From a virus, in the IMG/VR virus record IMGVR_UViG_3300042197_004942, positions 1 through 35,843 of that record: a stretch of 35,843 nt of DNA. One strand, 5' to 3'. Position 1 is the stretch's first letter, and each line of letters opens with the position of its first letter. A model generated the notes under the pieces. The model made no database searches. It worked only from the letters and a program-made list of their open reading frames with translations, and was not told the DNA's origin. Below are positions 1 to 35,843 of the stretch, one piece after another. A program made the translations under genes and the position numbers.

Positions 1-306
1 TCACAAGTTCCTTACATAATTTTCAAACTTATAAAAGTCGCCAACAATCCTGCTTATTCTTGAGTCCTTGTCTTTCTCAATCAATTCCTTGCTAGGAACA
101 TTATCTCCACACTCCTGAATAAACTTTTCCAATCCAACCAAATAATTCCACATCCAATACTTTCTATTTCTCAACCTCTTAGACACATCCTTGATGTAAG
201 TCTTATATCCACACTTCCATTTTTTGAATTTAACAGCATATCTTTCATTCATGAGTCTGATCTGCTCATCATAAAATTCAGGCTCGTAATCAGGAGAATC
301 AAGCAT
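1..306 (-). CDS. small basic hypothetical protein downstream of uvsW-like gene
   Basis: Complete 101-residue frame with its stop codon at the very edge of the window. It is rich in Lys, Arg, Tyr and Trp (for example the KKWKCGYKTY and NRKYWMWNYLVG stretches) and has no signal peptide or membrane segment. I do not recognise the family. Its ATG shares one base with the stop of the helicase gene (TAATG), so translation is probably coupled to it. In T4 a small gene, uvsW.1, also follows uvsW, but I see no sequence reason to equate the two. The positive, aromatic-rich composition would suit a nucleic-acid-binding accessory, which is inference only. Confidence 0.7.
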   Translation of the reverse strand: MLDSPDYEPEFYDEQIRLMNERYAVKFKKWKCGYKTYIKDVSKRLRNRKYWMWNYLVGLEKFIQECGDNVPSKELIEKDKDSRISRIVGDFYKFENYVRNL

Positions 307-1751
307 TAGAAATCAATCTCCTTAATTTCTAATTCATGACCTTCTTTCTTCAATATCTCGATCCTTTTGTTGCTGTGATCTTCAAGATAATCATTGATTT
401 CAAAAAGAAAGTCAAAGTAATTGAGTCTTTCCTTGTCATCAGCAGTTCTAAGGCCTCGACCCATTCTCTGAATAATCATATGATCTGCTTGACCACCAGC
501 AGCATTGATCAAATTTTGAGGATGGACATTGATACCAGTATTGAATATCTGTTGAGTTGCTATTGCAATCAAGTCGCCTTTTGCTTTTTGCAATTCTTTA
601 ATGACACTTTTTCTAGTTTCTGGTGTGTCTTTCCCCTGAACCCAAAGACTGCCGGGAAGAAGATTATGAAGAGCATCTCCATGTGCGATCCTATCGACAA
701 GAATAAGAGTTCTGCCTTTTTGTTTTTTGGCCAGTCTTGTTACAACATCATGAAAATAAAAACTTTCAGCGATTCCTCTTGTGACGGCATCGATGTAGAT
801 GTCATGAGGTATTTTGGGTTCACGAATTGGATAAAAGATGCATTTGCTTGCAGCAAGTATGCCTCTGTCTTGAAGTTCAGAAGTTGTTAAAACTCCACCT
901 TCTGCTGATTTTATTTTAAGAATTGGCCCAAAAAAACCACGAACATAAAACTTTTGAACGCTGTCTTTGCCTCCAAATTTGAAAGGAGTAGCCGAAACAG
1001 CAACACGAACATCACATTCCTTGAGGCGACGATAGACGGCCTTTGGAAGCGTACTCATCATATCGTGAATTTCATCAACGATTAAAACTTTAACTTTGGG
1101 CAAAGACTTTTCCATTTTTGCAACAGATTGAACTGTTGCAACTGTTATCAAATTTGGTTTGACGCTACCTCCCCATAATGATCCTACATTGGGTAGTCCC
1201 CATTTAACAAATTCGTCATAGTTTTGTTGTGCCAGACTTGCACGATTTTGCAAAACAAGAGTTGGAGTATTGGGAGCTATTGTTTTGAGTATTCCCAACA
1301 TCACCAATGATTTACCAGCAGATGTTGGAGCATAGATTACACCACGACGATGTTTGATTACTTGGTTGATCATCTCGACTTGATAGTCATAAAGTTCAAG
1401 AGAATTGATCTTGTCTCCAACGCTATTCGTTTCAGGAAGCCATTGATTCAGAAAATTCTTGTCGATTTCTTTGTATGCAAAATTAGTTTTTGATCTCTGG
1501 TCTTCAACCTGATAATCAACATTGAAGTGTTTAAGAACTGCGCTAACTTCTGGAAGAAGACCTGTTAAAAACTTGCCAGTCTCAAGAACAAAAAAGTTGA
1601 TAAAGCCATCCCACTTACGCATCTTGTAAGCACGATTATGAAAATAGTTTTTGTCACGAAAGCGCAGCCTGTCCCATAACTCTGTCTTGAGCTTTATATC
1701 ATCAGATAAGAAATAAGAATAATCATTGTTGATTCTTAAAATACTTGGCAT
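306..1751 (-). CDS. uvsW: UvsW-like SF2 DNA/RNA helicase
   Basis: 481 residues, close to T4 UvsW (about 500). Superfamily 2 motifs appear in order: a Q-motif-like LYDYQ upstream of Walker A APTSAGKS near residue 145, motif II VDEIHD near 226, motif III VSATP near 254, and motif VI QRMGRGLR near 430. The N-terminal 110 residues resemble the UvsW substrate-recognition part that precedes the RecA-like lobes. In T4, UvsW unwinds branched intermediates and R-loops and drives the change from origin-dependent to recombination-dependent replication. That role fits here, because UvsX, gp32 and a UvsY-like gene lie elsewhere in the window. The start is supported by a GAGAGG element just upstream. The exonuclease gene lies 13 bases upstream and is probably co-transcribed. 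Confidence 0.9.
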   Translation of the reverse strand: MPSILRINNDYSYFLSDDIKLKTELWDRLRFRDKNYFHNRAYKMRKWDGFINFFVLETGKFLTGLLPEVSAVLKHFNVDYQVEDQRSKTNFAYKEIDKNFLNQWLPETNSVGDKINSLELYDYQVEMINQVIKHRRGVIYAPTSAGKSLVMLGILKTIAPNTPTLVLQNRASLAQQNYDEFVKWGLPNVGSLWGGSVKPNLITVATVQSVAKMEKSLPKVKVLIVDEIHDMMSTLPKAVYRRLKECDVRVAVSATPFKFGGKDSVQKFYVRGFFGPILKIKSAEGGVLTTSELQDRGILAASKCIFYPIREPKIPHDIYIDAVTRGIAESFYFHDVVTRLAKKQKGRTLILVDRIAHGDALHNLLPGSLWVQGKDTPETRKSVIKELQKAKGDLIAIATQQIFNTGINVHPQNLINAAGGQADHMIIQRMGRGLRTADDKERLNYFDFLFEINDYLEDHSNKRIEILKKEGHELEIKEIDF

Positions 1752-1764
1752 GGCCTCTCTCGAT

Positions 1765-2364
1765 CTATTTACACAACTTATACCTCAATAATTTAACAAC
1801 AATAAAAGAATCTTCCAGAGCAGTATGTGGAACTTCTTCATCGAGTCCTGCTCTTTGCAAACACTTTTGCATATCAGGCAGTTTGTCATCACTTTGCATA
1901 TCAAAATAAAGAATGGCTGGATCAATAGTTCTGTTCAGAAAGTAAATTGCTCCCCAATTCTGAATCTTGGTTTTTAGAAATGGCAAATCAAAACAAGCAA
2001 CATTTTTTCCAGCTACATTAACATAAATTTTGCCGTTTTTTTCTCTTTTGTGACCATTCTTGACCAGAAAGGATTCTAGTGAGGCAGGAAGTTCCTGTAA
2101 ATCCATAAACTTAGCGCCCGTAGTTAGACATTCTGCTAAACCTTTTTTGTTAGCATTGTCTATCTTCTTAAAAAGTTCAGAATGCATTGAGAGTGCGTAA
2201 GGATTTCCTGAATAAGATTGCTTTAAAAATATAGCGTGAAATTTTGGAAGTTTTTCTAATGGAAGGGGATTGTTTAAATCATCAATTACTGCTCCGAATT
2301 CAACTATGTCATTATTTTGAAAGTCAAAACCAGTAGTTTCGATGTCAATTGAGCAGTAGATCAT
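1765..2364 (-). CDS. DnaQ-like 3'-5' exonuclease (DEDD family)
   Basis: 199 residues. Exo I is SIDIETTGFD with the D7/E9 pair. Exo II lies near residue 127 (VACFDLPFLK), and Exo III near 177-182 has the HTALED pattern, placing it in the DEDDh subgroup. It should be a metal-dependent 3'-5' exonuclease on single strands or mismatched primer ends. A strong AAGGAG site precedes the ATG. It lies upstream of the UvsW-like helicase in the same direction. The family A polymerase of this phage (16508-17839) has no recognisable exonuclease catalytic residues, so this protein could be the stand-alone proofreader; an alternative is a role in recombination or RNA turnover. Family is confident, role is inferred. 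Confidence 0.87.
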   Translation of the reverse strand: MIYCSIDIETTGFDFQNNDIVEFGAVIDDLNNPLPLEKLPKFHAIFLKQSYSGNPYALSMHSELFKKIDNANKKGLAECLTTGAKFMDLQELPASLESFLVKNGHKREKNGKIYVNVAGKNVACFDLPFLKTKIQNWGAIYFLNRTIDPAILYFDMQSDDKLPDMQKCLQRAGLDEEVPHTALEDSFIVVKLLRYKLCK

Positions 2365-2425
2365 GGACGGCTCCTTATTGTTTCTACTACTAAATTAGAG
2401 AAAGTCAAAAGCATCTGCAAGTGAT

Positions 2426-2830
2426 CTATCGAACAATAAAAATGTAATCAGGAGGGCCAACAAAATATGGCACATTTGCCAAAGAGTTATTGACTTGCTT
2501 TAGTATAGACTTGATGTCTGGTCTTCCACATTGTGTTATACTTGGTAATACTGCATTACGGTTTTGTCTTCTATTCTGGAATGCGTTTCGAGGTGGAATG
2601 CTTCTTGCTATGCTACAAGAACAATCATTTTGGTATCTACAGAAAAAGCCTTGTTCGCATATTAAGAAACTACAGTATTTTTGTGTTATGAGGTTTCTTG
2701 CAACTCCCTCAATTACAACTCCATTAGACATTACAATTTTATATTCTATCGAGACTACTGATGAACCTCCCAAAACAATCGATGGATAAGTTTGTTGCAA
2801 ATTTTGCATTATCCATTGAATTAAGGGCAT
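2426..2830 (-). CDS. hypothetical protein, Cys-containing
   Basis: 134 residues from the ATG at 2830, chosen because AGGAG lies 5 bases upstream. A GTG 6 bases further upstream would abut that site and is less likely. The N-terminal half looks like a small beta-rich domain (GGSSVVSIEYKIVMSNGVVIEGVA). The middle has closely spaced cysteines (CEQGFFC and CSCS), and the tail is Asn/Arg-rich and then hydrophobic. I do not recognise it. It could be a minor virion or membrane-associated protein, but nothing settles this. It is the first gene of the leftmost minus-strand block and faces the divergent region before 2984. Confidence 0.6.
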   Translation of the reverse strand: MPLIQWIMQNLQQTYPSIVLGGSSVVSIEYKIVMSNGVVIEGVARNLITQKYCSFLICEQGFFCRYQNDCSCSIARSIPPRNAFQNRRQNRNAVLPSITQCGRPDIKSILKQVNNSLANVPYFVGPPDYIFIVR

Positions 2831-2850
2831 ATTCACTCCTTTATATCACC

Positions 2851-2858
2851 GATTTATA
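2851..2858 (-). promoter_or_regulatory. possible T4-type late promoter element
   Basis: The minus strand reads TATAAATC about 20 bases upstream of the preferred ATG at 2830, close to the T4 late consensus TATAAATA. The 2831-2983 gap between divergent genes is very AT-rich and also holds TATAAAATA on the plus strand. Short AT-rich matches are expected by chance here, so this is weak. Confidence 0.25.
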
Positions 2859-2983
2859 TATCCCTGTTCTTTTTTATTGATATAAAAATATATAAAATAA
2901 ATGGACTTATGAGTAGTAAAAAAATTTTGTATAGCAATAAAGTTTTTCAATAAGTTACTCACTAAATAAAGAAGGATTTTACC

Positions 2984-3523
2984 ATGACAGACGATTACAC
3001 GATACTTAATCCCGGTTTTGGCGGGGATGTGATGGACGAGACTTTAATTGTCTATCCAACATCGCCCACAAATCGAAAAAGACCAAGAGTTGTACTTACT
3101 GGCGAAGGAATTGATGATATCGTTCCCGCCCAAACTAGTCCAACTGATGGAACCGAATTTGGACTTGTAACAAGACCTGTAGTACCGAGTTATCCCGGCT
3201 TAGAAGCCAATATATTTGGGTTAGTCACATTGGTGCCTTCTAATGTTGAAACAACTGTTGTTTCCTATGCAGTACCAGTAAGCAAAACATTTTATTTCAT
3301 TGGTTTAAATGCAAGCGGAAATGCAAATGCCTTGTATGTTTTATATGTTGATGGTAGTTCCACTCTTGCTGGCAGAACTTCTGTTGCCAACCTGACTTTA
3401 AGCCTTAATTATGCCTATTCTCCAATAAAAGTAAGTGCTGGGGACACAATAAGCATTAAAGTCACACATTATGCCAATACAAGTTGTGACTTTGAAGGCA
3501 CAATACTAGGTTATACTTTATGA
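2984..3523 (+). CDS. probable virion protein with C-terminal beta-sandwich
   Basis: 179 residues. The N-terminal 45 residues (LNPGFGGDVMDE, then RKRPRVVLTGEG) look like the attachment segment found in some phage structural proteins, to my recollection. The remainder is Ser/Thr/Val/Tyr-rich with alternating hydrophobics and ends in AGDTISIKVTHYAN, as in jelly-roll adhesin or fibre-tip domains. There is no signal peptide. An AGAAGG site precedes the ATG. The stop overlaps the next gene's start by four bases, coupling it to the GT4 glycosyltransferase. The pairing of a surface protein with a glycosyltransferase suggests the protein, or its partner fibre, may be glycosylated. Structural role is inferred from composition and context. 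Confidence 0.6.
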   Translation: MTDDYTILNPGFGGDVMDETLIVYPTSPTNRKRPRVVLTGEGIDDIVPAQTSPTDGTEFGLVTRPVVPSYPGLEANIFGLVTLVPSNVETTVVSYAVPVSKTFYFIGLNASGNANALYVLYVDGSSTLAGRTSVANLTLSLNYAYSPIKVSAGDTISIKVTHYANTSCDFEGTILGYTL

Positions 3524-4593
3524 TTTTTCTTGTTTTGCCATATAACACCTATACAGGATGGGGTGTTTGTTCAATAAATCTTGCAAAAGAATTAGCTCAA
3601 AAAACAAAAATTAAATATGTAAGTAATGATTTAAATGAAAGACATGAATTCAATGCTAACTTTAATGCAATAGCACATTCCTACTTTGTTAAATCGAAGT
3701 TCAGAGACCTAGATTATTTAAAAACACAAAAAGACTATCCAGTCATACAAGCAGTCGAGCATGATCTCACTCCATTCATGGGTTATGTTTCTGGATCAAA
3801 AAGAATAGCTATTACATTTTCAGACAGAAACATACCAGATGATCTAATAAAAAAAGCAAAAGAAAATTATGATCTTATAGTTGCCGGTTCCCAATGGTGT
3901 AAAAATCTTTTAGCAGATAAGGGATTGGATGCCATAGTCATTCATCAAGGCATTGATCCTTGTTTGTTCAACAAATCTAGAAGCGAAAAAAAATACTTCC
4001 ACGATGACTTTCTAATATTCTCTGGTGGCAAATTTGAAGACAGAAAAGGTCAAGACATAACCATAAAAGCATATAAGGTAATACAAGATAGGTATCCTGA
4101 TGTAAAACTTGTATGTAGTTGGTTCAATGCTTATGCATCAACAACAGGATTGTCTATTCTTGAAAAGTCTGGTATTGATATGTCTAGAGTTATTTTTATT
4201 CCATTTCTAACAAACAATAATATGCCAAACATATATCAAAACACAGATATTGGAGTATTTCCTTCAAGATGTGAAGCTGGCACAAACCTTGTCATGATGG
4301 AATATATGGCTTGTGGAAAGCCAGCAATAGCGTCTGTTGGAACAGGACAATCAGATTTAATTACTGAAAAAAATGGTTTTTCTCTTAACTCTACTGGTCA
4401 ATGTCTTTTGAAAGACGAATCTGGAAAAACTTTGTCTATATGGGAAAACCCTGATCCTGAACACTTGATTGAAAGATTGGATTGGGCCTATAACAATCGT
4501 GGTGAATTGCCAAAATATGGCCAAGAAGCAGCAAAAACAATGTCCAAGAAAACTTGGAAGCATATGGCAGATTCTGTTTTGAAATTAATTTAA
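3520..4593 (+). CDS. GT4-like (GT-B fold) glycosyltransferase
   Basis: 357 residues. The N-terminal lobe begins FLVLPYNTYTGWGVCSINLAKEL, matching the donor-pocket glycine loop of GT-B enzymes. The C-terminal lobe starts about residue 170 (FSGGKFEDRKGQD) and carries the EX7E signature near residue 250 (SRCEAGTNLVMMEYMACGKP). GT4 enzymes transfer sugars from nucleotide-sugar donors with retention of configuration. No membrane segment is visible, so it should be cytosolic. It overlaps the putative virion gene by four bases and converges on the cupin gene with a 4-base overlap. With four other glycosyltransferases and UDP-galactopyranose mutase in the window it probably helps build a glycan on virion proteins. 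Acceptor unknown. Confidence 0.87.
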   Translation: MIFLVLPYNTYTGWGVCSINLAKELAQKTKIKYVSNDLNERHEFNANFNAIAHSYFVKSKFRDLDYLKTQKDYPVIQAVEHDLTPFMGYVSGSKRIAITFSDRNIPDDLIKKAKENYDLIVAGSQWCKNLLADKGLDAIVIHQGIDPCLFNKSRSEKKYFHDDFLIFSGGKFEDRKGQDITIKAYKVIQDRYPDVKLVCSWFNAYASTTGLSILEKSGIDMSRVIFIPFLTNNNMPNIYQNTDIGVFPSRCEAGTNLVMMEYMACGKPAIASVGTGQSDLITEKNGFSLNSTGQCLLKDESGKTLSIWENPDPEHLIERLDWAYNNRGELPKYGQEAAKTMSKKTWKHMADSVLKLI

Positions 4594-4955
4594 TCACCTT
4601 TGATAACACGAATTGAATCAGAATCCTCATGATGAGTAGAAGTTTCAAATAGTGTTGCATCTTGCAAAGCAATCATTTGGTGCCTTAGTCCCGGTTCTAC
4701 CCTGAAACAGTCTCCTTTGGTCATTACTACTTTATTTGCAACAGATATGTCATCTGTTTCTCCATAAAGCATTTCAATTGATCCTTCTTGGCAATGAATA
4801 ACTTCGTCCTTGATTGGATGATAGTGCCAAGAACATTTCTTGCCTTTTTTTATGAATAAAATTTTGCCACAATAGTTTCCATTATAAAGCCAATCTTCAT
4901 ATCCCCATCCCTTGGGAACATAAACTCTAGTCTCAGGTTTAATCAGTCCAGACAT
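4590..4955 (-). CDS. single-domain cupin, sugar-isomerase-like
   Basis: 121 residues from the ATG at 4955, which has GGAAGG seven bases upstream; a longer GTG-started version would overlap that site. Cupin motif 1 is visible as WHYHPIKDEVIHCQEG (HxH, then E) and motif 2 as GDCFRVEPGLRHQ, giving the usual His/His/Glu/His metal site. It resembles the mannose-6-phosphate-isomerase-type or sugar-processing cupin group; the N-terminal VPKGWGYEDW segment is typical of that group. Substrate unknown. It sits three bases downstream of the giant collagen-like gene on the same strand, so it is probably co-transcribed and could act on a sugar precursor for fibre decoration. Confidence 0.8.
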   Translation of the reverse strand: MSGLIKPETRVYVPKGWGYEDWLYNGNYCGKILFIKKGKKCSWHYHPIKDEVIHCQEGSIEMLYGETDDISVANKVVMTKGDCFRVEPGLRHQMIALQDATLFETSTHHEDSDSIRVIKGD

Positions 4956-4957
4956 AT

Positions 4958-7900
4958 TTATTCCTTCCACTTGTCCCAGAATCTAGTGTTCTTGATCATT
5001 TCTTCGTATGTATGATTAGCAAATCTTTTATTCATGCGACCTTTTCTAATGCCAGAAACTCTAACTACTACTTCAACTATGTTATCTTTAAGAACATCTC
5101 CTTGTCCTTCTATTATAACAGTATTATAAGAAACTTTAACTCCTACCAATATTGGTTTGGATGGAACTGCACTTACTGCAACTATTGAATCTTTTTCACA
5201 AACTTGTATGAATCTTTCATCTAATAATTGAAGATGAGCTTCATTTGTTATTCCTTGTCCCCCAATCTTGCATATTATAATGTCCTCAAACCTTACTTCT
5301 GGCATTTCCACGCAAATCAATTCCACATATTCTTGACCTTGTGCAGTCAAGATTGGAACTATTGCATACTTATCTCCTTGTGGGCCTTGTTCTCCTTGAT
5401 TTCCTTGTTCCCCTTGACTACCTTGTTCTCCTTGTGGGCCTTGCTCTCCTTGATTTCCTTGTGCGCCTTGACTGCCTTGTTCCCCTTGACTACCTTGTTC
5501 TCCTTGTGGGCCTTGCTCTCCTAATGGGCCGGGTTCTCCTTGTTGGCCAATAATGCCTTGTGGCCCTTGTTCGCCTTTTGATCCAACTGCTCCTTGGAAT
5601 CCAGCAGGCCCACCTTGATTTCCTTGGCTTCCCTGTGCGCCTGTATTACCAGTATCACCTTGTGAACCTTGATTTCCTTGATTTCCTGTCAAGCCTGTTA
5701 ATACACTATAAATGTTTTGGTCTGTAAGGGCATTTCCAGAAACATAATTTACTCCTACAGTATAATAATCTATTGGAGTTCCAGAAAAACCTCCTGATTG
5801 GAATCCTACAGGACTTCCACTTGAACTAAATATAACCAATTCACTTGTATTATCTGATTCAATATAAATGTAATTGTTTGTTATAAAGTCTTCAATATAA
5901 TTTTGTTGGTTTAAACTGTTAAAATCAACCTTTTTGATGTATAAAGTTGTTACGCTTCCAATAGTTGCATTGTTGAAATGTATATATCCTGCTGATGGTG
6001 CCTGATTACCATAAACTGTTTCATATTTATACCTTGGCCCTGCTATAACGCCTTGATTTCCTTGATAACCTTGGTATCCATCTGCTGGCCCTTGGAAACC
6101 TTGATTACCTTGATTTCCCTGTGAACCTTGTCTTCCTTGGATTCCCTGATTTCCTCTTTGGCCTTGATTGCCTTGGAAACCTTGAGAGCCAATCCCTCCT
6201 TGATATCCTTGAAAACCATCTGCTGGCCCTTGAAAGCCTTGATTGCCTTGTGCGCCTGTGTCGCCTTTTGAGCCTTGCGCTCCTGTTCCATATGGGCCTT
6301 GGTGACCTTGCAATCCTTGTTGCCCTTGGTTGCCTTGTCTTCCTTGTGCGCCTTGCCTACCCTGTTCTCCTTGAAATCCATCGGCTGGCCCTTGATATCC
6401 TTGTAGCCCTTGTGGCCCATTCGCTGGCCCCTGTGCGCCTGTTGATCCTTGATTTCCTTGTAATCCTTGATTTCCTTGATGGCCTTGGTTGCCTTGCGAT
6501 CCTATTCCTATTTCACCTTGTGATCCTTTCGCCCCTTGTGGTCCAGCAGCACCTTGAGCGCCATAAGCTGGCCCTTGAAATCCTTGTGATCCTGTTGTTC
6601 CTTGATTGCCTTGTTCTCCTTGTTCTCCAATTTCCCCTTGATATCCTTGAAATCCCGCTCCTGTTAGTCCCTGATTACCTTGATTGCCTTGCAAACCAGT
6701 TGTTCCCTGATTACCTTGGTTACCTTGGTTTCCTTGGTTTCCTTGATTACCTTGTGAGCCTTGTAGACCTTGCAGTCCTTGATTGCCTTGGTTGCCTTGT
6801 GATCCTTGTAGTCCTTGTAAACCTATATCACCTTGATTGCCTTGATTGCCTTGTGATCCTTGTAAACCTTGTATTCCTTGATTGCCTTGGTTGCCCTGAT
6901 TGCCTTGCGATCCTTGTAGGCCTTGCAGACCAATCACCCCTTGATTTCCTTGATTACCCTGATTGCCTTGCGATCCTTCTAGGCCTTGAAGACCGATTAT
7001 GCCCTGATTGCCCTGATGTCCCTGATTGCCTTGTGATCCTTGATAACCTTGATATCCTTGATATCCTCTATCTCCTTGTGCGCCACCAGTATCTCCTTGT
7101 GCGCCTTGGAATCCTGCTCCTTGTGCGCCTTGGAATCCTGCTCCTTGTGCGCCTACAATTCCTTGATATCCTTGATATCCTATATCACCTTGTGCGCCTC
7201 CAGTATTACCTTGCGCTCCAGTAATTCCTTGATTGCCTTGATATCCCTGATTACCTTGATTGCCTTGATATCCTTGATTACCTTGATTACCTTGATTGCC
7301 TTGTGATCCTTGTAATCCTTGTAGACCTTGTAAGCCAATAACGCCTTGATTACCTTGCAATCCTTGCGATCCCTGCGACCCTTGAATGCCTTGCTCCCCT
7401 TGCTCTCCTTGCTCTCCTTGCTCTCCTTGCTCTCCTTGATTTCCTTGATTTCCTTGAAAACCTTGTGAGCCTTGATTACCTTGTTCTCCCTGATTTCCTT
7501 GATGGCCTTGATTCCCCTGATTGCCTTGGTGACCTTGTAAGCCTTGATTGCCTTGATTACCTTGGTGACCTTGTAAGCCTTGATTGCCTTGATTGCCTTG
7601 GTGACCTTGTAAGCCTTGATTGCCTTGATTGCCTTGATTGCCTTGAAAACCTTGATATCCCTGTAATCCCTGCAATCCAATGTCCCCTTGTGCGCCTCCT
7701 GTATTTCCTTGTGCGCCTGCTGTTCCTTGATTTCCTTGATTGCCTTGATTTCCCTGAAATCCTTGAAAACCTTGTGAGCCTTGTGATCCTGTTGATCCCA
7801 CAACACCTTGATTGCCTTGGTTGCCTTGATTGCCTTGTGATCCTTGCGATCCTTGTACTCCTTGATTGCCTTGTAAGCCCTGAAATCCCGCTCCTTGATT

Positions 7901-10066
7901 TCCTTGAAATCCTTGTTGGCCTTGATTTCCTTGATTTCCTTGATGACCTTGACGACCTTGCTCTCCCTGTTCTCCTTGACTTCCTTGTTGACCCTGACGG
8001 CCTTGTCTGCCTTGATTTCCCTGTTCTCCCTGCTCTCCCTGAAATCCTTGACCTTGATTGCCTTGATTTCCTTGCGATCCCTGAACTCCTTGATTTCCTT
8101 TTTCTCCTTGTGCCCCAATATCTCCTTGACGACCTTGTCTTCCTTGATTGCCTTGATTTCCCTGCTCTCCTTGTGATCCTTGAGACCCTTGTCTTCCTTG
8201 ATTACCTTGGCGACCTTGTTCGCCTTGGAAACCAACATCACCTTGAAAACCTGCTCCTTGTTCACCTTGATTTCCTTGATGTCCTTGACGACCTTGGAAA
8301 CCTTGCTCTCCCTGCGATCCTTGAACTCCCTGATTTCCCTGTCGTCCTTGATTTCCTTGTCTGCCTTGCTCTCCTTGATGACCCTGTTCTCCTTGCGATC
8401 CTTGAGAACCTTGACGACCTTGGTTGCCTTGGCGACCTTGTTCGCCTTGAAAACCACCATCACCTTGAAAACCTTTTTCACCTTGGAATCCCGCTCCTTG
8501 AACTCCTTGTAATCCTGTTGATCCCTGATTTCCTTGATATCCTTGCTCTCCTTGATATCCTTGTTCGCCTTGCCTACCTTGGCGACCTTGATTGCCTTGC
8601 TCTCCCTGAACACCCTGTTCACCTTGGTTTCCTTGTGAACCCTGCCTTCCTTGTTGTCCTTGATTTCCTTGCGCTCCTGTATCTCCTTTTACACCTTGAG
8701 AACCAGTAGAACCTTGGCGACCTTGATTTCCTTGATTTCCTTGATTACCTTGTTCTCCTTGTGATCCTTGAGAACCTGATCCAGTTAGACCTTGACTGCC
8801 TTGGCGACCTTGATTCCCTTGTTCTCCTTGTGAGCCTTTAGAACCTTGCGCTCCTGTTTCACCTTGTCTGCCTTGATTACCTTGTAATCCTTGATCGCCT
8901 TGAGAACCTGATCCAGTTAGACCTTGACTGCCTTGGCGACCTTGATTGCCTTGTTGGCCTTGATTTCCTTGTTCTCCCTGTGAACCTTTAGAGCCTTGAG
9001 AACCAGTAGAGCCTGTAAGTCCTTGATGGCCTTGACGACCTTGATTTCCCTGTTCTCCTTGTTCTCCCTGTGAACCTTTGGAGCCTTGAGAACCAGTTTG
9101 ACCTTGATTTCCTTGTCTACCTTGAGAACCCTGTTCCCCTTGCGATCCTTGAGCGCCCGATCCTGTCTCGCCTTGATTTCCCTGCCTTCCTTGATTGCCT
9201 TGTTGGCCTTGATTTCCTTGTTCTCCCTGTGAACCTTTGGAGCCTTGTGATCCTGTTGCGCCACTATCACCTTGACGGCCTTGATTGCCCTGCCGACCTT
9301 GTTCTCCTTGGAATCCTGCTCCTTGTGTTCCTTGACTTCCTTGGTTACCTTGACGGCCTTGATTGCCTTGCAAACCTTGATCGCCCTGAGAACCCTGAAA
9401 TCCTGCACCTTGCGATCCTTGTAGTCCCTGTAATCCATTTGAACCTTGCAGCCCTTGTGATCCTGCTCCCTGATTGCCTTGTGACCCTTGTACTCCCTTA
9501 CCTCCCTGTAAACCTTGCAATCCCTGAACACCTTGCAATCCCTGTGCTCCATCTAAACCTTGTAAGCCTTGGTTGCCTTGAATTCCCTGAAAACCCTGTC
9601 CTTGTAAGCCCTGTAATCCTTGTAGGCCTTGTAATCCTTGCAAACCTTGTAAGCCCTGATCTCCCTGTAATCCTTGAAAACCTTGTTCGCCTTGCTGTCC
9701 TTGATATCCTTGTTCGCCCTGAAAACCGGCTGGCCCACCTTGATTGCCTTGCGATCCTTGATTTCCTTGTAATCCTGTTGTTCCAGTAAGACCTTGATTG
9801 CCTTGTAAACCTTGTGGGCCAGCTACTGTTGATGCAGCACCTTGTGCGCCTTGTGAACCACCTATGCCTTGCTCTCCCTGTGATCCTTGTGCGCCGGGAG
9901 TGCCTTGGTTTCCCTGCGGCCCTTGTTTTGAGTCTCCTATTCCTACCGATACAATCAAATCCCTCATGTCTTGAGCGGTTATGCCACCTTGATTATTGTC
10001 TGCAAATATACACAATAATTCTTCTTCAGTTCTTGGTGTACCAGATTGATTGCATTGATTTGCCAT
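4958..10066 (-). CDS. giant collagen-like fibre protein (1702 aa)
   Basis: The N-terminal 47 residues ([14 protein letters not shown]) form a short attachment-like domain seen in collagen-type virion proteins. About residues 48-1342 are almost uninterrupted Gly-X-Y triplets, mostly GxQ (GNQ, GLQ, GEQ, GRQ) with few prolines. About 1343-1456 is a non-collagen insert rich in Tyr, Asn and Ser (starting [12 protein letters not shown]). A second collagen stretch runs to about 1565. The last ~137 residues are a globular domain with VRFEDI, RFIQVCE and [13 protein letters not shown]. That domain recurs in the next gene and probably trimerises or anchors the fibre. Expected to be a long surface fibre of the virion. 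AGGAAATAATC precedes the ATG. Long antisense frames across it are artefacts of the repeat. Confidence 0.9.
7389..7433 (-). repeat. 9-base tandem repeat, 5 units
   Basis: Five consecutive units on the plus strand: the last four are CCTTGCTCT and the first differs in its last base. They encode five Gly-Glu-Gln triplets in the collagen-like protein. This is the most uniform stretch at DNA level and is prone to in-frame slippage, which would change fibre length by whole triplets. Confidence 0.85.
7524..7631 (-). repeat. 36-base tandem repeat, 3 units
   Basis: Three 36-base units start at 7524, 7560 and 7596. Each encodes twelve residues of the pattern GxQ with His, Asn and Leu in X, and they are nearly identical at DNA level. 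This suggests recent duplication inside the collagen gene by unequal recombination or slippage. Confidence 0.85.
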
Positions 10067-10079
10067 GATTATTTCCTAT

Positions 10080-11270
10080 TTAATTTTTCCAGCTATCCCA
10101 GAATTTATTGTTCTTTATCATGTCATCATAAGATCGTTCATTAAACCTGCTACTTTCAAATCCAATTCTTATTCCAGACAACCTCATATTTACAATAATT
10201 TTACTTTCTAAATTTTTGCCTTCCGCTTGCAAATAAACATAGTCATCAATTACTTCTGCTCCCAACAAAACAGGCCTAGAAGGCATACAAGAAATAACAC
10301 ATATTGAGTTTTGTTCACAAACCTTTATGAACTTTTCATCAATCAAAAACTTGTATTCATTTATATTTTTATTTTCGCCAATTTCAACAGTCATGATATC
10401 TTCAAATCTAACATCAGGCATTTCCATACATGAAAGATCATAATATTTTGATTTATCATCTACTAAGATTTCTATTATAGCGTTTTTGGGGCCTGCTGGC
10501 CCTGTTGCTCCTTTGGGGCCTGTTGGGCCTGCTGGCCCCGTAGCTCCAGTAGCTCCAGTTGCTCCTGTTGCTCCTTTTTCTCCTTTTTGACCTGTTGGCC
10601 CCGTAGCTCCTTTTGGCCCTGCTGGCCCTGTTGCTCCTTGCGATCCTGTGCTTCCTTTACTTCCAGCCACACCACTTGATCCTTGCGCTCCTTGTCTGCC
10701 TTGACTTCCCTCTTCTCCTTTTATTCCTTGTTCTCCTTGCAATCCCCTATCACCCTGAAATCCTTGTTCGCCTTTAGACCCCTGATTGCCTTGCGATCCT
10801 TTTTGTCCTTGACTTCCCTGACCTCCTTGATTTCCTTGATTTCCTTGTCTTCCTTGATTTCCTTGATTTCCTTGTCTTCCTTGATTTCCTTGAAATCCTT
10901 TTTCGCCTTGCCTTCCTTGATTTCCTTGATTTCCTTGTCTTCCTTGTTGACCCTGTTCTCCTTGATATCCTTTTTCACCTTGGCGACCTTGAATACCTTG
11001 GCTACCATTTCTGCCTTGCAGACCTATTCGTCCTTGTTCTCCCTGAAGGCCTTTATCTCCTTTTACACCTTGCTGTCCTTGTCTTCCCTGTTGTCCTTGC
11101 CTACCTTCTTGACCTTGTTCACCAGTTACTCCTGTTGATCCAGCACTACCCTGCGATCCTTTGGCACCTTGATATCCTTGGCTACCTTGCACTCCTATAT
11201 CGCCTTGAAAACCCTGTGGGCCTCCAATGTCTAAAGACCTTACTTCAAATTGATTGTTATACTCTTTCAT
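10080..11270 (-). CDS. collagen-like fibre protein, shorter paralogue (396 aa)
   Basis: The first ~16 residues (MKEYNNQFEVRSLDIG) are non-collagenous. About 17-262 are Gly-X-Y triplets. Most resemble the GxQ repeats of the neighbouring giant protein, but the last ~55 residues switch to Pro/Ala/Thr/Lys-rich triplets (GATGATGATGATGPAGPTG) of the classical bacterial collagen kind. The final ~130 residues match the C-terminal domain of the 1702-residue neighbour: MPDVRFEDI, EKFIKVCEQNSI, LSGIRIG and MIKNNKFWDSWKN. The N-termini differ, so the two may attach at different sites or assemble in series through the same foldon-like cap. RBS TAAGG lies upstream, and the stop is 13 bases from the next gene's start, so the two genes are probably in one operon. 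Confidence 0.9.
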   Translation of the reverse strand: MKEYNNQFEVRSLDIGGPQGFQGDIGVQGSQGYQGAKGSQGSAGSTGVTGEQGQEGRQGQQGRQGQQGVKGDKGLQGEQGRIGLQGRNGSQGIQGRQGEKGYQGEQGQQGRQGNQGNQGRQGEKGFQGNQGRQGNQGNQGRQGNQGNQGGQGSQGQKGSQGNQGSKGEQGFQGDRGLQGEQGIKGEEGSQGRQGAQGSSGVAGSKGSTGSQGATGPAGPKGATGPTGQKGEKGATGATGATGATGPAGPTGPKGATGPAGPKNAIIEILVDDKSKYYDLSCMEMPDVRFEDIMTVEIGENKNINEYKFLIDEKFIKVCEQNSICVISCMPSRPVLLGAEVIDDYVYLQAEGKNLESKIIVNMRLSGIRIGFESSRFNERSYDDMIKNNKFWDSWKN

Positions 11271-11291
11271 TTTTACCTTAGAGAAAATATA

Positions 11292-11540
11292 TCATTTGAA
11301 GCTATCTGAAAAAGATTTTGCGAATTGTTTGTTTGTACCAGAACTACTGCTTTGTTGTATTTCCTTGCACCTTTTGACTGCCAAAAAGTAACTTACAGAA
11401 TATGGCAAAAAGGCTCCGCTCACCCTTCCTGCAATACATTCATAATTATGCCTGTATTGAGGACAAAAAAATTCCATTTTTGGCTCAATGCAGCAAGGAG
11501 CAAGCAATGGAGGATACTTACATTTTTTAGAATCTGCCAT
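11292..11540 (-). CDS. small Cys-rich hypothetical protein
   Basis: 82 residues with six cysteines (KKCKYPPLLAPCC, FFCPQYRHNYEC, KRC) and a Ser-rich tail. There is a strong GGAGG site seven bases before the ATG. A moderately hydrophobic patch (GAFLPYSVSYFLAV) may be a buried helix; no clear signal peptide. It sits just upstream of the two collagen-like genes on the same strand. A cysteine-rich small virion or zinc-binding protein is possible, but I do not recognise the family. Confidence 0.65.
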   Translation of the reverse strand: MADSKKCKYPPLLAPCCIEPKMEFFCPQYRHNYECIAGRVSGAFLPYSVSYFLAVKRCKEIQQSSSSGTNKQFAKSFSDSFK

Positions 11541-11582
11541 AATTCCTCCAATTGTTAATCCTAAATTATTCGACTTACTTAT

Positions 11583-11885
11583 TTAGGTGTTTTTGTCAGC
11601 TTTTCTGGCAATCAATCTAATAATGTCATCCAGCGTTCCTTCTTTTGAATTTATTTTATCTAAAACTTGCTTTTGCACTTCAACATCAAAAATTTTAAAC
11701 TCACCCAAATTTTCCAAGGATGATATCAGATTTTCTACTGGCTTCCATACATTTAATGATGTTGAAACATCATACTTTTCCTCTTTTTTGCCACTATTCA
11801 ACTTGCCCAAAATAAGGTTTTTGTAAAACTCATAATCTTTTTGCTCATCTTCAAAAAGCCAATTTTTAAAATAAATCAGATTCAT
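11583..11885 (-). CDS. hypothetical protein with N-terminal FKxWL peptide
   Basis: 100 residues from the ATG at 11885. A longer form from 11918 would overlap the start of the divergent gene at 11903 and adds an unlikely hydrophobic leader, so I prefer the shorter form, although no clear ribosome site precedes it. It is charged and mostly helical, with DEQKDYEFYKNLILGKLNSGKKEE followed by an amphipathic second half. The N-terminus MNLIYFKNWLFEDE resembles that of the divergent neighbour (MNKLSFKYWLANE). I do not recognise the family. The shared start could be a virion-targeting or maturation peptide, as in T4 internal proteins, which is speculative. Confidence 0.6.
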   Translation of the reverse strand: MNLIYFKNWLFEDEQKDYEFYKNLILGKLNSGKKEEKYDVSTSLNVWKPVENLISSLENLGEFKIFDVEVQKQVLDKINSKEGTLDDIIRLIARKADKNT

Positions 11886-11902
11886 AAAAATATATATGGA
11901 AT

Positions 11903-12715
11903 ATGAACAAATTGTCATTCAAATATTGGCTTGCAAATGAAGTTGCAAACTATGGATTTGATAACGCAAATAATCAAATATTAGGTGGAACTGATATTAT
12001 GAAAGGGGATAGTGTTTTTCAACACATCAAGCCTAGTGTTATCGTAAGTGAACTTATGCATATGCCAAAACTTGGGCCTCTTGAGGCCACCAATCATGTT
12101 GATGATGAAGTTCAATGGGGATCAGAAGTAGGTGCAATAAAATTTACAATCACTCCTCTTGGATCAATGAGAGCAACTATGAAAAGGTTAACAAAAGACC
12201 TTGAGGGAAATAAAACTTGGGTACTAGAATCTGTTTACCCAATTAATGACCAAAAACACGAAGACAAAGAAGTTGAAATAGCAAACAAAGTTTTTGATGA
12301 AATCAATAAAATTAACAAACAACCAACTTATGGGCCTGATTCTGAATATGAAGATATTGAAAGATTAGCGCAAAAACTTTGGCATACAACCAAAAAACAG
12401 CATCCATCTTATATCATGTTTCCAACACAACTTAGAAAACAAGATGAAAACTACTACAAACTCGTTTATGAGTTTCGTGGTCAGGGCATGGGCGCACCTA
12501 TCAATGGTAAGACAGGAAGGGCAGAACAATTCAATATAGACTTGGTTTATTATCCAAAAAAAGGCATGATTAGATGTTTTGGTTATGATATTGATAGCAC
12601 AGCAGGAGAAAGAAAATTCATGCTTGAACCTAGTGAGTGGGACGAATACTTCTCACCTAAACAAGATGACAACTCTATTGTTGAAAATATAGTGAAACTT
12701 TTCTTGCAATACTAA
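11903..12715 (+). CDS. hypothetical protein (270 aa) with N-terminal FKxWL peptide
   Basis: A soluble-looking mixed alpha/beta protein with no transmembrane segment. The N-terminus MNKLSFKYWLANE is similar to that of the divergent gene at 11885. Later segments such as VGAIKFTITPLGSMRATMKRL, WVLESVYPIND and GMIRCFGYDIDS look like beta strands of a globular domain, and the C-terminus is acidic and then hydrophobic. Only a weak GGAAT precedes the ATG. A 46-base gap leads to the carbamoyltransferase. I do not recognise the family. Internal virion protein is one possibility if the N-terminal peptide is a capsid-targeting signal. Confidence 0.65.
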   Translation: MNKLSFKYWLANEVANYGFDNANNQILGGTDIMKGDSVFQHIKPSVIVSELMHMPKLGPLEATNHVDDEVQWGSEVGAIKFTITPLGSMRATMKRLTKDLEGNKTWVLESVYPINDQKHEDKEVEIANKVFDEINKINKQPTYGPDSEYEDIERLAQKLWHTTKKQHPSYIMFPTQLRKQDENYYKLVYEFRGQGMGAPINGKTGRAEQFNIDLVYYPKKGMIRCFGYDIDSTAGERKFMLEPSEWDEYFSPKQDDNSIVENIVKLFLQY

Positions 12716-12760
12716 AAATAATCCAATAGAATTAATGAGATTAATCGCAGAGGATATCTC

Positions 12761-13702
12761 ATGCGTCACTTTCTCTCCATATCAGATTTAAACAAAGAAG
12801 AAATACAAGAAGTTTTAAAAATAGCCACCAACATTGAAAAAGATTGGCAGTATTGCAGAAACATGAATAACAAGTGCATAGCCAGTTTTTTTGCAGAACC
12901 ATCAACAAGAACAAGATTTTCATTTGAAAGGGCAATGCATTGGTTGGGTGGCAGGATTGTAACTGCTGCTGATGCATCGGCAAGCAGTAGCCTCACAAAG
13001 GGCGAAACCTTAAAAGATACTTTCCGCACTCTTGGCCAATACTCTGATGCTATAATTATGAGACATAGTGACAGCAAATGGCCAGATATAGCAAGACAAT
13101 ACTCTAGAGTTCCTGTTATCAACGCTGGTAGTGGTAGCGGAGAACACCCCACACAAGCTCTTCTCGACCTACACACAATCAAACAAAAGTGGAATACAGT
13201 TGATGGCTTGAAAATTCTTATATGTGGTGACCTTAAAAATGGAAGAACTGTTCACAGCCTTATAGAACTTCTTAATCTTTATGGAATGAAAATCTTTTTA
13301 TGCCCCGCAAATGATTACGAAAACTGTGACTTCAATATACCTGAAAAATATCTTTCTACGATTCCTTGTAAAACAATTGATATTGATGAAGCAAATGATG
13401 TATTGCCAGATATGGATGTTATTTATATGACAAGAATACAGAAAGAAAGATTTAAAAGCATTTGTGGCAAAATAGATTTTTTCAAAATAACAAAAGATAA
13501 TATCAACAAAATTAAAGAAAATGCTGCAATTCTCCATCCTCTTCCAAGAAATGAAGAAATTAGCGAAGATATTGATGATGATCCAAGAGCGGATTATCAC
13601 GAAAGACAAGTTAGAAATGGTCTTTATGTCAGAACTGCCTTGTTAGACTACTTGTTATACACAAGTCCTTTGCATCGTGAAATTTTCAGGTCATGCTCAT
13701 GA
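12761..13702 (+). CDS. pyrB: aspartate carbamoyltransferase, catalytic chain
   Basis: 313 residues, full length for the catalytic chain. The active-site set looks intact: carbamoyl-phosphate loop EPSTRTRFSFE near residue 47, the 80s-loop SSLTKGETLKDT, AIIMRHSDS, EHPTQALLDLH, GDLKNGRTVHSL, YMTRIQKERF and HPLPRNEEI. The HPTQALLD and HPLPR forms separate it from ornithine carbamoyltransferase. It catalyses carbamoyl phosphate plus aspartate to carbamoyl aspartate, the first committed step of pyrimidine synthesis. No regulatory PyrI-like gene is adjacent. An AGAGGA site precedes the ATG. It overlaps the methyltransferase-like gene by four bases. With the dCMP deaminase it points to phage support of pyrimidine nucleotide pools. 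The gene is unusual for a phage. Confidence 0.92.
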   Translation: MRHFLSISDLNKEEIQEVLKIATNIEKDWQYCRNMNNKCIASFFAEPSTRTRFSFERAMHWLGGRIVTAADASASSSLTKGETLKDTFRTLGQYSDAIIMRHSDSKWPDIARQYSRVPVINAGSGSGEHPTQALLDLHTIKQKWNTVDGLKILICGDLKNGRTVHSLIELLNLYGMKIFLCPANDYENCDFNIPEKYLSTIPCKTIDIDEANDVLPDMDVIYMTRIQKERFKSICGKIDFFKITKDNINKIKENAAILHPLPRNEEISEDIDDDPRADYHERQVRNGLYVRTALLDYLLYTSPLHREIFRSCS

Positions 13703-14337
13703 AAAAACTACCTTGGATACCATCTGATCAAAAAATTAAACTAGAATCAGATGTTCATCCCCATAGCCCTTCTGAAAAAGCAGAACTATTTCATGCTTTT
13801 GATGGAGGTTCTACTGAAGTAGAAATACTTAACTGGCTTCATGCAACAGCACTAATGATTAAGCCTCAATTTATTTTAGAAACAGGTGGATTTGAGGGAT
13901 TGGGATCAGTTGCTCTTGCTCATGCTTGTTCTATGAATGGATTTGGAAAAGTAATTGTTGTTGAAAATTCTCCTGAACAATGTGTTAGAATAGAAGCAAT
14001 TCTTGAAGAAAATAATTTAAGCAAATTCGCAAGCGTCGAATGTTTTGATAGTCTTCTTTTTTTAAGCAGTACAAATCATGTTTTTGATATGGCTTTTTTT
14101 GATAGCGAAACATCTATAAGGCCAAGAGAATTTGAAATTTGCATTACTAGAGGAATAATTAAAAACTTAGCTGTATTTCACGATACATCACCATATAGGA
14201 CACCTAACTTCACCCCTCATCATATCCAACAAAAGTACAGAAGCGAAATAGATCACTTATCATTTCATCAGGATGTTATAGGAAAATTAGACTTTCATTT
14301 GTCAAGAGGCATTATCGCTCTCTTGCTCAAAGGTTGA
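13699..14337 (+). CDS. class I SAM-dependent methyltransferase-like protein
   Basis: 212 residues from the ATG at 13699, which forms an ATGA overlap with the carbamoyltransferase stop. An ATG at 13693 in the same frame is an alternative. The SAM-binding loop region reads ILETGGFEGLGSVALAHA, followed by an acidic strand end (VIVVENSPEQ) and later FDMAFFDSE, the layout of the Methyltransf_24 group. A late FHDTSPYRTPNF segment resembles the same group. Substrate unknown; sugar or protein O-methylation is possible. The last 36 bases overlap the convergent gene at 14302. Translational coupling to pyrB may be positional only. Confidence 0.72.
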   Translation: MKKLPWIPSDQKIKLESDVHPHSPSEKAELFHAFDGGSTEVEILNWLHATALMIKPQFILETGGFEGLGSVALAHACSMNGFGKVIVVENSPEQCVRIEAILEENNLSKFASVECFDSLLFLSSTNHVFDMAFFDSETSIRPREFEICITRGIIKNLAVFHDTSPYRTPNFTPHHIQQKYRSEIDHLSFHQDVIGKLDFHLSRGIIALLLKG

Positions 14338-15045
14338 TTCAAGAGGAAAACACTTTCTGAATACACTTTCAACACTTTCATTGATACAAACTGTGTAAAC
14401 ATTGATGTCGAAATTAATTTTTTTATAATCTTCTTCTGTAAAAATCTTTTTGATAAAAGGTGATCTTGCAAGATAATAAGGTGAAATTTTTCCAAGAGCA
14501 ATCCACCTGAAAATGTTGTTATTGATATAAGATTCATGGAATTTAGAATACGACAAATCGGAATTAAAACTTTTAGTAAGGAATTCTTTTGTTTTTTCGA
14601 TGCCATCTATTGCTTTTTGAAAACCAATTCCTGTTGCAACAGATTCTTGGGGTTTTTTCTTGATAGCATCATATCTTTTTTTCCACATCTTCCATCTTTT
14701 CCAAGCTCTTTCGCCCACAAGACAATTTGCATCAACAAGAGGATGTTCTTTTCCATTGTTGACATATTTCAAAACATCTATTTGCGATCTTACATACAAA
14801 GGATAATCTCTTTCTTCTAAAACACCATTTGTTTCTCTTGCTAACTTATAACAAATTTTGAATATAAGACTTTTTCTTGGGTCGCCTTTTTTCATCCTTG
14901 AGTGCCTATAATTTGGAAATGCTTTTCTGCTTTTTTCAAGCCATAGTGAAGCTATATGACAAGCTCTTGATTCTAATTCATCCATTTTGTAAATTTCAAT
15001 GGCATCAATCAACCACATAAAGTCTTCCTCTTTTTTTTCAGGCAT
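14302..15045 (-). CDS. hypothetical protein (247 aa), helical and basic
   Basis: The ATG at 15045 has GGAG seven bases upstream; the longer frame needs a TTG start and is rejected. The protein is helical and Lys/Trp/Tyr-rich (ERAWKRWKMWKKRYDAIKKK), with no membrane segment. The last 36 bases overlap the end of the convergent methyltransferase-like gene. A CATAAATA element lies about 33 bases upstream. I do not recognise the family. It is a single-gene minus-strand insert between two plus-strand blocks. Confidence 0.65.
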   Translation of the reverse strand: MPEKKEEDFMWLIDAIEIYKMDELESRACHIASLWLEKSRKAFPNYRHSRMKKGDPRKSLIFKICYKLARETNGVLEERDYPLYVRSQIDVLKYVNNGKEHPLVDANCLVGERAWKRWKMWKKRYDAIKKKPQESVATGIGFQKAIDGIEKTKEFLTKSFNSDLSYSKFHESYINNNIFRWIALGKISPYYLARSPFIKKIFTEEDYKKINFDINVYTVCINESVESVFRKCFPLESTFEQESDNAS

Positions 15046-15077
15046 GATTGTACTCCATTGCTGTAAGTCATTCAAGG

Positions 15078-15085
15078 TATTTATG
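15078..15085 (-). promoter_or_regulatory. possible T4-type late promoter element
   Basis: The minus strand reads CATAAATACC, one mismatch from the T4 late consensus TATAAATA, placed 33 bases before the preferred ATG at 15045. It overlaps the plus-strand leader of the gene at 15088. Weak on its own. Confidence 0.3.
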
Positions 15086-15087
15086 GC

Positions 15088-15972
15088 ATGAAAATAGCGT
15101 TATGTCCTCTTGTTAGCAGAGATATTGAAAAGGCTATAAGAGCTACCAATTCGTGTCGTAATCAAATAAAACCAGAAAGTATAGAAACAGAAACAGTTGC
15201 AATAATTAATTCCTTAAATAATCAATTTATAGATCAGTATTGCAATTGGTGTGATAAAGAAAGTGTTAAATACAAAATAACTGAATCAAAAGGAACACCA
15301 AGTAGGGGTAAAAACTCGGTATTAGAATTCTTAGTCGAATCTGAATATGATGGAGTATCAATGACAGATGGAGATGATTTATTTTATCCAACAGGTATTT
15401 TACAAATTGAGCGTCATTTGATGCATCATCCCGGCACAGATGTTCTTATCGTAAAACCATCAGATCAAGTTACCAACTGTTCTGAAAATGGTTATCAAAT
15501 AAAAGAAAATGAATATGCTTGTTGTTGGGGCATGAATTTAGTTAATTTAGGATATATGTATGGGCCGGGAAAACATGATATATTTGTAAAAGGACATTCA
15601 TCAGCCAGAAACTTAGGAGGTCATGTTTTTTACAGCAAAAAAATGGCAAAGTTAGCAAGATATGATGAAGATCAACTTTTAGGAGAAGATTTGCTATTGG
15701 AGTTTGAATTGCTTAAATTACATCAAGAAAGAAAGATATGTTTTTGGCTTAGTTTTGCTAGTGATGTACAAATGTTAGATAGAACTATGCAAGAAAGCAT
15801 CCAGTACACCAAAAATATATCAGATGGACAGTTTTATTTCAAAAGATTGGTAGAAAAAGTAAGACAAATACTACCAGAAGATAGAAGTTCATTTCATGAG
15901 TTACCAGTAGAATTTCCAGAACTTTTATTTTCGCATTCAGAAAAAATAGAGTGGTTGAAAAAAGTGTTTTGA
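15088..15972 (+). CDS. GT-A type glycosyltransferase (GT2-like)
   Basis: 294 residues. The N-terminus MKIALCPLVSRD begins a nucleotide-sugar-binding Rossmann-type half. The metal-binding DxD region is SMTDGDDLFYPTGI near residue 93, and a later GEDLLLEFELLK resembles the catalytic ED motif of GT2-type enzymes. No transmembrane helix, so it acts in the cytosol. Substrates cannot be told. The only ribosome-site candidate is AGG ten bases upstream, so initiation may be weak. It is followed by the long non-coding gap. It belongs to the scattered glycosylation set of this window. Confidence 0.72.
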   Translation: MKIALCPLVSRDIEKAIRATNSCRNQIKPESIETETVAIINSLNNQFIDQYCNWCDKESVKYKITESKGTPSRGKNSVLEFLVESEYDGVSMTDGDDLFYPTGILQIERHLMHHPGTDVLIVKPSDQVTNCSENGYQIKENEYACCWGMNLVNLGYMYGPGKHDIFVKGHSSARNLGGHVFYSKKMAKLARYDEDQLLGEDLLLEFELLKLHQERKICFWLSFASDVQMLDRTMQESIQYTKNISDGQFYFKRLVEKVRQILPEDRSSFHELPVEFPELLFSHSEKIEWLKKVF

Positions 15973-16021
15973 CTTCTAGGTTAAATTAATTTACAATTCT
16001 TGTGGCAGTCCTAAAGCTAGG

Positions 16022-16415
16022 GTAATAAAGGTTTCGTACTACCTTAAAAACCTTAGTGCCAAACCTGCGAGTCTCTTACCAAGAGAAGGGTCTTTGTAGT
16101 TGTTTCTACAACGAAAGCTGTAACGGGCAGCTTTGTTCTCGCAGCAACAGAGGTCAAGCCAGATGGTATAGTTGCTGACTCCTATTGTCCTTGTTCTCCC
16201 AAAGAAAAACAAATCAATAGGGCTATCTGGTTTTAGGTTTGTTGCAAAGAAAAGTACGCTAACAATCACCAACCATAAGGTCATTGTATGAACAACAAAA
16301 GTTACAAAGCAAAAAAAGGCTTAAACGCTTAATTTTTGCTCTACTAACTTTTGTTGTTCTATAGTCATAACTTAATGACTATATGAGTAATGAACCATTA
16401 GGGTCAGCAACCCGG
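16022..16415 (+). ncRNA. candidate large structured non-coding RNA (novel)
   Basis: The 15973-16507 gap has no credible gene but a dense chain of perfect inverted repeats. They are AAGGTTT/AAACCTT (16028-34/16048-54), CTCTT/AAGAG (16073-77/16081-85), TTGTAG/CTACAA (16094-99/16106-11), AAAGCTG/CAGCTTT (16114-20/16128-34), CAGCAAC/GTTGCTG (16142-48/16171-77), CCTATTG/CAATAGG (16181-87/16215-21), a 14-base arm at 16291-304/16345-58 with inner AGCAAAAA/TTTTTGCT, ATAGTCAT/ATGACTAT (16361-68/16375-82), TAATG/CATTA and GGGT/ACCC. Longer-range pairs are CTGCGAG/CTCGCAG (16065-71/16138-44), CAAACCT/AGGTTTG (16060-66/16235-41) and AAGCCAGAT/ATCTGGTTT (16156-64/16225-33). The last crosses the CAGCAAC helix as a pseudoknot and contains a G-U pair only on the plus strand. 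It does not look like tRNA, tmRNA or a group I intron. Confidence 0.5.
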
Positions 16416-16507
16416 TCTGCTCTGCGATTGTAAATAAAAATTCAAAAAACTTATTTCCTTGCACTTGTTGTCAAAAACCCTTATATTTGGCCAAGAAGAG
16501 GTGAATT

Positions 16508-17839
16508 ATGAATTTCGAGTCTCTGGCCAATGTTCTGTCAAATATCGAGCATAAGACCCTTTTATTTAAATTTAATCCAAGTGTGCCTGATTTCACAGTC
16601 AAGGATTCTGAGTGTGAGTTGCAACTAGTTTTTCCTGATAAGACAAATGTGCAAATTATCTTGAAAAGTGAAACATTACCTTTGATTATCAGTATGCTTC
16701 ATATATCATTGTTTATAAAAGATGTAAAGATTTTAGCATGGGATTGGAAGTCATTTGTTTCTTACATACTTGGCAAGACTGGAAAATATATAAAAATAGA
16801 TGCATCTATTATAGATTTGAAAGTTATAGAGCAATGCAATGGAATTTATAAAAATGCTCCTGATTCTTATTTAGAGGCTATCAACAGAACTAGGGGTTTG
16901 ATTGCAAGTGGTCAATGGTCTGATACAGAAAGTTTGTATAAGCAAATTTATTTGCCACTCATGACAGATGTTTTGCCTTCTCTTGAGACTATTGGAATTA
17001 TTGACACAGATTTAGGTAAAAAGGTTTTTGCACATTATGAGATCAATGGTCAAGAGAATGGTCGCTTAAAGTGTTTTGGAGCTTATCAGAATTCATTTAA
17101 TCCACACACTATTGGGCCAGAAGCAAAAAAGTCATTGAGGCCAGTTGGTTATGATTCTCTTTTTATGTCTTTTGACTTTAAAGGAATGGAAGTTTTTGTT
17201 TTGGCGCATTTGAGTAAAGACGAAAATCTAAGCAATATGTGTCAGACTGAAGACATTTATTTGTCTCTTGGAAAGGCTTTGTTTGGTACAGATAAGGAAA
17301 AAAATGACAGAGAGTTAACAAAAAAATGTTTTCTGCCGGTTATATATGGTCAGTCAGCCCGTTCCCTTTCACAAAGATGCGGAATAGCTCCTGATGTCTC
17401 TGAAAGAGTTGTTGAACAAATTAGTTCTTTGTTTTCAAAAGCTCTTTCATTCGTTGCCGAACATGAACAAAGACTTAAAAAAGATGGTTTTATAAAGGAT
17501 GTATTTGGCAAAAGAAGGTCATCTTTTGAATCTGGCAAAGAATATTTAGCTAGAAATTTCTCTGTTCAGTCACCTGCTGCGACGATTTGTTTAGAAAAAC
17601 TTATAAAACTTCATTATTCTTTATCAAACTTAAATCAATTCTTGAAACACAAGGCGCAAATCGCTTATACTGTTCATGATGGTTATGTTGTGTATATGAC
17701 CAAGGATAATTGGAAAGAAGTCTTGAAAAAGGGACTTGAGGTTTTGACAAGTGAATCAGAAATATGTCCCGGCTTGAAATTAAAGGTTTCTTGCAAGGGA
17801 GGAAAAAGTCTTGATGACTTGAAAATTATCAAAAGATAG
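16508..17839 (+). CDS. family A DNA polymerase, exonuclease domain degenerate
   Basis: 443 residues, shorter than Pol I or T7 polymerase. Motif A is SFDFKGMEVFVLAHLSKDE near residue 224. Motif B is RELTKKCFLPVIYGQ (R, K, F, YG pattern) near 268-282. Motif C is TVHDGYVVYM with H390, D391 and G392; the family normally has HDE. Residues ~1-130 align in shape with a shrunken 3'-5' exonuclease domain (LAWDWKSFVSYIL, then IDLKVIE) but I see no DxE pair, so proofreading is probably absent here and may come from the DnaQ-like protein at 1765. GAGGTG lies five bases before the ATG. The sigma-like gene follows eight bases later. Replicative role is likely; the Gly in motif C is odd. Confidence 0.88.
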   Translation: MNFESLANVLSNIEHKTLLFKFNPSVPDFTVKDSECELQLVFPDKTNVQIILKSETLPLIISMLHISLFIKDVKILAWDWKSFVSYILGKTGKYIKIDASIIDLKVIEQCNGIYKNAPDSYLEAINRTRGLIASGQWSDTESLYKQIYLPLMTDVLPSLETIGIIDTDLGKKVFAHYEINGQENGRLKCFGAYQNSFNPHTIGPEAKKSLRPVGYDSLFMSFDFKGMEVFVLAHLSKDENLSNMCQTEDIYLSLGKALFGTDKEKNDRELTKKCFLPVIYGQSARSLSQRCGIAPDVSERVVEQISSLFSKALSFVAEHEQRLKKDGFIKDVFGKRRSSFESGKEYLARNFSVQSPAATICLEKLIKLHYSLSNLNQFLKHKAQIAYTVHDGYVVYMTKDNWKEVLKKGLEVLTSESEICPGLKLKVSCKGGKSLDDLKIIKR

Positions 17840-17847
17840 GAGAAATT

Positions 17848-18399
17848 ATGCTTAATATTGTTCAAAATTTTCCGATTACAGAAAGTGAATTTACAAGCCT
17901 TACTCAAAAGTTTGCTAATTTATGTTGGCATATAGCACATGGACTTAAAAAGAAAAACTCCAACAACAATTATCTCGATGATGCAGAAGATATAAATCAA
18001 GAATTGCAACTAAGTATGCTTAGGGCAGGAAGCTATTATAAAAGGCAAGTTTATATTGAAAAGTGTTTAAGTGCAGCTAGGAAGTTTGTCAAAAATAATT
18101 TCGTGAGTATGATAGTTGATGAACTTGAGAATTTGTGGAAAAATAGAACAAGGCATGGTGCAAATAGACAAAAGTATGGTCTTTTTCAAGAAAAGGTTCT
18201 TGATAAGATCATTAACAAGTATGTGCCTCCTCAAGAAAGACCAGACAGGCTTGCTCCTCTTGTCATAGACAGCAAGTTTGTAACATATTGCAAGGCAATA
18301 GTGTGGAATGGACAGAAAAGCATGGGCAAGAAAATCACTAGGGAAAAGTCAATAAGAAGCGGAATGGTATCATTGTCAGAGTTTGAATTTCTTAATTGA
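17848..18399 (+). CDS. possible phage sigma-like factor (gp55-type)
   Basis: 183 residues, similar in size to T4 gp55 (185). The segment DDAEDINQELQLSMLRAGSYY near residue 45 resembles sigma region 2 (an E-D-x-x-Q-E pattern, then a G/A-L-x-x-A stretch). The following VYIEKCLSAARKFVKN resembles the helix after it in small phage sigma factors. The C-terminal half is basic and conserved-looking (GKKITREKSIRSGMVSLSEFEF). A strong AGGAG precedes the ATG, eight bases after the polymerase stop. If correct it would direct late transcription, consistent with the few TATAAATA-like elements. An alternative is an unrelated replication accessory. Moderate to low certainty. Confidence 0.4.
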   Translation: MLNIVQNFPITESEFTSLTQKFANLCWHIAHGLKKKNSNNNYLDDAEDINQELQLSMLRAGSYYKRQVYIEKCLSAARKFVKNNFVSMIVDELENLWKNRTRHGANRQKYGLFQEKVLDKIINKYVPPQERPDRLAPLVIDSKFVTYCKAIVWNGQKSMGKKITREKSIRSGMVSLSEFEFLN

Positions 18400-18410
18400 T
18401 AACTATAATT

Positions 18411-18508
18411 AAAAAGAGCAGTATAGTTCCTTGCCCAACTATAAATTATATCTTTGTAAATGTAAATTTTTAAATTAGTTGCGAATAAGCAAGGTGCTGC
18501 TCTTTTTT
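18411..18508 (+). ncRNA. candidate ~100-nt small RNA or structured terminator
   Basis: An 11-base arm AAAAAGAGCAG (18411-18421) pairs perfectly with CTGCTCTTTTT (18497-18507). Inside it CCTTGC (18429-34) pairs with GCAAGG (18489-94), and AACTA/TAGTT (18437-41/18476-80) can close an inner loop. The 3' arm ends in six Ts, as at an intrinsic terminator, but the closed segment is far longer than a usual terminator loop. It fills the 136-base gap between the sigma-like gene and the replicative helicase. Confidence 0.45.
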
Positions 18509-18565
18509 AAACTACACTAGCATTTCCTTTTTATTGTGATAAGATCACATGAAAAGGGAATCAGG

Positions 18566-20095
18566 ATGCGTGAACTAACACCAGAAGAACAAGCCCAATT
18601 GGAAAAGATGACTGATCCAGAAGTCATCAAGCCCAAATTCGCATGGGACGATACATTCCAGCGCAAGTTGCTGGCAATGCTTTTAACAGACGAGTATATG
18701 CTTGTTCAAGCAATTGACAAGATAAAGCCAGAGTATTTCAGCAATGAGTCTCATGTTATAATTTGCAAGATACTTGTTCAATACTTCACGAAAGAGAAAA
18801 CAAAGCCGCCAGAGTGGATATTGCAAAATGAACTCAAGAATGTGCTAAAAGATCGAGACAAAACAGTACAGTTGCATTATTCGGCAGAGCTTAAAAGCAT
18901 ATATGATTTTTACACACCCGGCGTTGACAGTCGTGAATATCTTATAGACAAGGTTACCTACTTTGCAAAAGTTCAAGCCATTAAAATGGCATTTCACTCA
19001 AGTCTTGAAAAAATGCAAGAAGCTCCAGAGGACGAAAAAACATGGGCATTTGTCTATGAAAAAATGAGACAAGCCATGCTCATAGACAGAAGTTATGAAC
19101 CCGGTCTTGAATACTTCATGAATATTGAAGAAATGTTTAGGAGAATGGACGAGGTTTTTGTTGGCAAAGATCGTTTTACATCAGGTTTTCCATCAATAGA
19201 TAATGCTCTTACAGGAGGAGGACTTTTTGCAGGCCAAATTGCAAGTTGGATTGGATTGCCGGGAACAGGAAAGTCATTGGCACTTGTTAAGGCAGCAGTT
19301 GAGAATGTGAAGTTAGGACACAAAGTTCTTTACATAACACTCGAAATGGATGAGTTGGGCATTGTTCAAAGATTCACAAGTCAGTTTGCGATGATGGACA
19401 TAAATAACCTTCGTGATATGAAGGATACTATCAAGGCCACCATTGATGAGTTCAAAAAAGATAAACAAGACGCAAATCTACTTCATGTAAAACAATTTCC
19501 CGGTGGTCAAATTGATGTAAATGGCATTCGTGCCTATATGGCACAATTAGAGCTTAGAGGATGGGTTCCAAATGTTCTTATTGTTGACTATGTTGGTGAA
19601 ATGAAAGATGACCCAAATGTCAAGAAATATGAATCTGCTTATAGAATACTGCGTGACTTAAGGGGTTTTGGAGTAGAGAAAGGTCATGTTACCTTTACTT
19701 GCGTTCAGCCCAATCAAAGCGCAGCTAAACTTGAGATTGGTCAATATATAGATGAGTCGAACATAGGCACAAGTTTTGACCAGTTCAAGCCCCTTGATGC
19801 TTTTTGGAGCATCAATCAGCAAGTTTTGGAAAAGGATGCTGAAGTAGGACGAGTATTTGTAATCAAGCACAGAAATGGAAAGTCTAGATTTAGTTTCAAG
19901 ATTGGATTTGATTACAAAATTGGAACATTGGATATGTTTGAAATTAGCAAGGAAAGATACAGAGAGTGCATGAATTTGGTACAAGAGAAAAAAGCCGAAG
20001 AGGTTACTCTCGACAATGTAGGAGAATCATCTGGAAGAAAACAAAGAAGTAAAAAAGGTTTTAATCCTGATGAAGAAGAAAGTTATGACGCTTAA
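18566..20095 (+). CDS. replicative DNA helicase, DnaB/gp41-like
   Basis: 509 residues from the ATG at 18566, which has AAGGGA upstream; a GTG 30 bases earlier is in frame but lacks that spacing. The N-terminal helical domain (FQRKLLAMLLTDEYMLVQ) matches the DnaB N-domain pattern. The RecA-fold domain has Walker A GLPGTGKSLALVKA near residue 230, ITLEMDE, Walker B VLIVDYVGEM, a FTCVQPNQS segment and the late KHRNGKSRFSFKI. The C-terminus is charged and probably flexible. It should be the ring helicase that unwinds the fork 5'-3'. No primase gene is visible in the window. The start lies about 60 bases after the hairpin-bounded element. Confidence 0.93.
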   Translation: MRELTPEEQAQLEKMTDPEVIKPKFAWDDTFQRKLLAMLLTDEYMLVQAIDKIKPEYFSNESHVIICKILVQYFTKEKTKPPEWILQNELKNVLKDRDKTVQLHYSAELKSIYDFYTPGVDSREYLIDKVTYFAKVQAIKMAFHSSLEKMQEAPEDEKTWAFVYEKMRQAMLIDRSYEPGLEYFMNIEEMFRRMDEVFVGKDRFTSGFPSIDNALTGGGLFAGQIASWIGLPGTGKSLALVKAAVENVKLGHKVLYITLEMDELGIVQRFTSQFAMMDINNLRDMKDTIKATIDEFKKDKQDANLLHVKQFPGGQIDVNGIRAYMAQLELRGWVPNVLIVDYVGEMKDDPNVKKYESAYRILRDLRGFGVEKGHVTFTCVQPNQSAAKLEIGQYIDESNIGTSFDQFKPLDAFWSINQQVLEKDAEVGRVFVIKHRNGKSRFSFKIGFDYKIGTLDMFEISKERYRECMNLVQEKKAEEVTLDNVGESSGRKQRSKKGFNPDEEESYDA

Positions 20096-20109
20096 AAAGG
20101 CAGGTTTTT

Positions 20110-20283
20110 ATGGCAAGTTTTAAGATTTTTGAAAATGTTCTCAATGAATATGTTAACCATCCGACCTTGGTTCTGGTAGAAGAAGTTGAGGCCGAAACAG
20201 CAGAAGAAGCTGTTAGAATTTTTAGGACTCGCTATCCTAACAAGGGAACAATTACTGTTAACAACAAGCAGTACGAGGAATAA
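20110..20283 (+). CDS. small hypothetical protein (57 aa)
   Basis: Fills the 190-base gap after the helicase. The frame is M-A-S-F-K-I-F-E-N-V-L-N-E-Y and ends KGTITVNNKQYEE. The acidic middle EVEAETAEEAVRIFRTRYPN looks like a helix flanked by strands, a compact fold. The stop lies two bases before the next ATG, and its last codons supply GAGG for that gene, so the two are coupled. Its own ribosome site is weak (AGG five bases upstream). Unknown function; its position suggests a replication or recombination accessory. Confidence 0.7.
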   Translation: MASFKIFENVLNEYVNHPTLVLVEEVEAETAEEAVRIFRTRYPNKGTITVNNKQYEE

Positions 20284-20285
20284 AA

Positions 20286-20768
20286 ATGCCACAAGATGCT
20301 CCTATTGAAAAGGTAAAAGTAATTGTAAGGGGAAGGGAGATATTTCTAGACCCTGACAATATGAAATACGATGAAAATAATTTACCTCAATATATGAGCA
20401 AAGAATATGGTTGGATTGATTATATTGGAAAGCAGCTTGAATACGCACAAAAAGAAGTATTGTTGGCAGAGATTGATGCTGAAGCTGCTTATAGCGCCAA
20501 GTTTATGGAATCAAAAGATCAAAGCAATTCTGATAATTATGCAAAAGCATATGCGAACAGTCACATTGATGTAGTAGCAGCCAAAAAACTTGTTGTTGAT
20601 AGAAAAGAAGTAGTTGGACACTTGAGGGCGCATTTGGGCGCATGGAGCAAGAATCATGAAAATGCCCAAAATAGAGGACATACAATCAGAACTGAAATGA
20701 AAGTTCTAAATCGTGAAATTTATGATACAGAAGAAAAGATGTGTTCAGCAGAAGATTATTTAAAATAA
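20286..20768 (+). CDS. probable UvsY-like recombination mediator
   Basis: 160 residues, mostly helical and charged. The order of features resembles T4 UvsY: a KYDENNLPQY start region, a long helix (YGWIDYIGKQLEYAQKEVLLAEIDAEA), a linker, a second helix pair (AAKKLVVDRKEVVGHLRAHLGAW) and a final NRGHTIRTEM that parallels the SRGFAIKHIQDM segment near the UvsY C-terminus. UvsY loads UvsX on gp32-coated DNA. Both partners are encoded at 26856 and 27943. Similarity is weak by eye, so the call rests on shape, length and the presence of the partners. GAGG lies in the end of the upstream small gene. Confidence 0.5.
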   Translation: MPQDAPIEKVKVIVRGREIFLDPDNMKYDENNLPQYMSKEYGWIDYIGKQLEYAQKEVLLAEIDAEAAYSAKFMESKDQSNSDNYAKAYANSHIDVVAAKKLVVDRKEVVGHLRAHLGAWSKNHENAQNRGHTIRTEMKVLNREIYDTEEKMCSAEDYLK

Positions 20769-20831
20769 TTTTGTTGATTAATTTTGTAAAATTGTGTATT
20801 GTCATTGAAACATTCCTAGAGGGACAGGGAA

Positions 20832-21350
20832 ATGTCCGAATCAAATATTCGCTGGATGACATTACAAGATATTGAACAAATTATAGAAATTGAGAATAAA
20901 GCATTTCCTTATCCTTGGGATCAAAGTGATTTCAATATATGTTTAAGAAAAAAGAATATAGTTGGTGTTGTTCTTCTTGATAACAAAAAAATAATAGCAT
21001 ATATGATATTTGAATTTAAAAAGACACTTTATGAAATTATTAGTCTTGCTGTTGATCCGAAATTTCAAAAAGCTGGAAATGGAAGAAAGTTAGTTGAGTA
21101 TTTGAAACAAACGATAAGATCATCAAAAGATGGCCCAATCAATAAGATATCACTAGTAGTAAGCGATCAGAACTTAAATTGTCATCAGTTTCTTAGAAAT
21201 ATCAATTTCAAAGCCATTAAAGTACAAAAAGATTATTTTGGCCCCATGCATGATGCATATCATTTTATTTACGACTTTAAGGAAAAGAAACAAACGACCT
21301 CAAAAAATACAAGAAAAAGAAAAAGGAGTTTGAAGGATGGATTGGAATAA
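20832..21350 (+). CDS. GNAT-family N-acetyltransferase (RimI-like)
   Basis: 172 residues. The N-terminus MTLQDIEQIIEIENKAFPYPWDQSDF is typical of RimI-like enzymes. Motif A, the acetyl-CoA pyrophosphate loop, is LAVDPKFQKAGNGRKLVEYLK with the QxxGxG core. Later SLVVSDQNLNCHQFLRNINF fits motif B. The C-terminal ~30 residues are a basic Lys/Arg-rich tail, an addition to the core fold. It would acetylate an amine, a protein N-terminus or a small molecule; target unknown. A GAGGGACAGGG tract precedes the ATG. It overlaps the dCMP deaminase gene by 14 bases. Confidence 0.85.
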   Translation: MSESNIRWMTLQDIEQIIEIENKAFPYPWDQSDFNICLRKKNIVGVVLLDNKKIIAYMIFEFKKTLYEIISLAVDPKFQKAGNGRKLVEYLKQTIRSSKDGPINKISLVVSDQNLNCHQFLRNINFKAIKVQKDYFGPMHDAYHFIYDFKEKKQTTSKNTRKRKRSLKDGLE

Positions 21351-21756
21351 ATGGTTTTTGGGTTTGGCTGAATATGTTTCAACAGCATCTAAAGACCCAT
21401 CTACTAAAGTTGGCGCTGTAATAGTAGATCAAGAGCGTCGAGTTGTTTCTCTTGGTTATAATGGTTTCCCAAGGGGAATAGCTGACACAGAAGATAGACT
21501 AAATGATCGTGATGTTAAATACAAAATAATTATTCATGCAGAAAGAAATGCTCTTTTATTCGCCCGTGGTTCAATAAAGGGATGTACCATTTACACATAT
21601 CCTATGATGCCTTGTGCTGTTTGCGCTTCCATGATTATACAATCGGGAATCACAAAAGTTGTATCACCAAAAAGTGATAATCCAAGATGGATACAAGATA
21701 TGGTATTGTCTCAACAATTATTTGCGGAAGCAGGAGTTTCTGTTGATTTGATATAA
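21337..21756 (+). CDS. deoxycytidylate (dCMP) deaminase
   Basis: 139 residues. Zinc site motifs are IIHAERNALLF (HAE, the catalytic Glu) near residue 67 and MPCAVCASMI (PCxxC) near 92. The N-terminal STASKDPSTKVGAVIVD and LGYNGFPRG are typical of dCMP deaminases. It converts dCMP to dUMP, feeding dTMP synthesis; no thymidylate synthase is in the window. AAGGAG lies eight bases upstream inside the GNAT gene. The last 46 bases overlap the end of the convergent glycosyltransferase gene. Confidence 0.93.
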   Translation: MDWNKWFLGLAEYVSTASKDPSTKVGAVIVDQERRVVSLGYNGFPRGIADTEDRLNDRDVKYKIIIHAERNALLFARGSIKGCTIYTYPMMPCAVCASMIIQSGITKVVSPKSDNPRWIQDMVLSQQLFAEAGVSVDLI

Positions 21757-22697
21757 GGCTTTTTTTCTACTAGTCTATCAAAACCTCTCATAATTTCTTC
21801 TATAGAGAGTTCTGTCATACAAGGCTTTACCTTATCCTTGCTTTTAGGGCAATTTATAGCCCTGAAACAAGGCCCACATGACCAATCACCATTATCTTTG
21901 TGTTTTTGCACAAGTTCAAAGTCATAGTATTTGCCATAAACTTTACCATCAGTAAAAGAAAAAATGCCCAATAATGGTTTTTTTAGTATGCCTGCCAAGT
22001 GAAATGTTGCAGTATCAACTGAAATCACATAATCAGATGAGTTTACAAGTCCAGCCCAAGATTGTAGCTCTATATTTGTAAATTGAGGTACATTGATAAG
22101 TTTGTAAATTTCTTGTATTTCATTGTGTATTGTAAAAAGGAAATATCCTTTTTCTGTTAATCTTTTACATAATTGGTAAACTTGATTTTCTGTCATGCTT
22201 TTCGCTATTCCAAATTCACAATTTGTTGAAGAACTTGCAATTAAAACCATAGGTAATTTTTTTGGATTTATTTCATATAGGCAACTTTTGTAAATGTCTG
22301 TATTTTCAACACGAAAGTATGCTTCATGATTTTTTAAGGTAACTCCACAATACTGTGACCAAATATCACTTCTATGAAGTTTGTTTTCCATGCCATATTT
22401 GCTCTCATGCACTCTGCAAGCTGTACTTATATCATAAATAATTCCATAATTTCTTGGGTTTAATTCTTCTATAGGAACAGTTATTGCATAAGGATGATTT
22501 TCCGCAAATGGCAAAAAAGCTCTTGGACATGAATATGTGATTTCAGCGAATTTGCTAAAGTCTTCAAACATCATTCTTTGCATCAATATATCACCATAGC
22601 CTCCAACTCTTCTTTTAATCAAAATTTTGTTGCGTCTTTCGTGATGTTCACGAAGAGTTATGGGTTCAACGGCTTTTTTCTTGATGTAAGGAAACAT
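21711..22697 (-). CDS. GT9-like glycosyltransferase (heptosyltransferase-type, GT-B)
   Basis: 328 residues. The N-terminal KILIKRRVGGYGDILMQ has the glycine loop of GT9 enzymes. The C-lobe carries ELQSWAGLVNSSDYVISVDT, then ATFHLAGILKKPLLGIFS, matching the donor-site DT/S..H.A pattern. A Cys-rich segment, WSCGPCFRAINCPKSK, follows and may bind metal. The start is uncertain: no good ribosome site precedes 22697, and the ATG sits in a 14-base AT palindrome (22692-22705). It is the distal gene of the UDP-galactopyranose mutase cluster. Acceptor unknown. Confidence 0.78.
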   Translation of the reverse strand: MFPYIKKKAVEPITLREHHERRNKILIKRRVGGYGDILMQRMMFEDFSKFAEITYSCPRAFLPFAENHPYAITVPIEELNPRNYGIIYDISTACRVHESKYGMENKLHRSDIWSQYCGVTLKNHEAYFRVENTDIYKSCLYEINPKKLPMVLIASSSTNCEFGIAKSMTENQVYQLCKRLTEKGYFLFTIHNEIQEIYKLINVPQFTNIELQSWAGLVNSSDYVISVDTATFHLAGILKKPLLGIFSFTDGKVYGKYYDFELVQKHKDNGDWSCGPCFRAINCPKSKDKVKPCMTELSIEEIMRGFDRLVEKKPYIKSTETPASANNC

Positions 22698-22897
22698 ATA
22701 TATGTTGTCTCTACAAAACTACCTCATGGTAATACAATTATAATGTTCTGGCTGTCTGTATGGATGCCCGATCACTTTGTATGCCAGAATGACCCAATAC
22801 AGGATTGGGATGCTTTTAGGCACCGATCAGGGATATTTCAAAATAAGCTAAATGCTTGATGTTGAGACAAGGGGATTTGTTCTTGTGAACTTTTCCC
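22698..22897. other. non-coding gap in the glycan cluster, contains inverted repeats
   Basis: 200 bases between two minus-strand genes with no convincing gene. A 38-codon plus-strand frame starts at 22743 but has no ribosome site. Inverted repeats TTCTGGC/GCCAGAA (22746-52/22783-89) and CCCAAT/ATTGGG (22793-98/22804-09) and a duplicated CCGATCA are visible. It could be a leader for the GT9-like gene or a decayed gene fragment. Confidence 0.4.
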
Positions 22898-22898
22898 C
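22871..22898 (-). terminator. hairpin at the end of the UDP-galactopyranose mutase gene
   Basis: GGGGA/TCCCC (22871-75/22894-98) encloses GTTC/GAAC (22879-82/22887-90) with symmetric three-base interior loops. It touches the stop codon of the mutase gene. The minus-strand tail is TTGTCTC, so termination may be partial. Confidence 0.4.
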
Positions 22899-24019
22899 TA
22901 ATTCAAATTTTTGCACTTTGTGAGAGCAGAAGCAATTGTTTGATCTAAGTCAAAATACTTGTATTCTCCCAATCTGCCTCCAAATGTAATTTCGTGATTG
23001 TTTGAGTTGAGAGAAGAGTACCTGTTATAAAGGTCGCTATTTTTATTGTCTCTTATTGGATAATATGGTTCTGGATGATCTTTGAATGATACTGGTATGT
23101 CATAACTAACTATTGTTTGTTCTTGTTCTTTTTTTGTTTCATAATGTTTTGGAGATTGTTTGTAAAAGTGTTTGTGTTCTACTGATCTTAGATATGGACA
23201 AGACAAGTCAACATGATTAAAAACAGCATTACCTTGAAAGTCTCCTGACAGTATTTTATGTTCAAACCTCAAAGTGTTGTATTCTAGACATCCATATTCA
23301 TAATCATAAAACTTGTCAATTGGGCCTGTGTAAACAAGATGTTTTGCATAATTACGCCAGTTTGATCTTATAGTGAAGAAATCAATTCCAACATTCACAT
23401 CTATGCCTTCAAGCATATTGTTGATTAAATCCGTATAACCATTTTCTGGCATTCCTTGATACTTTGTTGTAAAATAATTTTCTTCATATGTAAGTCTTAT
23501 TGGCAATCTTTGAATAATAGAAGCTGGTAATTCAGAAGGTTCTTTAAGCCATTGTTTTTTTGTATATCCATAAAAAAATAGTTCATATAGTTCTTTGCCA
23601 ACTTTGTCTAATATCCATTCCTCAAAGTTTCTAGGATTTTCATGTGGTATTCTGACTTCTTGTAGTTTTCTTTTTGCATCTTCTGGACTTACAACTCCCC
23701 ATAGTTGGTGAAGGGTCATCAAGTTTATTGGAAAAGAATAAACTTTGTTTTTGGACAATACTTTTGGCTTATTGATAAAAGGTATAAACTTAGTGAATTG
23801 GCTTACAAAGTTCCAAACTTCATCGCTTTGGGTATGGAATATATGAGCGCCATATTCGCTAACTAGTATTCCATTGTCCCATTTTCGATCAAAAGCTGCT
23901 CCAGCAACATGAGTGTTCTTGTCAATTACCAAACACTTTTTTCCAAGGTCTGTTGCCTTTCTAGCAAAAGTTGAGCCAAAGAAACCAGCACCAACAATTA
24001 AAAAGTCATACTTTGCCAT
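22898..24019 (-). CDS. glf: UDP-galactopyranose mutase
   Basis: 373 residues, normal length. The FAD-binding Rossmann loop is FLIVGAGFFGSTFA at the N-terminus, then IDKNTHVAGAAF and the family signature SEYGAHIFHT. Middle segments FINKPKVLSKNKVYSFPINL and FFYGYTKKQW are typical, as is the late FGGRLGEYKYFDLDQT. It interconverts UDP-galactopyranose and UDP-galactofuranose using reduced FAD in the cytosol. It lies between two GT9-like genes on the same strand, overlapping the upstream one by 14 bases. This indicates that the phage makes a galactofuranose donor, most simply for decorating its own virion or a host envelope glycan. Confidence 0.95.
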   Translation of the reverse strand: MAKYDFLIVGAGFFGSTFARKATDLGKKCLVIDKNTHVAGAAFDRKWDNGILVSEYGAHIFHTQSDEVWNFVSQFTKFIPFINKPKVLSKNKVYSFPINLMTLHQLWGVVSPEDAKRKLQEVRIPHENPRNFEEWILDKVGKELYELFFYGYTKKQWLKEPSELPASIIQRLPIRLTYEENYFTTKYQGMPENGYTDLINNMLEGIDVNVGIDFFTIRSNWRNYAKHLVYTGPIDKFYDYEYGCLEYNTLRFEHKILSGDFQGNAVFNHVDLSCPYLRSVEHKHFYKQSPKHYETKKEQEQTIVSYDIPVSFKDHPEPYYPIRDNKNSDLYNRYSSLNSNNHEITFGGRLGEYKYFDLDQTIASALTKCKNLN

Positions 24020-24848
24020 GGCATTTCCTTTTAGAAATATAATCGCTTAGTTGTCCTGCCAAGTATGCGTCACAGTATTCCTTTTGAGAACTCCATCCAT
24101 ATTCATAAAATTCTTTGTTTCCTAAAAAACCAGTAACCCAAAAGTCTATGTTATTTTCCATTCTATATCCCCAAGCAGTAAAAGTTTTCACTTTTGCTGC
24201 TGGCCCCCAAATCGCTGACCAACTATCACAAGCCAAAACTAATTCTGACTTGTATATTGTAAAAGCCAATGATTGAAGAATAGACCATTCTCCTACTTTA
24301 TTGATTGTTTTGTCTATTGTTTTTTGTTTCATGGTAATATCGAATTTATCATTTTTCCCTCCAACCATATAAATTGAATATCCTTTTTCATGTAAAAGAT
24401 TTACACATCTGTCCCAAACAGGAATGTAACAATCAACAAATTCAGGAGGTTTCATATCCAAGCTGATTGGTTGTATTACTGCAACTTTTTCTGATATTGG
24501 TGTTTCTGGAATATATTTTTTTAAATCAACCCAATTTTTAATGTCATTGTTTGATCGAAAAAACATGGGTTGATAGATAGGACTGTTGTGCTTTTTGCTA
24601 AAATGAAAGCTTTCTTGATTATTGTAATCGATGTCATATTCAATACTTTTTATAAAATTACAAGAATTAATTATTTCAGCAACAAAAGGACAAGTTTTTT
24701 TTTCTTTATTATGACAGCGAAAAACAGGAGAGGTATGTACTATTGTTTTTGTGCAATTCATGGCCTCCATGGCAATATTTGCACGGCACAAATTTAAACC
24801 CGTGTCTCCAATTGCACCTGTTTCAAAATAAATATGCAAGTCTGACAT
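24006..24848 (-). CDS. GT9-like glycosyltransferase-related protein
   Basis: 280 residues from the ATG at 24848. The upstream extension would run into the divergent gene and adds an unlikely leader. YFETGAIGDTGLNLCRANIAM resembles the N-terminal glycine loop of GT9 proteins. VAVIQPISLDMKPP, the GGKNDKFD turn, and LVLACDSWSAIWGPAAKVKTF match the C-lobe donor region (a D-S-W-S-A in place of the usual D-T/S-x-x-x-H). The His is replaced by Ile/Trp context, so catalysis is uncertain. The Cys/His cluster CHNKEKKTCPF is unexplained. It is the first gene of the mutase cluster; no strong ribosome site is visible. Confidence 0.65.
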   Translation of the reverse strand: MSDLHIYFETGAIGDTGLNLCRANIAMEAMNCTKTIVHTSPVFRCHNKEKKTCPFVAEIINSCNFIKSIEYDIDYNNQESFHFSKKHNSPIYQPMFFRSNNDIKNWVDLKKYIPETPISEKVAVIQPISLDMKPPEFVDCYIPVWDRCVNLLHEKGYSIYMVGGKNDKFDITMKQKTIDKTINKVGEWSILQSLAFTIYKSELVLACDSWSAIWGPAAKVKTFTAWGYRMENNIDFWVTGFLGNKEFYEYGWSSQKEYCDAYLAGQLSDYISKRKCHGKV

Positions 24849-24850
24849 TA

Positions 24851-24863
24851 ACTTAATATAAGT
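24851..24863. promoter_or_regulatory. dyad between two divergent starts
   Basis: ACTTA-ATA-TAAGT is a perfect dyad in the 20 bases between the divergent ATGs at 24848 and 24869. Both strands read a TATA-like core (AATATAAG and CTTATATTAAG). It could be a bidirectional promoter core or operator; neither gene has a clear ribosome site there, so leaders would be very short. Confidence 0.3.
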
Positions 24864-24868
24864 GTAAT

Positions 24869-25495
24869 ATGCAAAAGTACGATCTAGAAGAATTAAAAAA
24901 ACAAGTTTCAGCAAGCCTATCCAAGCAAGCTATTAGTGGAAGGGTATTGCTTGACAGGTTTTGCATGATAGAGGAATCTTCACGAAAGTCTCCTAGTTAT
25001 AGCGATCCTAATTACGCAGGATTCTATTACCATTTAGGTAAAAACATATCGCCTTCCAGTCTTTTAGAATTAAACTTTGAATTGGGAATATTTTCTGGTT
25101 CATTCATGACATCATGCAAAACAGTTGAAAGATTTTGTGGTTGGCATGAAAATGATGGTAATTTTTTTTCATTTAGAATAGGTGCTAGAAACATAAAAAA
25201 AGTACATAAAAAGCAGAGAATACTTGTTGATACAAATCAATATGATGATAGGTTTGAAAAAGTTTTAAAACTTGGTTATGACATGATTATTTTTACGCAA
25301 GAACATCGGTATGATAGGCAATTGAATTTGTTGGAGTTTTTCTGGAAATATCTCAATGAAAATGGCATAATCGTTTGTGATAACACAACAAGAAGCACCA
25401 GTACAAATGAGGCCTTTGAGGCATTTGCATTTAGTAAAAACACAAATTCAATCAAGTTTGAGACAAGACATGGAACATCATTACTGCAAAAATAA
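24869..25495 (+). CDS. methyltransferase-like protein, SAM loop degenerate
   Basis: 208 residues. SSLLELNFELGIFSGSFM stands where the SAM-binding loop of Methyltransf_24-type enzymes would be. Then come KKQRILVDTNQYDD, YDMIIFTQEHRYDRQLNLLEFFWKYLNENGIIVCDNT, which match the strand-4 acidic region and the following helix and strand. The glycine loop is weak (no GxGxG), so binding may be altered. It is divergent from the glycan cluster and may act on sugars. The start has no clear ribosome site. Family call by fold pattern only. Confidence 0.55.
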   Translation: MQKYDLEELKKQVSASLSKQAISGRVLLDRFCMIEESSRKSPSYSDPNYAGFYYHLGKNISPSSLLELNFELGIFSGSFMTSCKTVERFCGWHENDGNFFSFRIGARNIKKVHKKQRILVDTNQYDDRFEKVLKLGYDMIIFTQEHRYDRQLNLLEFFWKYLNENGIIVCDNTTRSTSTNEAFEAFAFSKNTNSIKFETRHGTSLLQK

Positions 25496-25535
25496 GAGAA
25501 CTAGCACTAATTTATGTATATGACAGGAGATATGC

Positions 25536-26282
25536 GTGGGATTTGAGTGTATTTACCACTATCACAAAAAAGTAGATGGTGATTATGACAAACAAAATAA
25601 AGAAACTTTCAAAAAGAAAGTGGGAGACCCCTATGATGATGTCCCACTTGAAAAGTTAGCTGCCTCTATTATGGCACAAATGGCGAGAAGAGATATTTGG
25701 ATTGTTGATGTTGAAATCTTTGAATTAACCAAAAAACAAGTAAGCTTCAAAGAATCCAAAGGTGGAATAATCATAAAGAATAAAAAGTTTTCATTTGATG
25801 GCGAAGATCATGGCTCATATGTTTCAGTAGAAGAAATCATGAAGCCTGTTTGTGAAACAAGCCAGTTGCAAAATAATGCTCACAATATGCCTGTTCAGCA
25901 ATTATCGGCAGCAGCAGTACATCCTCATAATCAGATGAAGCAGCAAGCAATACAAAGAAGACCAATTGAATATATGGCATTTGTTCCAGAGGCATTGCAC
26001 TTGCATCAGGCAAAGCAAAAAAACCTTAGGTTTACAGTCAATAAAAAGTATCCGATTTTTGAAAAGAGAAATGCTCCTAATGGTGGAGAGCTTTTTGTGA
26101 CTCAAGATGATACTGGTAGAGAGCAAATTGTTTCAGACATTTATTTTGTTCCAGCCAGTATCAATTTGCTTGCTGACAAGGAACTGAATTTCAGCGAGAC
26201 TAAAGAAGAAAAGGATGGTGGCAACCTCTTTTGGGGTAATGCTTCCAATGAAACTGGTATGCCAGATTTGAGAAGGAGATAG
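25536..26282 (+). CDS. hypothetical protein (248 aa)
   Basis: Starts with GTG at 25536: GGAG lies seven bases upstream, and an ATG four bases earlier is out of frame and quickly stops. The first ~110 residues look folded (PLEKLAASIMAQMARRDIWIVDVEIFEL, then GGIIIKNKKFSFDG). A Gln/His/Ala-rich linker follows (QQLSAAAVHPHNQMKQQ), then a second small beta-rich part (LRFTVNKKYPIFEK, then QIVSDIYFVPA). Unknown family. It is in one run with the coiled-coil gene (one-base gap) and upstream of gp32-like, so a replication-zone or regulatory role is possible. Confidence 0.65.
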   Translation: MGFECIYHYHKKVDGDYDKQNKETFKKKVGDPYDDVPLEKLAASIMAQMARRDIWIVDVEIFELTKKQVSFKESKGGIIIKNKKFSFDGEDHGSYVSVEEIMKPVCETSQLQNNAHNMPVQQLSAAAVHPHNQMKQQAIQRRPIEYMAFVPEALHLHQAKQKNLRFTVNKKYPIFEKRNAPNGGELFVTQDDTGREQIVSDIYFVPASINLLADKELNFSETKEEKDGGNLFWGNASNETGMPDLRRR

Positions 26283-26283
26283 T

Positions 26284-26748
26284 ATGTCGCTTTCAAGAAA
26301 AGAAATTGAAAAACGCAAGCAGCGTGAGGTTGCAGTAAGGAAAAAGGTTTTGGAAAGAAGAGAGGAAATACGCAAGGAAAGAAAAGAAGTTGAAAGTGAA
26401 AGAAAAAAGGAAAGGGATATGTATTTGCTTGAGCATGGACATACCGCAGCAGCACTTCCCGGCAATCCCGAACTGGCAGAACAAAAAAAGGCCGAAAGAG
26501 AAAAGAAAGTTGCCGAGAAGTTGAAAAGAAACCTTGCGATTCTGAAAAGCTTGGAAGCCGAATACGAAAAGGAACAATCCACAAGGAAGGATGTCAACAA
26601 CAAGCTTGAAGCAGAGGGCTTCAAGACAATGAAGGAAAAAATGGATGCACTTCATGAAAAAGCACTTAAAAGCCAGAAAGTAATTGATGATATTGAAGAG
26701 GCTTCTAAGAAAGATTGTGATGTAAATAAAAGTTGTGATGCACAATAA
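26284..26748 (+). CDS. coiled-coil hypothetical protein
   Basis: 154 residues, extremely rich in Lys, Glu and Arg. Residues ~1-45 (EIEKRKQREVAVRKKVLERREE) and ~60-145 form long predicted coiled coils, broken near 55-62 by a short HTAAALPGNPEL turn. No catalytic motif. The ATG is one base after the preceding stop, with GGAG in the end of that gene. It could be an oligomeric scaffold or adaptor; function unknown. Followed by about 105 bases with a strong hairpin before the gp32-like gene. Confidence 0.7.
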   Translation: MSLSRKEIEKRKQREVAVRKKVLERREEIRKERKEVESERKKERDMYLLEHGHTAAALPGNPELAEQKKAEREKKVAEKLKRNLAILKSLEAEYEKEQSTRKDVNNKLEAEGFKTMKEKMDALHEKALKSQKVIDDIEEASKKDCDVNKSCDAQ

Positions 26749-26803
26749 AAATACAGAAAATTTGTAAATTGGACTAAAGTTTCTTTTGAGAGTAGCTGAT
26801 AAT

Positions 26804-26842
26804 AGTGAGGTGGCAGAAATGACTGCCACCGCTTACTTTTTT
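26804..26842 (+). terminator. GC-rich hairpin with T-run just upstream of the gp32-like gene
   Basis: GGTGGCAG/CTGCCACC (26809-16/26823-30) with a six-base loop, extended by AGTGA/TTACT with one G-U, then TTTTTT. It looks like an intrinsic terminator for the upstream genes. Only three bases separate it from the GAGG site of the gp32-like gene, so it may also be a regulated leader of that gene. T4 gp32 represses its own translation through an upstream pseudoknot. Confidence 0.65.
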
Positions 26843-26855
26843 CAACGAGGCTACT

Positions 26856-27869
26856 ATGAACCTAGACTTTGAACCACTTGATCTCTCAGAGATTAACAAG
26901 GAAGCCCAAAGGGTTTCCGAGGACTCCACTTCATCTGGTGGAGGATCAGACTATCTTGAAAAGTTTGTCAAGATGCCCGAAAGGGATGGATATGTTCTTC
27001 TTCGCATCATGCCAAGAAAGAACAAAAACACTCAGGCATGGTGCCTCACAAGGGTACACACCCTCACAAACCCTGAAACAAGGGTCAAAAGAACTTATCA
27101 TTGTCCAAGAAATCCCGCTCCAGAAGGCAGAAAGGGATGGGTTGGAGACTGCATTATTTGCAAGTATTACTCTGATCTGTGGGCCAAGTCTGAAAAGGTC
27201 GAAGGCAAGGCCAAAGAAGAACTTCAAAGGCAGGCCCGTGAAATCAAGCCTGTTGAGCGTTATTACTTCAATGTGATTGTCCGATCCGAAAAGGATAAGG
27301 ATGGCAACATCAAGAAGAATGTTGGCCCCAAGATTTTCTCTTGTGGCAAAACGACTTATGGCAAGATTATGAACGCCATGAGAGGTGACGAGGCAGCGGG
27401 ATTGGCTCCTCTTGGAGACATCACCCATCCCCTCAATGGTCGTGACTTCAGGGTTGTCAAGAAAGTTGTCAAGGGAGGTGGAGGTCTTGAGTACCCCAAC
27501 TACGACAACTCCAAGTTTGAAGACCCTTCTCCTGCTGGAAGCATCGATGAAATCAAGAACTGGCTTGACAGTCTTCATGACTTGCAAGCACTTCGTGCCT
27601 TGAAAACCGCTGATGAACTCAAACACGCACTCAAGGTTCATCTTGGAATGGTAAAGGAAGGCCCGACCGCAAATGATGCCGACCTCGATGAAATTAGGAA
27701 CTATGGGTCTCCAGCACCCAAGCAAAAGCCAGCAGAGTCAATAAGGGAAGAACTTGCAGTTAGCTCAAATCCACCTGTAAGCAAGGATAAAGCTCCTGCC
27801 AAGCAAGAAGATAGTGATGATACAGAACTTGCAGACGATGACTTCTTGAAAGGTCTTGCGGGTATGTGA
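26856..27869 (+). CDS. gp32-like single-stranded DNA-binding protein
   Basis: 337 residues. The N-terminal part is short and charged (LDLSEINKEAQRV). The OB-type core holds a gp32-style zinc site: YHCP near residue 82 and GDCIICKYY near 97-102 (His/Cys plus Cys-x-x-Cys). DGYVLLRIMPRKN and VERYYFNVIVRSEKDKDGN look like OB strands. The end is a low-complexity Pro/Lys linker and an acidic tail (EDSDDTELADDDF), the segment that in T4 binds partner proteins. It coats ssDNA and directs UvsX, helicase and polymerase. GC content and codon choice are visibly higher than in the neighbours, suggesting heavy expression. Hairpins flank it on both sides. Confidence 0.93.
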   Translation: MNLDFEPLDLSEINKEAQRVSEDSTSSGGGSDYLEKFVKMPERDGYVLLRIMPRKNKNTQAWCLTRVHTLTNPETRVKRTYHCPRNPAPEGRKGWVGDCIICKYYSDLWAKSEKVEGKAKEELQRQAREIKPVERYYFNVIVRSEKDKDGNIKKNVGPKIFSCGKTTYGKIMNAMRGDEAAGLAPLGDITHPLNGRDFRVVKKVVKGGGGLEYPNYDNSKFEDPSPAGSIDEIKNWLDSLHDLQALRALKTADELKHALKVHLGMVKEGPTANDADLDEIRNYGSPAPKQKPAESIREELAVSSNPPVSKDKAPAKQEDSDDTELADDDFLKGLAGM

Positions 27870-27879
27870 TTAACATCAA

Positions 27880-27909
27880 GGGGTGTCCAGAGTAAAATCT
27901 GGACACCCC
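27880..27909 (+). terminator. perfect 12-bp hairpin between gp32-like and uvsX-like
   Basis: GGGGTGTCCAGA (27880-27891) pairs perfectly with TCTGGACACCCC (27898-27909), loop GTAAAA. The T-rich tail is interrupted, so termination may be partial. It could attenuate uvsX relative to gp32, or protect the 3' end of a gp32 message. The uvsX ATG is 33 bases downstream. Confidence 0.6.
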
Positions 27910-27942
27910 ATTTCTCTTTCAATTTTTTATTTGAGGTGATTT

Positions 27943-29160
27943 ATGGCTAAGAAAAAGGTTTCTGAAGGCGTTGATGATGGTTTCTTTGAAAGTCTTGCAG
28001 AAGAAACTGGTGGAGATGTTCTTGACTCCATTGATTCAGTCAAGTATTTCGTTGATACTGGTTCGCTTGCCCTGAACTACATTTGCTCAGGTCAATTTAT
28101 AAGAGGTGGTATTCCCGGTGGAAAGTTGACTGAAATTTATGGCCCCAACAGTTCTTCCAAATCACTTTTTGGAGCCAACATATTGTTTGGCACCCAAAAG
28201 ATGAAAGGCATTCCAGTTCTCATGGATTGTGAGAACAGCGCCAATAAAGAATTCATCCAAGAAGCAAGTCATTGCAACCTGAAAAGGATTGTCAGACACA
28301 CTCCTGAAACATTGGAGGAAGTGTTCCAAAAAATGTATAAAGTAATTGAGGCAGCAAGGCAGAAAACAAGCAATGATGTTCCAATTGTCATTGTTTATGA
28401 CTCTATCGGAGTTAGTCCGTCTGCCCGTGAACTAAGGGAAGTCAACCTTCCAGAAGGTTATACCAAGGAACAGTTTAAAAAGATCGTAGGAGCAAATGAA
28501 CAGCCCGGTGAAAGGGCAAAGATTTGCTCAAGGGAATTAAGAAAGTTGAATACTGTTATGGAGCGTCACAATGCAACAGTTGTGATTCTTAACCAGACCC
28601 GTGACAAGATTGGCACTTATGTTCCAACCAAAACAACTGCTGGTGGAGGAAATGCTCTTCCTTTCTATGCCAGTTGTAGGCTGGAAACAAAGACCATGCA
28701 GAAGATCGAGAAGAAATTAAGTGCCAAGAAAAAGAAAATCTTGGGCATCAATGTGAAGCTCAAGAATGTTAAGAACAAGACTCATAGGCCATTTGTCGAA
28801 TCAGAAAATGTACAGCTTCTTTTCGACAAGGGCATTAATCCAATAAGTGGACTTTTGTCATGTTTGCTTGATGCAGACAGGATTGAAATCAGCGGTACTG
28901 GCTCATTTAAGGTAAAGCCAGCTTTCACAAATGGTGAGGAAGTCAAGTTTCGTGCAAGCATGGACAGGAATGATGTTCCAATAGACATTCTTCTTAAATG
29001 TCCTGCCTTAATTGATGCCAATTCTCAAGAACAAGTAGAATCTTATCTTGAGCCTTACAAGGCAGCAATAGCCGGTAGGGCAGAAGATGATGCTGAAGTT
29101 GAACTAAGTGAAGTTGATAGCTTTGCAGATGAAGCAATTGATGAAGAATTGGAAGGTTGA
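27943..29160 (+). CDS. uvsX: UvsX/RecA-like recombinase
   Basis: 405 residues, close to T4 UvsX (about 390). GGIPGGKLTEIYGP leads into the P-loop GPNSSSKS near residue 67; like T4 UvsX it lacks the usual Gly before Lys. Walker B-like IVIVYDSIGV follows, then the DNA-binding loop region ILNQTRDKIGTYVPTKTTAGGG and the NALPFYASCRLE segment. The C-terminus is acidic (EVELSEVDSFADEA). It forms ATP-dependent filaments for strand exchange in recombination-dependent replication, with gp32-like and UvsY-like helpers. GAGG seven bases upstream of the ATG. Confidence 0.94.
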   Translation: MAKKKVSEGVDDGFFESLAEETGGDVLDSIDSVKYFVDTGSLALNYICSGQFIRGGIPGGKLTEIYGPNSSSKSLFGANILFGTQKMKGIPVLMDCENSANKEFIQEASHCNLKRIVRHTPETLEEVFQKMYKVIEAARQKTSNDVPIVIVYDSIGVSPSARELREVNLPEGYTKEQFKKIVGANEQPGERAKICSRELRKLNTVMERHNATVVILNQTRDKIGTYVPTKTTAGGGNALPFYASCRLETKTMQKIEKKLSAKKKKILGINVKLKNVKNKTHRPFVESENVQLLFDKGINPISGLLSCLLDADRIEISGTGSFKVKPAFTNGEEVKFRASMDRNDVPIDILLKCPALIDANSQEQVESYLEPYKAAIAGRAEDDAEVELSEVDSFADEAIDEELEG

Positions 29161-29168
29161 AAAAAAGA

Positions 29169-29193
29169 GGGAGAAGCAAAAAAAACTTCTCCC
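29169..29193. terminator. bidirectional hairpin terminator
   Basis: GGGAGAAG/CTTCTCCC (29169-76/29186-93) with a nine-base, A-rich loop, flanked by A-tracts. It lies exactly between the convergent uvsX-like and glycosyltransferase genes and touches the stop of the latter. Confidence 0.7.
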
Positions 29194-30221
29194 TATATTT
29201 CCATCATCGTCAAGTTTTCAAATTGAAACTCATTAGGCTTCATGACAATCAAATTGTTGTAAAAGTCGTAAAGGATGACTAAATTCTCATCCTTTACGCA
29301 CCACAATCCAACTGTGTTTGCATTATCTTCATCCTTTATATTATCGATCACAACTTTGATTGTGTTGTCTTTACAAAACTTGACTATGTTTTTGACTTCA
29401 TCACCAAGCAGAAAAGTTTTATTGATAAATTTATCGCTTGTTTGATAATTGAATAATTCCATCCATTTTATAAACTTTGGATTCTGATCTCTGGCTATCC
29501 AATGTACATGGTTTTTGTTGCCACCATAAAGACTGCTTTGACATAAGTGATTGTCATTGCATAGAAATCTCATCTCTGTTCCATAAACTTTGCACATACG
29601 AAGAGAATGGCAAAGTCCGTGATCTCCAAATCCCTCTGCAAATTCTTTTCTTATTTGGAAATATTTTTTGCAAAGAGGATTGTCAAGCATCATGTTGATG
29701 GCAGTAACGCTAGTGACGCTTATTTCTTGTTCGTGTGCTGGCCCCTCATAAATATGATGAATGTGGCTACTTCTGTACCAATTACCAAAACCAAGTCCTG
29801 TTAGTATTTTCTGATCTAAGGGATATGTGTCATATAAAAGCCTTGCTGCTATGTGATAGGGGCGATTGAAATCAAAGTGAGTTTCTAAATTTTTATTCAG
29901 GCCACCCAAATCATTGATGCTGTCCTCATCAATTCTGATATACCACTTTGCAAAGTCTTTCTTGATGTTGCTTTCATAGTAATGATATATTTTTTGGGCA
30001 ACATGATTTTTAGGACAATTGATTACCTCTACATCAATTTCTTGTGGCCAATCACTTATCAGCCAATTATTGTGTTTGTTGTCTTTTTCTGAAAGTAATG
30101 TTACATGAGTTTTTATAGTTTTTGTATTGAGGAACCCAAACTTCTTAAAGTCTTCAAATCTTGTTTTGATTTTAGGATTGGAAACATCAGCAGGAACAAC
30201 AATTTCAAAGTCATATTTCAT
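29193..30221 (-). CDS. GT-A-like glycosyltransferase with C-terminal extension
   Basis: 342 residues. The N-terminus MKYDFEIVVPADVSN suits a GT-A start. The metal-binding region WYIRIDEDSINDLGGLNKNL near residue 95 has a DED in place of DxD. Later EGFGDHGLCHSLRM resembles the D-H/ED acceptor region of Fringe-like or GT2-like enzymes, and several Cys and His lie between (LCNDNHLCQSS). About residues 255-342 form an extra alpha/beta part (VVIDNIKDEDNANTVGLWCV, then ENLVILYDFYNN) not typical of the core. Overlaps the upstream gene by four bases (ATGA). Substrates unknown. Confidence 0.62.
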   Translation of the reverse strand: MKYDFEIVVPADVSNPKIKTRFEDFKKFGFLNTKTIKTHVTLLSEKDNKHNNWLISDWPQEIDVEVINCPKNHVAQKIYHYYESNIKKDFAKWYIRIDEDSINDLGGLNKNLETHFDFNRPYHIAARLLYDTYPLDQKILTGLGFGNWYRSSHIHHIYEGPAHEQEISVTSVTAINMMLDNPLCKKYFQIRKEFAEGFGDHGLCHSLRMCKVYGTEMRFLCNDNHLCQSSLYGGNKNHVHWIARDQNPKFIKWMELFNYQTSDKFINKTFLLGDEVKNIVKFCKDNTIKVVIDNIKDEDNANTVGLWCVKDENLVILYDFYNNLIVMKPNEFQFENLTMMEI

Positions 30222-30661
30222 GATATTTTATAGGCTCCAGCAGAAACTTTAACAAAAACAAAACCCTTTTCTTCAAGTTCGCTTTTTACATTTTTGAGTA
30301 TACTGCATATTTTTGAATAACTTGCTCCATACTTGGTATACTTTTTGTTTAGAATTTTAAGGCTTACAACTTGTCTAGACAATAATGACTTTTTGATAAA
30401 TGTTTCGATTTTCTTATAAATTTCTTTTGATTGTGATTTGATTTTAGTGTCTACGATTTGATATTCATTTTTTTGTGACTTTTGCTTTCCATTACAAAAT
30501 GCTTCTGCAAGTTCTGGAAGTTCCAATAATTTGCCATTTTTGATGTCAACAACTGATAAACTTGCTTTGAAAGTATTACAAAATTCAATTAATTGAGAAT
30601 AATTTTTTTCGCTTGTAAAGAACTTTCTCTTGTCTTTGAGTTCGATCATAAGGCATTTCAT
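30218..30661 (-). CDS. possible winged-helix regulatory protein
   Basis: 147 residues. The N-terminal ~55 (MKCLMIELKDKRKFFTSEKN, then LIEFCNTFKASLSVVDIKNGK) form a small alpha/beta domain ending in LPELAEAFC. The C-terminal ~75 look like a winged helix (LLSRQVVSLKILNKKYTKYG, then SKICSILKNVKSELEEKGF, and the wing VFVKVSAGAYKI). DNA binding is therefore possible. AGGAG lies upstream of the ATG. Its gene overlaps the glycosyltransferase gene, so it could regulate that unit, or the divergent amidoligase unit across the 82-base spacer. Confidence 0.5.
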   Translation of the reverse strand: MKCLMIELKDKRKFFTSEKNYSQLIEFCNTFKASLSVVDIKNGKLLELPELAEAFCNGKQKSQKNEYQIVDTKIKSQSKEIYKKIETFIKKSLLSRQVVSLKILNKKYTKYGASYSKICSILKNVKSELEEKGFVFVKVSAGAYKIS

Positions 30662-30743
30662 GGTCTTTCTCCTGTCACATAATTAATTATAAGGATTTGT
30701 AGGTAAAATGCTACTAGTTTATAATTGAATAAAGGGGCGGTTT

Positions 30744-31769
30744 ATGAACAACTACAAACAACAAATTGATATGAACTGCCTAAGAAGATTTGGGGCCGAG
30801 ATTGAAATTAATTCATTTGACTTCAGAAGTAGGGCAGTTGGTCATAGTGAAGGTAAGTTGCCAGAGGGAACACATTATATAGCTAATTTGGTGCAGAAAG
30901 CATCAGGAAAAACAGTAAAAATACACAAATGGAGTTATGATCACAACAATACAAGTTGGATTATCAAGCCAGACAGTAGTTGTGGAATTGAGATATGCAC
31001 ACCTGTTCTAAAGGGATGGGTTGGCTTGATGGAAATATGCAGGGTTGTGGATGGTCTTGGTCGTGACCCTAAAGTACACGCAGATGATAGATGCAGTTTT
31101 CATGTTCATGTCGATGTGAGTGACTTGAATGAAAAAGAAGTTGCCACAATTATTACTTGGTGGGTCAAGTGCGAACCAGTATTCATGGATTCTGTTCCAT
31201 CAATTCGCAAGAAAAATCAGTATTGTCAGTTGCTTGGACAATCTGAAATTTTTTCTAATGTAGAGGACTCATTACATCCAAATGACTATCTGATTCGCAA
31301 GTTGGGTGCTTGTAAATACTATACGATTAATACTTATCACTATCACAACAACAAGAGAAAAACAATTGAATTTAGAATTATGGATGGAGAGTGTTGTCTT
31401 GATCCTTGGACTGCAAAAAACTATATAAGGCTTATATTGCATTTTATTGAAAGAGCTTTGCAAAAGGGTCTTCCAAATGATTACTACAAGGGTGATCCTA
31501 TGTCTGGTTATTGCTGGCTTGATCCAAAAGATGTTTTTGCTTTTTTAGGATTTACAAGGGAAAAATCTCTTTCTCCTGCAACAAAACAAGTTCATGAGTG
31601 GTTTTTGGATAGGTTGCACTTGAATTGCAACTATACAAATGATTTATGCGGTGTTATGGGAGTTAATGCCAGAAGGTTTGCACAAATTGAAATTGATGAA
31701 TTGGCAGAAGAGTATGGGCCAATTACAGTCAATCACTCTGATATATTTGATCAAAAATTTCGTATATAA
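30744..31769 (+). CDS. amidoligase (COOH-NH2 ligase family)
   Basis: 341 residues. Family hallmarks: RRFGAEIEIN near residue 15 (the glutamine-synthetase-like GxExE strand), WIIKPDSSCGIEICTPVLKG near 75-95, CSFHVHVDVSDL near 117, and the late KRKTIEFRIMDGE near 205. These match Amidoligase_2-type enzymes, which use ATP to join a carboxylate to an amine, making isopeptide or peptide-like bonds. Substrates could be a protein lysine, a small peptide or a cell-wall amino group; the sequence cannot tell. GGGGCGG lies upstream of the ATG. Five bases separate it from the small unknown gene that follows, a candidate partner. Confidence 0.85.
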   Translation: MNNYKQQIDMNCLRRFGAEIEINSFDFRSRAVGHSEGKLPEGTHYIANLVQKASGKTVKIHKWSYDHNNTSWIIKPDSSCGIEICTPVLKGWVGLMEICRVVDGLGRDPKVHADDRCSFHVHVDVSDLNEKEVATIITWWVKCEPVFMDSVPSIRKKNQYCQLLGQSEIFSNVEDSLHPNDYLIRKLGACKYYTINTYHYHNNKRKTIEFRIMDGECCLDPWTAKNYIRLILHFIERALQKGLPNDYYKGDPMSGYCWLDPKDVFAFLGFTREKSLSPATKQVHEWFLDRLHLNCNYTNDLCGVMGVNARRFAQIEIDELAEEYGPITVNHSDIFDQKFRI

Positions 31770-31774
31770 AAAAA

Positions 31775-32239
31775 ATGAGATATAAGCCTCAAAAGTTGGA
31801 TGAGATTGTGAAGGAAATGAAATCCTTGGGTGATGTTCTTGTTCCTTTCAACTATCCAAAAGTGCCTATTATCAGTTGGGAGGATGATTTGGGAATCTTC
31901 AAGGCAAGAGAAGTTGTAATAGACGGATATTCTTTATTCATCCATTATCAGAAATCGGATTATGATGAGTATTTGATTGAAACAATACAAATTCATAATA
32001 CCAAAAGTCCTTTCTTGCCTTTTAATTTGATTTGCAAGATTGGAAAGAGGTTTTTGGGCAGTAGTTGCCTATCACTTATTGAGATTTATAAGGATCATAG
32101 AAAAATTTACATATGGTCTGTTTGTTCAGATAAAAGTGGAAAAACAATACCAATTCCAAATCATAGTAGCAATGAAATGTGCGAGTTTGAGGGATTACAA
32201 TACACTCTATTACAGCCTAAAAATGTTGACTTCTTTTGA
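31775..32239 (+). CDS. hypothetical protein following the amidoligase
   Basis: 154 residues with no membrane segment. IISWEDDLGIFKAREVVIDGYSLFIHYQ, then IETIQIHN and FLPFNLICKIGKRFLG look like beta strands with intervening loops, and IYIWSVCSDKSGKTI follows. No ribosome site is visible in the five-base gap, so it is probably translated by re-initiation after the amidoligase. This supports a functional pairing (substrate, tag carrier or subunit), but the family is unknown. Confidence 0.65.
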   Translation: MRYKPQKLDEIVKEMKSLGDVLVPFNYPKVPIISWEDDLGIFKAREVVIDGYSLFIHYQKSDYDEYLIETIQIHNTKSPFLPFNLICKIGKRFLGSSCLSLIEIYKDHRKIYIWSVCSDKSGKTIPIPNHSSNEMCEFEGLQYTLLQPKNVDFF

Positions 32240-32303
32240 TTGATAAAATGATATATACCCTTGTAGCGACTTTCTGTTGCTTATCTCTAACGAGGGTGTA
32301 ACC

Positions 32304-32603
32304 ATGAAAAAAAGAAAAATTCAGGCTCTGATCGTTGAGCATCTGTTAAAGCATGGACATTTGGAAATACTTCTTCCTGATGGAGTAAAACTCGAAATAG
32401 GAACAACACAAGAAAATCAGAATGGTGAGTTGGTGAAAAAAGACGATTATTGTTGGGTTATAACATCAAGAGAAGATAGATCAACAAGTCTGGATGCCTA
32501 TAACATGGGACTTCGTTTTAGTGATGATGACAAAGTTCTTGTATTTGAGGATAAATTCCTTGATACAAATGGCGAAAATATTAGAAGACTTGATGTTGTT
32601 TAA
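32304..32603 (+). CDS. hypothetical protein (99 aa)
   Basis: The ATG at 32304 has GAGGGTG upstream; a longer TTG-started frame is rejected. The start KKRKIQALIVEHLLKHGHLEILLPDGVKLEIGTT suggests an N-terminal helix then beta strands. The next segment, DDYCWVITSREDRSTSLDAYN, is polar. Single small domain of unknown function. It is followed by a four-base convergent overlap with the minus-strand gene ending at 32600. Confidence 0.65.
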   Translation: MKKRKIQALIVEHLLKHGHLEILLPDGVKLEIGTTQENQNGELVKKDDYCWVITSREDRSTSLDAYNMGLRFSDDDKVLVFEDKFLDTNGENIRRLDVV

Positions 32604-32926
32604 GTGATATTGCCAAACATATTGGCAACTTGTATATCTCCATTAAAAAAAACAAGCAATTCAAGAGTGCCATCAGCATTCTTGAATTGCTGCAAGGGAA
32701 CATTGAAATCAACCCATACAAGAAAATATTCTTTTTTAAGAACAAATCTTGATATTGTTATTTTGATGCCTTTGTTTTTAATTTTTTCGGAAGATATAAT
32801 ATCAAGGCGATTGGCATTTTCTTGTACTGTTTTTAGTACATATGCCATTAGCTTGGAACTGTCAAGAAAGTGTGTCCAGTTGGCAACTAGGAGCTTTTCC
32901 AGATTGTCAGCATTAAAGATATTCAC
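32600..32926 (-). CDS. hypothetical protein (108 aa)
   Basis: GTG start at 32926 with AGGAAA upstream. The protein looks folded: a helical N-terminal half (NLEKLLVANWTHFLDSSKLMAYVLKTV) and a beta-rich C-terminal half (GIKITISRFVLKKEYFLVWVDF, then GTLELLVFFNGDIQ). An opposite-strand frame of similar length exists across the same bases but is Ser/Thr/Leu-rich and has no ribosome site. The gene converges on 32304 and diverges from 32949, sharing a 22-base spacer. Unknown family. Confidence 0.6.
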   Translation of the reverse strand: MNIFNADNLEKLLVANWTHFLDSSKLMAYVLKTVQENANRLDIISSEKIKNKGIKITISRFVLKKEYFLVWVDFNVPLQQFKNADGTLELLVFFNGDIQVANMFGNIT

Positions 32927-32948
32927 ACTTATTTCCTGAGAGGTTAAT

Positions 32949-33203
32949 ATGAAAAAGCCCGAAGTTTATCTAAAAGAGTTTGCACACAAACTTTCCGATG
33001 ACAATTTGCGATACCTTCATGGTAGGCTCACACAAAGAATTAATGGTGACTTTGCAGAAGCAGTTCAATTTCTAAGCGATGTAAAGGAAATCGACAAGTG
33101 GTTTTTGTCAGCTTCCGATTGCAATGAATTTTATGATATGGTAGATATGGTTTACTTCGCTCTTAACAAAGAACACGAAAGAAGACTTGGGGTTCCTGCT
33201 TGA
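32949..33203 (+). CDS. small hypothetical protein (84 aa)
   Basis: GAGAGG lies five bases before the ATG. All-helical, charged sequence (YLKEFAHKLSDDNLRYLHGRLTQ, then SASDCNEFYDMVDMVYFALN). No motif recognised. Its stop overlaps the TTG start of the next gene by three of four bases (TTGA), so the two are coupled and lead into the Hel308-like helicase gene. Confidence 0.65.
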   Translation: MKKPEVYLKEFAHKLSDDNLRYLHGRLTQRINGDFAEAVQFLSDVKEIDKWFLSASDCNEFYDMVDMVYFALNKEHERRLGVPA

Positions 33204-33412
33204 AACTGAATTTTTATTTTGTGGCCATTTTTCTGGGCCTTACGGGATTTGCCTGTATGGCCCTTGGCTTTTTTATTGGCAAATTCATTGGCTACAAAGA
33301 AGGTTGTGCAGATACAATCATCATGTACGAATTTCTAGCTGGAGCAGATAGAAATTTAAGTCAAGCTGTAAAAAATAAAAAAATTCTCGATATGTTTGCT
33401 GACGAACAGTAA
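33200..33412 (+). CDS. small single-pass membrane protein
   Basis: 70 residues from a TTG start within a TTGA overlap with the previous stop; a GGGG tract seven bases upstream supports it. Residues ~4-27 are a single transmembrane helix (FVAIFLGLTGFACMALGFFI), with the ~40-residue remainder helical and charged (AGADRNLSQAVKNKKILDMF). Orientation unknown. Possible roles include host envelope remodelling or superinfection exclusion; nothing decides this. Confidence 0.6.
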   Translation: MKLNFYFVAIFLGLTGFACMALGFFIGKFIGYKEGCADTIIMYEFLAGADRNLSQAVKNKKILDMFADEQ

Positions 33413-33423
33413 AGGAAACGAGA

Positions 33424-35445
33424 ATGCCACCCATCATCAAAGTATCCGACCAAAATATTGTTGTTGCAACATCTCAATATCCACACGCAAAGTGGAAATT
33501 TGAGCATTTTAATCCTGTTCAAAGCAGGGTTATGGACTTTTACAACCAAGATTGCAACGCACTCATAGCAGCAAGAACAAGTGCTGGAAAAACAACTGTT
33601 GCAGAACAGTTCATGGCAGAAGAAGTTAGAAGTCGTGGTGGCAAAGCTATGTTTCTAGCACCACTTCGTGCCTTGGCAAGAGAAAAGGTATCTGATTGGA
33701 CAAGTAAGGATCATCACTTTTCGGATTTAAAAGTAAGCATATGCACAGGTGACTTCAGATTAACAAAAGAAAGATCAAAAGAACTTAATGACGCTAATAT
33801 CATCATTATGACATCAGAAATGCTTTCTCATAGAAGCAGATGCCATTCCTCTGAACAAAGCGAATTTCTAAAGCAAATAGGCACACTTGTTATTGATGAA
33901 TCGCATTTACTTGGCGTTATTGGGCGAGGAGATCACCTTGAAGTTGGACTAATGAAATTTGTACAAAACAATCCAAAAGCAAGAATAATTCTTCTTTCTG
34001 CAACCATGCCCAATGTAGAAGAAATTGCAGAATGGGTAAGTTATTGTTTAAATCAAAAACAAACTTATGTTCTTCGATCCGATTATAGGCCCGTACCTCT
34101 TACTGTTCATTATGAATCTTATGATGACGATATAAGAGGATATGATGCAATAGAAAGAGAAAAAGTGAATAAGGCTTTGGATATTATCGAATGGTATAAA
34201 GATGATAAGTTTATTGTATTTACTCATACTAAAAAAACAGGCGAATTAATGAAAAAAGAACTGTTGGCATCAGGGATTGATTGTCAATTTCATAATGCAG
34301 ACCTTGATTCTCAAGAAAGAGCAAAAGTTGAAGACAAATTCAGAAATGATCCAAAGTTCAAGGTAATTATTGCCACCAGCACACTTGCTGCTGGACTAAA
34401 TATGCCTGCTAGAAGAGTCATTATTCTTGGTGTTCATCGTGGAGTTAATGAGGTCGAATCATATGAAATTATACAAATGTGTGGTCGTTCTGGAAGATAT
34501 GGAATAGACCCTATGGGCGATGCCTATATTCTTGTCCCAGAAAGCCAAGTCAATAATTATAAAGCAAAGTACAGCAAGTCAAACAGAATTGAATCACAAC
34601 TTCTAGAAAGGGTTGGAACACAATTCAAGACCCTTGCTTTTCATCTTGTGAGTGAAATATTTTCAGGAGAAGTAAAGAGTACAGACGATGTTCATAAGTG
34701 GTTCAAAAGGTCTTTGGCATACTTTCAAAATAAGTCATTTGATGATTCTGTTGTTGATTCAACTTTGGAACTCTTGAAAAAGTGTGGTGCCATAGCGGAA
34801 GAGGATGGTATTTGGAAGGCAAGAACTGTAGGAAAAGTAAGCAGTATGTTTTATATGAGTCCATTTGATGTTAGTGACCTTTATTTTAATTTCAAAAATT
34901 TGTTTGATTCTGGAAAAGAAAGCGATGATCAATTGGTTGCTTTGGCTATAGGCAACATCGATAGCCAAAGAATGAACATTGTCAATAAACAAGAAAAAGA
35001 AGAAATCAGTCTTTTTGCCAATCAAATAAGAATGAAATTTACTGGAAAGTATCTGGCTGATGGAGCCATAAAAGCAGCATTTTGTTACAATAGCATGATG
35101 AATGGTGCTAACACACAAGCTTTAGCAAGTTTTCAAAGAAATCTTCAACTAGATTACAATCGTTTAAGTCAAGTTTTGATTGCTCTTGATAGCATGAGTG
35201 GTTCATGGGGCAAAATTAATTGGATTAGAACTCTAGAAGCAAGAATTGCTTATGGCGTTCCTGTTCATCTTTTAGACTTGTGCAAAGTAGCTAATATTGG
35301 AAGGGTTAGGGCCAATAAGTTATTTGATGCTGGAATTAAATCTGCAAAAGATATTGCTAAACTAGATGCAACTAAACTAGGAAAAATAATCAATATGAAA
35401 TCCGAATCTGCCCAAAAAATAATTGATGAGGCTCAAGGCTTGTAA
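33424..35445 (+). CDS. Hel308/Ski2-like DNA helicase
   Basis: 673 residues. Motif Q-like region FNPVQSRVMDF, Walker A ARTSAGKTTVAEQ near 50, motif Ia LAPLRALAREK, motif II VIDESHLLG near 156, LLSATMPN near 193, FTHTKKTGELM, ATSTLAAGLNMPARR and motif VI QMCGRSGRYG near 353. A long helical second half follows, and near 620-673 is a tandem helix-hairpin-helix-like part (LCKVANIGRVRANKLFDAGI, then KDIAKLDATKLGKIINM). That layout is Hel308/HelQ-like: 3'-5' unwinding of lagging-strand forks. GGAAAC precedes the ATG. Unusual in phages; with UvsW it gives two fork-remodelling helicases. Confidence 0.88.
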   Translation: MPPIIKVSDQNIVVATSQYPHAKWKFEHFNPVQSRVMDFYNQDCNALIAARTSAGKTTVAEQFMAEEVRSRGGKAMFLAPLRALAREKVSDWTSKDHHFSDLKVSICTGDFRLTKERSKELNDANIIIMTSEMLSHRSRCHSSEQSEFLKQIGTLVIDESHLLGVIGRGDHLEVGLMKFVQNNPKARIILLSATMPNVEEIAEWVSYCLNQKQTYVLRSDYRPVPLTVHYESYDDDIRGYDAIEREKVNKALDIIEWYKDDKFIVFTHTKKTGELMKKELLASGIDCQFHNADLDSQERAKVEDKFRNDPKFKVIIATSTLAAGLNMPARRVIILGVHRGVNEVESYEIIQMCGRSGRYGIDPMGDAYILVPESQVNNYKAKYSKSNRIESQLLERVGTQFKTLAFHLVSEIFSGEVKSTDDVHKWFKRSLAYFQNKSFDDSVVDSTLELLKKCGAIAEEDGIWKARTVGKVSSMFYMSPFDVSDLYFNFKNLFDSGKESDDQLVALAIGNIDSQRMNIVNKQEKEEISLFANQIRMKFTGKYLADGAIKAAFCYNSMMNGANTQALASFQRNLQLDYNRLSQVLIALDSMSGSWGKINWIRTLEARIAYGVPVHLLDLCKVANIGRVRANKLFDAGIKSAKDIAKLDATKLGKIINMKSESAQKIIDEAQGL

Positions 35446-35843
35446 TGCACTTTCTTGATGCGTGACAAAACTGAATTTTTAAGATGTATTCTTTTTCTCT
35501 TTGCTATGAGAGAAGTAATGCAAGTATCACAATAATCTGTAATTGTACTTCCACAATATTCTGCTTCTGTTGTTTTCATGACACCGCTGCCACAACATGG
35601 ACAACAGGGGTCACCACTCCAATCTATTGTAATTTCTACCTCATCACAATCTTCTACTTCTAATGAGGTTTCACCGTTGAAAAGTAAATTTAATTGACTT
35701 TCCCCGCCTTCTGAACATGTAATTGTTATTGGCCCATCGCTTGTTATTGTGCCTTTTCCAACAACTTTGAATGATCCAACTTTACCGCAATTTGGCTCAA
35801 TAGCGTTGGGATATAGTCCACAACCATCAAATGAAACTTTAAT
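35433..35843 (-). CDS. partial Cys-rich zinc-ribbon-like protein
   Basis: Frame open from the right edge, stop at 35433, 136 residues visible and the start lies outside. The start of the visible part is Cys/Gly/Thr-rich with beta-like segments (GSFKVVGKGTITSDGPITIT, then SLEVEDCDEVEITIDW). A Cys cluster, DPCCPCCGSG, and later YCGSTITDYCDTCI fit a two-knuckle zinc ribbon. The tail is basic (KRKRIHLKNSVLSRIKKVH). Overlaps the end of the Hel308-like gene by 13 bases, convergent. Function unknown; beta part plus zinc site could be a virion component. Confidence 0.6.
   Translation of the reverse strand: MKVSFDGCGLYPNAIEPNCGKVGSFKVVGKGTITSDGPITITCSEGGESQLNLLFNGETSLEVEDCDEVEITIDWSGDPCCPCCGSGVMKTTEAEYCGSTITDYCDTCITSLIAKRKRIHLKNSVLSRIKKVHYKP

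Follow-up and report, generated by a model that had tools for sequence, protein, structure and literature searches.

A candidate new class of large structured RNA directly upstream of the DNA polymerase gene in large phages

To our knowledge, very few large structured phage RNAs of unknown function are known, GOLLD and ROOL being the cases. GOLLD has a length of about 800 nt. It is a large, ornate, pseudoknotted non-coding RNA of phages and lake metagenomes that forms RNA-only cages, and ROOL is a large structured phage-linked non-coding RNA that forms an octamer cage (PMC12286853). OLE RNA is a large conserved non-coding RNA that works as a dimer/RNP (PMC12286853, PMC12054373).

The RNA analyzed here lies directly upstream of polA in a 35.8-kb viral contig (the whole stretch of 35,843 nt is called the window below). 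It resembles GOLLD (RF02032) in its large ornate fold, pseudoknot and phage origin, but it is shorter (about 430 nt), is tied to polA and has no match to the GOLLD model. Like ROOL (RF03087), it is large, structured and phage-linked, but its plan differs and the ROOL model does not match it. OLE is bacterial (Bacillota), whereas the polA-gap RNA belongs to phages and is without an Rfam match. A search of Rfam 15, including RNase P RNA, SRP, 6S and all other families, gave no match at gathering or permissive E-values, in agreement with a preliminary description of this DNA, which could name no family. No tRNA or tmRNA was detected by ARAGORN or matched in Rfam. The GOLLD and ROOL models found nothing in the whole contigs of the relatives at E<=1, the control genomes of both searches being equally silent. 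Because no known family matches and relatives hold the same place in many phages, sequence comparison indicates that the polA-gap RNA is a new RNA class, unrelated to GOLLD and ROOL, whose core covaries in full. The newness is that of an RNA family; the loose heading of large structured phage RNAs already exists.

The polA gap and its relatives

The window carries a T4-like gene set with a gp32-type SSB, RecA/UvsX, a DnaB-like helicase and a family A DNA polymerase. The gap (15973-16507, 535 nt) is flanked by the gene at 15088-15972 and by polA (16508-17839, plus strand, 443 aa), the constant downstream neighbour of the RNA. The preliminary description had called these two a glycosyltransferase and a DNA polymerase gene. 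The latter was right, and the polymerase is of family A; the former label is unverified, since 15088-15972 had no match in Pfam, PHROG or PDB. The RNA thus sits between two intact genes without interrupting either, within a replication module (polA, DnaB-like helicase). Elsewhere in the window, collagen-type repeats extend over 4958-11270 (minus strand), where 10080-11270 matches Pfam Collagen and the repetitive ORF 4958-10066 (1702 aa) cross-matches the same stretches of relatives; these genes probably encode tail fibres. The window also holds phage-borne genes for a carbamoyltransferase (OTCase/ATCase family) and a UDP-galactopyranose mutase, at 12761-13702 and 22898-24019.

Some 16 distinct lineages of phages, many of them large and mostly uncultured with contigs up to 381 kb, have a diverged relative of the RNA immediately 5' of polA. 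The first came from a scan with the window polymerase, in which the gap DNA was 73-76% identical over about 440 nt and PolA only 61-67% identical. DNA patterns drawn from the conserved blocks led to two further types (L028 and L030), and a scan with the protein encoded after polA (17848-18399, alignment A4) returned 80 loci on contigs up to 381 kb. A profile search then added more copies, each immediately before polA and on its strand, in phages with polymerase identities as low as about 40%. When a covariance model (R1) was searched over 588 kb, all matches below E 0.01 lay in the polA gap, including six loci outside its seed (L110, L117, L118, L147-149). Model R2, built with these six, recovered two loci used in neither model, L109 (6e-9) and L111 (2e-9), and had no other match below E 4. 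The left-out relatives recovered by the models were all on the plus strand upstream of polA, and whole-contig searches of positive contigs (98-381 kb) gave one significant copy each. The preliminary description had proposed looking for homologous gaps upstream of polA; these exist, with massive compensatory change.

Pattern matches in genome contigs (L071-L078) and in further viral sequences (L043, L045-L070, L079-L082) were judged to be chance, being without a convincing profile or covariance model match. INPHARED phages gave no meaningful DNA match to the window or to L030. In LR756511.1, a 595-kb phage, the genes stand in the same order without a gap, and the covariance model search gave no significant match. 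No description of the polA-gap RNA was found in the open literature (a search that left subscription papers and most preprints uncovered).

In a polA tree rooted only at its midpoint, all rows positive with the covariance models, L109/L111 and the L108 group fell into a single 27-row clade (support 100/99), and the other clade had no gap or a different sequence there. The RNA is inherited with the polA locus. In the L108 group, inside the carrier clade, the gap RNA is unrecognized by the models but has a stable fold (z about -5.4). Upstream of polA, another type of structured gap sequence was seen at L108:3150-3610 (also in L112, L113 and L116) and L143:3000-3560. By eye, AAUGGGCCGAC...UAGCGGCUAG and GCGUGCC are common to both lineages, whose folding z is -5.2 to -5.6 and which match neither Rfam nor R1/R2; these sequences may represent the same RNA in a distant form. 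In a further locus, the region immediately before polA (L159:3276-3656) holds six direct repeats (core GGTGTGGAACACCTTGAATTGTAGGTAGACCGCAAC), spaced mostly by 62-66 nt, that resemble a short CRISPR array carried by a large phage.

The protein encoded at 17848-18399 (183 aa, all-helical, motif NRTRHGANRQK) lies directly 3' of polA in the retrieved loci. It was modelled (pLDDT 80.6) in search of an RNA-binding partner. This conserved neighbour had no family match and no fold match in PDB or BFVD, and one relative gave a weak sigma-70 region 2 match. No protein partner of the RNA was found.

Conserved fold of the RNA

The gap folds at -158.8 kcal/mol, compared with -117.0 +/- 5.6 kcal/mol in dinucleotide shuffles (z -7.46, plus strand), and its conserved part (16004-16455, 452 nt) gave z -6.3 and -8.0 in two runs. 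In GC-rich relatives the folding z is weak (L107, -0.3). No frame stays open across the homologues, and the gap is therefore non-coding. It had been described beforehand as a gap without a good gene, more structured than random sequence and rich in inverted-repeat helices; all of this holds, the listed helices are present, and two of them (P5 and P9, below) also covary. Shuffle-like stability, lack of compensatory change and a conserved frame were each checked for, and none was found.

The minus strand folds about equally well (z -7.15), so energy alone leaves the strand undecided, and this near equality would suit inverted repeats at the DNA level, or a protein-coding gene, with no RNA function. 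Among the homologues, G-U pairs outnumber A-C mismatches 37 to 7, which points to selection on RNA and not on DNA hairpins. This asymmetry, the closed frames and the compensatory change in the pseudoknot contradict a DNA-level or protein-coding reading, whose probability we consider negligible. The gap almost certainly encodes a real conserved structured RNA.

The core was defined from an alignment of 16 sequences (A5), scanned for helices without prior assumption. P5, P6 and P3 came out on top and P4 was also high. In the 33 core pairs, 95.4% of cells were paired, compared with 74.9% in shuffled and 29-43% in slid alignments; 26 of the 33 pairs changed on both sides, and none of 500 shuffles was as good. 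All elements lie on the plus strand. In plan, P0 stands just outside a four-way cruciform (P1-P4), followed by the hairpin P5 and by P6, which crosses P0. Upstream of the core is a 5' hairpin (16017-16053) with the conserved loop segment UUUCGUACU and the stem AAGGU..ACCUU at 16028-16045, whose pairs are GGU/ACC in most relatives and GGC/GCC in L012. P0 (16063-16066 with 16151-16154, ACCU/AGGU) is paired in 100% of cells, with a CG to UA change at one pair. P1 (16067-71/16138-42) closes the cruciform of three hairpins (16067-16142). Within it follow P2 (16072-16086), the nearly invariant single-strand element GUCUUUGUAG (16089-16098) that leads into P3, P3 itself (16099-16112, both-side changes in 4/4 pairs) and P4 (16114-16134, 100% paired, both-side changes in 4/6 pairs), which has the conserved loop NACGRG. 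P5 (16160-16229, outer helix 16160-66/16223-29) changes on both sides in all 7 pairs.

P6 (16144-16149 with 16240-16245, GCAACA/UGUUGC) was found de novo. P1 and the 3' strand of P0 flank one of its arms, and the other follows P5. Taken alone, P6 was paired in 85.9% of cells against 49.0% when shuffled, with a covariation of 0.92 against 0.245 (0/500 shuffles on both scores). P6 and P0, which cross, make a true pseudoknot. The preliminary description had proposed a pseudoknot in which the pairing 16156-64/16225-33 is crossed by a helix at 16142-48/16171-77. A pseudoknot is thus present, and that pairing survives as P5, backed by covariation, but the homologues lend no support to the crossing helix itself (63% of cells paired vs 57% shuffled).

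An origin, or a primer, would have no need to maintain 33 core pairs plus a pseudoknot at the RNA level. This weighs against a replication element, in which an origin beside polA and the helicase gene is primed or marked by the transcript; an RNA that lies within the replication module and is present once per contig would be compatible with such an element. AT-rich unwinding elements and iterons were not noticed either, albeit without a systematic search, and we regard such a replication element as improbable.

Downstream of the core, a conserved A-rich joining segment (16246-16259) ends in AAAGUACGC. The 3' domain begins with the long hairpin P8 (16290-16359, helix 16290-304/16345-359), a fold common to most relatives despite different sequences. 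P8 encloses the hairpin P7 (16318-16329) with its conserved loop UUAAAC (16321-16326). P7 stems read GGC/GCU, AGC/GCU, GGC/GCC, AGU/ACU and UGU/ACA and are paired in 42 of 42 cases; the exact loop is absent in L107, L123, L147, L109-111, L117 and L118. Within the loop, the palindrome UUAA is a possible symmetric kissing loop joining two RNA copies. The hairpin P9 follows (16361-16382), every 5' arm of which is different among 18 sequences, and covariation supports it. A conserved 3' block (16398-16434) runs from GUCAGCAACCCGGU to GAUUGUAAA.

Arm-swap tests on up to 21 sequences, whose figures lean upward because the arms were picked by eye, gave 80/80 pairs for P1 in 16 sequences with 11 different 5' arms (60% with arms swapped), 96% for P6 in 21 sequences with 19 different 5' arms (44% swapped), 100% for P7 (73% swapped) and 99% for P9 (50% swapped). 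A terminal helix seen in distant relatives and absent in the window's own group (AACUGAG/CUCGGUU) was 94% paired, no better than swapped arms (highest swap 96%).

The strand order P0'-cruciform-P6'-P0''-P5-P6'' equals that of the group I core, P3'-P4/P6-P7'-P3''-P8-P7'', as might be expected of a ribozyme or its remnant, for example one derived from a group I intron. In group I introns P7 is highly conserved in sequence and holds the guanosine site. Its equivalent here, P6, is almost without sequence conservation, as its many different arms show, and group I-type catalysis is unlikely because this P7-like helix is free to vary. Moreover, there are no exons, no gene is interrupted, and no Rfam intron or ribozyme matches. 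This reading therefore seems very improbable.

Strand, promoters and the transcript

The excess of G-U over A-C and a sigma70-type promoter just upstream both place the RNA on the plus strand, as had been proposed from a single G-U pair. The promoter (TTGACT-N17-TACAAT, 15969-15997, plus strand) overlaps with the stop codon of the preceding gene, and 0/200 shuffles were as good at this site; a simple consensus scan picked the same site, not separable from chance. Across 22 homologous loci, which are not fully independent, such a promoter (p<0.05) was found upstream of the RNA in 13, inside it in none and on the reverse strand in one. Single-subunit RNA polymerases had no match in five contigs, the control of that search being equally silent. 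Taken together, the sequence signals make it likely that the RNA has its own transcript. We infer a structured RNA of about 430 nt (16003-16434, plus strand), placing its 5' end by the promoter and its 3' end by the final conserved block, GAUUGUAAA.

In the window, the stretch from the RNA to polA showed no intrinsic terminator, which leaves room for read-through into polA and a role in cis. This would fit the main rival reading, a cis-acting leader of the polA operon, in which the polA message begins with the RNA, and the RNA tunes polymerase output in response to a product, a ligand or the infection stage. The RNA always precedes polA directly, with both on one strand, as a cis regulator would also show, and its carriers fall in the same polA clade. 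However, a promoter (p<0.05) lies between the RNA and polA in 7 of the 22 loci; in the window, this possible separate polA promoter (TTGCAC-N17-TATATT, 16459-16487, plus strand) is weak (p=0.04). The distance from the RNA to the polA start varies, no conserved helix was seen at the polA start/ribosome-binding site (by eye) or forming a terminator, and the RNA, with two covarying domains, is much larger than usual leaders. On balance, we consider a leader rather unlikely.

Possible role in the carrier phages

The best explanation is probably a stand-alone non-coding RNA gene whose product would work within the replication module, as a scaffold or RNP, and the RNA probably acts in trans. Host sigma70 RNA polymerase would start the RNA at its own promoter, a step that we regard as supported. 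The plus-strand transcript of about 430 nt would then fold into the pseudoknotted core, followed by the 3' domain P7-P9 with its UUAAAC loop. In trans, the folded RNA may bind further copies of itself or proteins from phage or host, and may be used as a scaffold or RNP when phage DNA is replicated or the host is taken over. More speculatively, by analogy with the kissing loops of OLE and GOLLD, the RNA could be a machine that self-assembles via UUAA, or is catalytic, and is core to replication in a clade of huge phages; we hold this as a tentative possibility.

The fold, the compensatory change and the lack of an Rfam match support the original proposal of a new class of large structured phage RNA. 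Earlier large phage RNAs, GOLLD and ROOL, led to unexpected RNA-only cages. The polA-gap RNA keeps the same address despite polymerases that can be as little as about 40% identical, which suggests that it is probably important to the phages that carry it.
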